A DNA stretch of 60,486 bases from the NCBI RefSeq assembly GCF_028712425.1, contig NZ_JAQTQD010000017.1, positions 1 through 60,486 on the forward strand, in the 5' to 3' direction. The translations under genes and the position numbers were made by a program. The notes below the pieces were generated by a model. That model worked only from the letters and a program-made list of their open reading frames with translations, did not search any database and was not told the origin of the DNA. Origin of the DNA: Methanoregula sp. Its GTDB lineage: Archaea; Halobacteriota; Methanomicrobia; Methanomicrobiales; Methanospirillaceae. This document shows, piece by piece, positions 1 to 60,486 of the stretch. Every line of letters begins with the position of its first letter. Positions within the stretch are counted from its first letter, which is position 1.

Positions 1-1168
1 TCTTCTCGTCCTTTCTCCTGATGCCCTGCTTCGAAAGGACTTCATCATCAACATCAGTATCTGTCAGATGGCAGTACGTCTCAAACATCCCTGTCCGGAT
101 GTTTCCCCACATCATTTTTTTGATAATCGTCTCGTTATATCCCTGCTGAACCATCGACGTGATTTTTGAATGCCGGAACAAATGCGGCGTGACTCGCTTA
201 CGAACACCGGCGCGCGCGGCGATCTTTTTCAACTGAAGAGCTATTCCCTCGTAGCGGAGCGGAAGGCGTTTATGAGATGTGAAAACCAGACCTTCGGATG
301 ATATAGCATACGGGTAATCATTTTTCCACTGGGCGAAATAGGGTGTAGCAGCTACGAGCCGGACGTACCGGGGTTTTTCAGTTTTCTTGTTAGTATTGAC
401 GATCATGCCGTAATTATCGATTTTGATTTGGCCCCACGTCAATGTCCCAATCTCTTCGATACGAAAACCGCCCTCATACAGCATTGCGAGAAGTGCCCGG
501 TCACGTGAGCTCATACACGCATCGATCATTTTGTGGACTTCATCTTCACTGAGCATCATCTCAGCAGTCTTGGTCATTGTGTCTGTACGGGGCACTTTGA
601 TCTCCCGGATATCATCCTTCATGAGCGGGGAATACCGGTGCTTGATCATCCAGAGATAAAACCGTTTGATGAAGTTCAGGAAATCCCTCTGGGTGTTCTG
701 CTTGTAGGGCCGGCCCTGAACTCTCGTATCCTTCATGTTGTTGATGCCCTGGTAGATGTCGGTAATGCTGTTTGTCGTGTATGGTGGAAGAAATCGTCTC
801 CATGTAATGAGCGTGAAAATGATTTTGTTCGCCCTTCCGGTGCTGATCCCCTTGGTAGCTTTCAGTTCCGAGATGAATGCCCTGATCAAGTGGGCATCTT
901 CCGGTGTTAGGCGTTTTTCTGCTGTAGCCCTGTCGATAGAATGATCTGCATACTCCGCTTTCTGGCAGTGAAACGCTCGGTCTCGGCTGGTGGGTGCAGG
1001 ATCAATCCCTTTTCTCATTGCACCGGCGAAATCCGTGTGCATATGGATTAAGCTGACGCTGGGAGAATGCGTTGGAAAACCTTTGGGGATTCTGGTCTGA
1101 AAAGAAGATGCTGCTATGGAGCTACCTTTTAGCTGGTTAGAATCCGCTTCATTCCAGCTTTTTTTCAT
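1..1168 (-). CDS. Tyrosine recombinase/integrase, C-terminus beyond window edge
   Basis: Reading the minus strand from an ATG at 1168 gives an open frame to the window edge. It is closely similar over its length to the integrase at 19,500-20,726, sharing blocks such as KATKGI.GRANKI, YKQNTQRDF, LYEGGFR.EEIG and TPHL.RHS.IT; the last is the HxxR catalytic region. It should cut and rejoin DNA at an attachment site. Other in-frame starts lie at 1042 and 1018; the domain proper begins near 1018. Codons upstream of 1107 cross a partial tRNA-Glu 3' end, so the first 18 or so codons probably belong to the neighbouring element and the gene may be a chimera formed by tandem integration. The C-terminal tyrosine is not clearly identified before the edge. 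Family call is firm; start is uncertain. Confidence 0.85.
   Translation of the reverse strand, partial: MKKSWNEADSNQLKGSSIAASSFQTRIPKGFPTHSPSVSLIHMHTDFAGAMRKGIDPAPTSRDRAFHCQKAEYADHSIDRATAEKRLTPEDAHLIRAFISELKATKGISTGRANKIIFTLITWRRFLPPYTTNSITDIYQGINNMKDTRVQGRPYKQNTQRDFLNFIKRFYLWMIKHRYSPLMKDDIREIKVPRTDTMTKTAEMMLSEDEVHKMIDACMSSRDRALLAMLYEGGFRIEEIGTLTWGQIKIDNYGMIVNTNKKTEKPRYVRLVAATPYFAQWKNDYPYAISSEGLVFTSHKRLPLRYEGIALQLKKIAARAGVRKRVTPHLFRHSKITSMVQQGYNETIIKKMMWGNIRTGMFETYCHLTDTDVDDEVLSKQGIRRKDEK
1107..1119. repeat. Partial tRNA-Glu 3' end, putative attL
   Basis: The 13 bases GATGCTGCTATGG are identical to 20,794-20,806, which hold the discriminator, acceptor 3' strand and part of the T stem of tRNA-Glu. 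About 28 further bases on the integrase side of each copy are similar but not identical (both contain GGGATTCT..CCTGA or a near match). No complete tRNA is present here. The arrangement fits the left boundary of an element integrated at the tRNA gene. The short identity means it could be coincidence, but the extended similarity and the shared reading frame argue otherwise. Confidence 0.65.
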
Positions 1169-1722
1169 GAAATCAACCCCAAATTGGGATAGTATCAAAA
1201 TATGGGGGCCATCATCATAAGTCTTTTGAATACCGGAGAGATCTGGAAAGATCATTTTTTGATTGTCGGTGATACAATACCGTATCTCATCGTATCTTTC
1301 GAGAAATCACTGAGAATAGCCTCCGGTCGTTTTTTGTTTATCATCGAGTAAATGTAAATTACTCATGTGTATACAAAATTGAGTGAAAACGGATAATATT
1401 TTTTGTTGTATTATCTGACATGAGAAACATGGAGAGATACGGATAATAATGAGATGTAAAATTGAATGTATTCTTCACTATACTTGTATTGTAGGCATCT
1501 AAAAATTACATCTCTTGTAAGATCATTTCACCCAGAAGTAGAAAAAGGCAGAGGCGAACAATCAGCTGGCTCTCATCAGGGAGATGTGGAGTTACAGTTG
1601 AGCATCTCCCTAAGGAACATCTAATTTCCTGTAATCAGCTCAACAATGTACTGATAGGTAACCGTATCTATAACCTGAGCCAGCAGAACGAAGTGTGCAG
1701 GATTGGAGTGAAAGGATCCCTG
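1169..1722. other. AT-rich intergenic stretch
   Basis: No convincing gene is seen here. The stretch lies between the left integrase and the TetR-family gene, is AT-rich around 1,320-1,500, and contains short direct similarities (ACGGATAATA occurs twice near 1,388 and 1,440) but no clear tRNA or hairpin. Confidence 0.5.
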
Positions 1723-2361
1723 CTACGTATCGTGTCTGCTCCTGACATTCGGCCCGATTAGCAGATACCTCTCCACGGTATCGATCCAGATCTTTTTTGC
1801 CACATTGATATCAATCTTCAGAACGTCGGAACTGGTGAGCAGGCCCATGGTCATCGCGATGATCATAGAGGCCGCCGTGTCTGGATCTACTTTTTGCAAC
1901 ATCACGCCCTGAGTTTTCACCCGTACAAGGCAATCACGGATGATGATCCGGTTATTGTCAAAAAGGTGAGTAAATTCTTCACGGTTTTTTGGATCCTGAC
2001 GCAATCGAATGGGCAACTGGAAGAAGATATTCGCATAAGGTTTTTGCTGCTCGAAGAGCAGTTCGGCAAGATCCCGGATAATCCGGTGTATATCGTTGTC
2101 ATACGCAAGTGTTGTTCCAAGCCCGGTCTGAATATTTCGGATCACTTCAAGGGTCACCTCGCGTAACAATGCCTCGCGGTTCTTGAAGTAACTGTAGAGT
2201 GCGGGTTTCGTAACACCAATATTTTGAGCAATCGCATCAAGCGTTACCGCATCCCATCCGTGTTCCGCTGCCACATTAAGAGCTGCGGCGATAATTTTCT
2301 TCTTCGCGTCCTGGCGATATTCCGAATGGTATTCTGTATTGATTCGTGACATCCTCATCAC
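1723..2361 (-). CDS. TetR/AcrR-family transcriptional regulator
   Basis: The 212-aa product has a TetR N-terminal helix-turn-helix at about residues 18-65 (KKKIIAAALNVAAEHGWDAV, then DAIAQNIGVTKPALYSYFKN), followed by a helical ligand-binding region. Such repressors normally bind small hydrophobic molecules and control neighbouring export genes. It is divergent from the RND exporter at 2,709, and a perfect 6-1-6 palindrome lies between them, so it probably represses the exporter operon and itself. Starts at 2361 (GTG), 2358 or 2352 are all possible because the N-terminus has clustered methionines. The ligand is unknown; a lipid or isoprenoid is only an inference from the operon. Confidence 0.9.
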   Translation of the reverse strand: MMRMSRINTEYHSEYRQDAKKKIIAAALNVAAEHGWDAVTLDAIAQNIGVTKPALYSYFKNREALLREVTLEVIRNIQTGLGTTLAYDNDIHRIIRDLAELLFEQQKPYANIFFQLPIRLRQDPKNREEFTHLFDNNRIIIRDCLVRVKTQGVMLQKVDPDTAASMIIAMTMGLLTSSDVLKIDINVAKKIWIDTVERYLLIGPNVRSRHDT

Positions 2362-2414
2362 TCTCTTGGATTGAACGGTATATTCATATTTCGTTGCCCC
2401 GAGTTACCAAATAA

Positions 2415-2427
2415 TAAGTTCAACTTA
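2415..2427. promoter_or_regulatory. Putative TetR operator palindrome
   Basis: TAAGTT-C-AACTTA is a perfect inverted repeat in the AT-rich region between the divergent regulator and exporter genes, about 55 bases upstream of the regulator start. A further half-site, AACTTAA, lies near 2,442-2,448. Size and position fit a TetR-type operator; binding is inferred. Confidence 0.55.
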
Positions 2428-2708
2428 CATATTATTAAATACAACTTAATCGACATTAAATACTGTGAAGAGATTCAAACCTCACACAGCACAGGAAATC
2501 GTAGATATGACGACAATCAGTTTTCAGCAGAGGGGTTGATGGAATTCGAACAGCACAAGGAGAACCCTAGAAAATACCAGACCTGGTGGGACACTGCTGT
2601 CTGTGTTCATATCGTGCGGAACCTCCCCGGTTACCGGACACGGATAAATGATACGTTAGTCGGGATGCCGGTACCTTACCGGCAACGAAAAGAACTGGGG
2701 AGTGCTGG

Positions 2709-5033
2709 ATGATCAAGGAACTCTTTGAAGGGATCGCGAATACGATCCTTAGGAGACCGAAGCTGGTTGCCAGCCTGATTTTTGTCCTTTTCTGTCTCGG
2801 TCTCTATGGCGTAACCATGCTCAGTATGCAGACTGGTTGGGAAACCTATATAGACAAGGATTCCCCCGACGGAGCCCTGCAAGCAAAATATGAAGATAAC
2901 TTCAAGACCGAGGCAATCATCCTCATTGTCGAAGCAGGCGACCCGCTGAGCCCGGATGTCCTTTCGTATATTGATACTCTTGAAAAAGATTTCCGGCAGC
3001 AACAGAATATCCGGAGCACACTCAGCATTGTCGATGTGCTGAAAAGTACCAATGGAGGTATCCTCCCTTCGAGCCAAGCGGAGACGGACCGTATCGTCAG
3101 TTTACTTCCCGAGAGTACCCGCAGCCAGCTCGTTCCTTCCAACGTGCTGACCCTCGTCCAGATCCAGCTTGCTCCGACATTATCCGAGACAGTCCAGAAG
3201 TCCGTGCTGGACAATGTGGCATCCATTATCGACAATTCCAACCCGCCACCAGGAGTGAAAGTGGAGATGTCCGGCACGCCTGCGTTCACTCAGCAGATGA
3301 AGGCAGGACTTACGAGTAACATGGGCATTCTTATTGGGGGAGCAATGATCCTGATGGTCATCACAATGGGGATCCTCTTCTCGTATGTCCGGTACCGGTT
3401 CATGCCAGTCGTCCTCGTCGGGATCGGCCTTGTGATCTCTCTCGGCCTGATGGGAATTGCCGGCATCAGCCTGAACATGGCGGTGATCGGCGCCTTCCCG
3501 GTCCTGATCGGCCTTGGGATCGATTACGCGATCCAGTTCCACGCCCGGTTCGACGAGGAGATCCGGAAGGGATCGATAGAGGATGCTGTTTTCATAACCG
3601 TCACCCGGACCGGCCCGGCGGTCATGTACGCGATGCTTGCCACCTGCATGGGTTTTCTTGCAATGTTTGTATCGGACGTCCCTATGATCCGTTCGTTCGG
3701 CCTTGTGGCGATTATCGGCATCTTCACCTGTTACTGGATCTCCTGCATCGGTATGCCGACACTTGCCCTCCTGCTGAAGTACCAGCCCAAGCAGCAAAAA
3801 ACCGACCAGTGTTATGCTGTGGGAACAGATGCGTGCAATACGATCATCGCGAACCCGGGGAAAAAAGGGAAGACCCGAAACGGGAAGAAGAGTTCTTTCT
3901 CTTACGGCCAGTTCCTCACGGATGTATCGGTAAAGATTGCTAAGAACCCGGTACCGGTCCTTCTCCTGGCCGGTCTTATCGCCCTGATCGGATTCCAGAT
4001 CGACCCGACCATTCCGGTGCAATCGGATGAGAACTCAATGGTTCCCACGGGTATGCCGGCTAAGATCAACATCGATAAGGTCACCCGCATCATGGGATCG
4101 ACCGATACCGCAGACTTCCTTGTCCAGGGCTCGCGCGTAACGGATCTCGATACCGTAATCTGGATGAAGGAGTTCCAGAAGTACGAACTGTCGCACCACC
4201 CGGAACTCACCGCATCCACGAGCATCGCTACCTATGTACTCCTATATAATGGCGGCATGATGCCGGAGACCCAGGCTGGGCTCGATGCCGTGCTGGGAAT
4301 GATCCCAGAGGAGACCAAAAAAACATATCTCAGCGGATCGATGTATGGGGTCATCAAATTCAACACAATAAAACTCCAGATGAAACAAAAAGACACGTTA
4401 AAGAAGCAGATGAACAAGGACATCGCGTTCCTCGAACCCCCGATTGGGATTACCATACATCCTGCAGGAAATTTTGAACTGTACACCAAGATACTGGGGT
4501 CCCTGTCGGATTCCAAGGAGACGATGACGTATCTTGGCTTCATTCTGGTCTTTGTCTTCCTCGTCCTCGTGTACCGGCACCTCCATGCAGTCTCACCGAT
4601 CATCCCGATCATTTTCGTCGTGGGCTGGAATGCCGTCATGATGTATTTCCTTAACATCGACTATACACCACTCACCGCTACGCTGGGATCAATGACTATC
4701 GGGGTGGCCGCAGAATACACCATTCTTGTGATGGAGCGATATGCTGAAGAAGAAGAGAGGACGCACAATCATCTTGCCGCTATCCAGGAGAGCGTGCAGA
4801 AGATTGGCACCGCGATAACAATCTCGGGACTTGCCACGTTCTTCGGGTTCTCGGCACTCTGCCTTGCGACATTTCCTATCATCAGCAACTTCGGCGTCAC
4901 CACCCTTATTGCCGTCGCGTTCTCCCTGATCGGTGCGATCTTCGTCATGCCCGCTGTCCTTTCCCTCATGGGGGGTCTTTCCGAATGGCTCGAAAAGAGA
5001 AAAACACACAGTACTCAAGGAGCGGGAGAATGA
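2709..5033 (+). CDS. RND-superfamily (HAE3/MMPL-type) membrane exporter
   Basis: The 774-aa protein has two RND halves. Each has one N-terminal helix (near residues 15-38 and 412-430), a large extracytoplasmic domain, then a bundle of five helices. The MMPL/HAE3 signature GLGIDYAIQFHARFDEE lies near residues 268-284 and its counterpart GVAAEYTILVMERYAEE near 664-680. Archaeal members are proton-driven exporters of hydrophobic molecules; bacterial relatives (MmpL, HpnN) move lipids and hopanoids. The gene follows the TetR operator and ends in an ATGA overlap with the next gene, so it heads the operon. In this setting a lipid or isoprenoid substrate is likely but unproven. Confidence 0.88.
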   Translation: MIKELFEGIANTILRRPKLVASLIFVLFCLGLYGVTMLSMQTGWETYIDKDSPDGALQAKYEDNFKTEAIILIVEAGDPLSPDVLSYIDTLEKDFRQQQNIRSTLSIVDVLKSTNGGILPSSQAETDRIVSLLPESTRSQLVPSNVLTLVQIQLAPTLSETVQKSVLDNVASIIDNSNPPPGVKVEMSGTPAFTQQMKAGLTSNMGILIGGAMILMVITMGILFSYVRYRFMPVVLVGIGLVISLGLMGIAGISLNMAVIGAFPVLIGLGIDYAIQFHARFDEEIRKGSIEDAVFITVTRTGPAVMYAMLATCMGFLAMFVSDVPMIRSFGLVAIIGIFTCYWISCIGMPTLALLLKYQPKQQKTDQCYAVGTDACNTIIANPGKKGKTRNGKKSSFSYGQFLTDVSVKIAKNPVPVLLLAGLIALIGFQIDPTIPVQSDENSMVPTGMPAKINIDKVTRIMGSTDTADFLVQGSRVTDLDTVIWMKEFQKYELSHHPELTASTSIATYVLLYNGGMMPETQAGLDAVLGMIPEETKKTYLSGSMYGVIKFNTIKLQMKQKDTLKKQMNKDIAFLEPPIGITIHPAGNFELYTKILGSLSDSKETMTYLGFILVFVFLVLVYRHLHAVSPIIPIIFVVGWNAVMMYFLNIDYTPLTATLGSMTIGVAAEYTILVMERYAEEEERTHNHLAAIQESVQKIGTAITISGLATFFGFSALCLATFPIISNFGVTTLIAVAFSLIGAIFVMPAVLSLMGGLSEWLEKRKTHSTQGAGE

Positions 5034-5452
5034 TCACCGTTCTGTATGTCGATACAGATCCGAAGATGTGGACAATTATTTCCCGTATCTTTGAAAAATA
5101 TGGGACGCTATCAGTATTTCCTGCGAGTTCCGGGGAAGAGGCACTCGCTTGGCTTTCTCAGTACCATGCAGACGTGATCGTATCTGACATTAATTTACCA
5201 GGAATGAGCGGGATCCAGTTCCTCCATACCCTGAGATCCAAAGGTATCTCCCTCCCTTTTATTTTTTTTTCAGAACGTGATAACCCCCGTCTGAGAAACG
5301 AGACATACATGGAAGATGTCTTCGGGTTCATTACCCGGAAAGGACTGGAGAAAAAACCGATCCTGAACCTATTGAGGCAGATCTATTGTGCAGCCGGTAG
5401 CCATGAGACGGCGTACCCGTGCAGCGATATGGAGCAGGGACATGGTACCTGA
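5030..5452 (+). CDS. Stand-alone response-regulator receiver domain 1
   Basis: The 140-aa product is a single REC domain: acidic pair in the VDTDP segment near the N-terminus, phospho-acceptor Asp in VIVSDINLPGMSG (about residue 54), and a Ser and a Lys (FFSERD, ITRKG) at the usual conserved positions. There is no output domain. The start is set at the ATG overlapping the exporter stop (ATGA), preceded by AAGGAG. Translational coupling to the exporter implies a shared function, perhaps signal-dependent control through protein contact. No histidine kinase lies in the element, so its partner must be elsewhere. Confidence 0.85.
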   Translation: MITVLYVDTDPKMWTIISRIFEKYGTLSVFPASSGEEALAWLSQYHADVIVSDINLPGMSGIQFLHTLRSKGISLPFIFFSERDNPRLRNETYMEDVFGFITRKGLEKKPILNLLRQIYCAAGSHETAYPCSDMEQGHGT

Positions 5453-5637
5453 CGGCAAGATCCCCAGTGAAAATGAAACCTGTGCAGGAATAATGACCGG
5501 CATCGTATTGAACAAGTCTGTCGGGAGACCACCGCGTACAATGCTATATGAAAATGTCGTGTTCTCATCTCTGCTGGTACAGGAAAAAGTCAGGTATCCC
5601 GGTCTGGGGTATCCATCGAACGGATAGTGTGAGATCC

Positions 5638-6057
5638 ATGCCTGCCATCTTGTTTGTCGATGATGATGAAGAGATCCTCACCCTCGGAAAATTATTCCTT
5701 GAGGGGTCGGGAACGATGACCGTTGATATCGTTACATCCGCCACTATGGCAATCGAGAAGCTCAGCCGCGGGAAGTATGATGCGATCCTGTCCGACTACC
5801 ACATGCCGGTTATGAACGGGATCGAATTACTGCACCGCGTCCGGGATGAGTTCGGGGATATCCCGTTTATACTATTCACTTGTGACGATGCACAGGAAAT
5901 ATTAACCGAAGCCCTCGAAAGCGGTGTGAATTACTGTATAGTGAAAAGTCCTGAACCAAAACACCAGTTCATGACACTGGGATACCTGCTTAGGCACCTT
6001 ATCAGACTTAGGCAAAGCCGGGACAAACAAAAGAAACCGAAGGTGCATGAACAATGA
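5638..6057 (+). CDS. Stand-alone response-regulator receiver domain 2
   Basis: The 139-aa single REC domain has acidic residues in LFVDDDEE (7-14), a phospho-acceptor Asp in AILSDYHMPVMNG, a conserved Thr in LFTCDD and a Lys in CIVKS. The start ATG at 5638 is chosen because the receiver fold begins at once; longer in-frame starts add unrelated residues. It overlaps the following radical SAM gene by ATGA, so the two are translationally coupled. It is a diverged paralogue of the receiver 185 bases upstream. Its role is unknown; with no DNA-binding domain it must act through another protein. Confidence 0.85.
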   Translation: MPAILFVDDDEEILTLGKLFLEGSGTMTVDIVTSATMAIEKLSRGKYDAILSDYHMPVMNGIELLHRVRDEFGDIPFILFTCDDAQEILTEALESGVNYCIVKSPEPKHQFMTLGYLLRHLIRLRQSRDKQKKPKVHEQ

Positions 6058-7664
6058 ACGCGGGTTACAAAATCGTACTTACCGCTGACAGAACTCTCAT
6101 GAGCGAGTATGCGGGAAACATTTTCTTTGGTTTTTCAGCCAGCGCCCCAAGAGGATTCCTACCAGACTGGTTCTATTTCCATTTTCTCTGCCCATCTGTC
6201 TCTGTAAACAGGGAGAATGGTGAAGCGTTTTACGCCCCGGTAGGATTGAGAAAGATTGAAGCGAAGCTTCTGGAATGTGGCTTTCACAGAGATGAAGTGA
6301 TTATTGCCCATCCGGATTACCTCAACAAGGCAATCGGCAGGGAGACGAAGGTAGTGAGCATAACCACGTTCGATCCTCTGGGAATTGGTCCCGTTACTTC
6401 TACATTTTCAAATCTTTTTGGCGGAGATAAGGCATACAACACTTACAAATTTTCTGAACTTATAAAAAAGCCAGTGCTGAAGAAGTACCATCCCAAAGTA
6501 GTTGTCGGGGGCCCGGGCGCATGGCAGTTGATGAATGAATGTGTGCAAAAAGTTTTTTTTGGAATCGATACCGTTGTCCTGGGCGAGGCAGAGAATACTG
6601 TCGGCCCATTATTTAAAGATGCAGTTGCAGGGAAGCCGTTGCCACGTCTGGTTAAGGCAATACCTGTAGGGGTCGAAGACATACCAAATGTTGTCGGGCC
6701 GACGATCTGCGGTCTTGTCGAAGTCTCAAGGGGATGCGGCAGAGGATGTGATTTCTGTAATCCGGCTCTTACGCAGCTGAAGTCCCGGCGCATTGATGCT
6801 ATTTTGGAGGATGTTAAAGTTAATGTCCGGCATGGACGTGATTCCGTAATCCTCCATTCTGAAGACATTTTCAGATATGGGGCAACCGGGATTTATCCGA
6901 ATCAACAGTCTGTTGAGAACCTGTTCAAAGCGGTTCTGCAGACAGAAGGTGTGAGGAAGGTAGCAGTCAGCCATGGGGCTTTTGCTTCCATAGTGTCTGC
7001 ACCCACGATGTTACCAAATATAAGCGAGATGATGCATCTGGACAAGAGAAACTGGAGAGGATACCAGGTCGGACTTGAGACTGGCAGCCCAAGACTTCTG
7101 AAAAATCACATGGCGGGCAAGTGCAAACCGTTTGCACCGGAGGAGTGGCCTGAAGTCGTCAGACAGGCAACAGGAATCTCCAATGATGCAAACTGGTTCC
7201 CTGTCTCTACTCTCATCATCGGTTTACCCGGTGAGACCTCCGATGACATCATGAAAACGCTGGAACTGGCAGACGACCTAGCAAAATACCAGATAATGAT
7301 TTATCCGCTTCTTGCGGTTCCCACCGGAAGACTATCAGAGAAAGACTGTACTGTGAAGGAGAACCTACTGCCCGAACATGTGGAACTTTTCCTCAGGTGC
7401 TGGGAGATTAGCCTTGAACTCTGGCCTAAGACATTCAAAGATATATCGGGAGGGTTGAGGTATTCCTTCATCGAAAAAGCAATGTTGAGAACCTTATTGA
7501 ACATCGGCGTTTCTTGGTCGTTAAGAAAAATTCAAACCTGTAAATCCAGCTTTCAGGATAAACAACCTTTTAAAATCGGTAAAAACACATTTCAGGTTTC
7601 CAACCAGGGTAAACTCATGTCTGTTATTTCAACCGGGTCATCCAGCAGGTACGAGGGGGGCTGA
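6054..7664 (+). CDS. B12-binding radical SAM protein, GrsA/GrsB-like
   Basis: The 536-aa protein has an N-terminal cobalamin-binding-type Rossmann region (about 1-200, with VVVGGPGAW) and a radical SAM core with the cluster motif C228-x3-C232-x2-C235 (SRGCGRGCDFCNPA), followed by STLIIGLPGET. The N-terminus (KIVLTADRTLMSEY, then FFGFSASAPRGF) resembles from memory the archaeal family containing the GDGT ring synthases GrsA/GrsB, which form cyclopentane rings in membrane lipid chains. Another C-C bond-forming lipid activity in the same family is equally possible. It is coupled to the receiver upstream (ATGA) and abuts the next gene (TGA then ATG). Radical SAM with B12 domain is certain; the lipid substrate is inferred from family and context. 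Confidence 0.8.
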   Translation: MNAGYKIVLTADRTLMSEYAGNIFFGFSASAPRGFLPDWFYFHFLCPSVSVNRENGEAFYAPVGLRKIEAKLLECGFHRDEVIIAHPDYLNKAIGRETKVVSITTFDPLGIGPVTSTFSNLFGGDKAYNTYKFSELIKKPVLKKYHPKVVVGGPGAWQLMNECVQKVFFGIDTVVLGEAENTVGPLFKDAVAGKPLPRLVKAIPVGVEDIPNVVGPTICGLVEVSRGCGRGCDFCNPALTQLKSRRIDAILEDVKVNVRHGRDSVILHSEDIFRYGATGIYPNQQSVENLFKAVLQTEGVRKVAVSHGAFASIVSAPTMLPNISEMMHLDKRNWRGYQVGLETGSPRLLKNHMAGKCKPFAPEEWPEVVRQATGISNDANWFPVSTLIIGLPGETSDDIMKTLELADDLAKYQIMIYPLLAVPTGRLSEKDCTVKENLLPEHVELFLRCWEISLELWPKTFKDISGGLRYSFIEKAMLRTLLNIGVSWSLRKIQTCKSSFQDKQPFKIGKNTFQVSNQGKLMSVISTGSSSRYEGG

Positions 7665-9560
7665 ATGTCATTTAAACGAATTTTACTGGTAAAACCATCG
7701 GGAAGAAAAGGATTAGGTTTTGCCTCCGATGTGATACCCATTGGTCTTGAATACATTGCCGCCTCAGTAGAGGACATCGTTGATGAGGTTAATATCATCG
7801 ACCTGGACATGGAACAGAATTCTCTTCACTATTTTCTCAATGCTCATAATCCCGATTTGGTCGCTATCACGATGTCGGCAACCGACCATGTGGAAGGTCT
7901 GCATCTCGCAAAAATCGCAAAGATGAACGGATGTACAACTGTTTTAGGTGGCTATCACCCGACCGCCATACCTGATGAGCTGCTGTTATACCCGCAGGTT
8001 AATTTGATTGTCCGGGGTGAAGGCGAATATACGATGAGGGAGCTGGTTCAGAAGGACTCTTTCAGAGATATCCCTGGCCTGTCCTACAAAGAGAATGGAA
8101 AAATAATTCACAACAGGGCTCGTCCGCTTATTAAGGATTTAGATGCTCTGCCATTTCCGGCCCGGCATCTGAGAAGACATGAATATAAAAATCACGTAAT
8201 AATCGAGAAGGGCAGGGTGAGGGAAGTGATCACCATGTCCAGGGGATGCTGGGGGCGGTGCAGTTTCTGTTGCGAACCTATGATGTGCCGAGGGTATCAA
8301 CGATTTCGCTCTCCTAAAAACGCGATGGAAGAACTGCTGGAGATCGTATCCATCCACAAGGGGCGACCCCTATCCATCTTTGTAACGGATCCGAACTTTA
8401 TGGGTTTTCCTCAGGGGGTTGATCACTTCTGTGATCTGTTACATCAAGAGAAATTGGACATTAAGTTCTCAGTCCTTGTCAGAGCGGACAGTGTTGTAAA
8501 GAATCCTGCAATTATTAGGAAGATGTGCGAGAACGGGATCCGAACTTATGAGATGGGAATTGAAAGTCCAAAAGCCGATGATCTGAAGGAAATCCGGAAA
8601 AACATAACCCAGGAGATGCAGGAAAAAGCCGTGAAAATATTGGCAGGGAATGGTGCATGGATCGGAGGAACCTTCGTTATCGGCCTGCCCGGCCAGACCG
8701 AAGAGGAAATAAAGCGATTCCCCCTTTACGCCAGAGAGATCGGATTAACCGGTGCAGCTTTCGGGGTGGCTACACCGTTCCCGGGAACTGATTTCTATAA
8801 AAAACTGGATCAGGAAGGTTTGATCGTTGAACGTGACTGGACCAAGTATGATGAAATGCATGCCGTATTCGAATTGGAACATGTGACTAGACAGAGGCTT
8901 GAGGAACTTTCGACCTATTGCCATGCCAAGTTCTGGACATTGGACGCGTTTCTCAGGCAGACCAGTAATTCTCTGGGACCTGGAGAAAAAATAGCTCTGG
9001 AAGATTTTATTGGTGATGTTCTCAACGCTTTGAGGTTTAGCTGGAATACAACGGCGGATCTCCAGACAGAGAATCTTCCCAACCATCGGCTGATTGCTAT
9101 TAAAGCTGGTGCAGACCCATGTGTCGAGAAGTATACACGGGATGTTGGCGTACACAATCTAATAGAATTTCCCAAGTATTTACTCATGATATTAGGGGAA
9201 CAGAGAATTCAGTTTACTATCACTTGTAAAGGCGTGCCTATTACAAGTTATATCATAAAAACCACCGCGAGCTCCGTAGAGTACGTGACGGCGGTACCAG
9301 GAAAGATGGACGACACGACCATCAATCTGGATGTTGATCTCAATGACGTAGATCTGTCAAATGGCGACACCAGTAACAGGGAGTTCCTGAAAAATTGTAT
9401 CCGGGCGACATTCTCTGTCCGTGGGATCGATGAGGTGTGGTATAGGACGAGGTTGCTTACCGCGATAGGTCTTGGATCGACACAATTAATCATTGGTAAG
9501 AATTTCAGGACGCTAGAAAGAGCGGGAAATTATGTTCGTGCCATCGGGGTGCCGAAATGA
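7665..9560 (+). CDS. B12-binding radical SAM protein with SCP2-like C-terminus
   Basis: The 631-aa protein has a cobalamin-binding domain (1-150; PIGLEYIAASVED and VLGGYHPT are typical) and a radical SAM core with C195-x3-C199-x2-C202 (SRGCWGRCSFCCEP), GIES and FVIGLPGQTEEE motifs, as in BchE/HpnP-like enzymes. The last 130 residues resemble a sterol-carrier-protein-2 fold (QFTITCKGVPITSYIIKTTA near 514, followed by a paired acidic beta segment). SCP2 domains bind lipids, so the enzyme may methylate or rearrange a lipid held by its own carrier domain. It starts directly after the preceding stop and ends in an ATGA overlap with the next gene. The SCP2 call is by eye and moderate. Confidence 0.8.
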   Translation: MSFKRILLVKPSGRKGLGFASDVIPIGLEYIAASVEDIVDEVNIIDLDMEQNSLHYFLNAHNPDLVAITMSATDHVEGLHLAKIAKMNGCTTVLGGYHPTAIPDELLLYPQVNLIVRGEGEYTMRELVQKDSFRDIPGLSYKENGKIIHNRARPLIKDLDALPFPARHLRRHEYKNHVIIEKGRVREVITMSRGCWGRCSFCCEPMMCRGYQRFRSPKNAMEELLEIVSIHKGRPLSIFVTDPNFMGFPQGVDHFCDLLHQEKLDIKFSVLVRADSVVKNPAIIRKMCENGIRTYEMGIESPKADDLKEIRKNITQEMQEKAVKILAGNGAWIGGTFVIGLPGQTEEEIKRFPLYAREIGLTGAAFGVATPFPGTDFYKKLDQEGLIVERDWTKYDEMHAVFELEHVTRQRLEELSTYCHAKFWTLDAFLRQTSNSLGPGEKIALEDFIGDVLNALRFSWNTTADLQTENLPNHRLIAIKAGADPCVEKYTRDVGVHNLIEFPKYLLMILGEQRIQFTITCKGVPITSYIIKTTASSVEYVTAVPGKMDDTTINLDVDLNDVDLSNGDTSNREFLKNCIRATFSVRGIDEVWYRTRLLTAIGLGSTQLIIGKNFRTLERAGNYVRAIGVPK

Positions 9561-10633
9561 GGATTACTGAGCGTGTCATCTCTGCAAAGAAATGTGTCAG
9601 GGACAAGATGAGAAAGATTCGGCGAACCTACACTCTAATACGAGAACTCAGTTCCATCGATGGGGATAATATAAATCGTAAATTTCTGGATAGGGTGATG
9701 TTTAGCGTTGAGACCCTGCCTCCCCTGGGGAAAGAGTACTGGTGGTTGCTGTTCTTTGGCAGAGATGGGAGACAGATGATGGTACTGGTTTACCGGAAAT
9801 TCGGGAGAACCATGGTCTTCAACGGACAGAATGTTGTATTCTGGAAGACAGAACATGGTGCATTCCGGGCGGTGACAACCAGTTGGATCTGTGATGGAAA
9901 GGAACTACACGATCTTGGAGTCACCAACCCTGTAATAGTATCTTCCAATAGAGTGAAAGCATTAGTTTCCAGAATCTCCGACCAGAAGTTGATCTTCAAG
10001 GGGAAGTTTCCCGAATACGAACTTGAGATAGGTGACCTTGTTCATCTTAAAATGACAGAAGGCAATTCTTCTGAAAATAAATGTGCCTATGGTGTTTACC
10101 TTCCTCCCTTTGGAGCAGGATGGATCGATATTTTCACAAACGCTGAGGGAACTGTGATGGGAAAAGAGTTTGTGGGAACCGCCCATTTACAAAAAGTCGT
10201 TGGCGTCATGCCCTATGGATCGTTCCATTGGGCACGAGTGGTCTTTCAAAACAATTCGATATTCTCGTTTTTCTGCCTGAAAACCGGGGAAAAATCAACA
10301 AGGTATTTCCATATCTCTATGAACTTCTATGATCACCATGCCCGAAAGTATATCCGGTTCAGGAAACCACGATTGAAAATTTCAGAGAAAAAGGAAAGAA
10401 TTACAACGTGGAATATTGAGGGACGGGACGAAGAAAATGAACTCAGGATTGTGCTGGTGTCGTATGCGGAAAAAAAATTCACCATGCATGGGGGGGGTTC
10501 CCAGACATATATAGAGTATGCAGTAACACCTGCCGAATTCATGCTGAAAACCAAAGATAAAACAATTACGTTGAAGGATTTGGGGGAGGGGATTGGCTCA
10601 TTTGAGGATGCGTATGGTTCGCCGGGATTCTAA
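9557..10633 (+). CDS. Beta-rich protein of unknown function, possibly lipocalin/AttH-like
   Basis: This 358-aa protein is translationally coupled to the radical SAM gene before it (ATGA). It is rich in aromatic residues and alternating hydrophobic beta-strand patterns (KEYWWLLFFGRDGRQMMVLV near residue 55, GSFHWARVVF near 223, IYFRAW-free C-terminal strands). The double-barrel pattern is reminiscent of AttH/carotenoid 1,2-hydratase-like proteins, which hydrate isoprenoid double bonds, but the characteristic motifs are not clear and I do not assign it. No signal peptide or membrane segment is evident, so it is probably cytosolic. The last gene of the first transcriptional block, it is followed by about 100 bases without a gene. 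Confidence 0.6.
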   Translation: MRITERVISAKKCVRDKMRKIRRTYTLIRELSSIDGDNINRKFLDRVMFSVETLPPLGKEYWWLLFFGRDGRQMMVLVYRKFGRTMVFNGQNVVFWKTEHGAFRAVTTSWICDGKELHDLGVTNPVIVSSNRVKALVSRISDQKLIFKGKFPEYELEIGDLVHLKMTEGNSSENKCAYGVYLPPFGAGWIDIFTNAEGTVMGKEFVGTAHLQKVVGVMPYGSFHWARVVFQNNSIFSFFCLKTGEKSTRYFHISMNFYDHHARKYIRFRKPRLKISEKKERITTWNIEGRDEENELRIVLVSYAEKKFTMHGGGSQTYIEYAVTPAEFMLKTKDKTITLKDLGEGIGSFEDAYGSPGF

Positions 10634-10730
10634 TATCGTGGTCTCTGGTGAAAATGAGGGATATATGAGATCACCGCTGGTGTTCTTTAGTTGAGGAAAG
10701 TTTGAATTTTCATGTTGTATTTCAGGAGGA

Positions 10731-10871
10731 ATGAGATTGGTATCTTTAGATTCCATGAAAGAGATGGATTGCCTAGAACCTTGCAACATCAAGGATACAG
10801 ATGATGATCCACAGGAACACCCGTTCGGTGGCTATTCAGTGATGACAAAAAAAGGAAAAAACAAAGGATGA
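10731..10871 (+). CDS. 46-aa small protein coupled to ferredoxin
   Basis: An ATG at 10731 follows a strong ribosome-binding site (AGGAGG, 10,725-10,730, close spacing) and opens a 46-codon frame whose TGA overlaps the ferredoxin ATG (ATGA at 10,868-10,871). The peptide holds a CLEPC cysteine pair at residues 14-18, an acidic stretch of three Asp, and a basic C-terminal tail. The strong RBS and coupling suggest it is truly translated, either as a leader allowing ferredoxin translation or as a small partner protein. I recognise no family. Confidence 0.6.
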   Translation: MRLVSLDSMKEMDCLEPCNIKDTDDDPQEHPFGGYSVMTKKGKNKG

Positions 10872-11083
10872 TTCAGTTGTCTCTCGATAAATCTAGAAAA
10901 CGACCGACAGTTCGTCGCTCAATATGCGGATACTGCGGGTGCTGTGTAATGGTGTGTCCTGAAGGTGCACTGGAGCTGATCGATGTGTATCTTGATGTCA
11001 GTGCAGTATGTTCCGGCTGCGGAATCTGTGTTAAGGTATGCCCTTTGGGTGCATTGGAGGTCATCGATGAAGTCAAAGTATGA
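10868..11083 (+). CDS. 2[4Fe-4S] ferredoxin
   Basis: The 71-aa protein has two classic cluster motifs, [12 protein letters not shown] (about residues 20-31) and [12 protein letters not shown] (about 49-60), separated by the usual symmetrical linker. It should carry low-potential electrons. It lies between the 46-aa gene (ATGA overlap) and the geranylgeranyl reductase (16-base overlap), and the radical SAM Tes homologue follows. It is therefore probably the dedicated electron donor for prenyl-chain reduction, for radical SAM clusters, or for both. Methanogen geranylgeranyl reductases are known to work with adjacent ferredoxins. Confidence 0.93.
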
Positions 11084-12263
11084 TCTGCTGGTAGTTGGCG
11101 GGGGACCCGGAGGAGCTCTTGCTGCACGGACCGCAGCAGAGAAGGGACTTTCTACCTGTCTGCTAGAGAAACGGCCGGCCATTGGGGTACCAGTCCGATG
11201 TGCGGAGGGGATCGGAAAGGAAGCTCTTGTAGAGTATGTGAAACCTAATCCCAGTTATATATCAGCCGAGATTAACCGAGCGGAACTGGTCGCTCCGGAT
11301 GGAACGTCACTGATCCTTGAGTCCAGAGTTGTAGGAAGCAAGGTCGGGTATGTTTTAGACCGCAAAATCTTTGATCGTTGTCTGGTGGCACAGGCAGCCG
11401 ATGCCGGTGCCGATGTGATGGTCAAGACAAGGGCTGTCGCTCCGCTTATCACAGATGGTGTGGTGAATGGTGCCATTCTGGAACAACAGGGAAAGAATAC
11501 ACCCGTCACGGCGGATGTTGTTATCGCAGCTGATGGCGTTGAGTCAAAATTTGCCCGGTGGTGTGGTATTGATACTACCGTTCCTGTGCGGGAGGCCATG
11601 ACCTGCGCCCAGTATCTCATGACGGGTCTTGACATTGAGGAGCACACCACGGTCTTTTATCTTGGCAACGAGATCGCCCCCAATGGATATCTGTGGGTAT
11701 TCCCGAAAGGGGGAAGAACCGCTAATGTGGGGATCGGCATTTCAGGAAAGAACAGCAGAGCGGGTCATCGGGCGAAAGACTACCTTGACCGGTTCGTTCA
11801 CACCCGCTTCCCGGAGGGAAAAATTATCGAACAAATTGTCGGAGGAGTCCCGGTCTGCAAACCACTCCCCTGCACTGCTGCTGATGGTCTTCTGATTGCG
11901 GGTGATGCAGCCCGGGTGGTGGACCCGCTTACAGGAGGAGGCATTTACAATGCAATGTATACCGGGAAGCTCGCCGCAGAAACAGCAGTAAATGCGATCT
12001 CTCGCGGAAATGTGTCAAAAGACGCACTGGGAAATTACGATACAATGTGGCGGACTTCTTCGTTTGGTAAAAGCCTTTACCGGAACTGGCAGATCAAGGA
12101 GTATTTCATCACACTTTCTGACATGAAACTGAATGCGCTGGTTCAATCTGCAACGACTCTTGATCTCGAGAATTTCAGCACTCTTAATATCATAAAGGAA
12201 TTGATGAAGCGGAATCCCGGGCTTATACCCGAACTGGCGATGCTCAAACTTGGACTGGGATGA
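11067..12263 (+). CDS. Geranylgeranyl reductase family flavoprotein
   Basis: With the start at 11067 (ATG after GGAGGT) the product is 398 aa, the usual family length; it overlaps the ferredoxin by 17 bases. The FAD-binding [17 protein letters not shown] motif is at residues 8-24, the family [11 protein letters not shown] motif follows near 42, and a [19 protein letters not shown] motif lies near 275. These enzymes saturate the geranylgeranyl chains of archaeal membrane lipids, taking electrons from ferredoxin. A methanogen normally has a core copy, so this island copy may be a specialised paralogue acting on other isoprenoids such as quinone-like or cross-linked lipids. Confidence 0.9.
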
Positions 12264-12285
12264 CAATAGTATTTGAGGTGGTCAA

Positions 12286-13755
12286 TTGATAAAGATAAAA
12301 AAAACACGGAGCCTTTGCCCTGTATGCAATACCATTCTTGAGGCAGATATTATCGAGGACCGGGGACAGGTCTGGCTGGAACGGACATGTCCGATTCATG
12401 GCATGTCCCGGAATCTTTACTGGTCGGATGCCGCAATGTATCACCGGTATGATAAGTATGAAACCGTGGGTAACGGCATCGAAAATCCTCAGAAGATTGC
12501 CCCACCCGAAAGCTGCCCGGCGTCCTGCGGGTTGTGCAGCAACCACCATTCGCAGACTCTGCTTGCGAATATCGACCTTACAAACCGCTGCAACCTGAAC
12601 TGCGATTTCTGTTTTGCCAATGCCCGGGCATGTGGGTTCGTATATGAACCGGCATTTGATGAGGTCGTAACAATGATGCAAATGCTAAGGGCTCAAAAAC
12701 CCATACCTGTACCTGCTGTACAGTTCTCTGGTGGAGAACCCACAATGCGGGATGACCTTGTAAAAATCATCAAAAAAGCAAAGGAGATGGGATTCCCGCA
12801 GGTTCAGATTGCAACAAACGGGATCAGGATTGCAAAAGAACCTGAACTGGCTCGTCAGCTCAGGGACGCAGGACTCAGTACCATCTACCTCCACTTTGAC
12901 GGGATTTCCAAAGAGACCAACCCGTTTCTCGCGATTCATAAAAAGGCAATTGAGAACCTGAATAAAGTAGGTCTTGGTGTGGTCCTCGTGCCTACGGTTA
13001 TACGGGGAAGAAATGATCACGAAGTCGGGGATATCATCCGGTTTGCAGCCAGGAATATTTCTGTCATCCGCGGTGTGAATTTCCAGCCGGTTGCATTTAC
13101 CGGTGCTGCACGTGAAGAGGATGTCAGGAAAGCACGAATCACCATTCCCGATCTTCTGGCAGGTATTGAGATGCAGATGGAAGGCGTTATAAAAAAAGAT
13201 GATTTCTACCCGGTTCCCTGCGTGATTCCGTTCTCGAATCTTGTCGAAGCATATACCGGGAGGCCCCAGGTCAGGTTCACCGCTCACCAGCATTGCGGCG
13301 CAGCAACCTATATATTTGTCCAGCATGATGGATCAGTCGTTCCAGTGAACCGGATGGTAGATGTGGACAACTTCTTTGAATCCATCGGGCAGATGGCAGA
13401 AACACTCGAAAAAGGCGGCACCATCAATAAATACAAAGCACTTCTCGAAGGGGTCAAAAATATGCACGACTCGGTCAAGAATGGCGAGCAGGGAAATACA
13501 ACAGATTTCTGGAAGATGATCGGCAAAATCCTGATCGGGCAGAACTTCGATGCTCTCCGGGAGTTCCACCAGAATGCGCTGTTCATCGGGACCATGCATT
13601 TCATGGACCGGTACAACTATGATCTCGGGCGTGTTCAGCGGTGCTGCATTCATTACGCAACCCCGGATGGACGTTTGATTCCCTTCTGTACCTATAATAG
13701 TGGCCCAGTATACAGAGAGCTGGTTTGGAAAAAGTACGCAAAGAAAAACTCGTGA
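12286..13755 (+). CDS. Radical SAM protein of the tetraether synthase (Tes) type
   Basis: The start is TTG at 12286, set by GAGGTG seven bases upstream and by the absence of a better ATG. The 489-aa protein has an N-terminal rubredoxin-like metal site (C11, C14, C35 and the CPIHG segment), a second Cys group (C77, C81, C84) and the radical SAM cluster C102-x3-C106-x2-C109 (NRCNLNCDFCF). QFSGGEPTMRDD and a Cys-bearing C-terminal region follow. This multi-cluster layout matches Tes (MJ0619 type), which couples the ends of two archaeol chains to make tetraether lipids. It lies 22 bases after the reductase gene. A role in a variant C-C coupling is possible; the orthologue/paralogue question needs a tree. 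Confidence 0.8.
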   Translation: MIKIKKTRSLCPVCNTILEADIIEDRGQVWLERTCPIHGMSRNLYWSDAAMYHRYDKYETVGNGIENPQKIAPPESCPASCGLCSNHHSQTLLANIDLTNRCNLNCDFCFANARACGFVYEPAFDEVVTMMQMLRAQKPIPVPAVQFSGGEPTMRDDLVKIIKKAKEMGFPQVQIATNGIRIAKEPELARQLRDAGLSTIYLHFDGISKETNPFLAIHKKAIENLNKVGLGVVLVPTVIRGRNDHEVGDIIRFAARNISVIRGVNFQPVAFTGAAREEDVRKARITIPDLLAGIEMQMEGVIKKDDFYPVPCVIPFSNLVEAYTGRPQVRFTAHQHCGAATYIFVQHDGSVVPVNRMVDVDNFFESIGQMAETLEKGGTINKYKALLEGVKNMHDSVKNGEQGNTTDFWKMIGKILIGQNFDALREFHQNALFIGTMHFMDRYNYDLGRVQRCCIHYATPDGRLIPFCTYNSGPVYRELVWKKYAKKNS

Positions 13756-13835
13756 ATAAGGAAGAGGGAAATGGAGTCCATAGCCCTTTATCATGAATAT
13801 TCAGAAAATTGGAATTAAGATAGGGAGAGACTAGT

Positions 13836-13895
13836 ATGACCCCGAATATTCTCATGGAAGATGTTGTCTTATTGTATCTGGAATCCCCTCAGGGA
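13836..13895. repeat. Imperfect direct repeat, left copy
   Basis: About 60 bases here match 15,939-15,998 with scattered mismatches; the longest identical block is TTGTATCTGGAATCCCCT. The two copies flank the AarF/UbiB kinase gene in the same orientation, as if that gene had been inserted within, or duplicated with, a small gene. Confidence 0.7.
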
Positions 13896-13955
13896 ACGGA
13901 ATTTTTCGTCATCAGAGAGTCACTCCTTACCGGTATTGTCCGTAACTCCCGATAA
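13836..13955 (+). CDS. Candidate 39-aa small protein, part of a duplicated segment
   Basis: An ATG at 13836 with a purine-rich AGGGAGAGA upstream opens a 39-codon frame ending in TAA at 13,953-13,955. Its first 18 codons are repeated, with changes, in a 22-codon frame at 15,939-16,007 on the other side of the AarF gene (shared NI.M..VV.LYLESP). Amino-acid similarity is preserved in the same frame, which favours coding origin, but both may be remnants. I recognise no family. Confidence 0.35.
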   Translation: MTPNILMEDVVLLYLESPQGTEFFVIRESLLTGIVRNSR

Positions 13956-13992
13956 AATAAAAAACCCTGAATTATCATAACGGTCCGCAAAC

Positions 13993-15645
13993 ATGGTCAT
14001 GCAGATCCAAAGGTTCTCGGAGATCATCGAGATCCTTGGCAAATACGGTTTTAACATCGCCTTGGAGAAACTGTTCCCGGGGTATTCTCGCGTACGATTG
14101 CCGTTTCACGGAGTTTCTCCTGAACCGTCCACCATGTACGAACGGATGCGACTTGCCATCGAGGAACTCGGTCCGACCTTCGTGAAGCTCGGGCAGATCA
14201 TGAGCACGCGGACGGACATCTTACCCCAGGAGATGATCAGGGAACTCAAAAAATTGCAGGATAATGTAAAACCCGTGCCATTCTCAGAAATTTATCCGGT
14301 GATCGAAGAGCAGTGCCCGGGCTTCGATACATGGTTCCGGGAGATCGACGAGATCCCGGTAGCCTCCGCCTCGATTGCTCAGGTTCATAGTGCAATCCTC
14401 AGGGACGGGACCCAGGTTGCCCTCAAAATCCAGCGCCCGGGTATCGGGCAAGTCATAGAGACCGATCTCCGTATCCTACAGTCGATGGCGGAACGGGTCG
14501 AACGGGTCTTCCCCGAAGCCCGGATCTACAACCCGACCGGCATGGTGAAGGACTTCGCGCACCAGATACGAAAAGAGCTGGATTTCCGGGAGGAGGCAAA
14601 GACTTCGGAACGGATGAAACAGAACTTCAGGGAGGTATCCGGCATCCACTTCCCGAAGATATATCGGGAGTACTCATCATCCCGTATACTCGTCATGGAG
14701 TTCGTCGAGGGGGTCCGGATCGATAATCTGAAAGAGATCACCGCCATGGGACTTGACCCGCATGAGATCGGGGAGAGAGGTTTTCATGCATACCTTAAGA
14801 TGATCTTCGAAGACGGCTTCTTCCATGGCGATCCGCACCCGGGCAACCTGCTCGTTACGAAGGATGGTACTATCGTCGTCTTGGATTTCGGGATTGCCGG
14901 GACCATCCGCCCGGAAAAGCGGCAGAATTTCATCAACTTCCTCTTCGCCTTGATGAACAAGGACACGGATTTGATGATAAAGTCCCTGGAAAAATTCGGG
15001 GTCGTAATACCTGCTGAAAACCGGGAGCCGCTACAGGACGATCTCTTTGTCCTGATACAGGACTTGGGTCTCGATCAGAACATCTCCCGGTTCAATTTTC
15101 CGCTGTTCGTGGCCGAGCTCTCGGAAGTAATGCGCCATTACAGGATCAAGGTGCCGATGAACCTGATGCTCCTTTTAAAGGTCCTTGTCATGATACTCGA
15201 TATCGGCGTCCATCTCAACCCGGAGTTTAACATTGAGCAAGAACTCTCCCCATTTCTCGTGAGAATCGCACAGAAAAATACCTTCTCCGCCACCAGTGCA
15301 AAAAAGGCATCCGTCTCACTGCTGGAGACCACTGATGCGGTTCTCGATATGCCCCGTCATCTCAACCTGATGCTGAATCGGTTCTCTTCGGGAACGTTTC
15401 GTCTGGAACTTGTCGATAAGGATATTCGGGAATTTCAGACTGCGCTCGACTCGGCAAGCGACAAGTTGATGCTCGGTCTGGTTGTCGGATCGCTTGTCGT
15501 AGGGTCTTCGCTGGTCCTCTCGTCCAACCCTTTGCCCCTTCCCCCGGAGGTCTCATGGCTGGCGGTTGCTGGATATAGTGCTGCAGCCTTGACGGTGCTC
15601 TATGTAGTATACCATGTCATCTACCTGAGGTTCCGGGAGCGGTGA
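13993..15645 (+). CDS. AarF/ABC1/UbiB-family atypical kinase
   Basis: The 550-aa protein shows the UbiB-family signatures: FVKLGQIMSTRTDILP (KxGQ motif, near 60), VALKIQRPGI (nucleotide-binding Lys, near 145), HGDPHPGNLLV (near 277) and VLDFGIAG (metal-binding). Two hydrophobic segments near the C-terminus (about 495-515 and 520-543) anchor it in the membrane. Relatives in bacteria, mitochondria and archaea are ATPases or kinases needed for isoprenoid quinone or lipid metabolism and lipid homeostasis. Its place at the end of the island cargo supports a role with isoprenoid lipids. It is flanked by short direct repeats and separated from Tes by 237 bases, so it may have its own promoter. Confidence 0.88.
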   Translation: MVMQIQRFSEIIEILGKYGFNIALEKLFPGYSRVRLPFHGVSPEPSTMYERMRLAIEELGPTFVKLGQIMSTRTDILPQEMIRELKKLQDNVKPVPFSEIYPVIEEQCPGFDTWFREIDEIPVASASIAQVHSAILRDGTQVALKIQRPGIGQVIETDLRILQSMAERVERVFPEARIYNPTGMVKDFAHQIRKELDFREEAKTSERMKQNFREVSGIHFPKIYREYSSSRILVMEFVEGVRIDNLKEITAMGLDPHEIGERGFHAYLKMIFEDGFFHGDPHPGNLLVTKDGTIVVLDFGIAGTIRPEKRQNFINFLFALMNKDTDLMIKSLEKFGVVIPAENREPLQDDLFVLIQDLGLDQNISRFNFPLFVAELSEVMRHYRIKVPMNLMLLLKVLVMILDIGVHLNPEFNIEQELSPFLVRIAQKNTFSATSAKKASVSLLETTDAVLDMPRHLNLMLNRFSSGTFRLELVDKDIREFQTALDSASDKLMLGLVVGSLVVGSSLVLSSNPLPLPPEVSWLAVAGYSAAALTVLYVVYHVIYLRFRER

Positions 15646-16315
15646 AACGAAGGCGACTCTTTAATGGAGGATCGATGAGAGAAAATTACGGAATCACTTG
15701 ATCAGGACAGATATTATCAAAGAACTATAATCAAAACATGGTTTGAACGAAAGAAAACACAAAGGAGCACTTAGGGAAGGAGAATGAACACTATCCTGTA
15801 TCGTAATGAAATGCCCGGAATTTTGGGAGAGCGGATTATGAACCTGCCGGAAACCGGAATGAAAATCCTGGCACAGATCCCCGGGCAACACCATCAAATC
15901 AGCCGAAAAATGCGGGATCAAAACATGGAGAAAAACCTATGATCCCGAATATTTTCATGAAAGGAGTTGTTGCATTGTATCTGGAATCCCCTAAGGAATG
16001 GAGATAATCCATAATTATCTCTCGTCTAACGACGGAAACGATACGATCCATAATTACATTTCCCCTATAATCCGCCCGACAATCGGCTAAGCTGTCGTAG
16101 CGCCCACAACCCGGGCCAGGACTCGTCTGAGTAGGATCATGGTCCCGCAGATAGCTGCCCATGCGGATTTGGATCATATGGATGCTCGGGATCTGGCGAT
16201 ATACCCGCCGTCCATTGACATTCCTCTTCTCACGATGGAGCATATCAATTATTTTTGTTATAATGCTTTTATTCACATTTTATTTGGTCATAAAAAAAAT
16301 CAAAAAAGGAAGAAA
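15646..16315. other. Intergenic region with small ORF remnant
   Basis: Apart from the 22-codon repeat frame at 15,939-16,007, no convincing gene is seen. Overlapping ORFs occur on both strands (a 125-codon minus frame, plus frames across 16,139-16,631), but none has a recognisable family and they conflict. One plus frame would encode a hydrophobic segment near 16,225-16,300, which may be chance in AT-rich DNA. Confidence 0.4.
15939..16007 (+). pseudogene. 22-codon truncated copy of the 39-aa small frame
   Basis: The frame starts at ATG 15939 and stops at 16,005-16,007. Residues 1-18 parallel those of the frame at 13,836, after which an early stop truncates it. The downstream sequence does not continue the similarity. 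It is best read as the right copy of a duplicated segment around the AarF gene. Confidence 0.35.
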
Positions 16316-16753
16316 TCAATTATCATTCGTCTCTTTGTTTTTCGGCATTGTCGGATTCTTCTTGCGGTATTTTCCAAATTTTGAGATCGGACAATGTTTC
16401 CCATCGCATCCGGAATCCTCCGTTTTTCTGTCAGTCATTTCTACTGCGTTAGGTTCTGGGTGTGACGTCGGTTCGATGACCTCAAGAAACACTTTCCCGT
16501 CAAGGGTATGCTTCCGAACAGTCAACAATTCATCACCGGCCTCTTCAATCATTTCAGTAGCATCAGGAACTGTTTTTACCGGTTCCGACTCGGAGGATTT
16601 GGGCTGCGAATCATTTGACGCTGTGTCATGATTTAGCTCACCTTTTGAAAAGACTCTCTTCGAAACTATCCGACATGCTAACGTTGAAGGATCCTTCGGA
16701 TCCATAGGTTTACACTTCAGTATAAACTCCTTAGTTTCAGTTTTGCTAGCCAT
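16316..16753 (-). CDS. Hypothetical protein, acidic and low-complexity
   Basis: The ATG at 16753 is chosen because GAAGGAG lies six bases upstream, inside the end of the preceding gene; the product is 145 aa. It begins MASKTETKEFILKCKP and becomes rich in Ser, Glu, Asp and Pro (SQPKSSESEPVKTVPD), with three isolated Cys residues and a Lys-rich end. No family is recognised. It is the last of three tightly linked minus-strand genes (17,176 to 16,316) and is probably co-translated with them. A disordered accessory or nucleic-acid-associated role is possible but not shown. Confidence 0.6.
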   Translation of the reverse strand: MASKTETKEFILKCKPMDPKDPSTLACRIVSKRVFSKGELNHDTASNDSQPKSSESEPVKTVPDATEMIEEAGDELLTVRKHTLDGKVFLEVIEPTSHPEPNAVEMTDRKTEDSGCDGKHCPISKFGKYRKKNPTMPKNKETNDN

Positions 16754-16754
16754 T

Positions 16755-17021
16755 TCATACTCCTTCGTAGCCATCAGAAGGAGAGTAAAGATCCACATTC
16801 GAGAGATACCGCTGTGCTAATCTCCAGCGTGAAGGCCAGTGTTTATCGACCTTGATAATCACTCCATCAGTCCGGAGTTTGGCAAACTCTTTGGTGGGGA
16901 TATGGCAGTTATTGATCGCCTCCCGGTAAAAAAAGTCCGAGTTGCCAAACATCTGTCTTAATGCAGTTACTGCTTCTCTCGTAGAATGCGCAAATCCACG
17001 TAGTCCCGTAGGAATCTTCAC
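16755..17021 (-). CDS. Hypothetical 88-aa protein
   Basis: A GTG start at 17021 overlaps the stop of the upstream 52-aa gene (GTGA), and its TGA lies just before the next gene's ATG. The protein begins MKIPTGLRGFAHSTREAV and has a helix-rich N-terminal half followed by a short basic region (VDKHWPSRWRLAQRYLSN). It might be a small winged-helix or DNA-binding protein, but no motif is decisive. Translational coupling on both sides supports it being real. Confidence 0.6.
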   Translation of the reverse strand: MKIPTGLRGFAHSTREAVTALRQMFGNSDFFYREAINNCHIPTKEFAKLRTDGVIIKVDKHWPSRWRLAQRYLSNVDLYSPSDGYEGV

Positions 17022-17176
17022 TCCCTCCCTGGCTTCTTTAACAATCTGTTATTTGCAGAGGGGGAGGACGGCTCGATGAGTTCCCATCGTCCATCGGCGA
17101 GATACAAATCTGCGACAAGACGATGAATCTCCGGCAAATGATCCAGTAGATCCCTGCTCACTTTTTGTCGGGCCAT
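17018..17176 (-). CDS. Small 52-aa hypothetical protein
   Basis: The ATG at 17176 opens a 52-codon frame beginning MARQKVSRDLLDHLPEIHRL and containing LVADLYLADGRWELIEPSSP; it ends at TGA 17,020-17,018, overlapping the next gene's GTG. The helical start and the coupled arrangement argue for a true gene heading the three-gene minus-strand operon. No family is recognised. Confidence 0.55.
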   Translation of the reverse strand: MARQKVSRDLLDHLPEIHRLVADLYLADGRWELIEPSSPSANNRLLKKPGRE

Positions 17177-17347
17177 TGTCCACCCGAAGAGATAAATCGA
17201 TGCACAAGAATATAAGCAAAGATGACGAGAATTTTAAAAATAACGTTGATAGTTTACTTAATTTTAGATTAGACAAAGATTCAAATTCTGATGCTTTGTC
17301 ATTTATACAAGATAAAGCGTTTATAGTATAAAATGATAATTCATGTT

Positions 17348-18415
17348 ATGGCGGATATCCCTTGGCATGATGTTTTCAGCGATACGCGGAATGAGCAGAA
17401 TAAGATCATTGCTAATTCGAGAGAGAAAACGTCGATATTTTTGTATCTGATGACGCGCGAAGGCGATTACGGTTACAATATTGCGCGTCAGTTTGCAGAT
17501 GCATACTCGCGAGAAATCTGGAAAGGGACAAAATCATTGAATATCCAGCATGCCAGTAAAATCAATTCGATTTTGAAAAGCATGCGGAATGACGGACTCC
17601 TGCTTACTCTTGGAGAAAAAAAGGAACTATATCCGTTTTACTCATATCGGCCTGTACCAGAAGACTCCAAACCCGCAAGGGTGTATTATTGCATCAACCC
17701 CGATGTAATTCTATATCCGAATAAGCTGGCGATCATTAAAGAAGAACGAAACGAGTATATTCGCGGTCTTCAAAAAGTCGATACCCCGGTGGAAAATTCA
17801 GATATAAAAAAATCCAAACCGGTAATAGAAAACATTCCGGCCTTCGGATCCAAACGACGGAAAATACTTAGAAATCCGATCTCTGATCTGGAATTATACT
17901 GGAACTATTGGGACTTCTTAGGTGAGAGCAAACATCCTGAAACCTCCCGATGGATGCCGGAACTTCGATGGAATTATCTCCAGTATCTTTCAACACTACG
18001 TCTTATCGAACGTTCCGCCATTTCTACCGACAAGATCATAAAATATATCGATGAAATCCCGGAACTGGATTATCTGACTGTCTTGGTGACCGCCCAGTTC
18101 TTTGCAGACGAAATTTTACAGGTTTACAAGAATATCCCCTTAATCCAACACATCAGGAGTGCAAAAAGTAGCGGTCATGTGGTGTTAGAACTAGACCAAA
18201 CTGAACTCAAAATGATTATGGGCCAGAATAAAGTATTTTCTAGTTTTAAAGGTCTCGAAAAAGTATGTTCGCACGTTTTTATCGAATTTAATCCAAATCC
18301 TGATGCTGCATTGATAATCCATCCTGAAGATGTGTTACCATTCAGAACGCTGATGGATACGAATATCGTTCAGGAAGTGAAAAGGGCGCGGAGTATAAAA
18401 AAGGACAATCTCTAA
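17348..18415 (+). CDS. Winged-helix (PadR-like) regulator, putative
   Basis: A TATA-like element (TTTATAGTATAAA, about 17,320-17,332) lies about 25 bases before the ATG at 17348, which fits a leaderless transcript; an earlier ATG at 17333 would fall inside the expected promoter. The 355-aa product has a winged-helix-like start (TSIFLYLMTREGDYGYNIAR, then INSILKSMRNDGLLLTLGEK) typical of PadR-type DNA-binding domains. A charged linker follows and then a 200-residue C-terminal domain I cannot assign. It is divergent from the three-gene minus-strand operon. It probably regulates element genes, perhaps excision, by analogy with other integrative elements. Confidence 0.6.
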   Translation: MADIPWHDVFSDTRNEQNKIIANSREKTSIFLYLMTREGDYGYNIARQFADAYSREIWKGTKSLNIQHASKINSILKSMRNDGLLLTLGEKKELYPFYSYRPVPEDSKPARVYYCINPDVILYPNKLAIIKEERNEYIRGLQKVDTPVENSDIKKSKPVIENIPAFGSKRRKILRNPISDLELYWNYWDFLGESKHPETSRWMPELRWNYLQYLSTLRLIERSAISTDKIIKYIDEIPELDYLTVLVTAQFFADEILQVYKNIPLIQHIRSAKSSGHVVLELDQTELKMIMGQNKVFSSFKGLEKVCSHVFIEFNPNPDAALIIHPEDVLPFRTLMDTNIVQEVKRARSIKKDNL

Positions 18416-18418
18416 AAA

Positions 18419-19042
18419 TTATTGTAATTTTTCTATTTTTTTCAAAAGATCATTCATATCCGATCTTGCGTTATTCGCCTTAGTAATCGCAGATAGCGCC
18501 TTACTTTTTGCATTATTCATAGAGGCCAGAAGGGCGTCATCCGGATATCCAGCTTCCACCGAATTAAGATATGACTGACGATCCTGAGCATATGCACTCA
18601 TACTGTTACAGTATTCCTCCATGTTCGATTGCCATAACCGCATCTTGATCAACGATTGATCAGCATATGTTTTCACATCCCCGTTAAGATTCACAGTCTG
18701 CCCGGAAAAATCAATAATTTTATTGTCAGCATCCTCTAAATCGGTCTGTAAACCATCTATTGCCTTTAGCTCATTGTTTATCCCAATATTCATAAACGCG
18801 TAATATGTCTTATCCCCTGAGTTAATGTGGGCATTCCAAAAATCGATGTTCTTTCCAACCATATTATCAAAACTTTTTTGGTTTTCGATGTAATGGTTCA
18901 TTGAACTAACTACCTCATTCGCACTATCGACAGTGCTTGATGCACTGGTATTTACGCAGCCTGCCAACGATACTGTAGCAAAAATACACAGACAACCGAT
19001 TAAAAACACCAATTTTGAATAATTTGACATATCGTCCATCAT
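18419..19042 (-). CDS. Secreted lipoprotein, unknown function
   Basis: The 207-aa product has a signal sequence with hydrophobic core (LVFLIGCLCIFATVSLAGC) and a lipobox LAGC at about residues 26-29, so it should be lipidated and anchored outside the membrane. The mature part is helical and polar, with spaced Asn, Ser and Asp, and resembles extracellular four-helix sensor or coiled proteins. AGGGAG precedes the first ATG. It is convergent with the winged-helix gene, separated by only three bases. No family is recognised. Confidence 0.75.
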   Translation of the reverse strand: MMDDMSNYSKLVFLIGCLCIFATVSLAGCVNTSASSTVDSANEVVSSMNHYIENQKSFDNMVGKNIDFWNAHINSGDKTYYAFMNIGINNELKAIDGLQTDLEDADNKIIDFSGQTVNLNGDVKTYADQSLIKMRLWQSNMEEYCNSMSAYAQDRQSYLNSVEAGYPDDALLASMNNAKSKALSAITKANNARSDMNDLLKKIEKLQ

Positions 19043-19210
19043 ACTCCCTGTTGTTCCTTAATGAAATTACATTTTAAAGACAAATTTCCCGAATTAAAAT
19101 GCTGTTTTAAAAAAATGTACTATTTTGTGTCTATATATTGTTGTCCAAATGTTCTACATATGGTCAACTTAATCTAATCATAACAGCCGGTGATTTTTTA
19201 CTACCTACCC

Positions 19211-19462
19211 ATGGCTGGAAAGACGAAAACTCACACCGGATTCCGGATGCCCCCCGATATTGAACGGAAAGTCAATGCATTAATTGAAAATGAGGAGTTC
19301 AACACCAAATCCGATGTTTTCGTTGCAGCTCTCCGGTATTATTTTGACCATAAAAATTCGAATTTAGATGATAAGATTGAAACATTTTTGTTATCAGAGC
19401 GGGGGCAGGCTCTGATAAAGAAGTTGATGAAAGATGCTCACCCATCAAAGGCCCGGAAATAA
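19211..19462 (+). CDS. Ribbon-helix-helix DNA-binding protein
   Basis: With the ATG at 19211 the product is 83 aa. It has a ribbon strand (THTGFRMPPDIERKVNAL) and two helices (NTKSDVFVAALRYYFD), the Arc/CopG pattern, followed by a polar C-terminal tail. The earlier GTG at 19190 adds residues that do not fit the fold. Such proteins are dimeric repressors, often controlling integrases or toxin genes in mobile elements. It lies beside the element integrase, convergently, so control of integrase expression is plausible. Confidence 0.75.
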   Translation: MAGKTKTHTGFRMPPDIERKVNALIENEEFNTKSDVFVAALRYYFDHKNSNLDDKIETFLLSERGQALIKKLMKDAHPSKARK

Positions 19463-19499
19463 ATCCCCTTCTCCAGCATCACCGGTTTTTCCAAGATTA

Positions 19500-20726
19500 T
19501 TAAGCCCCTGCCGTTAGTTTCTGCCGGACCATATTCATGATCATCTTGTATTCCGGTGTTGCTTCGATATCGTGTTTCAACTGCTCCAGCCCCTGCTGGG
19601 CTTCATTGGTCAAGGGTTGACCGCATACCGAACAGAATTCAAAGGTTGGCGCGTTGATGGTGTTGCAATTGATACACTGCCGGACATCCATTGCAGTTGA
19701 TCGCGATTTTCCGGCTCGCCGGATACCCTGCCGTTCAAGCATCTCGTTATCGATATCCTCGTCGGTAAGGTGAAGGTATGTTGGGAACATCGTCGTATTG
19801 AGGTTTCCCCACATGGTTTTCTTGACAGTCGATTCGTTATACCCTTTTTTAATCATCTCGGTTATTCGGGAATGACGAAGGAGGTGCGGCGTTATCCTCT
19901 TCTGGATGCCGGCGCGCTTTGCAATTTTCTTGAGCTGCATTGCAACAGCGGCATACTGGAGGGGAAATTTTTGAACGGAGACAAAGACCAGCGATTCGGG
20001 CGTTGCAGTGAACGGGTAATCGTTCTTCCACTGAACCAGATACGGGGTAGCGGCAAGAAGCCGGACATATCGCGGGCTCCCCGTCTTTTCATCGACATTG
20101 ATGATAGTGCCGTACTCGTCGAATTTTACCTGTCCCCACGTAAGCCGGCCTATCTCCTCACACCTGAATCCGCCTTCGTACAACGTCGATATGATCGCCC
20201 TGTCCCGCGAATTCTGGCAGGCTTCGATCATGGCGCGGATCTCCTCTTCCGTCAGCATCATCTGGGCAGTCTTGGTCATCCTGTCCGATCTGGGTGCTTT
20301 AATCTCTCTGATCTCGTCAACCGGCACTGAAGAGAAGCCCTTTTTGTTGAGCCAGCGGTAAAAGCGTTTTATCACCAGCATGAAATCCCGCTGGGTGTTC
20401 TGCTTGTATGGTGCGCCGTTATACTGTCGGGATTCGCGCAATTTCTCAACTCCGCGGTACAGGTCGGATATGGTATTCGCCTGGAACGGGCCAAGGAAAT
20501 TCCTCCATGTAACGAGCGTAAAAATGATTTTGTTGGCCCGCCCAGCCCCGATTCCCTTTGTTGCTTTGATCTCCGCGATGAAGTCCCGGATCAGCCGGGC
20601 ATCGTCAGCAGTCAGCTTGCCCCGGTTGGTGGCATTGGTGATGGAGTGATCGGCATACACGGTCTTCGGATTATGGAACGGACGCATATGCCGGGTCGGT
20701 GCCTGCTGTTTTCGTGCCGGTGTCAC
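19500..20726 (-). CDS. Tyrosine recombinase/integrase with C-terminal zinc ribbon
   Basis: The 408-aa protein has an N-terminal SAM-like core-binding domain (about 30-150) and a catalytic domain with LYEGGFRCEEIGRL (first Arg), TPHLLRHSRITEM (HxxR) and a Tyr in MFPTYLHLTDED as the likely nucleophile. A zinc ribbon, CINCNTINAPTFEFCSVCG, follows at about 351-369 and may bind DNA or protein. The start shown is GTG 20726, but the frame stays open through the tRNA-Glu 3' end. In an excised circle the frame would join an ATG from the other end of the element. It should catalyse integration at tRNA-Glu and excision. The call is firm. Confidence 0.93.
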   Translation of the reverse strand: MTPARKQQAPTRHMRPFHNPKTVYADHSITNATNRGKLTADDARLIRDFIAEIKATKGIGAGRANKIIFTLVTWRNFLGPFQANTISDLYRGVEKLRESRQYNGAPYKQNTQRDFMLVIKRFYRWLNKKGFSSVPVDEIREIKAPRSDRMTKTAQMMLTEEEIRAMIEACQNSRDRAIISTLYEGGFRCEEIGRLTWGQVKFDEYGTIINVDEKTGSPRYVRLLAATPYLVQWKNDYPFTATPESLVFVSVQKFPLQYAAVAMQLKKIAKRAGIQKRITPHLLRHSRITEMIKKGYNESTVKKTMWGNLNTTMFPTYLHLTDEDIDNEMLERQGIRRAGKSRSTAMDVRQCINCNTINAPTFEFCSVCGQPLTNEAQQGLEQLKHDIEATPEYKMIMNMVRQKLTAGA

Positions 20727-20795
20727 GTCACATGGGTTCCCGGTCTTACGGAAAAACGTATCCTGAGCTTTAGGGATTCTAACCTGAGAAAAGGA

Positions 20796-20870
<75 letters not shown>

Positions 20871-20979
20871 AAATTGTCCTACTTAATTTCTCGCATCGTC
20901 ATAAATAGGTTATGGAGGAGGAAACGCCATCACCATGCGGGCCCTCCCGGAAGATCAAAAACCGGTTTTTCAAAAAATG

Positions 20980-21981
20980 TTACCGCTTCTTTGCCTTCGA
21001 CTTTGGTTTTGCGGCTGCCTTCACCGGCTTCTTTACAGGTTTCCTGACGGGTTTCTTTACCGCTTTCTTCACCGCAGTCTTTGCTACCGCTTTTGCCGCG
21101 GCCTTCTTCGGCTTGCCATGGATGGGATATCCTTCCTTTTTGGTGATGGGGCCGAATGCAGCGGCCAGCTGCCGGAAGATTGGGCCGGGCTTGCCGGACC
21201 CGATGGTGCGTCCGTCAACCCAGACAATAGGGGCAACTTCTGCGGCAGTGCCCGAGCAGATCAGCTCGTCGGCCGTGTACAGGTCAAAGTACCCGAGGTT
21301 CTGCTCGCGGACGGTGATGCCGAGCGACTTTGCGATCTCGAGCACAACAAGACGGGTAACGCCCCGGAGGTTGTTGAGCGTGGGCGGTGTGATGATCTCG
21401 CCGTTCTTGACAATGTAGAGGTTGTCGCCCGAACCTTCGGAAAGGTAACCGTTCGTGTCAAAGAAGATCGCCTCGTCCCCGCCCTTGTAGTTCGCCTCGA
21501 TCTTGGCAAGGATGTTGTTTAAGTAATTCAGGCTCTTGACATTGGGGGGCAGGCACTCGGCCGGGTTCCTGCGCACCGAGACCGTGACGCCCTTTAAGCC
21601 CTTCTCGTACAGGTCGCCGTACATTGCGCCCCAGGTTACGGCAATGATGATGACCGAAGCCTTCGGGCACTTGCGCGGGTCAAGACCGAGATCTCCCTTG
21701 CCGCGGGTGATGATGGGGCGTATGTATGCATTGTCCAGCTTGTTCCTCCGGAGTACCTCGCAGATCGCCTCGGCCATCTCCTCTTTTGTCATCGGGGGTT
21801 TGATATCAATGGTCTTGGCTGAATCGTACAACCGGTCGATATGCTCCTTCAGCCGGAAGATCCTGCCATTGTACGCCCGGATCCCTTCAAAGCAGCCATC
21901 GCCGTAGAGGAACCCGTGGTCGAACACGGAGATGCTCGCTTTGTCCTCCGTCAGGAATTTCCCATCATAATAAATGATCAT
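20980..21981 (-). CDS. ilvE: Branched-chain amino acid aminotransferase with basic tail
   Basis: The 333-aa protein is a class IV PLP aminotransferase: [26 protein letters not shown], the Lys in [13 protein letters not shown] and [13 protein letters not shown] are family signatures. It performs the last transamination in Leu, Ile and Val synthesis. The enzyme normally ends near residue 290. Here a Lys/Ala/Pro/Val-rich tail of about 43 residues follows, with repeated [13 protein letters not shown] units like histone H1 C-termini. The tail is in frame and codon use looks normal. It might bind nucleic acid or RNA; DapA at 46,301 has a comparable tail. The enzyme call is firm, the tail function unknown. 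Confidence 0.93.
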
Positions 21982-22199
21982 GAAAGGTGATGAGGGCTCA
22001 ATGGTTTTGTAGTTTTTTCTTTGATCTCACGAGCGAAGCGAGTGAAGAATTACGTTAGTTGCCGGTTCACGAGCGAAGTGGTTGACTGGTTATGGTTGTA
22101 GACGGCTCCAGCCTGCACCACAATACTGCCTGGCACCACATAACAAGGAAAAACCGGAAGCCTGCCGGATCGTTGATGCAAATCCCGTGATGGAATCCC

Positions 22200-23576
22200 T
22201 CAGCAGGCATTTTTCCGGCACGTTTCCACAAAATGCCGGAACATCCCGCCACTTGCAACGGGATGAAGGTGCGTGTAACTCGCCAGCGTGTTTGCAACAA
22301 CCGCACCGTCCAGGTTGTCGCGGATTCCCACGCCACGGGAGAGCGTGTACGCGAACCGGGTCTCCTTCTCCAGCAGGACTTCCGAATAGTGGAACGCGTG
22401 GCCGCGGAAGGATGCAGCACCAACCGGGGAACCCGGGGCACTCGTGCCTTCCACGTACGTGACTACCCGCCGGGCCGGCATCCGGGTCTCGCCCCGGAAC
22501 ACCCCGCACATCCGGGCTGACTGTTCCGCGTCTGAACCCTGCCAGCCCTTCTGCAGTACCATGCGTTCCGTAAGATACATCAGGCCGCCGCATTCCGCAT
22601 ACACGGGCGTTCCGTTCCGGGAGATCTCCCTGACTGCCCCCCGCATCCCGTCATTTGATTCGAGTTCCTTTATGAAAAGCTCAGGGTATCCCCCGCCGAA
22701 GATATACCCGTCCGCTTCCGGGAGCCGGTCATGGACCGGGCTGAACGTCACGGTCCCTGCCCCGCAGGTCTTTAAAATATCGAAGAGGTCAGCGTAATAG
22801 AAGTTGAAGGCTTCATCGAATGCAACACCGATCTTTACATCAGACGGGGGAACTGAATCAAAGAGTGTTGGGGCATTGTTGTCCGGAACTTCTTTCATGA
22901 GAGCGCGGAGCCGGTCAAGGTCAACGTACTGCCCGATCAGCTTCGTGATGGTCTCGATTTTCACGTCAAAGTCGCCCCTGCCAGAACCTTCGCGATACGG
23001 CACAAGGCCGAGGTGGCGCATGGCAAGCTGCATCTCTTCCATCCGCGGAATGGTGCCGATAACCGGGACGCCGCAGTAATGCTCGATGGCGGCAACGGCT
23101 TTTGCCTTGTGAGTGCCGCCCCGGGTATTGTTCAGGATGACACCGGCAATCCGGATCTTCGGGTCAAACGCCTGGAATCCCTTCACGATCGCCGCGGCGC
23201 TCCGCGTGATGCTCTGTGCAGAGACCACCAGCACAACCGGAAGATCGAGCTCTTTTGCAACCGCTGCCGTGCTGCCAGTGTCGGAGAGCGCCTCTGCACC
23301 CTCGAACAATCCCCGCACGCCTTCGACCAGCGCAATGTCGGCGCCCCGGCACCCGAACCGGAAGATCTCCTGCACCTGCGCCCCGGACAGGGCGAACGTG
23401 TCCAGGTTCCGGCAGGGCCGGTGCGAGACGGCGGCAAGATAGGACGGATCGATGTAGTCCATTCCCACCTTGAAGGTCTGGACCGTGTCCGTCTTTGAGA
23501 GCAATGCCGCGAGTGCGAGGGTAATGCTGGTCTTGCCGCTGCCGGACCGATCACCGGTGACCAGAAGTGCCTTCAT
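22200..23576 (-). CDS. cfbB: Ni-sirohydrochlorin a,c-diamide synthase CfbB
   Basis: The start is ATG 23576, where MKALLVTGDRSGSGKTS gives the N-terminal P-loop; longer in-frame starts overlap cfbD. The 458-aa protein is of the CobB/CbiA type: P-loop NTPase domain, then a class I glutamine amidotransferase domain (FGGGYPELF near 330 and the VYAECGGLMYL nucleophile Cys near 367). It amidates the a and c side chains of Ni-sirohydrochlorin with glutamine and ATP in coenzyme F430 synthesis. Its start overlaps the cfbD stop (ATGA). In many methanogens cfbC sits between D and B; here it is absent. Confidence 0.9.
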   Translation of the reverse strand: MKALLVTGDRSGSGKTSITLALAALLSKTDTVQTFKVGMDYIDPSYLAAVSHRPCRNLDTFALSGAQVQEIFRFGCRGADIALVEGVRGLFEGAEALSDTGSTAAVAKELDLPVVLVVSAQSITRSAAAIVKGFQAFDPKIRIAGVILNNTRGGTHKAKAVAAIEHYCGVPVIGTIPRMEEMQLAMRHLGLVPYREGSGRGDFDVKIETITKLIGQYVDLDRLRALMKEVPDNNAPTLFDSVPPSDVKIGVAFDEAFNFYYADLFDILKTCGAGTVTFSPVHDRLPEADGYIFGGGYPELFIKELESNDGMRGAVREISRNGTPVYAECGGLMYLTERMVLQKGWQGSDAEQSARMCGVFRGETRMPARRVVTYVEGTSAPGSPVGAASFRGHAFHYSEVLLEKETRFAYTLSRGVGIRDNLDGAVVANTLASYTHLHPVASGGMFRHFVETCRKNAC

Positions 23577-24637
23577 GGAAGGCTCCGCAAAACCGCCCCG
23601 AACTCGCTTTCCACAATAGAGCGGACGCCGAGCGTCTTGGGGTGCAGGTCGATCTCGACCATCACGTGCTCGTGACCGATTGCCTTGAGCGGCGCAACCT
23701 GCCGCGGGCCGTTCGTGATCGAGAAGCACTCGACCCCGTCCGTGTATTCCGGCGGGATGGCATGGGGGACACCGGTGATGAGCGCGAAGTCCGGCCTGAT
23801 CTCCCGGATCCGTTTCCCGAGCCGGTCCCCGTTCGCCCCGTACTCGTCCAGCGCACCGAGAAGTTCTGCCTTCACGCCACGGGCGGAAAGTTCCGTTGCG
23901 ATCCGTTCTGCATCGCCCCGCGTCTTCGGGAGCCCCCGCTGTTCAAGATTGGCGATGTAGGCGATATCTGCATCCGGGCAGACATCGTGGAGGGCGACCA
24001 GGGCGTCGACGAACATGTACGCCGTCTCTTTCTTGGCGTTCAGGATCGCGACGCCTTTCTTACCATACCGGGCGAGCCGGACGAGTTCCTGTGCTGCAAC
24101 GTGTTTGAGATCGCCCCGCGATGCCTCGATGTATGGCTGGGATGCTGCGCCCCGGGCACGCTCGACATCGTTTGCCGCCTGCATCACCAGCCGCTGCCGG
24201 GCGAGCTCCTCTTCCGTAATCCAGCCGGCTTCTGCTGCAGATTCGAGCGTTGAAAGCACCCCGGCAATATTTTCCAGGAACCCGGCATGGATGTCAACTG
24301 AAATTGTGGGTGTCGTGATCCCGGCACCATCGATCGCGGACTGGAGGTCCTCGCCAATGATCATCGAGACGCAGGTGCCGATGACCGCCATACGTTTTGG
24401 GTGGAACGTGTCCTCTGCATACCGGAGTACGTCTTCGAGAGGTTTCTGGCCGCCGAAAATAAACTCGTTGTCGGCAAGCGAGGTAGTGAGCGTCCGCATC
24501 CCGTCCTCTTCAAGCAGGCGTGCGTGCTTGAACGAGCAGCCGGAAGGGCCGTGGAGGATGGCAACGTCTACGTTGAGGTCGCGGGCAGTGTAGAGGGCGG
24601 CAACGATCGAGCTCGGGCGGGGGTGCATGTACTTCAT
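23573..24637 (-). CDS. cfbD: Ni-sirohydrochlorin a,c-diamide reductive cyclase subunit CfbD
   Basis: The 354-aa product is a NifD/NifK-like protein with the short N-terminus typical of CfbD. Cysteines suited to bind a [4Fe-4S] cluster occur in GPSGCSFKHARL (residue 34) and IGTCVSMIIGED (about 89). With the reductase CfbC it performs the six-electron reduction and ring closure that makes seco-F430. It lies between cfbE (about 9 bases upstream) and cfbB (ATGA overlap). The partner cfbC, expected as a NifH-like gene of about 270 codons, is not in this window. Confidence 0.92.
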   Translation of the reverse strand: MKYMHPRPSSIVAALYTARDLNVDVAILHGPSGCSFKHARLLEEDGMRTLTTSLADNEFIFGGQKPLEDVLRYAEDTFHPKRMAVIGTCVSMIIGEDLQSAIDGAGITTPTISVDIHAGFLENIAGVLSTLESAAEAGWITEEELARQRLVMQAANDVERARGAASQPYIEASRGDLKHVAAQELVRLARYGKKGVAILNAKKETAYMFVDALVALHDVCPDADIAYIANLEQRGLPKTRGDAERIATELSARGVKAELLGALDEYGANGDRLGKRIREIRPDFALITGVPHAIPPEYTDGVECFSITNGPRQVAPLKAIGHEHVMVEIDLHPKTLGVRSIVESEFGAVLRSLP

Positions 24638-24646
24638 GGGCGCTGT

Positions 24647-25867
24647 TCATCTCCAGGTCTTGACGGCAAGGACTATCGATCCCTGTACCGTTTTTTGCTG
24701 TGCTTGGGTATATCCTTCTTCTAATGTTGCTACGCGGGAAGAGATATTGGAGGTAAGGGCGGTGTGTTCCGGCGTGCCGGGCTCCGGGAACCGGCCCACC
24801 CAGACAAGAACGGCCGGCCGGATTGCCTCAATCGCTGCAAGCATCTGGTCAAAGGCAAACCCTTCGCAGACAGCCCCGTCGCCTTCCTGCTGGCCGATGA
24901 CGAGCGTGATGGCGTCACTTCCGGAAACATTCCGGGCGTATTGCGCTGCGTCGATTGTCGTACTGAGGTTTGTCCCGCTGTTGGCATTGTCCACAACAAG
25001 AATGCCCCCCTCTTGCCGGACTTCCATCCGGCCGGTGAGCGCTGTGAACCTGGAGAGAGGGAACGGGTCGAACCCGAGCATCATCGCAGCGGTACCGGCA
25101 AGGGCAAGCGAGTCCCGGTACGCCGGCAGGGCAATGAGGGGATTGGTGAACCGGCTGTTTGCGGTACCCAGCGAGATTGTGCATTCCGTTCCGGTGCACG
25201 ACGCAGCGTTTTCCAGGTGCACGACAGTATCCTTTGGATTGTCCGTGATCCCTTCCGCGAGCAGGAGGTTTTGGCAGGAACGTGCGGATGCGAGTTTTGC
25301 TAAAAGAGCCGACTTTTTCCCGGCTGCGAACCGGTAATCCCCGGAAGAGGTGATGACTCCCAGTGTCCCGGCACCTGTGAGGCCGAGCGATTCTTCAGCA
25401 ATCAGCCAGCCGCGGGTCTCCCGGGCGAGCCGGACTGCTTCCATTACCGAGCCGGGCGTGATGCTGGAGCGGGAGATGAATTCTTTTTCTGGATACCGGA
25501 ACGTCCCCGATGAGGTGTGCAGGATGCCGGGGCCTGGCAGGACCGAGGCAAGGGCATGAGCGGTCGTGGTCTTGCCCCGGGCACCGGTGATTTCCACCAT
25601 GATTTCAGGCACGTTCTTTCCCAGCAGTTGCCGGACCGCTTCATGGTGGGAGATAACAGGGGCGGTGGCACTTTTGAGCAGCGGGTGATCCGGGTCAAGG
25701 TGCACGGGAGCAACGATGAGATCGTATGTCCTGGTGCGGGCTTCTTCAACGCTGACCGGGCCGGTCCCGCGGTACACGTCAACAAGATCAACCTGGTCGC
25801 CGCGGGAGACGAACGCAGCGGCGATCGGTCGCCCGCCGTGAATCGCGTCCAGCACCAGGGTCTTCAT
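24647..25867 (-). CDS. cfbE: Coenzyme F430 synthetase CfbE
   Basis: The 406-aa protein is a Mur-ligase-like ATPase, with the P-loop EITGARGKTTTAHAL near residues 93-107, a central VVDNANSGTN segment and a C-terminal VLVWVGRFPEPGTPEH region. It activates the propionate side chain of seco-F430 with ATP and closes the carbocyclic ring, the last step to coenzyme F430. It lies 11 bases downstream of cfbA and shortly upstream of cfbD, so all four genes form one operon reading leftward. Confidence 0.92.
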   Translation of the reverse strand: MKTLVLDAIHGGRPIAAAFVSRGDQVDLVDVYRGTGPVSVEEARTRTYDLIVAPVHLDPDHPLLKSATAPVISHHEAVRQLLGKNVPEIMVEITGARGKTTTAHALASVLPGPGILHTSSGTFRYPEKEFISRSSITPGSVMEAVRLARETRGWLIAEESLGLTGAGTLGVITSSGDYRFAAGKKSALLAKLASARSCQNLLLAEGITDNPKDTVVHLENAASCTGTECTISLGTANSRFTNPLIALPAYRDSLALAGTAAMMLGFDPFPLSRFTALTGRMEVRQEGGILVVDNANSGTNLSTTIDAAQYARNVSGSDAITLVIGQQEGDGAVCEGFAFDQMLAAIEAIRPAVLVWVGRFPEPGTPEHTALTSNISSRVATLEEGYTQAQQKTVQGSIVLAVKTWR

Positions 25868-25878
25868 ACAAAAAAGGA

Positions 25879-26277
25879 TCAGAGGGTGAGGGCCTTGTTC
25901 GCGTTCTTGACCATGAGGTCAGCGAGCAGCGGATCGCTGCCAATGGGATCGGCATACACGAGCGGAATGCTCTTGCCGTTCAGCTGGTACGCGCCCTTCT
26001 TGACGCCTTCGGGCAGGCCAATCTCGCCGGGGATATCCTTCTCAATGTGGACGCCCTTTGCAAGGAAGAGGGGGACGACAACCAGCGCGTCGATCTGCTC
26101 TTTTTTGAATGCATCCATCGACTCTTTGATGGTCGGCTTGTTCATGTTCATGAAGCCACACTTGACGACGAAATCGTTGTTCTTCGCCTGGATCATGGCG
26201 GCGGTCTTCTCAACGAGTTCCTGGTTGTAGGGCATCGTGCTGCCATGCCCGACAAGTAACATTCCCTTCTTGCTCAT
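25879..26277 (-). CDS. cfbA: Sirohydrochlorin nickelochelatase CfbA
   Basis: The 132-aa protein is a small CbiX-type chelatase, first in the cfb operon. Metal ligands are the His in LLVGHGS (residue 11) and the His in LAKGVHIEKDIP (near 76). It inserts nickel into sirohydrochlorin, the first committed step of F430 synthesis. The length matches the homodimeric archaeal short form. GGGGG-rich sequence is not seen upstream; the ATG is preceded by GGAGATACCCCC, with GGAG as likely ribosome-binding site. Confidence 0.93.
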   Translation of the reverse strand: MSKKGMLLVGHGSTMPYNQELVEKTAAMIQAKNNDFVVKCGFMNMNKPTIKESMDAFKKEQIDALVVVPLFLAKGVHIEKDIPGEIGLPEGVKKGAYQLNGKSIPLVYADPIGSDPLLADLMVKNANKALTL

Positions 26278-26510
26278 GGGGGTATCTCCACTGGATCCAG
26301 GCCCGGACTGTGCCCGTTCGCCTGAATAGACGTGTTTTCGTATGCCAAAATATCAGCATAAGAAAATACTACGTATGAAAATCTACCTGTAATCGTAATA
26401 ACTTTCTTATTTGCACTGGGCATGCGGGAGGAGACAGACCTTATCGTCTGCTTTCACTTTCGGCCTCCCCACCCAAGGGTTTTATTCCGCAGCCATCGCA
26501 CCGATAGTAA

Positions 26511-26963
26511 ATGAGTGATTTCGAGCGGGAGATTGTCCACTGCCTGAACCGGTTTTTCAAGGCAAACCACATACAGGGATTTGCGTACCGCCTCAAGCAG
26601 CACAAGTTCACGAGCCAGTACGTGGATGTCCTGGTTGACTCGCTCAACCCATCTTACTACCTCTCGATCGAGTGCAAGTCGATCATTGACAAAAAACTCT
26701 ACTTCTCGCAGCACTTCCATTCTGATAAGAAAAATGTTCACCAGGTCGATGCAATCTCGGATTTCCTCGCAAAGACCGGGAGGATTGGTTTTCTCGCGGT
26801 CGAGTTCCGGCAGGGCCCGGGAAAGCCGAGCGAGGCGTTCCTGATCCCGTGGGCGATTGTTGTCGCTCATTTCAAAGAAAATAAGGGGATCACGATAGAG
26901 GACGCACGAGCCGGAATTGCGCTGGCGAAATGCAAGGACGGGTACGTGCTGGAGAAGATGTGA
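26511..26963 (+). CDS. PD-(D/E)XK nuclease, Holliday-junction resolvase-like
   Basis: The 150-aa product has a restriction-endonuclease-like active site: Asp in QYVDVLVDSL (about 38-41) and the ECK triad in YLSIECKSI (about 54-56), followed by a HQVDAISDFLAKTGRIGFLA region and a C-terminal FLIPWA segment as in RecU/Hjc-type resolvases. It may cut branched DNA in recombination or repair, or be a specialised nuclease. It is divergent from the cfb operon and precedes the hairpin array. The fold is likely; the exact family is not certain. Confidence 0.7.
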   Translation: MSDFEREIVHCLNRFFKANHIQGFAYRLKQHKFTSQYVDVLVDSLNPSYYLSIECKSIIDKKLYFSQHFHSDKKNVHQVDAISDFLAKTGRIGFLAVEFRQGPGKPSEAFLIPWAIVVAHFKENKGITIEDARAGIALAKCKDGYVLEKM

Positions 26964-27027
26964 GAAGAGAGCAGGGCATGGATTGAAGATCGCCCAGGAG
27001 TTTTCATTTTCTCTCACCTCTTCTGAG

Positions 27028-27178
27028 TTCGACAAGTCGAAGAACCCTTTCGGGTTCGGTCGAAGACCAGATGGTCTTCTTCTCTCGCAAGTCTGATGAC
27101 TTGTTCGATTCTCCAGTTTCGGGATTGGAGAGGTCAGAGACCTCGACAACCTGAAGGGAGGCGGAAGCCGACCTTCAG
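27028..27178. repeat. Tandem array of seven short hairpins
   Basis: Successive perfect inverted repeats are seen: TTCGAC/GTCGAA (27,028-27,041), GAACCC-TTTC-GGGTTC (27,042-27,057), GAAGACC-AGAT-GGTCTTC (27,062-27,079), CAAGTC-TGAT-GACTTG (27,088-27,103), TCTCCA-N10-TGGAGA (27,110-27,131), GAGGTC-AGA-GACCTC (27,130-27,144) and CTGAAGG-N14-CCTTCAG (27,151-27,178), the last enclosing GGC-GGAA-GCC. The stems differ in sequence, so this is a repeat of structure rather than of bases. It lies just upstream of the marker 9 gene and may be its 5' leader. Confidence 0.75.
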
Positions 27179-27240
27179 ATCTTATGACCCTCAACTAACC
27201 CAAACTTCTTTCTTCCGGAATATTCAACGAATATGAATCT

Positions 27241-28380
27241 ATGATGGATGCATTCGACCGTTTCGGCCTTTTGATCAATGACCGCGTGGTCAGGACGCCG
27301 GTTGCGGTGGCTTCCATGGCCGGGATTGTCGATGCCGATTATCTCCTCGCTCGCAGGGACCATATCGGCCTTGGATTCATTGGCGGCTATTCCATCGATG
27401 AACCCACTATAGAGGCGGCAAAGGTCGTTGCTGAGGGAGACGGAAGAAAGGAGTTCCTCCCGGAGGATCCCATTGCTGAACTGAAAGTTCAGGTGGCTAA
27501 AATGGAGAAGAGCGATGTCATCCCGGGGATAAACCTCCGCGGGAGTTTGCCGGATTCATTCTCCCGCGTGGCGCAGGCACTTGGCGATGCCGTTGTGTAC
27601 GAGATCGATGCTCACTGCCGCCAGCCGGCAATGATCGCTGCGGGCTCCGGAGAATATTACCTGAAGAACACGGGGAAACTTGCCGCGGCAGTCAGGGCGC
27701 TGAAGAACGAGGGGGTCACGGTTTCGGTCAAGATCCGGGCCGGTGTTGCCGAAGACGACCGGGCTCTCGCGGAGCTGCTCTGGGCTGCCGGCGCCGATAT
27801 CCTGCATATTGACCTGATGGACTTTGGCACGGCAAAACTCCGCCAGATCCGGAACACCTGCCCGCTCCTTCTCATTGCCAACAACGGCATCACCACGTTC
27901 GAGCGGATGAAGGATATGCTCTCGCATGGTGCCGACATGGTCTCTGTGGCACGGAAGTCCGACGACCGGACCCTTGCCGGGCTCGATGCCGCGATCACGC
28001 GATACGCTGACGAAGAGGGGTGGTATAATGCCCCCAAGCAGCTCTGCCGGGGCGGCGACATCCGGTCGCTCGCCTTCTGCTGCATGCCGGTCAAGGAATG
28101 CCCGCTCATACCGATGCTCTCGCGAACCGGCATCTCCCATGATGACTTTGTCAAAATGAAACTGGGTGGCGTTTCAGGTACCCCGCTCGACACCGGCCGC
28201 CAGACCTGTTTTGGCAGTCTTGCATGGTGCTGTAAGACATCCTCACCCTGCATGTTCCGGGACATGACATTAAAGCAGGCCGGGATCCCAAAGAAAGAAT
28301 ATATGCGCCTGAAACGCGAGCTCTCTGATACCATAATGGCGCAGGTGTTCCATGACGTGCCTCCGGTTAAGTACAGTTGA
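27241..28380 (+). CDS. Methanogenesis marker protein 9
   Basis: The 379-aa protein combines a TIM-barrel domain like dihydrouridine synthases (residues about 10-255, with VKIRAGVAEDDRALAELLWA and HIDLMDFG) and a Cys-rich C-terminal domain (LAFCCMPVKECPL, RQTCFGSLAWCCKTSSPC), which could bind Fe-S clusters. This layout matches the protein called methanogenesis marker 9, found in nearly all methanogens; its reaction is not established. It overlaps the CitG-like gene by about 28 bases, so they are co-translated with the DUF447 gene. Confidence 0.85.
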   Translation: MMDAFDRFGLLINDRVVRTPVAVASMAGIVDADYLLARRDHIGLGFIGGYSIDEPTIEAAKVVAEGDGRKEFLPEDPIAELKVQVAKMEKSDVIPGINLRGSLPDSFSRVAQALGDAVVYEIDAHCRQPAMIAAGSGEYYLKNTGKLAAAVRALKNEGVTVSVKIRAGVAEDDRALAELLWAAGADILHIDLMDFGTAKLRQIRNTCPLLLIANNGITTFERMKDMLSHGADMVSVARKSDDRTLAGLDAAITRYADEEGWYNAPKQLCRGGDIRSLAFCCMPVKECPLIPMLSRTGISHDDFVKMKLGGVSGTPLDTGRQTCFGSLAWCCKTSSPCMFRDMTLKQAGIPKKEYMRLKRELSDTIMAQVFHDVPPVKYS

Positions 28381-29173
28381 ACGGGCCCAGCTGGCAATGA
28401 TGCTGGAGGTCACGGCATTCCCGAAACCGGGAAACGTTGACCGTTGCCATGACTATCCGGAAACCCGGCTCGAACATTTCCTTGCCTCCACCATCTTCGC
28501 CCGCCCGGCACTTGAGGAGGCCGAACTCGGGAAAGGCCGGCTGGGGGAGATCATCAAGCATGCGGTCCGCGACACCAACTGCCATGCCGGGGGAAACACG
28601 CACTTTGGGGCATTCATCCTGCTCATACCGTTGGTGTACGGTAAAACCATCGAAGGGGCGATGGAAGCGATCGCAAATACAGAGTCCTCGGATGCGGTAG
28701 CATTCTACAAGGCGTTTGCCATGACGGCAGTGAAGATGAACGCGACCGATGATCTCGATGTCAACGATCCCCACACGCTCACCCTGATCCGCGAGCGCGA
28801 CATGAACCTCCTCGACATCATGCAGCACTCTGCGGCAAATGACATGGTTGCGCGGGAATGGGTGACGGGTTTCCCGCTCAGCCGCAGGGGTGCTGATCTG
28901 CTGAAGGAGAACGGGCCGGGACGCGACTCCATTGTCCGGACATTCCTCACCCTGCTTGCAACAGAACCGGACACGTTCATTGCCAAGAAGCACGGTATGG
29001 ATGTTGCGAGGGAGACGATGTTGGCTGCCCGCGATGTGCTGGACGGGAAACGAACCATCGAGGACCTTGATGAAGAATGCATCCGGCGGGACATCAACCC
29101 CGGTTCCATTGCAGACATCACCATCGCAGCGATCTATCTCGCACTGGGGGAGGGGTGGTCGTGGGACTCCTGA
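28352..29173 (+). CDS. CitG/MdcB-like triphosphoribosyl-dephospho-CoA synthase family protein
   Basis: The 273-aa protein has the CitG-family pattern: ERAQLAMMLEVTAFPKPGNV, RDTNCHAGGNTHFGAFILL (a conserved HxGGNT... block, with PKPGNVDR) and a C-terminal DINPGSIADITIAAIYLAL. Bacterial CitG makes the ATP- and dephospho-CoA-derived prosthetic group of citrate lyase. Methanogens lack that lyase, so this archaeal branch probably forms another phosphoribosylated cofactor. The overlap with marker 9 suggests they act together. The family call is good, the substrate unknown. Confidence 0.82.
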   Translation: MTCLRLSTVERAQLAMMLEVTAFPKPGNVDRCHDYPETRLEHFLASTIFARPALEEAELGKGRLGEIIKHAVRDTNCHAGGNTHFGAFILLIPLVYGKTIEGAMEAIANTESSDAVAFYKAFAMTAVKMNATDDLDVNDPHTLTLIRERDMNLLDIMQHSAANDMVAREWVTGFPLSRRGADLLKENGPGRDSIVRTFLTLLATEPDTFIAKKHGMDVARETMLAARDVLDGKRTIEDLDEECIRRDINPGSIADITIAAIYLALGEGWSWDS

Positions 29174-29727
29174 AAGGCGGGATCAACGAGGTCATTGCAA
29201 CAACCGGCTTCAATGCCGCACCGATGGGGATCCAGTACCGCGACGGGAAGGCCACCATGATACTCTTTGCCGGCAGCCATACCGCGGAGAATATTAAGAA
29301 AGATGGGTGGCTGGTCGCCAATTTCACCCACGATCCGGTGCTATACGTGCAGACGGCATTTGGGGATCTCCACAAAGACGCGTTTGTCAGCGAGCCGGTT
29401 TTTGGCATGACCATGCAGCGCCTTGCCAGTGCGGATGCCTGGGCGGCTTTCACGACTACAATCGACCGGACAACCTCCGAAGCGCTCATCGTCTCGCTCA
29501 CGCTGCAGCGCGAGATCATCGAGAACGCAGTAATCCACCCCGTCAACCGGGGGTTTGGCAGCATCATCGACGCGACCGTGCATGCAACGAGATATGTTAA
29601 AAACCGGGACCCGGAACTAAAGGTACTCATCGATTACCACACCGGGATAATCCGGAAGTGCGGCGGGAAGCGCGAGCTCGCTGCACTCGATGTATTACGC
29701 GGATTTATCGAAAACAGCCCTGAATAG
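29161..29727 (+). CDS. DUF447-family flavin-binding-like protein
   Basis: The start is GTG 29161 within the end of the CitG-like gene, with GGAGGGG just upstream; the product is 188 aa. It begins VGLLKGGINEVIATTGFNAA and includes MGIQYRDGKATMILFAGSHT, matching the archaeal DUF447 family with a split-barrel, flavin-reductase-like fold. It overlaps its neighbour by 13 bases and completes a three-gene operon with marker 9 and the CitG-like gene. The reaction is unknown; FMN binding is inferred from fold. Confidence 0.82.
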   Translation: MGLLKGGINEVIATTGFNAAPMGIQYRDGKATMILFAGSHTAENIKKDGWLVANFTHDPVLYVQTAFGDLHKDAFVSEPVFGMTMQRLASADAWAAFTTTIDRTTSEALIVSLTLQREIIENAVIHPVNRGFGSIIDATVHATRYVKNRDPELKVLIDYHTGIIRKCGGKRELAALDVLRGFIENSPE

Positions 29728-29752
29728 TCCCATTTTGGCGTTTTCCGGAGAA

Positions 29753-29766
29753 TCATTATATATCTT
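29753..29766 (+). promoter_or_regulatory. Likely TATA element for sensor kinase gene
   Basis: ATCATTATATATCT lies in the 97-base gap after the DUF447 gene, about 60-70 bases before the kinase ATG, and is the only strong TATA-like stretch there. The leader then ends in AGGAGGG. Confidence 0.5.
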
Positions 29767-29824
29767 GTATCACCACTTCTCATTAGTATCCGGCCCGTAA
29801 CGGGGTGTTTTTAGGAGGGATCCT

Positions 29825-31189
29825 ATGACAATGCGGCCATTCACCCGGAAAAAGCAGATGCTCTTTGACGTCAGCATCGTCTCCAGCATCCTTGCCGCAA
29901 TGGTCATCACGTTCTTCTCTATCACGCACGGGATCTATGATGTCTTCCCGTACTTCTACCTCATCCCCATCATCCTGATCGCGTTTGCGCGGCCGGGCCT
30001 TGCCATCTACGGTACCGTTGCGGTCGGCTGGATCTACGTTGCCCTGATTTTTACCCTTGGCCTTCCCGATCTCAAGCTCTATACCCTTGCAACAGTCTGG
30101 TTCTATATCTTCGTCTCGCTCGGCGTCCTCATCTCAACCTATTCCCAGGTGTACCGGAAGGAGGGCGAGAAGAGCTGTGGTGTGTATTATAACTCGCAGG
30201 CAGGCGTCTTCAGCTATGACAAGCGGTCGTTCCGGATCCGTGACGCGAACCGGAAGTTCGCCAACATGATCCGGTACGACTGCGATGACCTGATGACCAA
30301 ATCACTGCCCGACCTTATTCCCGACAAAGAAGAGCGGGAGAATTTCATCACAAAGGTCCGTGACCTCAGGCGGGTTGGTGACATCGAAGTAAAGTTCCGG
30401 GCCTGGGACGGCAGTATGCGGTGGGCGCTTGTCTCGGCAGCCGAAACCGGCGACCCCGGGGTTATCTGTACCGTTGTCGACATTACCGACAACAAGCTGG
30501 CGCAGGAAGCCCTGACGCAGGCAAACAAGAAGCTGAACCTTCTGAACAACGTCACCCGGCATGATATCCTCAACCAGCTGACTGCACTCCTCGGGTTCCT
30601 GGAGATTACCAAAGCAGACAACAGGGACCCGGCACTGGAAAAATTCATCGAGCGCGAACTGCAGGCAGCAACCGCGATCCGGAACCAGATCCTCTTCACC
30701 CGTGACTACCAGAACATCGGTGTTCACTCCCCGCTCTGGCATAATGTTGGAGAGACGGTCACGCTTGCCACCGCGAGCATTGACCCCCGTGCGATCTTCG
30801 TCAATGTCAATATCCCCCCGGTCGAGATCTACGCGGACCCGCTGCTTGAGAAAGTGTTCTACAACCTGATCGAGAACTCAATCCGTCATGGCGACCACGT
30901 GACTGAGATCGCGGTGCGGACGATCGAGCGGGCAGACTCCCTTGATATCATTGTCGAGGACAATGGAGTCGGGATCCGAGAGGATAACAAGGAGAAGATC
31001 TTCCGCCGCGAGTTCTTCAAGAACACCGGTTTCGGCCTCTTTTTGTCACGGGAGATATTAGCGATTACAAACCTTGTCATCACCGAGAACGGGACACCGG
31101 GCAAGGGGGCACGGTTTGTCATCCGCGTACCACGGGAGCATTTCCGTTCAATCGCGGACCATGGCAACGGGACATCTCCGAAGAGATAG
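29825..31189 (+). CDS. Membrane sensor histidine kinase with PAS domain
   Basis: The 454-aa protein has an N-terminal module of about four or five transmembrane helices (residues 15-105), a PAS domain (about 115-225, with RDANRKFANMIRYDCDDL), a dimerisation helix with the phospho-acceptor His in NNVTRHDILNQLTAL (about 244), and an ATPase domain with N box NLIENSIRHGD and G box EDNGVGIRED. It has the usual composition of Methanomicrobiales sensor kinases. AGGAGGG precedes the ATG. No response regulator is adjacent; stand-alone receivers such as those in the island could be partners, but nothing shows this. Confidence 0.9.
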   Translation: MTMRPFTRKKQMLFDVSIVSSILAAMVITFFSITHGIYDVFPYFYLIPIILIAFARPGLAIYGTVAVGWIYVALIFTLGLPDLKLYTLATVWFYIFVSLGVLISTYSQVYRKEGEKSCGVYYNSQAGVFSYDKRSFRIRDANRKFANMIRYDCDDLMTKSLPDLIPDKEERENFITKVRDLRRVGDIEVKFRAWDGSMRWALVSAAETGDPGVICTVVDITDNKLAQEALTQANKKLNLLNNVTRHDILNQLTALLGFLEITKADNRDPALEKFIERELQAATAIRNQILFTRDYQNIGVHSPLWHNVGETVTLATASIDPRAIFVNVNIPPVEIYADPLLEKVFYNLIENSIRHGDHVTEIAVRTIERADSLDIIVEDNGVGIREDNKEKIFRREFFKNTGFGLFLSREILAITNLVITENGTPGKGARFVIRVPREHFRSIADHGNGTSPKR

Positions 31190-31252
31190 CCTGTTGGCGT
31201 TCCAGGGATCCGCCCCTGCCTGACCTGCTTAAAAAAGAGGGAGTTGTCGTTT

Positions 31253-32248
31253 TCAGCAGACCCGGGGGACCGGGTCGCCCATCGGCGGTTCAATGAAACG
31301 TTCTCCGCCGATTGCTGTTTCCATGATCACGTGAGCGCCCGGGGTGACGGTACCGATAATTGTCGCATCCTTCCCGTACTTGTGTGACCGGAGCGCTGCA
31401 AGGATCGCATCCGCATCCCCGGCCGGCACGCCCATCACGACCTTGCCCTCGTTGGCAACTTCAAGCGGGTCGATGCCGAGCATGGCTGCTGCACTCTTCA
31501 CGTTTTTTCGTATCGGGACCTGCTCCTCGCGGATCCGGACACAGACACCGGCCTTCTTTGCCATCTCGTTGATGGCGCTGGCAAAACCGCCGCGGGTCGG
31601 GTCCTTCATGGCATGGATGGTGCCGGCCTCCATGACCTTCGCGATCATTGTCGAGAGCGGAGCAACGTCCGAGTGGATCTGCTCGCCGAGATCAAAACCC
31701 TCCCGGTGTGCCATGATGGCAAGTCCGTGGTCGCCCAGTGTGCCGGAGACGATAATAACATCCCCGGGCTGGAGGCCGTTGTCCCGCACAACCTTCTTTG
31801 CAATGCCGATGCCGGCCGTGTTGATGGCAATGCCGTCCAATGCCCCGCGTTCCAGGACCTTTGTATCACCCGTGACGATGCTTGCCCCGGTTTCGCCGAG
31901 AGCCTCGTCCATGGAGGAAACGATCCGCTCCAGGTCTTTTGTGTCGAATCCTTCCTCGATGATCATGCCGCAGGAGAGTGCTATGGGCCGGGCGCCCATC
32001 ATGGCAAGGTCGTTGACGGTCCCGCATACAGAGATCCTGCCGATGTCTCCGCCCGGGAAAAAGATAGGGCGGACAACGTGCGAGTCCGTGGTGAAGACTA
32101 AATTCTCCCCGGCAAACGGGATAACGGCCCCGTCATCGAGTGCCTCAAGACCGATCCCGCCGGCATTGTTATGTTTGAATTTCGTGAGGGTCTGCAAAAG
32201 CTCGCCCATCACTTCGCCACCGGCTCCGTGCATCATGTTGACTTTCAT
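31253..32248 (-). CDS. hypE: Hydrogenase maturation protein HypE
   Basis: The 331-aa protein is of the PurM/HypE type, with ATP-binding GAGGEVMGEL, FTTDSHVVRP, GTVNDLAMMGARP and the essential C-terminal PRVC, whose Cys is carbamoylated and dehydrated to a thiocyanate. It thereby makes the CN ligand of NiFe-hydrogenase active sites together with HypF and HypC/D. It is the last gene of hypC-hypA-hypE, four bases after hypA. HypF, HypD and HypB are not in the window. Confidence 0.95.
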   Translation of the reverse strand: MKVNMMHGAGGEVMGELLQTLTKFKHNNAGGIGLEALDDGAVIPFAGENLVFTTDSHVVRPIFFPGGDIGRISVCGTVNDLAMMGARPIALSCGMIIEEGFDTKDLERIVSSMDEALGETGASIVTGDTKVLERGALDGIAINTAGIGIAKKVVRDNGLQPGDVIIVSGTLGDHGLAIMAHREGFDLGEQIHSDVAPLSTMIAKVMEAGTIHAMKDPTRGGFASAINEMAKKAGVCVRIREEQVPIRKNVKSAAAMLGIDPLEVANEGKVVMGVPAGDADAILAALRSHKYGKDATIIGTVTPGAHVIMETAIGGERFIEPPMGDPVPRVC

Positions 32249-32252
32249 ACTG

Positions 32253-32591
32253 TTAGTCCTCTGCGTCGATCTCGATGTTTGTCACAACAATCTCCCGTCC
32301 TTTCACGAGCTCGGGCAGCGCCCCGCATTTCGGGCAGACATACACTTCGCTGCCCTCGTACCCGCACGGGCACCGGGTCTGCGGCTTGACCTCCTTACAG
32401 TCAAGCACCGCCTCATGGAACAGGGGATCGTCCTCCTTGATAGTATCAAACAGATAGACAACCTGCTCCGGGTTTACCATCGCCATTTTGCCGACCTCGA
32501 CATGGATCTTCATGACCTTTGTCGCCTTGTGCCCGATTGCTGCGGTGCGGGCCGTGGCATACAGGTCATAGGCGATGGAATACTCGTGCAT
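32253..32591 (-). CDS. hypA: Hydrogenase nickel-insertion protein HypA
   Basis: The 112-aa protein begins MHEYSIA, giving the nickel-binding His2, and has a zinc site formed by Cys of CKEV, CPCGYEG and CPKCGALP. It delivers nickel to NiFe-hydrogenase precursors with HypB. The ATG overlaps the hypC stop (TGATG), so translation is coupled. Confidence 0.95.
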   Translation of the reverse strand: MHEYSIAYDLYATARTAAIGHKATKVMKIHVEVGKMAMVNPEQVVYLFDTIKEDDPLFHEAVLDCKEVKPQTRCPCGYEGSEVYVCPKCGALPELVKGREIVVTNIEIDAED

Positions 32592-32815
32592 CAGTTCTCC
32601 ATTGCGGAAAAGACGTCCTTGAAGAGCGCCCGGGTCTCGAGTCCCTCCTCGCGGGAGAGGCGCTGGATGGCAAATCCGACATGGACGAGAACGAACTCAC
32701 CGACCTTGACGTCAACGAGGTCGAGTCGCACTTCCTGTTTGAGATCGCCATAATCGACAAGACCGATATTTCCATCCCTGATCTCAAGGACTTCCGCGGG
32801 AATTGCAACACACAT
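32591..32815 (-). CDS. hypC: Hydrogenase assembly chaperone HypC
   Basis: The start is set at MCVAIPAEV because Cys2 is essential in HypC; longer in-frame readings run through the tRNA-Ser gene. The 74-aa protein contains the typical LVDYGDLKQEVRLDLVDVKVGEFVLVHVGFAI beta pattern (abbreviated family core) and carries the Fe(CN)2CO unit between HypD and the hydrogenase large subunit. It is first in hypCAE. Confidence 0.92.
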   Translation of the reverse strand: MCVAIPAEVLEIRDGNIGLVDYGDLKQEVRLDLVDVKVGEFVLVHVGFAIQRLSREEGLETRALFKDVFSAMEN

Positions 32816-32932
32816 CGATGATCCTCTCTGGTACCTGAGTGTTAATGTGGGAGTTACCATTACATAAAAACACTGAAACGGGAATGACCGGACCTGAAGA
32901 ACTGGAAATCGCCGCATGGGGAAAACAGAAAG

Positions 32933-33017
32933 CGCCGGGGAAGAGATTTGAACTCTTGAGGTGCAGGGCACCAGTAGCTTTCAAGGCTACCGCCTTCCCG
33001 GACTAGACTACCCCGGC
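32933..33017 (-). tRNA. tRNA-Ser (UGA)
   Basis: The minus strand gives an 85-nt class II tRNA: acceptor GCCGGGG/CCCCGGC, anticodon stem GTAGC/GCTAC with loop CTTGAAA (anticodon UGA), a long variable arm (TGGTGCCCTGCACCTC) and T arm with GTTCAAATC. Discriminator G, as in tRNA-Ser; CCA is not encoded. It lies upstream of hypC on the same strand. Confidence 0.93.
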
Positions 33018-33107
33018 AGTGCTCCATATGTTGGTTCCGGGATATAAAAAAGGCTTCTTTAAATGGCAGGGATAGGGCAATCCGGGATTTTTCCGGGCGC
33101 CATACGA

Positions 33108-34211
33108 TTAGTCGCGGGGGCGGTTCCGGACGAGGACGACCGCTGCAAGCGCTGCTGCCCCGAGCAGCGGTAAGAGGGCCGCCCGCTGCGTCTCCGAGGC
33201 TGACATGTCCCCGGATGACCGGAACGGTGCGGGGGTCATTCGGCTCGCTTCAATCGATCCAATGTTCTCGCCATAGAGGGTAACGTCACCCGTTACTGAG
33301 TACTGGTACGGGTAGATCTTGAAATACAAGGTCTGACCGTTCCCGAGGATCTCAACGCGTTCCGGGTTCTGGTCTCCCTGCTCGTTCACCGTGTAGAGGA
33401 TCCCGGAATCATCACTGTATTCGACAACCCAGTCAAGAGTCTTCGAAGTATACAGGGTGACGGGGCCGCTTCCGGCCTGGACAATGAAATAGGCCGGGGA
33501 TCCCCGGGAGGACCGGGCCGCTGCGGATACAATCCCGGAGGAGCCTCCCGCGGTTACAGCGGTCTGTACTGGCGTGGCGATGACGCCGCTTCCGGACGTC
33601 ATGGTCGTGATCGTGCGCGAGCCGACATACCCGCGCGCGTCCGTGAAACTCACTTCATAGGAACCCGGTGCGGGGACCGTCACCTCGAACGCGAAATGGG
33701 CTTTGCCGTCGGTATGGATGTACTGCGGCCCGAACACTACGGCACCTGAGGGATCGATGACCTCAACCTGGATACCGGCATTCTCCAGTCCGCGGATATC
33801 ACCGGAAAGGTAGATCTTGCCGGTGAATTCCTGGGTTACAGGATTGTCGAGATGGATGTCTGCTGACCGGTCATAGATGCTGACCATGCGCATGGTGACA
33901 TCGTCGCTGTTTGCCGTTGACGGTACCTCAACCTTGTAGGATCCGGTCTTCAGTCCGGTGGTGTCAAACACCGTCCGGAAACTCTTGTCGGAAAGGACAT
34001 AGGCGATCTTGCGCTGGATTTCGGTGGTCGTTGTCAGCTGGTAATAGAGGACAACATCAATGGGAGTCCCGGTCCCGAACGTTGTCGTCCCGGTCACGAC
34101 AAGGGGTTTTCCCACCGCAACCGAATCCGGTGCTTCAATGTTGATCTGGTACGCCAGCACCGGGGCTGACAGCAGCAGAAGTCCCAGGAACAGCAACACA
34201 GCCGTTTTCAT
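33108..34211 (-). CDS. Secreted membrane-anchored beta-domain protein
   Basis: The 367-aa protein has a signal peptide (VLLFLGLLLLSAPVLA), several beta-sandwich-like segments (INIEAPDSVAVGKPLVV and ...VPAPGSYEVSFTDARGYVG), a Ser/Ala/Gly-rich linker and a C-terminal transmembrane helix (LLPLLGAAALAAVVLV) with a basic stop RNRPRD. It resembles the abundant cell-surface proteins of Methanomicrobiales (DUF3821-like) and is probably exposed outside the S-layer. The ligand is unknown. Confidence 0.75.
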   Translation of the reverse strand: MKTAVLLFLGLLLLSAPVLAYQINIEAPDSVAVGKPLVVTGTTTFGTGTPIDVVLYYQLTTTTEIQRKIAYVLSDKSFRTVFDTTGLKTGSYKVEVPSTANSDDVTMRMVSIYDRSADIHLDNPVTQEFTGKIYLSGDIRGLENAGIQVEVIDPSGAVVFGPQYIHTDGKAHFAFEVTVPAPGSYEVSFTDARGYVGSRTITTMTSGSGVIATPVQTAVTAGGSSGIVSAAARSSRGSPAYFIVQAGSGPVTLYTSKTLDWVVEYSDDSGILYTVNEQGDQNPERVEILGNGQTLYFKIYPYQYSVTGDVTLYGENIGSIEASRMTPAPFRSSGDMSASETQRAALLPLLGAAALAAVVLVRNRPRD

Positions 34212-34467
34212 TCACTACTCTCCGCAGACCCCGGATTTCCATTTCCCGTGCGAAAACGTATTTCCGGGGGCGTGATTGGATCAATGGTAAGTTTCCCGGC
34301 TATAATAGCATTCTGTTAGTACAGGATCCCTCCGATGAACGGCATACAACAGATCGCCGCATCTCCCATGGGTAAAGTCTTTCCCGTTCTTTCCATAACA
34401 GGGGACAGACAATTGTTGGTCCCAGCAGAGCGTATTTCATCCTGCCAGACCAATACTTACGCTGGAA

Positions 34468-35454
34468 ATGATTACGGAAGCGCCGGAAAAACCCCTCGCT
34501 TCATGGCGGGGGAAGGAAAGATTCGGCAGTGAAGAACTGGACTGCCTCACTATTATCTTCAAAAGCGGGGGCTGCAGCTGGTCGAAGTGCCGCATGTGCA
34601 GTTACCGGCACGAGCGATACGGGAAAACCGACTGCGCCGAGCTGCTCTCCCGCCTCCGTGCCCAGCTGGCATGGGTAATCCGGGAGAACAAGCCGGAAGA
34701 GTACCGGATGGTGAAGATCTTCACATCCGGCAGCTTTTTCGATCCCGCTGAGGTTCCCCCGGCATTCCTCGCTGATGTGGCATCCGCATTCCGGGGAAAA
34801 CTGCTCATAGCAGAGACACGCCCTGAATATATCAACCGGGAAACGCTGGTCCCATTCATCGAAGGGATAGATGACGGGAGCTGGAAGACGCCGCTCTATT
34901 GTGCCATTGGTCTTGAGACGAGCAATGATTTCATCCGGGAAAAATGTATCAACAAGGGCTTTTCCTTCTCTGGCTTTACGAACTCCGTTTCAGTGGCACG
35001 TTCAGCCGGTGCCGGTATCAAGGCATACCTTCTCTTCAAACCGCTCTTCCTGACGGAAGCGGAAGCAGTAAAGGACATGGAAACGACCATCCGGGATATC
35101 CTTCCTTATGCCGATCTCGTATCCATGAATCCCTGCACAGTCCAGCGGAACACTGAACTGGAGTATTACTGGAAACGCGGGGCGTACCGTCCTCCCTACC
35201 TCTGGAGTGTTCTTACCCTGCTGAACAATGCACCCGTGCACATGACTTGCGATCCTCTCGGGGGCGGGCAGAAACGCGGCCCGCACAACTGCGGGAAGTG
35301 CGACTACGAGCTCGTCCGCGGCATACGCGACTATTCCCTGAACGCCGACCGTGAACTTGTTGCCGCCCTTCTGGAAACGGAATGCGCGTGTAAAAACGAG
35401 TGGCAGTACGTTCTCGAAAATGAGAAGCCGTACTGCATGCCGCTGACCCGGTAG
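34468..35454 (+). CDS. raSEA: Archaeosine synthase beta, radical SAM enzyme (RaSEA)
   Basis: The 328-aa radical SAM protein has the cluster motif GGCSWSKCRMCSY (C-x4-C-x2-C, residues about 35-42) and a Cys-rich C-terminal part (CDPLGGGQKRGPHNCGKC, ACKNEW). It matches RaSEA, which with ArcS converts the lysine-adducted 7-cyano-7-deazaguanine at tRNA position 15 to archaeosine. The ATG is 34468; upstream sequence holds no better start. It is convergent with the ornithine cyclodeaminase-like gene, three bases apart. ArcS is not in the window. Confidence 0.85.
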   Translation: MITEAPEKPLASWRGKERFGSEELDCLTIIFKSGGCSWSKCRMCSYRHERYGKTDCAELLSRLRAQLAWVIRENKPEEYRMVKIFTSGSFFDPAEVPPAFLADVASAFRGKLLIAETRPEYINRETLVPFIEGIDDGSWKTPLYCAIGLETSNDFIREKCINKGFSFSGFTNSVSVARSAGAGIKAYLLFKPLFLTEAEAVKDMETTIRDILPYADLVSMNPCTVQRNTELEYYWKRGAYRPPYLWSVLTLLNNAPVHMTCDPLGGGQKRGPHNCGKCDYELVRGIRDYSLNADRELVAALLETECACKNEWQYVLENEKPYCMPLTR

Positions 35455-35457
35455 CGG

Positions 35458-36696
35458 TTATTTTTTCTGCGACCGGCCCTGGATTTCCAGCTGCTGCGCA
35501 AGGAGCGGGAGGATGGTCCCGGCATCGGAGACAATGCCGATGGCCTGCGTTGTACCCCGGTCCATCAGTTTTGTGACATGGGCGGGATTGATATCTACGC
35601 AGATGGTCTTGACACTGGACGGGAGGCAGTTGCCCACCGCGATGGAGTGCAGGAGCGTTGCCACCATCAGGACCATGCTGCACCCTTCAATCTGCTTGCG
35701 CATGGCGTCCTGTGCTGCCATCACGTCCTGGATCACGTCCGGGAGCGGGCCGTCATCCCGGATAGAACCGGCAAGGACATAGGGGACGTTGTTTTTGATG
35801 CACTCGTACATGATCCCGCTTTTGATAACGCCCTTCTCAACGGCTTTTCTTATTGACCCGGCCCGCATGATCTCGCTGATGGCATAGAGGTGGTGTTTGT
35901 GGCCGCCCATCACGGGCTTGCCGGTGGTGATATCCATCCCAAGGGAAGTCCCGTACAGGCAGTTCTCGATGTCGTGGGTCGCAAGGGCATTACCGGCAAA
36001 GAGCACGTTCACGTACCCGCTGCGGATCATGGAGGCAAGGGCCTTTGCCGCACCGGTGTGGACGATTGCCGGGCCCCCGACAACCGCGATCTTCCCGCCT
36101 TTTTTCCGGACCTCGAGCATCTCTTTTGCGATCAGGGCGATCAGGGTCTCGCTGGGGCGTTCTGAAGAGACCGTCCCGTGCATAAACTCAAACGTGCTCT
36201 GCTCGCGGGGACGCTCGGGGTAGGTGACGCTGACGCCCTGCTCACCGACAACGACAAGGTTGCCCTTCCGGATCTTGCCCAGGGCCTCTGCCTTTGCGGT
36301 CTTCCTGACAGGATCGACAACGATGAGGAAGTCCATCTCGATTGCTTCGACAGGAATCCATTCGCCGTTGTACTTAACCTGGGTCGGGTGGTTCGAGGTG
36401 GTATAGAATCCCTTGGGCACCACATGATCGGCTTCAGCCGGAACCAGGTGGACATCCATGACCTCGACCGGGCGGGCGCCGAGCCGGTGGACTTCTGACA
36501 GGATCGCCCTGAGCTTCTCTTTACCCGAAGCCGAGATGCGCAGCCGGGCATAGCTCGTGTCGGTCTTCTTCTTCCCCACCTCAAAGACAAGGATCTCGAA
36601 GTTGCCACCCAGATCCATGACCCGGTCCATGAGCTGCATCATGATGCCGGAATCGATGATGTGGCCTCGGAGCTCGATCTCCTGCGTCTCGACCAT
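35458..36696 (-). CDS. LOR/SDH-domain protein, archaeal ornithine cyclodeaminase-like
   Basis: The 412-aa protein matches the archaeal family with an N-terminal LOR/SDH domain (IELRGHIIDSGIMMQLMDRV) and a C-terminal Rossmann region (GKIAVVGGPAIVHTGAAKAL; VNVLFAGNALATHDIE). Characterised relatives (Methanococcus ornithine cyclodeaminase; cyanobacterial ArgZ/AgrE) turn ornithine into proline or split arginine. It may therefore be the proline-forming enzyme here. It is monocistronic. The family is sure; the reaction is inferred. Confidence 0.8.
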   Translation of the reverse strand: MVETQEIELRGHIIDSGIMMQLMDRVMDLGGNFEILVFEVGKKKTDTSYARLRISASGKEKLRAILSEVHRLGARPVEVMDVHLVPAEADHVVPKGFYTTSNHPTQVKYNGEWIPVEAIEMDFLIVVDPVRKTAKAEALGKIRKGNLVVVGEQGVSVTYPERPREQSTFEFMHGTVSSERPSETLIALIAKEMLEVRKKGGKIAVVGGPAIVHTGAAKALASMIRSGYVNVLFAGNALATHDIENCLYGTSLGMDITTGKPVMGGHKHHLYAISEIMRAGSIRKAVEKGVIKSGIMYECIKNNVPYVLAGSIRDDGPLPDVIQDVMAAQDAMRKQIEGCSMVLMVATLLHSIAVGNCLPSSVKTICVDINPAHVTKLMDRGTTQAIGIVSDAGTILPLLAQQLEIQGRSQKK

Positions 36697-36819
36697 AATA
36701 CTGAGAATTAGAGCGATGATCCTTAATATGCATTCCTGAATAAACCCGATCTACCCGTATTTTGTTTTGATCACCGCAATTTGAGAAGAATTCGGATTGC
36801 CCGCCGGGAGCAGGCCCGG

Positions 36820-37422
36820 TCAGGATGCGTGTTTCTCACGGAGGAAAGCCTCGGCCCGCTCACGGTCTCTTTTGGTGTTGATATTCAGGGCCAGGCTGGG
36901 CTCGTTGAGGAGAAGACGGAACTCGTCCTGCTCGTCACCGGCCAGGTCCCCGCGGATGATGTTGATACCGGCCGGGCATGCATCGACCTCACCGATCCGT
37001 TCACGGTAGGGCATACTCTCACGGCAGCTGGTCACTGCTGCAGCGGGAACCCAGGTGGAGAGGGCATCCTTTTTAGCCGCACCATAGGCATCGCGTATAG
37101 ATGCCACCAGCACTTCTGTAATACAGGGGATATCCGCAACCGATACGAAAAGTGGACCGTCCTCTTCGAGCGAGCGTACCGCCTGGACCATATCGCCCAC
37201 ATAGCCAACGCCATCCGTCCGGCAGAAGGAGATGCCATTGGCACGGCACCAGTTTGCGGTCATGGGAGTCTTTGGGGAACCGGCAACAACCGGTTCGCAC
37301 CCGGCTTTATAAAAAGCGCTGATGACATACGCGATCATGGGCCTGTCACAGATGAGGGCAAGGGGTTTTTCCCCGCTGTTGAGCCGGCTGCCGGAGCCCC
37401 CGGCCATGATCAGTGCACGCAT
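36820..37422 (-). CDS. cobY: Adenosylcobinamide-phosphate guanylyltransferase CobY
   Basis: The 200-aa protein is a small nucleotidyltransferase with LIMAGGSGSRLNSGEKPL at its N-terminus and the VSVADIPCIT metal-binding segment. CobY replaces bacterial CobU in archaea, using GTP to activate adenosylcobinamide phosphate for the corrinoid nucleotide loop. It overlaps cobD by 13 bases, so the two are co-translated. Confidence 0.92.
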   Translation of the reverse strand: MRALIMAGGSGSRLNSGEKPLALICDRPMIAYVISAFYKAGCEPVVAGSPKTPMTANWCRANGISFCRTDGVGYVGDMVQAVRSLEEDGPLFVSVADIPCITEVLVASIRDAYGAAKKDALSTWVPAAAVTSCRESMPYRERIGEVDACPAGINIIRGDLAGDEQDEFRLLLNEPSLALNINTKRDRERAEAFLREKHAS

Positions 37423-38417
37423 GCTGCAAATGCCTCGATGAGGGCCTGGTTTTCTTCACGGGACATGACCGCTATCCGTATGCAGGTTGGCAGGCCAAAC
37501 GACGTACAGTCACGCACAAGAACACCACGGGCCGCAAGCGTCTCGCAGAGCGGAGATACATTCCGTCCGCAATCGAACAGGATAAAGTTTGCGCGGGAGG
37601 GGGTGCACTTCATGCCGAGCGCCTCCAGCTCCGAAACCAGGAATGCCCGCTCCTTTTCTATAGCTGCCCTGGACGCAGCCAGGTCATCAAGGTGAAGGAG
37701 CGCTTCCATGGCATAGGCCTCAGCATAGGCATTGACGCACCAGGGTGACCGGGCTGTCTCGATCTTCCGGATGAGATCCGGATCGCCGAAACCGTACCCG
37801 AACCGGATACCCGGGACGGCAAAGCACTTGGTGATCGAGCGCAGGACAAAAAGAGAGGGATCACGGACATCGGCTACGCTCTGCTGCGGATCGGAGAGCT
37901 CGATGAATGCCTCATCACAGAAAAGGATGGAGCCGGAATCTTTAGCAGCAGAGAGTTTTGCCCTGACTTCATCCTTTGATACCAGCTGACCCGTGGGATT
38001 ATTGGGATTGCAGAGGAACTGCACGGAAGCGCTACGGGGATCTGTGATACGGGATGCCCCGGCAAGGGCGGCGGAGAGCTCGTATTCACCAAATGTCGGG
38101 GATCCTGCAAAGAAGGTGCGGTTTGTTGCAGGATTGCGGTAAAGTACTGCACAGAATGCCCGGATCAGCTCGATGGATCCGTTCCCCACGCAGATCTCCT
38201 CAGGATCCCGGTGGAAGACCTGCCCTATTCTTTCCTTGAGCGCACTGAACGAGTCATCCGGGTAATATTTCAGGCACTCGGGATCCAGGTGCCACGCGAA
38301 CTGCGGAACGAACGGGTTGACGCTCGCGCTGAAATCCAGCACTGATTTGCGGGTTTTTTCCAGCTGCCGCTTTCCCAATCCACCGTGCACGGCCCGTTCC
38401 GGAAAGTCAACAACCAA
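37410..38417 (-). CDS. cobD: L-threonine-O-3-phosphate decarboxylase CobD-like aminotransferase
   Basis: The 335-aa class I/II PLP protein begins VHGGLGKRQLEKT and SASVNPFVP, with NPNNPTG, FCDEAFIEL and the PLP lysine in SITKCFAVPGIRFGYG. Next to cobY it is best read as CobD, giving (R)-1-aminopropan-2-ol phosphate for the cobamide loop. HisC (histidinol-phosphate aminotransferase) is the close alternative, but the context and N-terminus favour CobD. It is the first gene of this pair. Confidence 0.85.
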   Translation of the reverse strand: MVVDFPERAVHGGLGKRQLEKTRKSVLDFSASVNPFVPQFAWHLDPECLKYYPDDSFSALKERIGQVFHRDPEEICVGNGSIELIRAFCAVLYRNPATNRTFFAGSPTFGEYELSAALAGASRITDPRSASVQFLCNPNNPTGQLVSKDEVRAKLSAAKDSGSILFCDEAFIELSDPQQSVADVRDPSLFVLRSITKCFAVPGIRFGYGFGDPDLIRKIETARSPWCVNAYAEAYAMEALLHLDDLAASRAAIEKERAFLVSELEALGMKCTPSRANFILFDCGRNVSPLCETLAARGVLVRDCTSFGLPTCIRIAVMSREENQALIEAFAACVH

Positions 38418-38498
38418 AGAATTCCGCCCCTTTTCTCAAATACTAGGCTATTCTGTCATAAATGCATTGTGAAGCCGGCTTTGCCGCAAAAGAAAAAA

Positions 38499-38508
38499 GT
38501 ATTTATAG
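38499..38508 (+). promoter_or_regulatory. TATA box of the cdrS-ftsZ operon
   Basis: AAAAAAGTATTTATAGG (38,494-38,510) has a purine-rich BRE-like run followed by TATTTATA. The expected start site is near 38,530, which leaves a leader of about 80 bases holding the palindromes at 38,540-38,600. Confidence 0.6.
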
Positions 38509-38539
38509 GTATGCGTGTTATTTTGATTCATCTGGTTAA

Positions 38540-38600
38540 GTCAGACACAAGGGTTCTCTTTGTCTGACATATGAACGACAATTGCCAGACATATGTCAGA
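38540..38600 (+). promoter_or_regulatory. Iterated inverted repeats in cdrS leader, putative operator
   Basis: GTCAGACA (38,540-38,547) pairs with TGTCTGAC (38,561-38,568), and TCTGACATATG (38,563-38,573) pairs perfectly with CATATGTCAGA (38,590-38,600). The last half contains the 10-base palindrome GACATATGTC. The same TGTCTGACA core thus occurs repeatedly in both directions, the usual layout for cooperative ribbon-helix-helix repressors. It lies just before cdrS, so autoregulation is likely. Confidence 0.65.
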
Positions 38601-38613
38601 AATGTGAGATACA

Positions 38614-38793
38614 ATGATGCAAAGAATCACGCTCCGGTTGCCAGAACAGCAGATCAACCTGCTCCAGCAGATGGTGGATTCGGGGGAATACCCGAATGTA
38701 TCGGAAGCGGTCCGGGCAGCCGTCCGTGAACTTGTTGAGAAACGAGCAAGTCGTGTCCTTAAGGAAAGTGACCAGGTTTCATTCAAGGTTTGA
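38614..38793 (+). CDS. cdrS: CdrS-like ribbon-helix-helix cell-division regulator
   Basis: A 59-codon frame from ATG 38614 (or 38617) has the ribbon [19 protein letters not shown] and helix [19 protein letters not shown] of short ribbon-helix-helix proteins. It ends 13 bases before ftsZ. In haloarchaea an equally small gene, cdrS, is co-transcribed with ftsZ2 and controls cell-division genes; the order and size here match. It should be a DNA-binding dimer acting on the palindromes in its own leader. Confidence 0.85.
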
Positions 38794-38806
38794 GAGGGTA
38801 GTAGAA

Positions 38807-39976
38807 ATGCAGAGTATAATCAACGACGCACTAAAAAATGCCGAGCTGGAAAAAGAGATGAACAAGCCCGGCAGCGCAAATGCAATGGAAGATGACTTTG
38901 TCGGCCAGCCGAGGATCGTTATCATCGGCTGCGGTGGTGCAGGAAACAACACCGTGAACCGTATCCACCACATGGGCGTTTCCGGTGCAGAGACCATCGC
39001 CATCAACACCGACAAGCAGCACCTGGACATGATCCAGGCGGACAAACGCATCCTGATCGGCAAGTCCCTGACAAAGGGTCTCGGCGCCGGCGGTTATCCC
39101 GATGTTGGTAAGAGAGCAGCCGAGATGGCCCGCCCGACACTTGAAGCAATCCTCGAATCCGCTGACCTCGTCTTCATCACAGCAGGTATGGGAGGAGGTA
39201 CCGGTACCGGCTCCGCACCCGTTGTTGCACAGATCGCAAAAGAACAGGGCGCAATTGTCGTCGGGATGGTCAGCTACCCGTTCCAGGTCGAGAAGGCACG
39301 CCTGATCCGTGCAGAAGAGGGTCTTGAGGCATTCGCAGCCGCAGCAGACTCGGTCATCGTTCTCGACAACAACCGGCTCAAGAACTTCGTCCCGAACCTC
39401 CCGCTCGGGCAGGCATTCTCCGTCATGGACCAGCTCATCGGCGAGACCGTCAAGGGGATCTCCGAGACCATTACCGAGCCGTCGCTCATCAACATCGACT
39501 ACGCCGATGTCCGCGCCATCATGTCCAAGGGCGGCGTTGCCGTCATGCTCGTTGGCGAGAGCAAGCAGCAGAACAAGGCAGAGAGCGTTGTCCGCGAGTG
39601 CCTCTCCAACCCGATGCTCGACATCGACTACCGTGGCGCAACCGGAAGCCTGATCCACATCACCGGCGGCACCGACCTGACCCTGCAGGATGCAGAAGAA
39701 GTCGCAACCTCGCTCACCTACGAGCTCGACCCCCACGCGGATGTCATCTGGGGTGCCCGCGTCCGGCCCGACATGGAAGGCAAGATCCGTGTCCTCGCCA
39801 TCATGACCGGTGTCAAGAGCGCACAGATCCTCGGCACCCGCCAGTCCTACAAGACTGTAGTCCAGGAATTCGACAACAAGCGCTCCAATCCCCGGGCAGT
39901 CGAGATGCCCGTCCAGCGCAGGACCAGCAGCAGGGACCAGCCCAGCGGTGGCGGCGTCCTTGAATGGGTCGGTTAA
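38807..39976 (+). CDS. ftsZ: Cell division GTPase FtsZ
   Basis: The start at ATG 38807 gives 389 aa. The tubulin signature [10 protein letters not shown] appears (as [20 protein letters not shown]), with [15 protein letters not shown] at the nucleotide pocket and the T7 loop [15 protein letters not shown]. It polymerises with GTP at mid-cell to form the division ring. The C-terminal tail after residue 350 is short and polar, ending GGGVLEWVG, a likely partner-binding peptide. It is co-transcribed with cdrS. Confidence 0.97.
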
Positions 39977-40101
39977 ACCACGCACAACCTGAATCAATCA
40001 CCATTCCAGCCTAATCCGAAGATCCATAATCCAGACCCGTTGGTCCCTCAACTACCAACACCCTTTTTGTCATTTTATCAAAAACTGAGGAGATCGTCGC
40101 C

Positions 40102-40353
40102 ATGGCATCACGCCGCTATATCACAAACGAGAACCCGGTCAGGGAAGTGAACCTGCAGAGCGCAAAACTCTTTGAAAGCGACCTCGAATTCCTCCGGACA
40201 CGGGGGATTCCGGTACGCACGGCGCTCCGCGAAGCCCTTCATGAGCACGTGAAGAAGATCCAGTCAAAGGCACTGCCGGCCATGACCCCGGAACAGCGCG
40301 CAGTATTCATCCTGAACGGCAAAGTACCGGCAGGAGATGTGCCCCGGGAATAA
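40102..40353 (+). CDS. Hypothetical 83-aa protein
   Basis: The frame starts at ATG 40102 after GAGGAGATCG and encodes MASRRYITNENPVREVNLQS, a helical middle (LFESDLEFLRTRGIPVRTAL, REALHEHVKKI) and a Pro-rich end. The helix-turn with IPVRTALREALHEH recalls the second and third elements of ribbon-helix-helix proteins, but the first strand is unclear. It lies downstream of ftsZ after a 125-base gap. Function unknown. Confidence 0.65.
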   Translation: MASRRYITNENPVREVNLQSAKLFESDLEFLRTRGIPVRTALREALHEHVKKIQSKALPAMTPEQRAVFILNGKVPAGDVPRE

Positions 40354-40779
40354 AAGATCCCTGCTCTGCAGTGCGCCCATTGGGAGACCACTGATATACA
40401 TCACCTGTTTAACAGTGCCTGTTTTCAGCCGGAATCACGGCGAAACACTTAATAGCACACTCTTCCTTTAAGATATAGTACATTCGACCAATCCTTCGCT
40501 GGGAGGATGGGGGCGAGATTCCGCACGAGCGGTTCGCCCCGGTATCGGGAGTTGAACATCATGAACAGAGTGTCGAACAAAGACTTCGAAGCGAAGTCTT
40601 CCCTGAATTCTGCGCTAAGTATCTTTTCTGATGTTTTTTTCCCTGCATCCTGTATGCAGAGTGTTTTCGCTGGCCTGTCCGGCACCCGGAACATTACGGC
40701 TTTCGTGATTCCGGAAACCTCATACGAGCGGGTGTGCGCCTCCCGTGAAGGGATAATTAAAATGAGGAGTTGGTAACGC
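40354..40779. other. Intergenic region with a perfect hairpin
   Basis: No supported gene. A 9-base perfect stem, AAGACTTCG-AAG-CGAAGTCTT, lies at 40,580-40,600. An 89-codon plus ORF (40,507-40,776) crosses it but has no recognisable features and is probably chance. The start of the next gene is preceded by GAGGAGTTGG (about 40,764). Confidence 0.6.
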
Positions 40780-41640
40780 ATGTTGAATGACCTGATGGAA
40801 AAGAGAAAGAAAACCCTTGCTGAGTCTGAAGAACACAAGAACCGCCGGAACGAGCTGAACGCGAATGCCAGCAAGTTCGCCCGCGAGCGGAACACGTTAA
40901 ATAACCAGACCCGCGAGTTTGTCGAAGAGGCGCAGAAGAACAAGGACCTCCGGGACAAGTACAACCAGGAAGTCCTTGACATCAAGGCCCAGAGAAACGA
41001 GCTCAACGACAAGGCCAATGTCCTGTTCGAGGACATTGAGTCCTTCAAGAAGGAGCATGGCACCCAGAAGAACCGCGGCGTCAAGGAACTCCAGAAGCAG
41101 ATCGAGTACATGGAGTACCGCCAGCAGACCGAGGTCTTCACCACCGACAAGGAACGCGAGCTGATCGAGAAGATCAAGCATATGAAAGGCCAGGTCCGTG
41201 AGCAGGAAGCCGAGCTTGAGCAGAACAAGGAGATGCGGACCAAGATCACCGAGGCCCGTGATTTCCGCAAGCAGGCATCCGACCTGCACGCGAAAGTGAC
41301 TGAAGTCGCCGAGCTTGCCCAGAAGCACCACGACCTGATGGTCGAGTCCTACCGCAAGGCAGACAAGTCCCGGGAAGCTGCCGACGCCGCCCACAAGAGC
41401 TTTGTCGAGGCGCAGGAGTCCGCAGATTCCGAGCACAAGTTCTTCATTGCCTGCCAGAAAGAGCTCCGCGATTACGACAAGGTCATCTCCGGCCTGCGCA
41501 AGAAGACCAAGAAAGTCAAGGTCACCAAGGAACAGAAGGCTGTCCGAAAAGAGGCAGAGAGCCTGTTCAAGAATTTCCGCGCCGGCGAGAAACTCACCAC
41601 AGACGATATCCTGCTCCTCCAGCGCTCAAAACTCATCTGA
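40780..41640 (+). CDS. Archaeal coiled-coil protein, COG1340 type
   Basis: The 286-aa protein is almost entirely predicted coiled coil (KRKKTLAESEEHKNRRNEL, ELIEKIKHMKGQVREQEAEL, heptads over residues 1-245), ending with a basic KKTKKVKVTKEQKAV segment and a short globular tail (FRAGEKLTTDDILLLQRSKL). It matches the widespread archaeal COG1340 family, sometimes mis-annotated as phosphoserine phosphatase. Its function is unclear; association with ribosomes or the cell-division machinery has been suggested by context only. An oligo-T run follows. Confidence 0.8.
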   Translation: MLNDLMEKRKKTLAESEEHKNRRNELNANASKFARERNTLNNQTREFVEEAQKNKDLRDKYNQEVLDIKAQRNELNDKANVLFEDIESFKKEHGTQKNRGVKELQKQIEYMEYRQQTEVFTTDKERELIEKIKHMKGQVREQEAELEQNKEMRTKITEARDFRKQASDLHAKVTEVAELAQKHHDLMVESYRKADKSREAADAAHKSFVEAQESADSEHKFFIACQKELRDYDKVISGLRKKTKKVKVTKEQKAVRKEAESLFKNFRAGEKLTTDDILLLQRSKLI

Positions 41641-41651
41641 TCTCTTCACCC

Positions 41652-41666
41652 TTTTTTTGTTTTTTC
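41652..41666 (+). terminator. Oligo-T terminator
   Basis: TTTTTTTGTTTTTT begins 12 bases after the stop of the coiled-coil gene, the usual archaeal intrinsic terminator form. No stem-loop is needed or seen. Confidence 0.6.
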
Positions 41667-41712
41667 TGCCGTCAGCAATGATTTAATAGATTTACGGCAT
41701 TTTTATAGTACA

Positions 41713-42846
41713 ATGACAGAGGGGCGGACGCTGGTCCTGAGTGTTGACCGGGATGACGATATCGGCTGGAAAGCCAAGATCGAAAGCCCGTGCATCGGCC
41801 GCGCCGCGTGCTTAAAAGCGGCAAATACCCTTGCACTCACCGATCCCGAGGACTCTGATGTCAATGCCATCTTCTCTGCGATCAAGATCTATGACGAGCT
41901 GACGGCAAAAGGAGAAGATGCGGCAGTCGCGGTTGTCGCAGGAAACCACCTGCACATGATAGAAGGGGATCGCAGGATTGCAACCTCGCTCAAGAAAGTC
42001 GTTGAAGAGACGAAGGCAACGAACTGCGTCCTTGTCACGGATGGTGCCGAGGACGAGTATGTCATCCCGATCATCCAGTCTCTCCTCCCCGTCACCAGCA
42101 TCCGCAGGGTCATCGTCAACCAGATGCCCAATCTTGAAGGCACCTACTATATCCTGAAGAAACTCTTCGATGACCCGAAGATCTCCCGTATGGTCTTCAT
42201 CCCGATAGGCCTTGCCATGCTGCTCTATGCAAGCGCGTTCCTGCTCGGTGCACCCGGCCTTGCAACCATCATCGTCGTCATGGTGATCGGGTGCTTCCTC
42301 CTGTACAAGGGCTTCGGATTCGATGAATTTACGCATGGAGTCATGGACGCCCTCCGTGTCTCCCTCTCCCGCGGACGGTTCTCGTTCATCACCTACACGA
42401 CCACTATCCTGCTCGTCATCATCGGATTCACCCTGGGATTCTACAACATCCTGCACTACTATTCCACTGACAGCAGTCTGGGACTGGTCACCTACCTTGT
42501 GACCTTCATTTACGGTGCCATCGAATGGCTCATCTTTGCCGGGCTCGTTCTCTCGGTCGGCGTCATTATCGACGTTTACCAGAATGACCGGAAGAACCTC
42601 GGCAAGGTGATCGTCTTCCCGTTCTTTGTCACGGCAATCGGCCTCCTCCTGTATGCCGCCAGCATCTACCTGATCCCCACCCTGGGTGTGCCCGACTTCC
42701 CGCTCTCCCAGGAGACAATATCCCGGTACATTCTCTGGGATACCATTGCCGGCATAGCCGCCGCAATAGCAGGAGTCCTCATCCAGAACTATGTGACAAA
42801 GAAGGTTGCCGAGCAGAAAAAAGAAGAGATCATTGAGACAATCTGA
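41713..42846 (+). CDS. DUF373-family membrane protein
   Basis: The 377-aa protein starts with a soluble domain (LVLSVDRDDDIGWKAKIESP; VVAGNHLHMIEGDRRIATSL; about 1-155) followed by about six transmembrane helices and a charged end (KKVAEQKKEEIIETI). This is the archaeal DUF373 family; its function is unknown. A TATA-like ATTTAATAGATTTA (41,681-41,694) lies about 25 bases upstream of the ATG, so the mRNA is probably leaderless. Confidence 0.88.
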   Translation: MTEGRTLVLSVDRDDDIGWKAKIESPCIGRAACLKAANTLALTDPEDSDVNAIFSAIKIYDELTAKGEDAAVAVVAGNHLHMIEGDRRIATSLKKVVEETKATNCVLVTDGAEDEYVIPIIQSLLPVTSIRRVIVNQMPNLEGTYYILKKLFDDPKISRMVFIPIGLAMLLYASAFLLGAPGLATIIVVMVIGCFLLYKGFGFDEFTHGVMDALRVSLSRGRFSFITYTTTILLVIIGFTLGFYNILHYYSTDSSLGLVTYLVTFIYGAIEWLIFAGLVLSVGVIIDVYQNDRKNLGKVIVFPFFVTAIGLLLYAASIYLIPTLGVPDFPLSQETISRYILWDTIAGIAAAIAGVLIQNYVTKKVAEQKKEEIIETI

Positions 42847-43072
42847 AGTGCTTTTTTGGCATGGTTTTCCTGCCATTATCCTGCAGATCTTTCGTTTTTT
42901 CCCCATCGCAGGATCAACAGGCCCGGACTATACCTGTTCCGCCAACTGTCAGCGCCCCGACAATGGGACCATGCTAACGCGCGATATTATGGCACCGCAA
43001 AACATGAAATAAAAATCACGAAAAGGAAGTCCCCGGTGAATTCCACAGGTGGATCCCATTATCGTGCAGCTG

Positions 43073-43543
43073 TTAGTCCTGGCGGCCGGGAACTTCAGAC
43101 AGGGAGAAATACCCGATCCCGGAGGGGAACTCACGCACCATCGTGAAGTTCCGGGTCACCTGCGGGGACCTGACCGTAAGATTGGGGATAACGACATTGA
43201 AGGTATGGGCCGGGTACCAGTAGATCCCGTCGCCATAGGAGACTGCCGCCTCATTGACCGTGAACTCGGCACCTTCAAGATCAATACGCTGGATCTTGGC
43301 TTCATCATAGTTCAGGATCTTCATCAGCTTGTTTTTCAGGTCCTGTTTTCCAAAGAAAAAGAAGATGATCCTGGTGCTCTCATCAACAGAATAGTTCACG
43401 TTGATATTTGCCGTGCCATTGTCCAGCTGCACATCGACATCGTATACCTTGATGTACCCATACCGGTCTTCCCCGGCAGCAAAGACCGGGGCTGCCAGGA
43501 ACACCGCAAGGAGCAGGATCAATGCCACGGCACGGGCTCGCAT
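43073..43543 (-). CDS. Secreted 156-aa protein, unknown
   Basis: The protein has a signal peptide (ALILLLAVFLAAPVFA) and a mature beta-rich domain with RYGYIKVYDVDVQLDNGTAN and an RIIFFFFGKQDLKNKLMKIL segment; no C-terminal membrane anchor is seen. It is likely an exported, soluble or S-layer-associated protein. No family is recognised. It stands alone. Confidence 0.75.
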   Translation of the reverse strand: MRARAVALILLLAVFLAAPVFAAGEDRYGYIKVYDVDVQLDNGTANINVNYSVDESTRIIFFFFGKQDLKNKLMKILNYDEAKIQRIDLEGAEFTVNEAAVSYGDGIYWYPAHTFNVVIPNLTVRSPQVTRNFTMVREFPSGIGYFSLSEVPGRQD

Positions 43544-43649
43544 AACATACTCATTTCGTGAAGAGTCCTTAAAGCGTTTATGGTTATACGTGGGAGGATG
43601 CCGGCGGAAAAACGTGAAAACCCGTGGTGATTATAATATAAAAAATGTA

Positions 43650-43931
43650 TTATTTGTTGTTGGCAAGGATGATCTCGATGGACGAGACGTTCGTTTTGCC
43701 GGTATCGGTATCGATGATCTCCGTTGAGGTGAGGATCTCTTTCTTGGTCACACCCTCAAGGAAGCGGTTCAGGGCGATTTCGGCAGTATCCACGGCACGG
43801 GAAATTGCCTTTCCCCGCGCCTTTATCGCAACTTCAGGTGCACCATTGTTGAACTGGGTGACCACGGCAAGTACATAGTTCATGACGGGCTTGTTGCCGA
43901 CGAATACTGTGTTCTCTCTCTGTTGCTGCAT
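43650..43931 (-). CDS. albA: Alba chromatin/RNA-binding protein
   Basis: The 93-aa product matches Alba: [20 protein letters not shown], a basic [16 protein letters not shown] helix and an [19 protein letters not shown] end. Alba dimers coat DNA and bind RNA. It is transcribed in the same direction as asd, starting 17 bases after the asd stop, so it may be co-transcribed. Confidence 0.93.
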
Positions 43932-43947
43932 AGGTGCCTCCCGTACT

Positions 43948-44967
43948 TCAGAGATATTTTTTCTTGACGATCAGTTCTGCGTTCAGTACGCTTGCACCGG
44001 CAGCGCCACGGATCGTGTTGTGGCCCATGGCAACGAACCGGACTCCCTCGCGGAGCCGGCCTACGGAGACTGTCATACCCCTTCCCCTCATGCGGTCGAG
44101 CCGGGGCTGGGGCCGGTCAGGTTCCTCGTCAAAGAAGTGCACCGATTCGGCAGGCTGGGTCGGCAGGCCTTTGATCGGGGGCTTGTAATCCAGGAACGCT
44201 TTCCGGATTTTTCCGAGCGGTTCTTTGATATCCGCCCAGATTGCCATGGTATGGCCGTCAATCACCGGCACGCGGTGGCAGCTGGCGCTGACTTTGAACG
44301 GTGCATTCTGGACTTTCTTTCCTTTGAGCGTGCCCATGATCTTGAGCGCCTCCATCTCCATCTTCTCCTCTTCTTTGCCGATGTAGGGGATGACGTTGTC
44401 GTAGATCGCCATCGCTGCCACACCTTCGAATCCCGCACCGGAGATGGCCTGCATGGTCGCAACCCGGATATCGGTGAAGGTGAACTTCTGCAAGGGAGCG
44501 AGCGCCGTCACCATCGTTATGGTGGAACAGTTCGGGTTCGTGACAATGAAGCCGTCACGTCCCGCATCCCGCTGGGCATCGATCAGGCCCAGGTGTTCCG
44601 GATTGACTTCTGGCACCACAAGCGGAATCGTTGGTTCCATCCGGTGGGAACTTGCATTGCTGCAGACTGCAATCCCGGCATCCGCAAACTCCGTTTCGGT
44701 TGCGGCTGCAATCTCTGCCGGGAGGGCTGAGAAGACAAGGTCGACATTCTTCATGGCAGAAGGAGAGGTCGGGACAACTTTGATCTTCCCGATGTTCTCC
44801 GGAAAGGGCGTATCAAGGCGCCATTTCACAATCTTTCCATAGGGTTTTCCCGCACTGCGTTCGGAAGCGGCAAGCGTCGTAAGTTTGAACCAGGGATGAT
44901 CCGCAAGAAGTTCAACAAATCGCTGACCAACCGCGCCGGTAGCACCGAGCACTCCAACATTGATCAT
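43948..44967 (-). CDS. asd: Aspartate-semialdehyde dehydrogenase
   Basis: Start chosen at 44967 ([20 protein letters not shown]), where the Rossmann fold begins; the longer reading adds 24 unrelated residues. The 339-aa protein has the catalytic Cys in [11 protein letters not shown] and His in [11 protein letters not shown]. It reduces aspartyl phosphate to the semialdehyde for lysine, threonine and methionine. It is near dapB and dapA on the same strand. Confidence 0.95.
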
Positions 44968-45220
44968 GATGACAGGTCCTGTATGTTCGTTTTCCCCGTT
45001 CTTTTTAGAATGATGGCGGGTTGTAAAATCCCATTTCACTTAGGATGATAAAAACGTTGTTTTTTATAATTTTTATAACGGGAGAGAATCCGGCGAAGAC
45101 AGCATGGTGGGATGAGACCATAATTCACGTCACATAACAAAGATGAAATCAATGTCTTCCGGGCAATAATGCCAGGAGCGGGACAACAAAAAAACAGTGA
45201 GCCGGCAGGAACCGGACACC

Positions 45221-45403
45221 TTATTCCATGTGGATTGCTTCAGACGGGCAGACATCCACGCAGGTCTGGCAGTCGACACACATGTCCTTGTCAACCTTGG
45301 CCTTGTCGTTCTCCATGGCGATTGCCGATGCGGGACATTCGCTCACGCAGGTTTCACATCCGGTACACTTATCGTTGTCAACGATTGCTACCAACTCGTT
45401 CAC
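45221..45403 (-). CDS. 2[4Fe-4S] ferredoxin
   Basis: The 60-aa protein has CTGCETCVSECP (13-24) and CVDCQTCVDVCP (42-53) with the symmetrical spacer. It is a general low-potential electron carrier. It sits between asd and dapB on the same strand, with gaps of over 100 bases on each side, so it may be independently expressed. Confidence 0.93.
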   Translation of the reverse strand: MNELVAIVDNDKCTGCETCVSECPASAIAMENDKAKVDKDMCVDCQTCVDVCPSEAIHME

Positions 45404-45528
45404 TCCGGGTTATATGTTTCTATTCAGGGTAAAAAAAGGATTACTATCCTGACACCGTGACTGACTGGACAGGTGTGATGAAAATTTGGACTTCCCCAAA
45501 AAAAGAGAGATGATCGTGTGAAAAAGCA

Positions 45529-46293
45529 CTACTTCTTCAGGCCAAGGACATCGTTCATGTCATAAATGCCGGGCTTCTTCCCGACAACCCAGCGGGCTGC
45601 CTGCAGGGCACCGCTGGCAAAGACAGACCGGTCATAGGCACGGTGCGAGAGCTCGATGGTCTCGAAGTTCTTCGAGTACATGACCTTATGGTCGCCAACG
45701 ATGTCACCGCCCCGGATCACGTGCACGCCAATCTCGTTCTTCCGCTCGGTCATGCCTTCGCGCCCGTACATCTTGTCACGGGTGCCAGCCTCCTCCTCGA
45801 TGATCTGGAGAAGGGTTTTAGCCGTGCCGCTCGGGGCATCCTTCTTGTTCCGGTGGTGTGCCTCGATGAGCTCGATGTCATAGTCTTTTAAAAGCCGGGC
45901 AGACTGGCGTACGAGCTGCTGGAAGATGGCGACCCCGATCGAGAAGTTGGTGGTGATGACAGCCGGGACATGGCCGAGGATCGCCTTCTCGATCTCTGCC
46001 CGCTGTGCCGGGGATATCCCGGTAGTGCCGATAATCAGGGCGCAGTTGTTCCGTGCCGCCACCTGGACATTCCCGACAACCGCACTGGCAATCGTGAAAT
46101 CGATGACAACGTCTGCCTTTGTCTTCTTTAACAGGGCATCGGCATCTTTCGCTTCAACAATCTCGGCCCCGAAAAAGGAACTGGACTTGAGATTGATGCC
46201 CCCCACCAGTTCCAGGTCATCGGATTCATGGACCATCCTCCCGAGAGTCTGGCCCATCCTTCCCGAAGCTCCGCAGATAACGACTTTCACCAT
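45529..46293 (-). CDS. dapB: 4-hydroxy-tetrahydrodipicolinate reductase
   Basis: The 254-aa protein has GASGRMGQTLGRM, VVIDFTIASAVV, the IGTTGIS nucleotide segment, the catalytic EAHHRNKKDAPSGTA block and a C-terminal FASGALQAARW. It reduces hydroxy-tetrahydrodipicolinate in lysine synthesis. It begins 8 bases after the dapA stop. Confidence 0.95.
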   Translation of the reverse strand: MVKVVICGASGRMGQTLGRMVHESDDLELVGGINLKSSSFFGAEIVEAKDADALLKKTKADVVIDFTIASAVVGNVQVAARNNCALIIGTTGISPAQRAEIEKAILGHVPAVITTNFSIGVAIFQQLVRQSARLLKDYDIELIEAHHRNKKDAPSGTAKTLLQIIEEEAGTRDKMYGREGMTERKNEIGVHVIRGGDIVGDHKVMYSKNFETIELSHRAYDRSVFASGALQAARWVVGKKPGIYDMNDVLGLKK

Positions 46294-46300
46294 ATCCGCG

Positions 46301-47278
46301 TCACCGTGTACGCCGTCGGGTTGTGGGTTTAGTTTTCCGTTTTGCCGCTGCCGCCTTTTCCGGCTTCTTTACTGCGGTATTTGCTTTCGGCACAGATCCT
46401 TTGATCGGAATGGTGGCAAGCACTTTTTTGAGCTGCTCGGTCTTCTTTGCGTCCAGTTCATCGAGCGGAAGCCGGACCGGACCACCGGCAAGGCCGATTA
46501 ACTCAACAGATTTCTTGACCGGGATCGGGTTCGTGTCAATGAACATCGCACGGTGGAGGGGTGACAGCGCATAGTGGAGCACGAGAGCCTTCTGGTAATC
46601 GCCCTGCCGGAACGCTTCGTACATTGCTACCACCCTTGCCGGATCAACATTTGCCGTCACTGATATGACTCCGGAGCCGCCCAGCGCGAGGATCGGGAGC
46701 GTGATGCCGTCATCACCGGAGATGACCAGGAAGTCCTCGTCCTGGGTCTCTTCGATGATCCGGGAGATCTGGCCGATGTTGCCGCTCGCTTCTTTGATCC
46801 CGACAATATTCGGGTGCTGTGCCAGCTCGGCGACAAGGTCCGGCTCAAGGTTCTGGCCGGTCCGCCCCGGTACATTGTACATCACAACCGGGATATCGAG
46901 ATCCGCAAGTTTCGTGTAGTGCTTGATGAGACCTGCACGGTTGGGCTTGTTGTAATAGGGACTGATGGCAAGAACGCCGTCCGCACCAATGTCCTTCGCC
47001 GCCTTCGTCAGGCGCACTGCCTCGGCAGTGTTGTTGGAACCCGTACCGGCAAGTACGGGGATCCTGCCATTGACCTTTTCAACCGTGAGCTCGATGACCT
47101 TTTCATGTTCATCGAACGTCAGGGTCGCAGACTCTCCAGTAGAACCGCAGGGTACAATCCCGTGGATACCGCGGGAAAGAAGAAAACTGATGTTCCGCTC
47201 AAGACCCGGGATGTCCAGGCCCATTGCAGGGGTTCTTTTAAAAGGAGTAATAATTGCCGGAAGGACACCTTCGAACAT
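46301..47278 (-). CDS. dapA: 4-hydroxy-tetrahydrodipicolinate synthase with basic tail
   Basis: The 325-aa enzyme has the DapA signatures GIVPCGSTGESATL, VMYNVPGRTG (Tyr), the Schiff-base Lys in GIKEASGNI and GDDGITLPILALGG. It condenses pyruvate with aspartate semialdehyde. The family usually ends near residue 292. Here about 30 residues of Lys/Arg/Ala/Thr (AAAAKRKTKPTTRRRTR at the end) follow in frame. Combined with the tail on IlvE this is a curious recurrence. It begins 8 bases after rps17e. Confidence 0.93.
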   Translation of the reverse strand: MFEGVLPAIITPFKRTPAMGLDIPGLERNISFLLSRGIHGIVPCGSTGESATLTFDEHEKVIELTVEKVNGRIPVLAGTGSNNTAEAVRLTKAAKDIGADGVLAISPYYNKPNRAGLIKHYTKLADLDIPVVMYNVPGRTGQNLEPDLVAELAQHPNIVGIKEASGNIGQISRIIEETQDEDFLVISGDDGITLPILALGGSGVISVTANVDPARVVAMYEAFRQGDYQKALVLHYALSPLHRAMFIDTNPIPVKKSVELIGLAGGPVRLPLDELDAKKTEQLKKVLATIPIKGSVPKANTAVKKPEKAAAAKRKTKPTTRRRTR

Positions 47279-47285
47279 GAACAGG

Positions 47286-47477
47286 TTATGAGCGTTTCCT
47301 TGTATTTATTTTTCTTGTAATGTATCCGGCGATCCGGTTCCGGACACGCTTGCTCTCGATGACGGCGGACGAGCCCAGCTGCTGCTTGTTCTCATCAAAG
47401 TTGTTCGTGAAGTTTTCCCGCTGCTTGTTCAGAAGCTCGGTTCCCACTGTCTTGATATATGACGGTTTGATTCCCAT
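47286..47477 (-). CDS. rps17e: Ribosomal protein S17e
   Basis: The 63-aa protein begins MGIKPSYIKTVGTELLNKQR, has FTNNFDENKQQL and ends in SKRVRNRIAGYITRKI, the typical S17e core. It is a small-subunit protein of archaea. It lies directly upstream of dapA and downstream of the ThiN-domain gene on the same strand. Confidence 0.92.
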   Translation of the reverse strand: MGIKPSYIKTVGTELLNKQRENFTNNFDENKQQLGSSAVIESKRVRNRIAGYITRKINTRKRS

Positions 47478-47503
47478 GAACGATTCCTCAAGGATTCTAT
47501 ATA

Positions 47504-48037
47504 TTAAATGCGGTTTGAGCAGATAATGATATTGTTTACTACGTCGACCGGATCCTCGGCAAGAAGGATGAGCGGTGAACTGGCAGCACTGCCGTTTTCC
47601 GCGTAGATCGCGTCGGGAATTTCATCATGGCAGCACGAGGCGATCCCCCAGTCCATGGTGCTGATCCCTTTTGGTGCTTTCGTCGCATCATACGAAGCGC
47701 ATTCTAAGAACAGATCCCCGTCCAGCACATCGAGTGCCCGGTCTGAACAGCGGAGGAGGGCTGCGCTCCGGTAGAGCGGATCGAATTTCATAACAGTCAG
47801 GATGATCCGTGCTATCTCTTCGTCCAAACCAAAGTCACAATCAACGGCAGGTTCTCCGGCTCGGATTATCCTTCCCGCAATCGCTGCAATGCCGTTTTTG
47901 TCCCGGGCACCCCGGATCGCGTACCCCACCTGTGCACCGGAAGCGGGAATGAGCCTGGCATTGATCGATCCGGCAAGCGGGGCAACGGCACTCTCCAGCT
48001 GTGCGATGACTGCACTGCGTTCGGCGGTCGGGTCCAT
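47504..48037 (-). CDS. ThiN-domain protein (thiamine-phosphate synthase-like)
   Basis: The start is placed at MDPTAERSAVIAQLE (48037); the family then begins. The 177-aa product looks like a free-standing ThiN domain: QVGYAIRGARDKNGIAAIAG, FGLDEEIARIILTVMKFDP, a STMDWG segment and an ILLAEDPVDVV end. ThiN condenses the thiazole and pyrimidine moieties of thiamine in archaea, or serves as a thiamine-sensing domain in regulators. No DNA-binding domain is attached here. It is first of the thiN-rps17e-dapA-dapB group. Confidence 0.75.
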   Translation of the reverse strand: MDPTAERSAVIAQLESAVAPLAGSINARLIPASGAQVGYAIRGARDKNGIAAIAGRIIRAGEPAVDCDFGLDEEIARIILTVMKFDPLYRSAALLRCSDRALDVLDGDLFLECASYDATKAPKGISTMDWGIASCCHDEIPDAIYAENGSAASSPLILLAEDPVDVVNNIIICSNRI

Positions 48038-48159
48038 TACAAGTAGTGGAGCCCGGGAGATTATTAACGGCGCTGGTGCCACCGTATTTTGTTGCGATTC
48101 CTCCTCTTCTCCCCTTTAAAATTATTATCAGATTCAATGAAGCACTATTGTCCATTGGT

Positions 48160-48300
48160 ATGATCTTCAAAGTTGTCATAACGCCGGATACCGAAGATGG
48201 CGGATATACGGTCAGCTGCCCCGCGCTCCCCGGCTGTCATTCCGAAGGGGAGAGCATGGAGGAGGCACTGGAGAACATCAAGGATGCGTTGCCGTACTGA
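48160..48300 (+). pseudogene. Truncated HicB-like antitoxin
   Basis: The ATG at 48160 gives MIFKVVITPDTEDGGYTVSC, then PALPGCHSEGESMEEALENI, the HicB N-terminal domain. An early TGA cuts it at 46 residues, before the usual helix and dimerisation part. It is followed by a degenerate HicA-like frame in the usual order reversed, so this is a dead or partly dead toxin-antitoxin pair. Confidence 0.7.
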
Positions 48301-48355
48301 ACGAGCGTGCGCACCGCAGGCAGGGCAGCAAGGTTGCCGAAGTCTCCCTATAACG

Positions 48356-48487
48356 ATGGTAAAACTTCCCGTAATATCCGGTCATGCTGCAATAAAGGCT
48401 TTCAGCAAAGCCGGGTTTACCGGCAATCGCCTGCCAGGGCATATCCGGATATTCGTTTTGAACGGTACCGGGGGACTGTTCTTCTGA
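48356..48487 (+). pseudogene. Degenerate HicA-like toxin
   Basis: A 43-codon frame begins MVKLPVISGHAAIKAFSKAG, like HicA (KLPVVSG...KALEKAGF), with a GH at the position of the toxin His. The reading frame loses similarity after LPGHIRIF and stops early, whereas functional HicA has about 60-75 residues. It lies 55 bases after the truncated HicB. Confidence 0.55.
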
Positions 48488-49072
48488 AGGAAGTATGCGG
48501 GGACGGTTGTGGAAACGCCATCCCGGTTCGTTTCGCGTGCTCATGTCCGGAAAAAATAGCGATCCTCCATCCAAAAGGCACCAATTAGGCGATTTTTAGA
48601 GGCTGAAATGGCACCCAGATCCTGAAAATCTCCCTGGTTCACCCGTATTTCCAAAACCGCCTGCTGTAATTCACGAAAAAAGGCGACTATCTGGAAAACC
48701 GTTTTTCAAAATGGGCTCCAATCCGAAAAATAACCTCAAATTAAAGAGATAATTTTACTGTGCGATTACTCCCTGAAAGGGAGTAAGAGCTCGAGAATGT
48801 CAAGAGGCATCAGACATGAGACATGAGAAGAAAGTCTTCGAAGAACGAAGTTCTTCGAGCAGGGAGACTCTCCGACAAGGCCCGGAAAAAAGGATATCTC
48901 CCGGTCCCTGCATATCCACCCCGGGTTAATCCGCCGTAATGAAGCCTGTCTTTACCGTGGTACTCATACTATACCGCATAGACGCCGGGCTGGGAACAGA
49001 TACAGACAGGCGTCTTCCCGGTGCTGCCGATGATCCCGATGTCCTCAGTTCACAATGCCGGCGATCCGGCTG
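48488..49072. other. Intergenic region with two hairpins
   Basis: No supported gene is seen. ACTCCC-TGAAA-GGGAGT forms a hairpin at 48,768-48,784. TCGAAGAAC-GAA-GTTCTTCGA forms a nine-pair hairpin at 48,838-48,858, flanked by AGTCT (48,833-48,837) and AGACT (48,865-48,869). The second resembles the hairpin at 40,580 in having purine triloops and CGAAG stems. Confidence 0.6.
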
Positions 49073-51289
49073 TCATTTGTACTCCCACCTGAGCGGGTCG
49101 CGGTCGCGGCGACGCTTCTTCAGGTAGCCGGCGGTTGCCACGGTAAGGATGGCGATTGCGGCGATGATCTCTGCGGCAAGGAAGAGCGGGTTCTTCCAGA
49201 GTACTTTCATTCCCGGTCCGGTTGTGTTGCTGACGGCTGGCATGATGGATTCCTCCTGCGGTGCAGACAGCACCTCCCCGGTCGGCCACGGGGTGATCCG
49301 CACCTTCAGTTTCGTGGGTTCGGTGGGGACCGGCGTTGCGGTTGGTGTTGGCGTTGCGGTCCCCGTTGCTGTGACGGCTGGAATTGCTGTGGGGGGCGGG
49401 TAATAGGTATAACTGTCGCTCCCGCCATAATACGACCAGGACGACGAGGAACTGGTTGTCGTCACCGGCGAGTATGCGGTCAGGACGAACGTCGAGAGGC
49501 CGGTGGGGGAGATGGCGACGAAGTAGTCGTTGCCGTCCGCAGCGCAGAGGCCGGTCCATTCTGTGGTCAGGAACGTGACCGTGCCTTCGTCCGAGCGGTG
49601 CATGACCGCAATGCGGGACGTGCCGCCGTTGTCCTCGACCCAGGTGTGGTTGACCGCCATGGTTACGTTGGCGCTCTGGATGATGCCGCCGGTGCCGGAA
49701 TTGGCGATATCGGTCTTGGTGAAGGTGACCGTATAGGCGGTAGCGATGATGTTCTTCTTCTCCGATACGGCGACGGCGGTGAACGAGCTCCAGACCGATG
49801 CGTCGGGATCGGACGTAATGGTACTGTTGATCGCGGCAGAGCTATTCGGGAGCTGCGAGAGCGTAAGAGTAAGCGTCACATTCGGATTGCCGAGCGACTC
49901 GATACCTACGCTGACATTGGTGGCAACGGCCTCCACGCTCTTTACTGTGCCGGTCACGTTCCCGGAGTCGGTCACGGCAGGAGCATCGAGCGTGATCTTC
50001 AGGTGGTCCCAGGCAGTGCCGACATTGTCCACCGTGACGATATTTGTGTTTGTACTGTCGATGGTTGCATTGGCGGCGCTGATGTTGATGCCCTGGCTCG
50101 ATCCGGTGGCGTTTGTCACGATACCCGGGAGTTCGAAGGTCTTGTTCGTGCTGACCGGGTTGATTACTGTGATGTAGTTTGTCCGGGTCTTCGTATCGGA
50201 GCCCTTGCTGTTGGTTGCGTTGAGTTTGACCGAATAGGTGCCGGCTTTCGTGTAGGTGTAGTCCGGGATCTGTTTTGCTGAGGTACCGTCATCGCCGAAA
50301 TCCCATGCCCAGCCGGTCGGCGTGTTGAGCGAGGTGTCCCTGAACCTCGGGTTGAACGGTGCGATGCCTTTGGTCTGGCTGGCGGCGAAGTCCGCGACCG
50401 GGGGGATCACCTTCGCGGTGACGGAGTACCCGCTATCGATGGGGTTGGTCCAGCCCATGCCGGACGAGGCACGGTACCCGTACACGTTGAAGACGGCGTT
50501 GTCCGGGAGGTTTGTGAACGCGTAGTCGACCCGGACCGCGCCGTTGTTCTTCAGGCCCGGACTGCTGCTGAGCAGGCCGGATCTCGTGTCGATGAACATC
50601 AGCCGGTACTGGCTGGCCGGGCTGTCCATCTCCTCTCCCTTGAAGAGCGGGTAGTCCGCGTTGCCCTGCGTGGGCTTCCAGCTCTGCGGGCCATAGAAGA
50701 GGTCGGCTTTCGTGAACGTCTGGTCGAGCGCGGTGGACTGGTAGGTGTAACTACCCGAAGCCGGCGCGGAGCCGGTCGGCGTCCACGTGTACCCGCTGGT
50801 CTTGATCCGGGCCGTGAAATCGTCCGGGATGGTGCCGTTGACCGCCAGCAGGAGGACGACCTCGTCTTCGTACGAATCCCCGGTGATATAGAATGTCCCG
50901 GACTGGCTGTTCGTTATCGTGACCTTGTTGGACGTGTCTGCAGGATCGGTCGAGATGTGGATCGCGGAGAGGCCCCCCGAACCGCCCTGAATGTAATACG
51001 TGCCGTTGCCGTTGTCGTCCCACCGGATGCCGTCGTGGTTCGCTGTCCGGATGTATGTCTTGTTGTTACCCGGGACCGGCCCGGTGGCGTTGACCACGTA
51101 CACGAGGCCGGCCTTGGTTATCGTGCTGCTTCCCCCGGCATTGGCTGCCGTGAGCTTGACCGGGTAGGTCCCGGCCGAGCCGTAGGTGTGTGTCGGGTTC
51201 ACCGGCTTGTCGAATGTCACGATCCCGCCGTCCCCGAAGTCCCAGGACCATGACGTCGGGCTGTTGGTCGAGGTGTCGGTGAAGGTCAC
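49073..51289 (-). CDS. C-terminal part of giant PKD surface protein (out of frame)
   Basis: From the first Met at 51289 the 738-aa product starts inside a PKD domain (TNSPTSWSWDFGDGG) with no signal peptide. It then has an extracellular domain like that of 55,202-56,155 (YTWTPTG..., QSWKPTQGNADYPLFKGEEM), a second PKD domain (GWAWDFGDDGTS), a Ser/Thr-rich region, a TATPTPTATPVPT stalk, a C-terminal transmembrane helix (FLAAEIIAAIAILTVATAGY) and a basic end. The frame is continuous upstream with PTASFTATQVNGVAPLAVTF across the G10 tract of 51,338-51,347, where the gene before it shifts out. It is therefore the second half of one gene with 51,286-54,861, in different reading phase. Confidence 0.8.
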   Translation of the reverse strand: MTFTDTSTNSPTSWSWDFGDGGIVTFDKPVNPTHTYGSAGTYPVKLTAANAGGSSTITKAGLVYVVNATGPVPGNNKTYIRTANHDGIRWDDNGNGTYYIQGGSGGLSAIHISTDPADTSNKVTITNSQSGTFYITGDSYEDEVVLLLAVNGTIPDDFTARIKTSGYTWTPTGSAPASGSYTYQSTALDQTFTKADLFYGPQSWKPTQGNADYPLFKGEEMDSPASQYRLMFIDTRSGLLSSSPGLKNNGAVRVDYAFTNLPDNAVFNVYGYRASSGMGWTNPIDSGYSVTAKVIPPVADFAASQTKGIAPFNPRFRDTSLNTPTGWAWDFGDDGTSAKQIPDYTYTKAGTYSVKLNATNSKGSDTKTRTNYITVINPVSTNKTFELPGIVTNATGSSQGINISAANATIDSTNTNIVTVDNVGTAWDHLKITLDAPAVTDSGNVTGTVKSVEAVATNVSVGIESLGNPNVTLTLTLSQLPNSSAAINSTITSDPDASVWSSFTAVAVSEKKNIIATAYTVTFTKTDIANSGTGGIIQSANVTMAVNHTWVEDNGGTSRIAVMHRSDEGTVTFLTTEWTGLCAADGNDYFVAISPTGLSTFVLTAYSPVTTTSSSSSWSYYGGSDSYTYYPPPTAIPAVTATGTATPTPTATPVPTEPTKLKVRITPWPTGEVLSAPQEESIMPAVSNTTGPGMKVLWKNPLFLAAEIIAAIAILTVATAGYLKKRRRDRDPLRWEYK

Positions 51290-54200
51290 GGCCAGCGGGG
51301 CGACGCCGTTGACCTGGGTGGCGGTGAAGGAGGCGGTGGGGGGGGGGTGGGTGTGCCGGAGTTGCCGCAGGTGGTACCGGAGCCGGCGCAGAAGTCGTCG
51401 ACGTAGGAATTTACCGCTATATACTTTCTATCGAACGCTACCTGAACCGGATGGACCCCGGTATACCCGGTTATCGGGATCGTATACTGGTTCCAGCCGG
51501 TCTGGATTATACCGGGGGCCTGAACTGTTTCTCCATCTATATTAATATTGAAACTCTGCGTTACGCTGCAGGACCCACCATACCCCCAGAACGAGATGAC
51601 GGTAGCATCCGTCAGATCGACGTACTGGATCACATAACTATCCGCAACACTGCCATCACTATTCAAGAATGCCGAATAGCTGCCGGTATGGGCTGTAGCT
51701 GACGATACGGATGCATATTTCCCTGTTGTCCATTCGGTACTATCGCCGGTCTCGAACCCTGGGTTGGCGAACTGGTTTGATCTTCCGTTCGATGCCACCG
51801 CGATAAGACTGGACTTGAGAACACTGTTACCTCCGCCACCGTTTGTGACCGTAAGATTTACCGAATACGTTCCTAGTGCATACCAGTGGAGCGGATTCTG
51901 TTCGGTTGAATTTGTGCCGTCCCCGAAGTCCCACAACCATGTAACCGGAAAATTGGTTGAGGTATCGTTGAACTGGACCGCTATAGGAGAGGTGCCCGTT
52001 GTGACATTTACGATGAAGTCAGCAACAGGCACCGGTGGAACAGTGAGCGTTATATCCTGCGTCCTGGAATTGGTGCCTTTTACATTCGTCACTGTGAGAT
52101 TCACCGTATAGGTGCCCGCATTCGTGTACATATGGACCACGTTCTGATCGAAGGAGGATGTACCGTCGCCGAAGTCCCAGTGCCAGGACTGCGGAACGTT
52201 TGTTGTTATGTCTGTGAACCGGATTGGAGACCGGTTGTGCCATCCGTAAGGCGTATCTCTGGTGAAATCTGCCTTCGGGACATCGGGAATGCCAATGACC
52301 GAATACCCGCTGGGGCCATAGGTGGAGCCCCCTGTGACATCGTTGGTCATGATCATAGTGCCGTGGGAACTGGCAAGATACCACCCGTATGCATTGAATA
52401 CAGCAAAACTCGTCAGGTTGGTGAACGCATATTCAATCTTGATATTATGATACGCTTTCCCGGCGTTCAGGTCGATGAACATGATCCGGAACTGGTTGAT
52501 GGGATCGGCCTGGTCCTCCCCGTAATAGATCGGATATCCATCGGGTTTCCAGCTCTGCGGACCGTAGATGAAATCGTCCTTTGTGAAGGTCTGATCCACG
52601 GCACCTTCTTTGTAATTCCATTCAGTAGGTGCGCCTCCGTTGGTATAGGCAGGACCGAAAGGTGTCCAGTTGTCCCCGCTCGACCGGATATGGACACGGA
52701 AATCATCGGGGATCGTCCCGTTGACGGCGAGCATCAGGATTCCCTCGGGCATGGTCGGCTGGCCCCCGGTATGGGTGAAATAGAATGTACCGGACTGGTT
52801 GGTGGTGGTGGTTATATCAGAGACGGAGTTTCCCGATGAGATGTGCAGGGCGTTCAGTCCCCCCATCGTGGCGAAAGAGTAGGTATTGGGGACGTAGACG
52901 GGATTGGTGCCGTTTAGATCGAACTTGACACCTTCATCGTTAGCAACGTAAAGGTATGGATAGGCTGGATCGATTGGGCCCGGTGTCACAATATCAATAA
53001 AGCTATTTTTTAAACGGGAACTTGTTCCGAATACATTAGTCGCCGAGAGGTTGATAGAATAATTTCCGACCGCTGAATAGGTATGTGTCGGGTTCTGATC
53101 GGTTGATGTAGTACCGTCTCCAAAGTCCCAGAGCCATGCAGTTGGAGAGTGAATCGAGATATCATTGAACTGAATGGTCTGAAATACAACTCCAACTCTG
53201 GGAGATGCAGTAAACGATATTACCGGTGCTGTCGAATATGGGGTGATGTAATCGGTCTTACTGGTGGTGTTGGTACCGACAGAATTTGTTGCGGTGAGGT
53301 TAACTGTATAAGTAGTAGTTGACGATCCAGATGCGGTGAATATATGAACAGGGTTCTGCTCGGTTGATGTTGTTCCATCCCCAAATTCCCAGTACCAGGA
53401 TGTCGGTGCCCCGGTTGACTGATCGGTGAACGAAACGGACAGCGGGCTTTTTCCGGAAACAGGGGTTGCCGTGAAAGCTGCTGTCGGGGGAGAATACACG
53501 CTGATGTATTTTGTCTTGATGAGAGTATTCATACCATTACTGTTGGTGATGGTCAGATTGACGGAATAGACTCCCCCATAGGAATAAGTATGCGGGGGGT
53601 TTTGTTCATCCGATGTCACGCCATCCCCAAAGTCCCAGTGCCATGCGGTGACAGTGAGGGGCGATGTGCCGGTGAACTGGACGGTGAGAGGTGCTGGACC
53701 GGCAATCTGGTCGGCAGTGAATGTTACTACGCCGGGGAATGCGCGCAACCTCCTATCAAAACTTGAAGCATAAACCGTTCCATCCGCACTAATTGCGGGC
53801 GATCCATAATTTGTATTAGCTGTTTTATAGGACCATTTAAGGATTGCATCCGGAGTAAGGCCGTAGATGTTACCCTCCCACGTTATAAAATAGATTGTTC
53901 CATCCGCCCCTATAACGGGGGCTCCATATATCTTTCCACAGTTATATGACCATTTCAGGGTACCATCCCGGTTCCATGCATAAAGGGCACTCGTACCCCC
54001 AACATAGATCGTTCCATCTTTCGCAATTGCAGGAGATCCAAATGTAAGTGCTCCTGACGTATTTTTCCATTTCAGGGTACCATCAGGATTCCATGCATAG
54101 ACGTTACTATCTCCACTACTTCCAATATAGGTGGTCCCATCCGATCCGATTGCCGCAGATCCTTTAACTGCTCCTGAAGTATTGCTCCACTTCAGGATAC

Positions 54201-54861
54201 CATCAGAGTTATATGCATAAAAGGTGCTTGTGGTCTGGCTACCAATATATATGGTCCCATCCGGCCCAATCGCAGGAGTGGCATAATTTGCTGTCCCTGT
54301 GGTATTTTTCCATTTCAGGGTTCCTTGTGAATCGAAAGCATAAAGCGCATCGGACGCTACATAGATCGTACCATCAGCACCAATCGTCGGACTGCCATAT
54401 ATTTCTACACCAATACTGGTAGAGGATTTCCATTTTTTTGTTCCATCTGAGGCATATACTGCATAGACATACGTATCCTGATCTCCAAAATAGAGGATAT
54501 CGTTCGACCCTATTGCCACAGGCCCATATATATTCCCCCAACCGTACATTGTTTTTGGGACTATCCATTTTAATGTTCCATCCGTGTTTATTGCTCGGAG
54601 ATTCGCACTTTTATCTCCATAATAGATCGTTCCATCGGATCCAATAACCGGACTCTGATACTGAAAACCTATGTTGGGATTATAAGACCATTTTGGTGTT
54701 CCGGACTGTGAGCCAGTAAAGGGGGATTGCCCGGTATTGTTGAGATCGTAGCCAGACTTCGGCCATGGAGAACTGGCAAGTTCTGCGGTAACCGGCATAA
54801 TAAAGAATGTAAGATAGATCAGCAGAATGATGGCTGCCACTCGAAACAGCCGCGGTTTCAT
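51286..54861 (-). CDS. Giant surface protein, N-terminal part: beta-propeller and PKD repeats
   Basis: The 1191-aa product has a signal peptide (VAAIILLIYLTFFIMPVTA) and about nine PQQ/outer-surface beta-propeller repeats (pattern SP.IG.DGTIY.G...YA.NPDGTLKW, residues 40-370). Three PKD domains (WDFGDG, 375-630), a shared extracellular domain (about 640-850), two more PKD domains (870-1035) and a beta-sandwich carbohydrate-binding-like domain (NPGFETGDSTEWTTG, 1045-1165) follow. Its last 20 residues, PPPPPPSPPPRSTASPRWP, are translated out of phase after the ten-C run. It should be an exposed adhesion or envelope protein. Confidence 0.85.
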   Translation of the reverse strand: MKPRLFRVAAIILLIYLTFFIMPVTAELASSPWPKSGYDLNNTGQSPFTGSQSGTPKWSYNPNIGFQYQSPVIGSDGTIYYGDKSANLRAINTDGTLKWIVPKTMYGWGNIYGPVAIGSNDILYFGDQDTYVYAVYASDGTKKWKSSTSIGVEIYGSPTIGADGTIYVASDALYAFDSQGTLKWKNTTGTANYATPAIGPDGTIYIGSQTTSTFYAYNSDGILKWSNTSGAVKGSAAIGSDGTTYIGSSGDSNVYAWNPDGTLKWKNTSGALTFGSPAIAKDGTIYVGGTSALYAWNRDGTLKWSYNCGKIYGAPVIGADGTIYFITWEGNIYGLTPDAILKWSYKTANTNYGSPAISADGTVYASSFDRRLRAFPGVVTFTADQIAGPAPLTVQFTGTSPLTVTAWHWDFGDGVTSDEQNPPHTYSYGGVYSVNLTITNSNGMNTLIKTKYISVYSPPTAAFTATPVSGKSPLSVSFTDQSTGAPTSWYWEFGDGTTSTEQNPVHIFTASGSSTTTYTVNLTATNSVGTNTTSKTDYITPYSTAPVISFTASPRVGVVFQTIQFNDISIHSPTAWLWDFGDGTTSTDQNPTHTYSAVGNYSINLSATNVFGTSSRLKNSFIDIVTPGPIDPAYPYLYVANDEGVKFDLNGTNPVYVPNTYSFATMGGLNALHISSGNSVSDITTTTNQSGTFYFTHTGGQPTMPEGILMLAVNGTIPDDFRVHIRSSGDNWTPFGPAYTNGGAPTEWNYKEGAVDQTFTKDDFIYGPQSWKPDGYPIYYGEDQADPINQFRIMFIDLNAGKAYHNIKIEYAFTNLTSFAVFNAYGWYLASSHGTMIMTNDVTGGSTYGPSGYSVIGIPDVPKADFTRDTPYGWHNRSPIRFTDITTNVPQSWHWDFGDGTSSFDQNVVHMYTNAGTYTVNLTVTNVKGTNSRTQDITLTVPPVPVADFIVNVTTGTSPIAVQFNDTSTNFPVTWLWDFGDGTNSTEQNPLHWYALGTYSVNLTVTNGGGGNSVLKSSLIAVASNGRSNQFANPGFETGDSTEWTTGKYASVSSATAHTGSYSAFLNSDGSVADSYVIQYVDLTDATVISFWGYGGSCSVTQSFNINIDGETVQAPGIIQTGWNQYTIPITGYTGVHPVQVAFDRKYIAVNSYVDDFCAGSGTTCGNSGTPTPPPPPPSPPPRSTASPRWP
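51338..51347. repeat. Ten-G homopolymer, frameshift hinge
   Basis: Ten consecutive G on the plus strand (C on the coding strand) occupy 51,338-51,347. With ten the upstream frame ends at a stop about 56 bases later. With eleven (or eight) it would continue into the PKD frame of the downstream half. Such tracts are classical slipped-strand mispairing sites, but also the commonest place for sequencing errors. Confidence 0.9.
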
Positions 54862-55201
54862 GCGATCCCCATTACAGCCGTATTTTCAAGAAGGTTTTCC
54901 TGAGAGAGAATATCTCCTGCTGTAATCCAAAAGTGTGTTAGTGAGAACGGATCCAAGACAATGTCCGGGACCGATAGATATTTTCCGAAATACATTATGA
55001 ATGTATTAATTGCCGGATATGTTAATTGTTTTTAATTGATTTTGTTATTATGTTAATATCGATCATTTGATCAATATTCAAATAATTTTAATTCAATTTC
55101 CCCATTCATACAACGAAGATAATCTATCTCATCACGCGAAAAAAAAGGGGAAGTATGTGCCGGAACCCGGCAGCTTTCCGTGTTTTTGTAATTTTGTTTT
55201 T
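54862..55201. other. AT-rich promoter region of giant surface gene
   Basis: No gene is seen. The region 54,990-55,120 is strongly AT-rich, with several TATA-like stretches (TTAATTGTTTTTAATT and others), and lies upstream of the minus-strand giant surface gene. A defined start site cannot be chosen. Confidence 0.5.
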
Positions 55202-56155
55202 TTATGAGGTTATATTAACCTTCCATCCGCTACATAACGTCGTATCAACGTCTTCATTCAAGTAGTACACCTTATTCAGCCAGTTGATAGCCGGGGGCAA
55301 TGACGATCCATCTTTTTGGGAGATTGTTTTATTGTTATACGCATAGGCATTGAAGGCAATGATGGAATCATTTGATAAACTCCCTTTCGTGATGTTGTAC
55401 GTGATTTTTGTCGCATTGTTATTCGGAAGAAGAGTACGTTTTTGGGTAACATTCCACCAGGTACCATTGATTGTTCCCACCTTGGTGTCAATGGCCCACA
55501 ACTTGAAGTATTTATCCCCGCTCACGCTCATATCCTGGCCGCAGTAGATCGGGTAGTCTGCAGTTGGTGCAAATTTCCATTTCTGGAATAAATCAACAGA
55601 ATCGTTCTCCAGGAAATCCGCTGAGGTGAATAACTTTGCACTGAGTGGTGTCTCGTAATTGACCGTGGAGGGGGGTGACCCAGAGCTAATCGGAGTCCAG
55701 GTATACCCGCTTGCCGAGATGTTAATGGATACACTATCGATCTCTGTTGTAGAATTGTTGATACTGTTGACCGCTATGAGAAGGATAATGTTATCCTGTC
55801 CGCCTTTTCCCCCGGTATCCGTTACATAGAATGTACCATTCAGATCGGCACTGGTTTTTTCATAGCAAGTTCCTTTGGCATTGGCGGGAGCGTCACTGTC
55901 CGCAATGTGGAGCGCATTCATCCCCCCCGTGGGATTCGTCAGGTTGACGTAATAATACGGGTTACCCAGATACGTGCTATCGTACTTGATGAGGGGATTT
56001 GCCATTGGGACGTACGTGTGGTTGTTGTTATGCGCGGTGTTCGTGTAGATTACATTACTCGCCGCCACCGGCCCAACCGCCAGCGCGACGAACAGGAGGA
56101 CGACCGCAGAGGCCATCCACCACATTCTGTTCAAATCTTTGTTTCCTTTTGCCAT
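55202..56155 (-). CDS. Secreted protein with extracellular domain shared with giant protein
   Basis: Start at ATG 56155, set by GGAGGT seven bases upstream; the longer frame reads through the promoter. The 317-aa protein has a signal peptide (MWWMASAVVLLFVALAVGPVAA), then one domain of about 270 residues with GGMNALHIADSD, GTFYVTDTGGKGG, ASGYTWTPISSG, KWKFAPTADYPIYCGQDM. The same pattern occurs once in each half of the giant PKD protein. No C-terminal anchor is seen. It probably acts outside the cell. Its promoter, leader and signal peptide are duplicated at 58,069 and 59,797. Confidence 0.8.
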   Translation of the reverse strand: MAKGNKDLNRMWWMASAVVLLFVALAVGPVAASNVIYTNTAHNNNHTYVPMANPLIKYDSTYLGNPYYYVNLTNPTGGMNALHIADSDAPANAKGTCYEKTSADLNGTFYVTDTGGKGGQDNIILLIAVNSINNSTTEIDSVSINISASGYTWTPISSGSPPSTVNYETPLSAKLFTSADFLENDSVDLFQKWKFAPTADYPIYCGQDMSVSGDKYFKLWAIDTKVGTINGTWWNVTQKRTLLPNNNATKITYNITKGSLSNDSIIAFNAYAYNNKTISQKDGSSLPPAINWLNKVYYLNEDVDTTLCSGWKVNITS

Positions 56156-56237
56156 AGTCTGTACCTCCGTGCAGGGCACCGCCCCGCGCGCGTCAACAAA
56201 AAACCATTGATCATGGCAGTTTATTAACAATGAAACA

Positions 56238-56262
56238 TTGATCAAAATATGACACGATATAT
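56238..56262 (-). promoter_or_regulatory. Conserved promoter: TATA with TTGATCAA palindrome
   Basis: On the minus strand, GATATATCGTG gives a TATA element (near 56,252-56,262) followed by CATATTTTGATCAA. The perfect palindrome TTGATCAA at 56,238-56,245 lies close to the expected start site. The same block is repeated at 60,027-60,050 and, altered, near 58,262-58,290. The palindrome may be a repressor site shared by the copies. Confidence 0.55.
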
Positions 56263-56532
56263 CTTTCGTTTACATGAAAAGTTTGAATATAATTTGTTTT
56301 TGAGATTCCTGCGGCATATTATGCCGGATCGATAATTCTCGCCGTGAACGATCGGATGGAACGGGAGCGGTGCACCGGGGAAAGGATTATGAAGAGGGCC
56401 GGGCGGAAGCAAGGGGGATACGGCGGGGCCAGGGAGTGCATGCGACCCGGCAGGGGATGATACTCCGGCGACTCCCTCACAAATCCTTATCTGATACACG
56501 ATACAACATAAGACACAAAGGTGCTCGAAAAA

Positions 56533-56694
56533 ATGCCGGCAAAAAAATTCAAACCGGAAGACGTTATCGGGAAACCCTACCGGAGAGGCCTGCTCCCGTA
56601 CGGGGGTGGAATTGTTCGGGGAAAGATCGCATTTGCAGTCAGTGAGGAAGAGCACAACGCCGATATGAAACGATTGAAAGCTCTTCGTCCATGA
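56533..56694 (+). CDS. 53-aa small protein, copy 1
   Basis: The frame begins MPAKKFKPEDVIGKPYRRGL and continues LPYGGGIVRGKIAFAVSEEE, ending in a basic helix (MKRLKALRP). A second copy at 60,321-60,482 keeps the frame and length with conservative changes (for example GGIVRG to GAVTRG), which supports real translation and selection. A GGTG-containing purine run precedes the ATG. No family is recognised; it could be a small nucleic-acid-binding protein or antitoxin. Confidence 0.7.
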   Translation: MPAKKFKPEDVIGKPYRRGLLPYGGGIVRGKIAFAVSEEEHNADMKRLKALRP

Positions 56695-56846
56695 ACTCCT
56701 CTGTTTTTCTCGATACTCCGGTATTTCCCGTGCATTGAACATCCATTATCCGGCACAATACCTGGACATGCAATGAATGCCTTGAGTTCCAGCACCACAT
56801 ATCTCATTACCAGGTACAAACATACAGGTAACCGGAGAGAGGGCAT

Positions 56847-57125
56847 ATGCGGAATCTCATCACCACTGCCGAAATCTGGAAAGAGGGGGGCATGTATACG
56901 TCCTATTGCCCGGAGCTCGATATCGCCAGCTGCGGTCACACACCGGAAGAAGCGCGTAAGAACTTACTGGAAGTCATCGCTATTCAGCTGGAAGAAACGG
57001 AAAAACTGGGAACTCTTGATGATCTGCTCAGCGAATCCGGGTATACCCGGGACGGGGATGTGATCAAGACCGGCAAAAAGATCGTTTGCTTTGAAGAGAT
57101 CCGGGTCCCGGTCTCAATACAATAA
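56847..57125 (+). CDS. HicB-like antitoxin
   Basis: The 92-aa protein starts MRNLITTAEIWKEGGMYTSY, with the HicB partial RNase-H-like fold (CPELDIASCGHTPEEARKNL, then EVIAIQLEETEKLG) and an extended C-terminal strand. HicB binds and inhibits HicA and represses the operon. It is followed 78 bases later by a HicA-like gene, in the antitoxin-first order. Confidence 0.85.
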   Translation: MRNLITTAEIWKEGGMYTSYCPELDIASCGHTPEEARKNLLEVIAIQLEETEKLGTLDDLLSESGYTRDGDVIKTGKKIVCFEEIRVPVSIQ

Positions 57126-57203
57126 TACGGAATATATATATTCCACGATACGAGATCGTTTGTTCGCCAGCAACTTCTCCAGGTCTGTCGCGTGTGATGC
57201 CTG

Positions 57204-57431
57204 ATGAAAAAAATTTCCCCAACAGACTGGAAAACACAGGTACGGGTATTTGAAAAATCAGGATGCACATTTATTCGCCAGAGCGGCGATCATTTGATCT
57301 TCCACCATCCCTCTGCAAAACGGGCAGTCGTGATTCCCCGGTATGATGAAGTCCCTGTTACGATCATCCTCAATAATATGAAAACTATCGGCATGACGCG
57401 GGAAGAATATCTCCGGCGGATTCAGGAATAA
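57204..57431 (+). CDS. HicA-like mRNA interferase toxin
   Basis: The 75-aa protein begins MKKISPTDWKTQVRVFEKSG and has the double-stranded-RNA-binding-like fold with SGDHLIFHHPSAKRAVVIPR, holding the catalytic His in GDHLIF. HicA cleaves mRNA when free of HicB. The length is normal and the partner is adjacent, so this pair could be functional. Confidence 0.85.
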   Translation: MKKISPTDWKTQVRVFEKSGCTFIRQSGDHLIFHHPSAKRAVVIPRYDEVPVTIILNNMKTIGMTREEYLRRIQE

Positions 57432-57433
57432 TC

Positions 57434-57628
57434 ATGTCACGATCCGCGAACCCACGGACCGGACTTAACCACGCATATGCGATGGCGTACAATTCAGATT
57501 ATTTCCTGACTTCAGACAAGAACCTGATCAAGTACCGTATTCCGGCTCTGTTGGAAAACGCCGGGTTCTTCAAACCGGAAACGATGCCCCCTGAACAATT
57601 CCGGGATGAGATCTCAAAGAAGAAATGA
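57434..57628 (+). pseudogene. C-terminal remnant of a PIN-domain toxin
   Basis: A 64-codon frame beginning three bases after the HicA stop reads NHAYAMAYNSDYFLTSDKNL, the end of a PIN domain with its conserved DYFLTSDKNL block and a FFKPETMPPEQFRDEI tail. The N-terminal half, with the first catalytic aspartates, is missing. It is probably a fragment left by insertion of the HicBA pair or by deletion, and inactive as an RNase. Confidence 0.6.
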
Positions 57629-57723
57629 TCTCATGTACCAGGTAAGAAATGGCGAAACTCAATGTCAGGTAAAACAGCTTTGTACAATCATTGAAAAATA
57701 TTCGCTTCTGGAGGAGGAGCCCG

Positions 57724-57978
57724 GTGTATAAATATGCAATAGAGATCTTCTACAGCGAAGATGATGAGGGGTATATTGCGGTGGTACCGGAATTGCCCGG
57801 CTGCTCGGCATATGGTGAAAGCGAAGAACAGGCATTACGGGAGATCAAGACCGCAATAGATCTCTGGCTGACAACTGCCCGGAGCTTGAGACGTGAGATC
57901 CCGGAGCCGCAGGGCAGGGAAGTATTGCGCGATCTCCTGGACGAGCGTTCGCGGCAGAACGCTACTTCATGCGAGTGA
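57724..57978 (+). CDS. Orphan HicB-family antitoxin
   Basis: A GTG at 57724 after GGAGGAGGAG gives an 84-aa HicB domain (YAIEIFYSEDDEGYIAVVPE, LPGCSAYGESEEQALREI). No HicA follows. It may be a solitary antitoxin able to neutralise related toxins, or the survivor of a lost pair. Confidence 0.78.
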   Translation: MYKYAIEIFYSEDDEGYIAVVPELPGCSAYGESEEQALREIKTAIDLWLTTARSLRREIPEPQGREVLRDLLDERSRQNATSCE

Positions 57979-58068
57979 CAGCCAGCCGTACATGCTCCCA
58001 TCCCCGCCAATGTTGGACCCGTACGTGCCAGCGGCGGCATGCTTTACATTGTACACTGATAGATTCAC

Positions 58069-58185
58069 TCATTGTAGGGAAATAATCTTATCCGCCGCCA
58101 CCGGCACCACTGCCGCAGCGACGAACAGGAGGACGACCGCAGAGGCCATCCACCACATTCTGTTCATGTGTTCTTGTTTCTTCAT
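58069..58185 (-). pseudogene. Signal-peptide fragment, cassette copy 2
   Basis: From ATG 58185 (GGAGGT upstream) the 38-codon frame reads MKKQEHMNRMWWMASAVVLL, then FVAAAVVPVAADK and an early stop. It copies the leader and signal peptide of the 55,202-56,155 protein but has lost the mature protein. Its upstream promoter-like region continues to about 58,330 with lower identity. Confidence 0.75.
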
Positions 58186-58573
58186 GTTCTGTACCTCCAC
58201 GCAGGGCACCGCCCCGCGCGCGTTAACAAGTTGCTTTTGATGCCTGCAAATTGTTAAACAGAAAGTATTGATCGCATATGAGGTTATATATTTATCGACA
58301 GAGTAAAAAATAAGAATATACTTTATTTTTGAAATTAACGCGCGATAATTATCCGGATTGCCTGCCGGACGAGTGGCGCGCCAAGGGGAACCGGGGGACG
58401 AATGGGGGGAAATGTTTTTATGGATGGGCGGGGGATCTGGTTGTCCGGGTGATGTCACATAAAATGCCCCGAGCGTGCGGGGTCGGAGGCAGGAATGCAT
58501 ATCACACCCTTCACGTTCGTTCACGTTCCGCAAACATTTTGTTCATGAAACGTGAACCTATTGTTCAGGAATT
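58186..58573. other. Diverged promoter/leader copy, no gene
   Basis: The first 145 bases resemble the leader of the copies at 56,155 and 59,943 (ACGCAGGGCACCGCCCCGCG and a TATA-like GGTTATATATTTATC near 58,280). The remainder, 58,330-58,573, is not similar. An 82-codon ORF is present but has no support. The short inverted block GTTCACGTTCCG occurs before the nucleotidyltransferase gene. Confidence 0.55.
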
Positions 58574-59131
58574 ATGAACGAAACGCCCCATGATCTCTCC
58601 GCCCTCTTCCGAACCGGAGAACGCATCGCACTGCTCCGTGCGGCTCTCACGGTGCCGGCCTGCTCCGTGCAGCAGCTCGCGACAAAGACCGGGCTTTCAA
58701 AAGGGCTCGTCTCCCCGTACCTTGCACTGCTCGAACGCGAGGGACTGCTCCTGCGAAACAACCGGATCTATACTCTGAAAAATTCAGCATGGACCGCAAC
58801 GGTGAAACGTTTCCTGAATATCGACCGTGTCTCCGGTGCATTTCACAAACCTGCGTGGGCGCTCGGCACCGGCATGTACGGGAGCTGGGCTGATGGAACG
58901 AATACGGATGAAAGCGATCTCGACCTCTGGGTTTTGTGCGCAACCCCGCCGACCAGCATACTGGTCGCAGAAGTTGAGCGTACTGTCTCGCGGACATTAT
59001 CTGTTGAGGTCCATCTTCTCGTTCTCACCCGGGAAAAAATGGAAAACCTGAAGAAAACCGACGAACCGTTTTACTGGTCGTTCAGAAAACAGACGATACC
59101 CCTTGAAGGTGAATCTCCTGACACGTCTTGA
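58574..59131 (+). CDS. Winged-helix MNT-type nucleotidyltransferase (antitoxin)
   Basis: The 185-aa protein has a winged-helix domain (VQQLATKTGLSKGLVSPYLA, 30-75) and an MNT nucleotidyltransferase domain with GMYGSWADGTNTDESDLDLW (GSxxxGxxxxxSDxDL, 97-116). In MntA-HepT modules such proteins AMPylate the HEPN toxin and so neutralise it. The winged helix could also bind the operon promoter. The next gene encodes a HEPN protein and overlaps it. Confidence 0.85.
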   Translation: MNETPHDLSALFRTGERIALLRAALTVPACSVQQLATKTGLSKGLVSPYLALLEREGLLLRNNRIYTLKNSAWTATVKRFLNIDRVSGAFHKPAWALGTGMYGSWADGTNTDESDLDLWVLCATPPTSILVAEVERTVSRTLSVEVHLLVLTREKMENLKKTDEPFYWSFRKQTIPLEGESPDTS

Positions 59132-59552
59132 CGAATGTTACGAGCGAGGCCTTTTGCGAAAAGTTCCTGCATCGGTCGATAAGGCAAATCTGTCTCTTGC
59201 ACAGGCCAGGGAATGGATCACGGAGGCCGGGTATGATTGTGACGCCGATGCACCGCGATCTGCCCTGATTGCAGTGTACATGGGATATTTCCATGCAGCC
59301 CGGGCTTTGCTGTATCGCGACGGAGTACGGGAGAAGAGTCATTATTGCATCGGCGTGTATCTCGAATCCTACCGGGAAAAAGGATTACTGGAAGACGAGT
59401 GGGTCCTGCAGTTCGATCATATGCGTGGACTGCGCCAGAACGATCAGTACAGCCTGGATGCCCGGCCGAGCCTCCCGGAAATCCGGCAGGCTCTGGCAGA
59501 CGCCGGAGAATTTATCGGCCGTATGGAACTTCTTGTGAAGACACTGCGATAA
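59109..59552 (+). CDS. HEPN-domain protein, putative RNase toxin (HepT-like)
   Basis: Starting at GTG 59109 (or TTG 59103) the 147-aa product is a helical HEPN domain: LDECYERGLLRKVPAS, DAPRSALIAVYMGYFHAARALL, and RDGVREKSHYCIGVYL, which holds the Arg/His pair of the RNase site, though with spacing RxxxH. The gene overlaps the nucleotidyltransferase end by about 23 bases. Together they form a type VII-like toxin-antitoxin module. Confidence 0.85.
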   Translation: MNLLTRLDECYERGLLRKVPASVDKANLSLAQAREWITEAGYDCDADAPRSALIAVYMGYFHAARALLYRDGVREKSHYCIGVYLESYREKGLLEDEWVLQFDHMRGLRQNDQYSLDARPSLPEIRQALADAGEFIGRMELLVKTLR

Positions 59553-59796
59553 TTCCTGTTGGTTGACGGTTTTAAAAAAAAATCCTCAATCTGGTGTACC
59601 CGCCCGGCAAATTTTTCCGGAGGGACCGGGTGTTCAGCGCTGTACGGATTAACCATCGGAATCGTGTCTCCTCAAAAAATTAAAAAAATTAATGAAATTA
59701 ATTGGTGGCCTTAATTGCTATAATTTTCATCATCTCCAAAAAAGATCCGGGATATCATTCTTAACAAAGACGACCGGATACCGTGCCAGGCACAAA

Positions 59797-59943
59797 TCAA
59801 ACGACTGCCGGATGCGAGCAAAGGCTCATCTCTTGGGCTTTATCATATTCCCCCGCCACCGGCATAACCGCCGTAACGACGAACAGGAGGACGACCGCAG
59901 AGGCCATCCACCACATTCTGTTCATGTGTTCTTGTTTCTTCAT
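59797..59943 (-). pseudogene. Signal-peptide fragment, cassette copy 3
   Basis: ATG 59943 with GGAGGT upstream gives MKKQEHMNRMWWMASAVVLL, the same signal peptide as copies 1 and 2, then loses similarity after MPVAGEYDKAQ and stops at 48 residues. The regions upstream (59,944-60,320) are strongly conserved with copy 1, so the promoter could still be active. Confidence 0.75.
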
Positions 59944-60482
59944 GTTCTGTACCTCCGCGCAGGGCACCGCCCCACGCGCGCGTTAAAAATTAGTAATTGG
60001 TTTTACCAATTTTTAACATCAAACTGTTGATCAAAATATGACACGATATATCTTTCAACTGAGTGAAAAATAAGAATATAATTTGTTTTGGAGATTCCTG
60101 CGGCATATCGGGCCGGATAAAAAATCCTCGCCGTGAACGATCGGATGGACCGGGAGCGGTGCACCGGGGAAAGGATTATGAAGAGGGCCGGGCGGAAGCA
60201 AGGGGGATACGGCGGGCCAAGGAGTGCATGCGACCCGGCAGGGGATGATACTCCGGCGACTCCCTCACAAATCCTTATCTGATACACGATACAACATAAG
60301 ATATAACGGTGCTCGAAAAAATGCCGGCAAAAAAATTCAAACCGGAAGATGTTATTGGCAAACCCTACCGGAGAGGCCTGCTCCCGTATGGGGGTGCAGT
60401 CACCCGGGGAAAAATCTCATCGGCAATCAGCGAGGAAGAATTCCGGGCAACCATGAAACGGCTGAAAGCAATCATTCCATGA
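59852..60482. repeat. Promoter-leader-signal-peptide cassette, copy 3
   Basis: This stretch matches 56,040-56,694 with high identity; long identical blocks occur on both sides of ACCGGGGAAAGGATTATGAA and ATACACGATACAACATAAGA. It covers the truncated signal-peptide frame and the second 53-aa gene. TTGATCAA recurs at 60,027-60,034. A hairpin, AATTGGT-TTT-ACCAATT, is present near 59,994-60,010 and is absent in copy 1. Confidence 0.85.
60321..60482 (+). CDS. 53-aa small protein, copy 2
   Basis: The product is MPAKKFKPEDVIGKPYRRGL followed by LPYGGAVTRGKISSAISEEE and MKRLKAIIP. It is the paralogue of the protein at 56,533-56,694 and has the same length. Differences are mostly synonymous in the first half and conservative in the second. 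It ends four bases before the window edge. Confidence 0.7.
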   Translation: MPAKKFKPEDVIGKPYRRGLLPYGGAVTRGKISSAISEEEFRATMKRLKAIIP

Positions 60483-60486
60483 ATGC

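Follow-up and report, generated by a model that had tools for sequence, protein, structure and literature searches.

A Grs-family radical SAM protein encoded beside lipid genes on an integrative element of Methanoregula sp.

Introduction

Ring-bearing GDGTs are read as markers of temperature and source, and there is debate over which organisms make them. Does a methanogen carry a mobile gene for closing such rings? The question is raised by one open reading frame in the window, by which we mean the whole analyzed stretch of 60,486 nucleotides from Methanoregula sp. A sequence-only reading had proposed that this frame encodes an island-borne radical SAM protein like GrsA and GrsB, the GDGT ring synthases, which it regarded as known from Thermoproteota. 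We compared the protein with its relatives, placed it in a phylogeny, and analyzed the surrounding genes (Table 1).

Table 1. Features of the window discussed in the text
Feature	Coordinates	Strand	Remarks
Second integrase	14..997	-	Incomplete at the contig end; 61% identity to the first integrase
Second copy of the 13-bp att core	1107..1119		Exact repeat; left end of the 19.7-kb element
TetR-family regulator	1723..2361	-	Divergent from the MMPL gene
MMPL/HAE3-family RND transporter	2709..5033	+	
Response-regulator receiver protein 1	4985..5452	+	True start probably near the MMPL stop
Response-regulator receiver protein 2	5548..6057	+	Its stop and the grs start share 4 bp
Grs-family radical SAM protein P0001, 536 aa	6054..7664	+	ORF, motifs, homology, tree, model
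rSAM2, second B12-binding radical SAM protein, 631 aa	7665..9560	+	Resembles HpnJ/BchE/HpnR below curated cut-offs
U358, 358-aa protein without family assignment	9557..10633	+	54-57% identical homologues in ANME-1 and Hadesarchaea
Geranylgeranyl reductase (GGR) family protein, extra copy	11070..12263	+	ORF open from 10983
Tes2, second tetraether synthase	12286..13755	+	NF045702, 736.8 bits (cut-off 450)
UbiB/ABC1 atypical kinase family protein	13993..15645	+	
Tyrosine recombinase, phage integrase family	19500..20726	-	Adjoins tRNA-Glu
att core at the tRNA 3' end	20794..20806		GATGCTGCTATGG
tRNA-Glu (TTC)	20793..20871	-	Integration site

Results

P0001 and the Grs family

The frame encoding P0001 was intact and began with ATG. 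The two N-terminal motifs singled out earlier (residues 6-19, KIVLTADRTLMSEY, and residues 24-35, FFGFSASAPRGF) and the CxxxCxxC radical-SAM cysteines C228/C232/C235 were all found as described, and the three cysteines were invariant in alignments of relatives. The ATG of grs and the stop of the receiver 2 gene shared 4 bp, the start of the rSAM2 gene abutted the grs stop, and rSAM2 in turn overlapped the U358 gene by 4 bp. Such spacing suggests that these genes form an operon with translational coupling. That grs is a real gene follows from its full-length homologues across Archaea (31-48% identity) and from purifying selection on the neighbouring operon genes.

A search with P0001 of the genome identified as Sulfolobus acidocaldarius gave only two strong matches, at 1,353,681-1,355,024 (E 4e-80, P0001 residues 5-450) and 199,442-200,860 (E 4e-75, residues 5-482), and the next match was at 4e-11. 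By locus-tag order, we take the two to be Saci_1585 and Saci_0240, respectively. Saci_1585 is GrsA and Saci_0240 is GrsB (PMC8473941). The methods of a later paper name SACI_RS01165 as GrsA and SACI_RS07560 as GrsB (PMC13109099), an assignment that by locus order looks swapped relative to the former. P0001 was 36% identical to GrsA and 33% identical to GrsB. It kept 88 of the 144 positions that are identical between these two proteins, and 32 of 32 near-invariant family columns, counted as those with a conservation of 95% or more over 81 archaeal members. A separate stretch of S. acidocaldarius (1831014-1831394) lay in a 401-aa open frame (L258) without a radical SAM part and matched P0001 residues 59-199 only (38%, E 4e-11).

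Pfam assigned the radical SAM domain (PF04055) to P0001, with the B12-binding domain (PF02310) below threshold. No NCBIfam equivalog cut-off was reached, the best profile being TIGR04013, far below its cut-off; GrsA and GrsB gave the same sub-threshold profile with the same best hit. The AlphaFold model (pLDDT 83, pTM 0.85) showed a B12-radical-SAM fold with two long C-terminal helices, residues 440-467 and 472-501. Long C-terminal helices have been singled out as a feature of GrsA (PMC11186832). Searching the PDB directly with the P0001 sequence returned matches to the radical SAM core only, and a scan of IMG/VR returned no relatives. Judged by sequence, P0001 belongs over its full length to the Grs (GDGT ring synthase) family. 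The proposed kinship with GrsA and GrsB was thus borne out by full-length homology to both and by the kept family residues, and the host is indeed a methanogen.

Phylogeny and distribution

We searched P0001 against 392 genomes of the window's phylum. The matches fell into two groups with a clear gap between them: full-length homologues at E <1e-87 (plus fragments), and a group at about 1e-10 that represents a different, TIGR04013-like family. Over all searches, full-length homologues were widespread in ANME-1, Archaeoglobaceae, Methanothrix, Methanosphaerula, Methanohalobium, and Thermoplasmata; we take genomes among these to be those of Methanosphaerula palustris, Methanothrix thermoacetophila, Archaeoglobus profundus, and Methanohalobium. 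Named loci with Grs homologues came from Methanophagales, Methanothrix, Methanosarcina Ant1, Bathyarchaeota, Hadesarchaea, Nitrosopumilus, and Thermoplasmata. The earlier premise of Grs as a trait of Thermoproteota is thus out of date, since full-length homologues are widespread in the lineages listed above. GrsA/B homologues in ANME-1, Thermoplasmatota, and Methanopyrus had already been published (PMC13109099, PMC8473941). To find a Grs homologue in a methane-cycling euryarchaeon is therefore neither unusual nor a first.

In a maximum-likelihood tree of 80 rows, which did not resolve the root of the Grs family, P0001 fell into a clade of 26 sequences (support 96/95) beside the GrsA and GrsB clades. 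This clade comprised ANME-1, Archaeoglobaceae, Methanothrix, Methanosphaerula, and Methanohalobium sequences and one Bathyarchaeota copy. The tree thus assigns P0001 to a third, mostly euryarchaeal Grs clade. Its branch was long (0.85) and its placement within the clade weak (80/39), with no exact sister resolved. An AU test rejected joining P0001 to the GrsA clade (p 3e-62); joining it to the GrsB clade was not rejected (p 0.155), and the best tree placed it outside GrsB. The phylogeny with Saci_1585 and Saci_0240 that the sequence-only reading had called for hence keeps P0001 within the Grs family, yet outside GrsA and, in the best tree, outside GrsB. The outcome named in advance as refuting, placement in a clade apart from Grs whose chemistry is unrelated, did not occur, although the P0001 clade is separate from that of GrsA. 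Our literature search found no reported activity for any member of the third clade.

Grs-family proteins were also seen on contigs binned as bacterial, from Sedimentisphaerales, Phycisphaerae, Planctomycetota, and Acidobacteria (L148, L151, L152, L155, and L160). Three of them (L148, L151, and L152) form a long separate branch. These proteins may close rings in bacterial tetraethers; alternatively, the contigs may have been wrongly binned.

A cassette of lipid genes around grs

The array runs from a divergent TetR gene through MMPL/HAE3, two receivers, Grs, rSAM2, U358, GGR, and Tes2 to UbiB. Its second Tes, GGR, and second B12-radical-SAM protein provide the strongest evidence for a lipid role, and they were absent from the earlier note. 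According to its NCBIfam equivalog match, Tes2 is a full tetraether synthase, and it matched structure 7tol with an E value of 1e-150. The genome's own Tes, encoded on another contig, is 79% identical to Tes2, and another GGR in the genome is 65% identical to the cassette GGR.

Neither Pfam nor NCBIfam matched U358, and a sequence search of the PDB gave nothing significant. Its structure model was poor (pLDDT 44). A VIA-align comparison of residues 218-340 only gave a borderline match to 25-phosphosteroid lyase (Z 8.2, rmsd 4.0, 108 aligned). Homologues of about 30% identity were present in Methanosarcinaceae and Methanocella; the neighbours of those in Methanosarcina and Methanocella, checked by eye and against the window's genes, showed no lipid context.

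We counted Tes copies above the threshold used in 24 same-genus genomes. Only the present genome (G000) and G019 had two, and the array was likewise found in these two. Their full Tes2 copies were sisters (support 99), apart from all housekeeping copies. In G019, the MMPL gene, both receivers, and rSAM2 followed the same order, and the GGR, Tes2, and TetR genes lay on a second contig. Between the two species, dN/dS was approximately 0.11 for Tes2, 0.13 for MMPL, 0.17 for both rSAM2 and GGR, and 0.36 for receiver 2, showing that the cassette genes neighbouring grs are under purifying selection. The grs gene of G019 has shrunk to 92 codons, with some 20 codons from its N-terminal end joined in frame to the last 70 or so. 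The site of the reduced gene is on contig 7, at about 3553-3832 (L012/L069). It could be a natural deletion, possibly via GG-rich microhomology, or an assembly error. In a third genome, G012, the sole Tes match was a Tes2-like fragment at a contig end (contig 432, 8139-8681, L294) with 82% identity to Tes2, and this genome is perhaps another carrier of the cassette.

Conserved partners in other archaea

The partners of grs recur elsewhere. In an ANME-1 genome (G303), Grs is followed by homologues of rSAM2 (54%) and U358 (56%); Grs is linked to rSAM2 in "Euryarchaeota bin.505" and to U358 in Hadesarchaea, and UbiB and MMPL genes flank it in several ANME-1 genomes. The Grs copies that ANME-1 and Hadesarchaea carry next to rSAM2 or U358 fall in a different Grs subclade, and an AU test rejected the union of P0001 with it (p 0.014). 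The cassette therefore did not simply arrive as a single unit transferred whole, and for grs the same test speaks against movement of grs-rSAM2-U358 as one block from an ANME-1-like donor. The gene order is common but the ring synthase differs, so either one gene was exchanged or the array was assembled twice independently. This combination is the most puzzling feature of the locus.

The integrative element

The first integrase gene reads away from tRNA-Glu, which ends at 20793. The 13 bases at the tRNA 3' end are repeated exactly at the far left of the window, just upstream of the second integrase, with further similarity alongside. The locus thus has both an integrase beside a tRNA and direct att repeats at both ends, and the cassette sits in the 19.7-kb element between the att copies. 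The G+C content of the element is mostly 40-53%, compared to 55-60% in the flank. The description of the gene as island-borne is supported by tRNA-Glu, the adjacent phage-type integrase, and the att copy near a second, related integrase. The element probably stands in tandem with another at the same tRNA-Glu, its neighbour being cut off at the contig end.

Discussion

The analysis shows that P0001 belongs to the Grs family, keeps its cofactor residues, and has a predicted fold of the matching type; it also shows the make-up of the cassette, its signs of mobility, and its co-distribution with Tes2. On these grounds we favour, with some confidence, the reading that P0001 is a third-clade Grs enzyme that works in a mobile, TetR-adjacent cassette for membrane-lipid remodelling and forms cyclopentane rings in the Tes2 product. 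The ring chemistry, substrate, step order, and regulation that we infer are as follows. The extra GGR would saturate the isoprenoid chains, and Tes2 would join chain ends to give a tetraether or macrocyclic archaeol. Grs, with its [4Fe-4S] cluster and SAM, would make a 5'-deoxyadenosyl radical that takes hydrogen from an unactivated chain carbon, and an intramolecular C-C bond would then close a cyclopentane ring with the loss of 2 H per ring. Further changes to the lipid may come from rSAM2, U358, and the UbiB-like kinase; its transport may fall to MMPL, and TetR may regulate the array. Our literature search found no lipid data for Methanoregula, including none on ring-bearing GDGTs, and we know of no report of a ring-bearing GDGT from this genus.

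A Grs-family lipid enzyme could also have a different chemistry or substrate, for example making rings or cross-links in macrocyclic archaeol, or carrying out a step that needs rSAM2 and U358. We consider this somewhat unlikely but the reading to be weighed most seriously against ring formation. The separation of the P0001 clade from GrsA (AU p 3e-62) and the recurrence of rSAM2 and U358 beside Grs in several lineages are consistent with it. In addition, grs genes of ANME-1 have been linked to abundant macrocyclic PE-archaeols in which rings are possible (PMC13109099), and a second Tes copy, MA_1114, made macrocyclic archaeol only (PMC8941075). However, P0001 keeps all family-invariant residues, and ANME-1, which has members of the third clade, makes ordinary ring-bearing GDGT-1: its biofilm lipids include this compound, and its genome encodes several grs genes (PMC13109099). 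A bolder and unlikely proposal is that the cassette makes an undescribed lipid, a ring-bearing tetraether or macrocyclic archaeol altered by rSAM2 and by the UbiB-like kinase acting with U358, in a chemistry common to ANME-1 and Hadesarchaea and spread by integrative elements. The C-terminal beta-domain of U358 is weakly like 25-phosphosteroid lyase, whose substrate bears a phosphorylated tertiary alcohol on an isoprenoid side chain. A literature search returned no paper on a hydroxyarchaeol hydratase.

That grs might be in decay, or travel with the element as a gene without function, is quite improbable. The long terminal branch of P0001 would fit such a passenger, as would the G019 homologue, cut short by an in-frame deletion while its neighbours were kept; yet the frame is intact with every near-invariant residue in place, its start and stop are coupled to the adjoining genes, and neighbouring cassette genes are under purifying selection. 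Still less probable, to the point of being very doubtful, is a B12-radical-SAM enzyme with a non-lipid role, modifying Mcr like MgmA or tRNA like MiaB. The closest solved fold is indeed MgmA (9ccb, Foldseek E 8e-18), followed by MiaB, but identity to these proteins is merely 16-19%, the full-length family is Grs, and the surrounding genes are lipid genes. The NCBIfam equivalog cut-offs were far missed (46.9 of 360 bits for MgmA and 34 of 355 for MiaB), and on these values together with the low identity we reject an MgmA- or MiaB-like function of P0001.

With ring formation in the Tes2 product as the favoured reading, the unusual point is the setting of the gene in a mobile element among lipid genes, not the presence of Grs in methane-cycling archaea, and the mobile tetraether-plus-ring cassette is more interesting than the Grs homologue taken alone. 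Species may thereby pass on ring-bearing lipids as one package. A mobile unit of Tes, Grs, and saturation genes would let them appear patchily in mesophilic methanogens, which would weaken the assignment of lipid sources from core phylogeny. The array also points to rSAM2, U358, UbiB, and MMPL, partners of Grs in several lineages of Archaea, as candidates for lipid roles, and G019 provides a natural comparison in which grs is deleted.

Comparison with known systems places P0001 as follows. It shares its full-length family and conserved residues with GrsA and GrsB, and has the C-terminal helices known from GrsA, but differs in belonging to a separate clade and in being island-borne beside Tes2, GGR, and a second B12-radical-SAM gene. 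The GMGT synthase Gms likewise uses radical SAM chemistry, forming a C-C bond in GDGT chains; it is of the SPASM type with another domain make-up (PMC11186832), whereas P0001 has a B12-binding-like domain instead. Tes2 passes the NCBIfam Tes equivalog as do the known Tes proteins (MJ0619 and MA_1486), but it is an extra, mobile copy beside the genome's own. Finally, the Grs proteins of ANME-1, Methanothrix, Archaeoglobaceae, and Methanosphaerula palustris share the third clade with P0001 at 38-48% identity, whereas P0001 lies on a long, deep branch and within an integrative element and cassette, and its cassette partners rSAM2 and U358 correspond to the genes next to another Grs copy of ANME-1.

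Follow-up and report, generated by a model that had tools for sequence, protein, structure and literature searches.

The described systems closest to the locus considered here are the REPINs and BIMEs (PMC3116915, PMC6006769, PMC3733652), short palindromic intergenic repeats that have a doublet as their unit and occur both singly and in clusters; their arrays are mosaics with units in both orientations, their stems carry compensatory changes, and copies are present or absent at related sites. The repeats described here share all of these traits. REP-like palindromes have also been found in archaeal genomes by a generic search (RepRanger, PMC12306157); Methanomicrobiales are not among the archaeal species that it lists, and a double-hairpin GA family is absent from the part of that report considered here. 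TIGR arrays (PMC12045711) likewise consist of variable stem-loops with short conserved motifs in tandem; they are located next to a gene for a Nop-domain protein (Tas) and have two spacers that are independent of each other (PMC12045711). A search of the open-access literature returned no description of a GA-flanked double-hairpin family.

The array lies at positions 27028-27178 of a 60,486-nucleotide stretch of Methanoregula sp. DNA (the window, part of genome G000), whose nearest named relatives are Methanoregula. We interpret it as one locus of a REP/BIME-like dispersed repeat family of Methanomicrobiales with a dimeric unit, a reading to which we give a probability of about 0.7. An earlier note, written from the window's sequence, had proposed a structured leader, a protein-binding array or the product of repeated quasi-palindrome formation; its interpretation is partly supported, and a dispersed, mosaic and apparently mobile repeat family is not visible from the window.

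The array upstream of the marker 9 gene

The array has no assigned strand and is a mosaic of hairpin modules, pieces of which match other genomic sites. It is flanked by a gene encoding an Hjc-like resolvase domain (26511-26963, plus strand; PF01870, borderline) and by a gene for a methanogenesis marker 9/Dus-like protein (27241-28380, plus strand; TIGR03277), for which the earlier note had the correct name, and it ends 62 nt before the marker 9 start codon. The minus strand just upstream (24647-26277) carries cfbE and cfbA, two genes of coenzyme F430 biosynthesis.

The row of seven stems reported in the earlier note is confirmed by comparison with shuffled sequence of equal composition. Counting non-overlapping stems of at least 5 bp, we observe seven (43 bp), whereas 1000 shuffles of the 151 bases that preserve dinucleotides average 2.2 and never exceed 5. 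With stems of at least 6 bp we observe six (39 bp), compared with a mean of 0.8 and a maximum of 4; neither value is reached in any of the 1000. The span-limited folding energy of the plus strand is -65.6 kcal/mol, about four standard deviations below the shuffled sequences (-43.5 +/- 5.1), none of which is as low in 500 trials. A simpler hairpin count is weaker but agrees, with at least four hairpins in 4 of 2000 shuffles.

Arrays are present between the same two genes in three relatives, G040 (marker 9 92% identical), G014 (91%) and G048, and the hairpins differ at each; no array is present in G002, where the two genes nearly abut, or between the Hjc-like and marker 9 genes of a further relative (L155). 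The intergenic region of L155 (4580-5549) is unusually long and T-rich, with poly-T runs. The hairpins at this site are not shared between those species, and array content turns over at conserved sites. A structured 5' leader or riboswitch controlling marker 9 would fit the 62-nt distance to the start codon and the arrays that G040, G014 and G048 have at this place, yet the hairpins there are not the same ones, marker 9 genes stand without an array in G002 and L155, and Rfam searches at gathering and relaxed thresholds gave no credible family match. Because the same modules are found beside many unrelated genes, in both orientations, and orthologues in several relatives have no array, we regard a leader function as extremely improbable.

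A GA-flanked double hairpin as the elementary unit

Three types of hairpin recur. Hairpin A, read on the GA strand, has an outer stem (about 3 bp) and an inner stem (5-9 bp) that are separated on both sides by GA, which makes a 2x2 GA/GA internal loop; the loop that closes the inner stem is mostly ATCA. Hairpin B is GAAGA-N-TCTTC with GA on either side, and a third type, C, is GAAGG-GA-GGC-N4-GCC-GA-CCTTC and has a GA/GA loop too. The elementary unit is a double hairpin of about 45-57 nt (around 53) in which A and B follow one another in fixed order: 5'-N3-GA-(stem A, mostly ATCA loop)-GA-N3'-(1-2 nt)-GA-(stem B, GAAGA..TCTTC)-GA. There are 58 distinct dimers, many of them standing alone. B lies 0-2 nt downstream of A in 66 of 227 A units and close upstream in 9, a set from which overlapping loci were only partly removed and which includes some A units matched by chance. 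For one dimer the fold of the GA strand is more stable than that of the complementary strand, both as RNA (-30.5 and -26.6 kcal/mol respectively) and as DNA (-17.3 and -15.9 kcal/mol). A hammerhead or box C/D reading of the CTGATGA apex was dropped, as the motif is inside a palindrome and has no GAAA partner and no k-turn bulge. Tandem repeats of 79 nt with GGGGGCATCAGCCCCC hairpins, an ATCA loop and no GA flanks occur elsewhere (L211, ~2300-2600, and L219) and are perhaps a related type.

The seven stems of the window can be described in terms of these modules. Stem 1 (TTCGACAAGTCGAA; 27028-27041, minus) is, by direct reading, a degenerate flank of the next module; stem 2 (GAACCC-TTTC-GGGTTC; 27042-27057, minus) is a B-like hairpin in TC orientation; and stem 3 (GAAGACC-AGAT-GGTCTTC; 27062-27079, minus, where it reads GAAGACCATCTGGTCTTCGA) is a B hairpin. 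Stem 4 (CAAGTC-TGAT-GACTTG in plus reading; 27088-27103) is enclosed in a minus-strand A hairpin at 27082-27109, whose loop is ATCA on that strand (covariance model R1, 21.9 bits, E 3e-4). Stem 5 (TCTCCA..TTGGAGA; 27110-27131, no strand) has a long loop and overlaps the next unit, and stem 6 (27130-27144, plus) is inside the A hairpin TTG-GA-GAGGTC-AGA-GACCTC-GA-CAA at 27125-27149 on the plus strand, which has the tandem GA/GA internal loop (24.8 bits, E 3e-5). Neither A hairpin was in the R1 training set, and the two are on opposite strands. Stem 7 (CTGAAGG-GA-GGC-GGAA-GCC-GA-CCTTCAG; 27151-27178, plus) is a C-type hairpin that has the same GA/GA internal loop and recurs in other arrays. The earlier note's perfect stems of 6-7 pairs with mostly three- or four-base loops hold broadly, with some deviations: stem 1 has 6 bp only with a 2-base loop and otherwise 5; stem 7 encloses the inner GGC/GCC stem, so that not all loops are of 3-4 nt; and stems 5 and 6 share 27130-27131, or 27125-27131 if unit 6 is taken with its GA/GA outer stem.

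For covariation, A hairpins were gathered by sequence pattern with no pairing requirement, and clear chance matches and duplicates were removed by hand; MAFFT misplaced the GA columns in units of unequal length, so equal-length classes were aligned. In these alignments 95-97% of cells are paired, there are 37 and 30 double changes, and none of 500 shuffles reaches the covariation score. Alignment A5 of R1 was selected for complementarity, and its covariation is excluded from the evidence. The B stem in 11 dimers also covaries, at pairs whose complementarity the search did not fully require. The ATCA loop and the non-complementary GA/GA flanks persist while the stems vary, and among B hairpins of G000 there are 37 with GA/GA flanks compared with about 4 with complementary flanks. 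Read from the aligned copies, stems vary with compensation and GA/GA stays, and this covariation across many loci supports the proposal that the stems differ while selection or a generating process keeps the structure. Non-adaptive template switching, in which quasi-palindrome correction makes and perfects palindromes, would account for complementary stems in the absence of selection. Since such a process would be expected to remove the GA, its retention makes mere palindrome perfecting unlikely: plain quasi-palindrome formation leaves the survival of the GA/GA flank unexplained, its persistence in most hairpins already speaks against template switching as sole cause, and the modules recur as discrete dimers in fixed order. 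We give this explanation little credence.

Dispersal, orientation and turnover

A DNA search with the 286-base intergenic region gave 10 further matches in the same genome, each over a different part of the query, and several in 4 of 39 relatives (G014, G019, G002 and G017), again over differing parts; read out, the match sites are arrays composed of recurring modules. The A-hairpin pattern matches 21 times in G000, 14 times in G040 and 25 times in G048, reversed-pattern controls never, and R1 gives 39, 29 and 50 hits respectively, with rough E-values and, owing to a first-look filter, counts that are lower bounds. GAAG..CTTCGA occurs 247 times in G000 compared with 26 for its control. A scan for hairpin clusters, which the earlier note had suggested, found 7 arrays of at least four hairpins in 460 kb of G000 (the window and 400 kb of long stretches, from contigs chosen for holding matches and covered nearly whole) and none in Markov sequence. 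The commonest symmetric 2x2 internal loops in these 460 kb are TC/TC (10) and GA/GA (8), the same loop on the two strands, and 200 kb each of G021 and G018 contain no such array or loop excess. Three-hairpin clusters with recurring CT/CG internal loops, possibly a different palindromic family, were seen in G018 (L059; ~580, 12525, 13890 and 17819). The window itself has a second, partly decayed array at 48738-48858, with a decayed A and B hairpins mapped on the plus strand at 48760-48858. R1 hits extend through Methanoregula relatives (up to 50 per genome, with no hit in G011) to a second genus of that family (g18) and, with weak hits, to a few other families of the order; of the hits in 294 genomes taken from across the phylum, just three, each weak and single, lie outside the order.

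Units are mainly intergenic, single, tandem or inside IS5-type MITEs, and in either orientation. Arrays sit between convergent, divergent and co-directional genes, sense and antisense units are about equally numerous (gene orientation being taken from a home-made hexamer gene-calling model), and orientation is mixed in 12 of 22 arrays in G000 and 8 of 9 in G048. Mixed orientation and the lack of strand preference argue against a strand-specific RNA and against a marker 9 leader. A functional structured RNA, with the GA strand transcribed as an mRNA-stabilising or sRNA element, would be consistent with the strong covariation and with a stable fold containing tandem GA and an AUCA loop, but units have no strand preference relative to flanking genes, are mixed in orientation inside arrays and include several arrays between divergent genes, and we consider it unlikely. 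Alternatively, selection might retain the repeats as scattered DNA sites bound by a protein that organises the chromosome or recognises hairpins; this would suit repeats that are mostly intergenic, numerous and conserved in structure, with the same loci kept in three species. Their patchiness in close relatives (abundant in G000, G040 and G048, no hit in G011) is more easily reconciled with a mobile repeat than with a core binding site, and we hold such a role to be improbable.

Comparison of related sites points to mobility of the dimer. A 50-nt A-B module is present in MITE copies C8 and C46 and absent from the otherwise similar C5, C18 and C14. G040 has no array at the position of the window's second array, and a 55-nt B-A module lies 40 nt away in the same intergenic region (window ~48720); it also has an extra 54-nt B-A unit inside its orthologue of the 27028-27178 array. 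Single dimers are thus present or absent between paralogous or orthologous sites, as these sequence comparisons demonstrate; this could partly reflect deletion or, for the 54-nt unit, unequal recombination within arrays. There is no clear target-site duplication around single dimers. At a second conserved site, seen in three species (L213, L193 and L244), a dimer lies by the same left flank, and one of the three has an entirely different A stem, which suggests module exchange.

Some copies are carried in MITEs of about 400-480 bp with sharp ends, the terminal inverted repeat GCTCTGTAGAAA and candidate duplications of about 9-10 bp, and in this they resemble IS5-family MITEs. About eight G000 elements have terminal inverted repeats matching an autonomous IS, and none was found at the window array. 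The same ends delimit an IS5-family element that is present in multiple copies in G000 and breaks the assembly at many contig ends. One copy is at L272 688-1659; L249, L254 and L256 are among the contig ends, and related copies are frequent in G054 and G006. All movement could in principle be due to the IS5 transposase, the hairpins being passengers of these MITEs, as their presence inside such elements would suggest. However, the IS end was not detected in hairpin-rich G040 or G048, so that MITEs appear to be one vehicle only; the 27028-27178 array and many others show no such ends, and dimers come and go inside the MITEs. We doubt that passenger transport explains the family.

Candidate mode of spread and relation to known repeats

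Y1 (RAYT/IS200) transposases (PF01797) are absent from G000, G040, G048, G014, G019, G002 and G046, with the control search positive in 5 of 14 genomes, and the array-rich Methanoregula genomes yielded no reverse transcriptase either. A search for IS91-type Y2 transposases gave no hit, and control genomes gave none either. No gene recurs beside non-orthologous arrays as a 'REPtron' might; the only loci that grouped together were orthologous ones.

Returning to the dispersed dimer family, we tentatively suggest that dimers spread in the form of folded single-stranded DNA, which a putative host enzyme would recognise in trans; of the two strands, GA has the more stable fold. The unpaired GA/GA may act as recognition feature and strand marker, arrays would grow by tandem duplication, and stems would be exchanged through recombination between copies. 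The single-stranded-DNA step, taken alone, is a speculative part of this scheme. Equally conjectural is the fuller proposal of an archaeal minimal mobile element, a GA-flanked double hairpin of about 53 nt copied via a single-stranded structured intermediate by a candidate enzyme that would belong to neither the Y1/RAYT nor the reverse-transcriptase families and would recognise the tandem G.A mismatches. We do not suggest that the array serves specifically to regulate marker 9; any influence on adjacent transcripts would be a side effect, as it is with REPs.

The family is a well-delimited REPIN-like one in archaea with an unusual unit, in array-rich genomes that lack the one class of enzyme for which movement of such repeats is known; should the dimers still be moving, there must be a new mobiliser. 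With so many covarying copies, the family is a natural test set for the tandem G.A, the ATCA loop or the hairpin pair as the selected nucleic-acid feature. There is also a caution for annotation, in that intergenic hairpin arrays of this kind should not be taken for leaders of particular genes.

Compared with TIGR arrays (PMC12045711), the variable parts in Methanoregula are mutually complementary, copies are scattered throughout the genome, and the neighbours of the array are the Hjc-like and marker 9 genes, with no Nop-domain (Tas) gene beside it. Compared with IS5-family MITEs, the dimer itself has no such terminal inverted repeat, occurs without a MITE and is abundant where the IS end is not found. 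The relation to REPINs and BIMEs is closer: like REPs, these are palindromic high-copy intergenic repeats of 20-40 bp, and a doublet is again the over-represented basic unit, with A-B spacing of 0-2 nt and single dimers present or absent. In contrast to those systems the family is archaeal, its unit is two different GA-flanked hairpins adjacent in fixed order whereas a REPIN is two inverted REPs folding into one hairpin, and no Y1/RAYT transposase accompanies it in the array-rich genomes. The GTAG/CGTC tag of REP superfamilies is not seen in the 58 dimers with 22-nt flanks, which have GA/GA and no constant tetranucleotide. As searches for the tag and for the enzyme both gave negative results, the family is no member of the RAYT-linked REP superfamilies, yet in organisation and behaviour it works like REPINs and BIMEs.

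Follow-up and report, generated by a model that had tools for sequence, protein, structure and literature searches.

Homopolymer phase variation has been described for surface genes of bacteria such as Neisseria, Campylobacter and Helicobacter, where the length of a homopolymer sets the reading frame of an exported surface-protein gene, the same relationship that is seen at the locus reported here. A G/C run of ten falls in the length range where phase-variable tracts of bacteria switch, and exported surface proteins are the type of product typical of such switches. The poly(A) run of Listeria inlA is a further case in which a homopolymer within an exported surface-protein gene sets the frame (PMC2831843). 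In the same study, regulatory runs were argued to lie near the 5′ end, poly(C) and poly(G) runs were generally under-represented and not 5′-biased, and over-representation of poly(A)/poly(T) runs of 8–9 bases was, among the archaea included, confined to 'Candidatus Methanoregula'. In the open-access literature searched, the coverage of which is incomplete, no paper was found that describes phase variation by homopolymer for a cell-surface gene of an archaeon; the archaeal phase variation cited there is a system of the DNA-rearrangement type in the haloarchaeal virus phiCh1. Should the tract described below switch, a mechanism known from bacteria would have an archaeal example.

The window, i.e., the whole stretch of Methanoregula sp. 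DNA analysed (60,486 nt), contains a homopolymer of ten bases inside a large gene (Table 1). A preliminary description had proposed that this tract divides a single gene between two frames (1191 and 738 aa), and that adding one base or removing two would fuse the halves into about 1,900 residues. Both points were confirmed on the sequence, and the gene is whole in a related genome. Recomputation of the gene with 8, 9, 10 or 11 C's gave a single frame of 1928 residues with 8 and of 1929 residues with 11, and broken frames with 9 and 10, showing that tract length sets the frame (open at 8 or 11 C's, closed at 9 or 10). The 5′ frame starts at an ATG (nt 54861) and reaches its stop about 20 codons beyond the tract, which is positioned mid-gene, 61% along its length. 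The 738-aa ORF (nt 49073–51289) begins at an internal GTG and is in the frame neighbouring that of the 1191-aa ORF. Judged by eye from the translations, the 1191-aa ORF has a signal-like N-terminus, and the C-terminus of the 738-aa ORF consists of a hydrophobic segment followed by KKRRRDRDPLRWEYK.

Table 1. Features of the interrupted surface-protein gene, with positions in the window.
Feature	Position (nt)	Strand	Evidence
Whole gene: giant secreted, C-terminally anchored surface protein (predicted), PQQ/BamB-like beta-propeller and PKD domains, frame broken once	49073..54861	-	ORFs; Pfam; collinear unbroken frame in G033
5′ frame, 1191 aa: signal-like N-terminus, propeller, five PKD stretches, ~20 out-of-frame codons (PPPPPPSPPPRSTASPRWP), stop	51286..54861	-	
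C10 run (G10 on the plus strand) within a Thr-Pro linker, lacking one base for an open frame	51338..51347	-	Frame recomputation; G033 linker one base longer, without homopolymer
3′ frame: two PKD stretches and predicted C-terminal membrane anchor; GTG 51289 within the first PKD domain	49073..51337	-	Pfam matches; no stop and coding-type differences relative to G033

Pfam matches in the 5′ part correspond to a PQQ/BamB-like propeller (PQQ_2, 76 bits; curated cut-off 27.6) and five PKD stretches (PKD_4, 250.5 bits; cut-off 27), while those in the 3′ part correspond to two PKD stretches (PKD_4, 103.7 bits; same cut-off). It is these domains that the gene specifies, and the earlier term 'adhesin' was a guess. 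The first PKD match of the 3′ part begins at about residue 8 of the frame read from just past the tract, and the GTG is residue 19. The domain therefore begins ahead of the first possible start, and the 3′ part does not form a separate gene. Two independent genes are ruled out by this PKD domain straddling the internal start, together with the single frame found in the related genome (G033). A misassembly fusing two PKD genes is also ruled out as the main cause, as collinearity between the window and G033 extends through the entire gene and the flanking sequence. Nor is the split exactly at the run a chance ORF pattern, because the sister genome has a conserved gene of 1.9 kilocodons whole. 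The broken frames are one gene of a Methanoregula-type methanogen, and its predicted product is a giant surface protein, secreted and membrane-anchored, with PKD and beta-propeller domains.

G033, a single contig from the same genus, is the closest genome in the comparison and provides one close ortholog for judging polarity and tract conservation. Its gene is collinear with that of the window, has an unbroken frame of 1976 codons and sits at the corresponding position next to dapA, dapB and asd. The junction sequence is GGC ACA CCC ACC CCC CCC CC- ACC GCC TCC TTC in the window and GGC ACA CCC ACT CCC TCC CCT GTC GCC TCC TTC in G033. The G033 linker (ACTCCCTCCCCTGTC) is exactly one base longer than the linker of the window and has no homopolymer. 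The tract is one base short, is absent from this one ortholog and, by this comparison, is lineage-specific. The simplest reading, in which polarity comes from a single close ortholog, has an open ancestral linker, a run produced by substitutions in the lineage of the window, and a frame break that amounts to one missing base.

The 3′ part contains no stop in about 750 codons when compared to G033, and its differences (56, 48 and 118 at the three codon positions) are concentrated at the third position, with dN 0.069 and dS 0.230. Consequently, the 3′ half was coding until very recently, or still is. This pattern would be expected after a recent slip, in a reversible state or from a consensus error, and speaks against an old pseudogene.

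The tract is probably a poly-C run that grew by chance in a Thr-Pro linker and is one base short because of a single recent slip in replication or an error in sequencing or assembly, without being an evolved on/off device. Point changes in the linker between two domains would have built the unbroken run in this lineage, and the missing base would represent one recent event, arising by replication slippage in the cells sequenced or during sequencing and assembly. The chances of a real slip and of a consensus error are about even. G/C runs of ten are where consensus errors concentrate on several sequencing platforms. If the deletion is real, carrier cells would make a 1191-residue protein without an anchor, and reversion would be possible, the change being in a homopolymer. 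The loss seems to be recent, and the tract unlikely to have been selected as a switch. An assembly generally ridden with indels is not supported. Over the ~35 kb of the window that are syntenic with G033, the interrupted gene is the only recognisable one whose frame is broken relative to that genome, the remaining multi-frame matches being antisense frames or short ORFs as judged by eye, and the runs of 8–9 bases examined in the genome break no gene.

By itself, a ten-base run is unremarkable in the window, where 0.38 are expected and 28 of 100 dinucleotide shuffles have at least one. Pattern searches of the 2.67-Mb genome gave 28 G/C runs of length 8, five of length 9, one of length 10 (the tract) and one of length 13. 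This is a chance-like tail with no set of similar loci, and no excess of long coding tracts over chance was found in the genome. The loci of about 20 runs of 8–9 bases were checked for split frames, and no other split gene was found among them. The run of 13 (G13, L146; G000:C10:32-44) lies in C-rich, repeat-like sequence, 32 bases away from the end of a contig, and perhaps marks an assembly break at a repeat. Three further candidates for split genes were rejected: a G8 run (L139) lies in the gap between SbcD-like and SbcC-like genes, in ribosome-binding position; another run (L130) is at a gene edge; and the frames around a third (L184) do not look like a gene.

Across the genus, 39 genomes carry from zero to about six runs of ten or more each. 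The tract is the only one of the 56 distinct runs examined that splits a gene. Nine of the 56 fall within frames that are recognisable genes or gene-like, and every one of these is in frame, where about two thirds of freely drifting coding runs would be expected to be out of frame; nine in-frame coding runs are a small sample, a point that counts against the chance-slip explanation. The products of these nine genes include, by Pfam, UbiA, a laminin-G protein, a VTT/DedA protein, a B-family DNA polymerase, NadA and an amidohydrolase, and four of the nine runs encode Pro/Thr linkers of exported or membrane proteins. In the genus, poly-C is repeatedly met in proline linkers: runs of 10–11 C's at four loci of other species (L163, L173, L186 and L210) encode TPPP or VPPP linkers of exported or membrane proteins, all in frame. 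In another genome (G016), in-frame G10 runs (L208 and L209) encode GGG within NadA and an amidohydrolase, and runs of ten are thus tolerated in housekeeping genes.

Phase variation, as the preliminary description suggested, would mean that, through slipped-strand mispairing at the tract, cells alternate between a full-length, anchored protein and a truncated one that is released or non-functional, and that this ability is selected. The structural half of the proposal stands, i.e., the tract breaks one gene, the halves of which a change of +1 or −2 joins into a protein of about 1,900 residues with a predicted anchor, but the switch itself is unlikely, given that G033 is without the tract, that runs in the genome are chance-like and that the other coding runs of ten or more in the genus, including those in housekeeping genes, are all in frame. 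A ten-base G/C run within an exported surface-protein gene, a frame restored by +1 or −2, a 3′ half that is still open and coding-like, and a fast-evolving, mosaic ectodomain (described below) would all suit a selected switch, and are set against a nearest ortholog without the tract, a genome without a set of similar loci, the mid-gene position of the tract and the presence of MutS and MutL. Both of these proteins are encoded in the genome, and their presence in general stabilises homopolymers. No second allele of the gene was found in the viral contigs searched. The case mainly shows that a gene split at a ten-base run says little, by itself, in favour of a switch. These comparisons take away the reasons to presume that tract length varies in cells, although it may still do so.

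About equally doubtful is a stable truncation, in which the 1191-residue released form would be the sole product of the gene in this species and the 3′ part would newly have become a pseudogene. It takes the assembled sequence as it stands, and agrees with the position of the first possible start of the 3′ frame (GTG 51289) inside a PKD domain, from which the 3′ half should not be made alone, but leaves some 750 codons without further damage and with coding-type substitutions, so that the loss would need to be very recent. Programmed slippage of ribosomes (−1) or of RNA polymerase on the C run, giving full-length protein from the C10 gene, is very improbable, for while the slippery run is present as consecutive CCC codons in the 5′ frame, from which a −1 ribosomal slip would enter the 3′ frame, the RNA downstream is not unusually structured (folding z-score −0.82, with 40 of 200 shuffles as good) and provides no stimulatory structure, and the site is not conserved, the G033 frame being continuous without the run and showing no conserved frame arrangement.

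Relative to G033, the neighbouring genes asd, dapB and dapA show dS values of 0.41–0.51, while much of the ectodomain has a dS of about 1 or more, or is saturated, with 47–72% amino-acid identity. Two parts are far less diverged, and in good part fall below the genomic background: an island at residues 664–843 (dS 0.09–0.65), and a stretch from about residue 1146, just ahead of the tract, to about residue 1690 (dS 0.00–0.32). These are rough NG86 estimates on 60-codon windows, and two control frames were left out, one without a value and one with an implausible value. Blocks more diverged than the neighbour genes alternate with less diverged blocks over nt 49112–54861. In the last ~190 bases, which code for the predicted anchor, about 150 (nt 49112–49261) are nearer to a second copy in G033 (94–96%) than to the G033 ortholog (56–76%). 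The gene is thus built of blocks with different histories, most simply through recombination between species and between copies, and gives a case of mosaic evolution in a giant surface protein of a methanogen. The tract is near one of the mosaic boundaries, and no evidence was seen of the tract causing that boundary.

Parts of another surface-protein gene are repeated elsewhere in the window. Three partly repeated stretches (nt 56058–56651, 58091–58358 and 59849–60439) carry the upstream region and leader of this gene (347-aa ORF, nt 55202–56245). The copy at nt 58069–58533 is truncated, and the window ends within the third copy (nt 59849–60439).

Compared to the phase-variable surface genes of bacteria, the tract of the window has no set of similar loci, lies mid-gene and is absent from the nearest ortholog. 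It also resembles the strain- or assembly-specific homopolymer frameshifts, whether authentic or consensus errors, which likewise show a single-base homopolymer deficit, an intact ortholog and no other damage; sequence alone cannot separate these from a real, unstable tract. The protein itself belongs with the PKD-domain (PF18911/PF00801) and PQQ-propeller surface proteins of Methanomicrobiales, its direct relatives in the genus and order, which have the same domain make-up, size and, as predicted here, C-terminal anchor. The closest of these relatives has neither the poly-C linker nor the frame break of the window copy.
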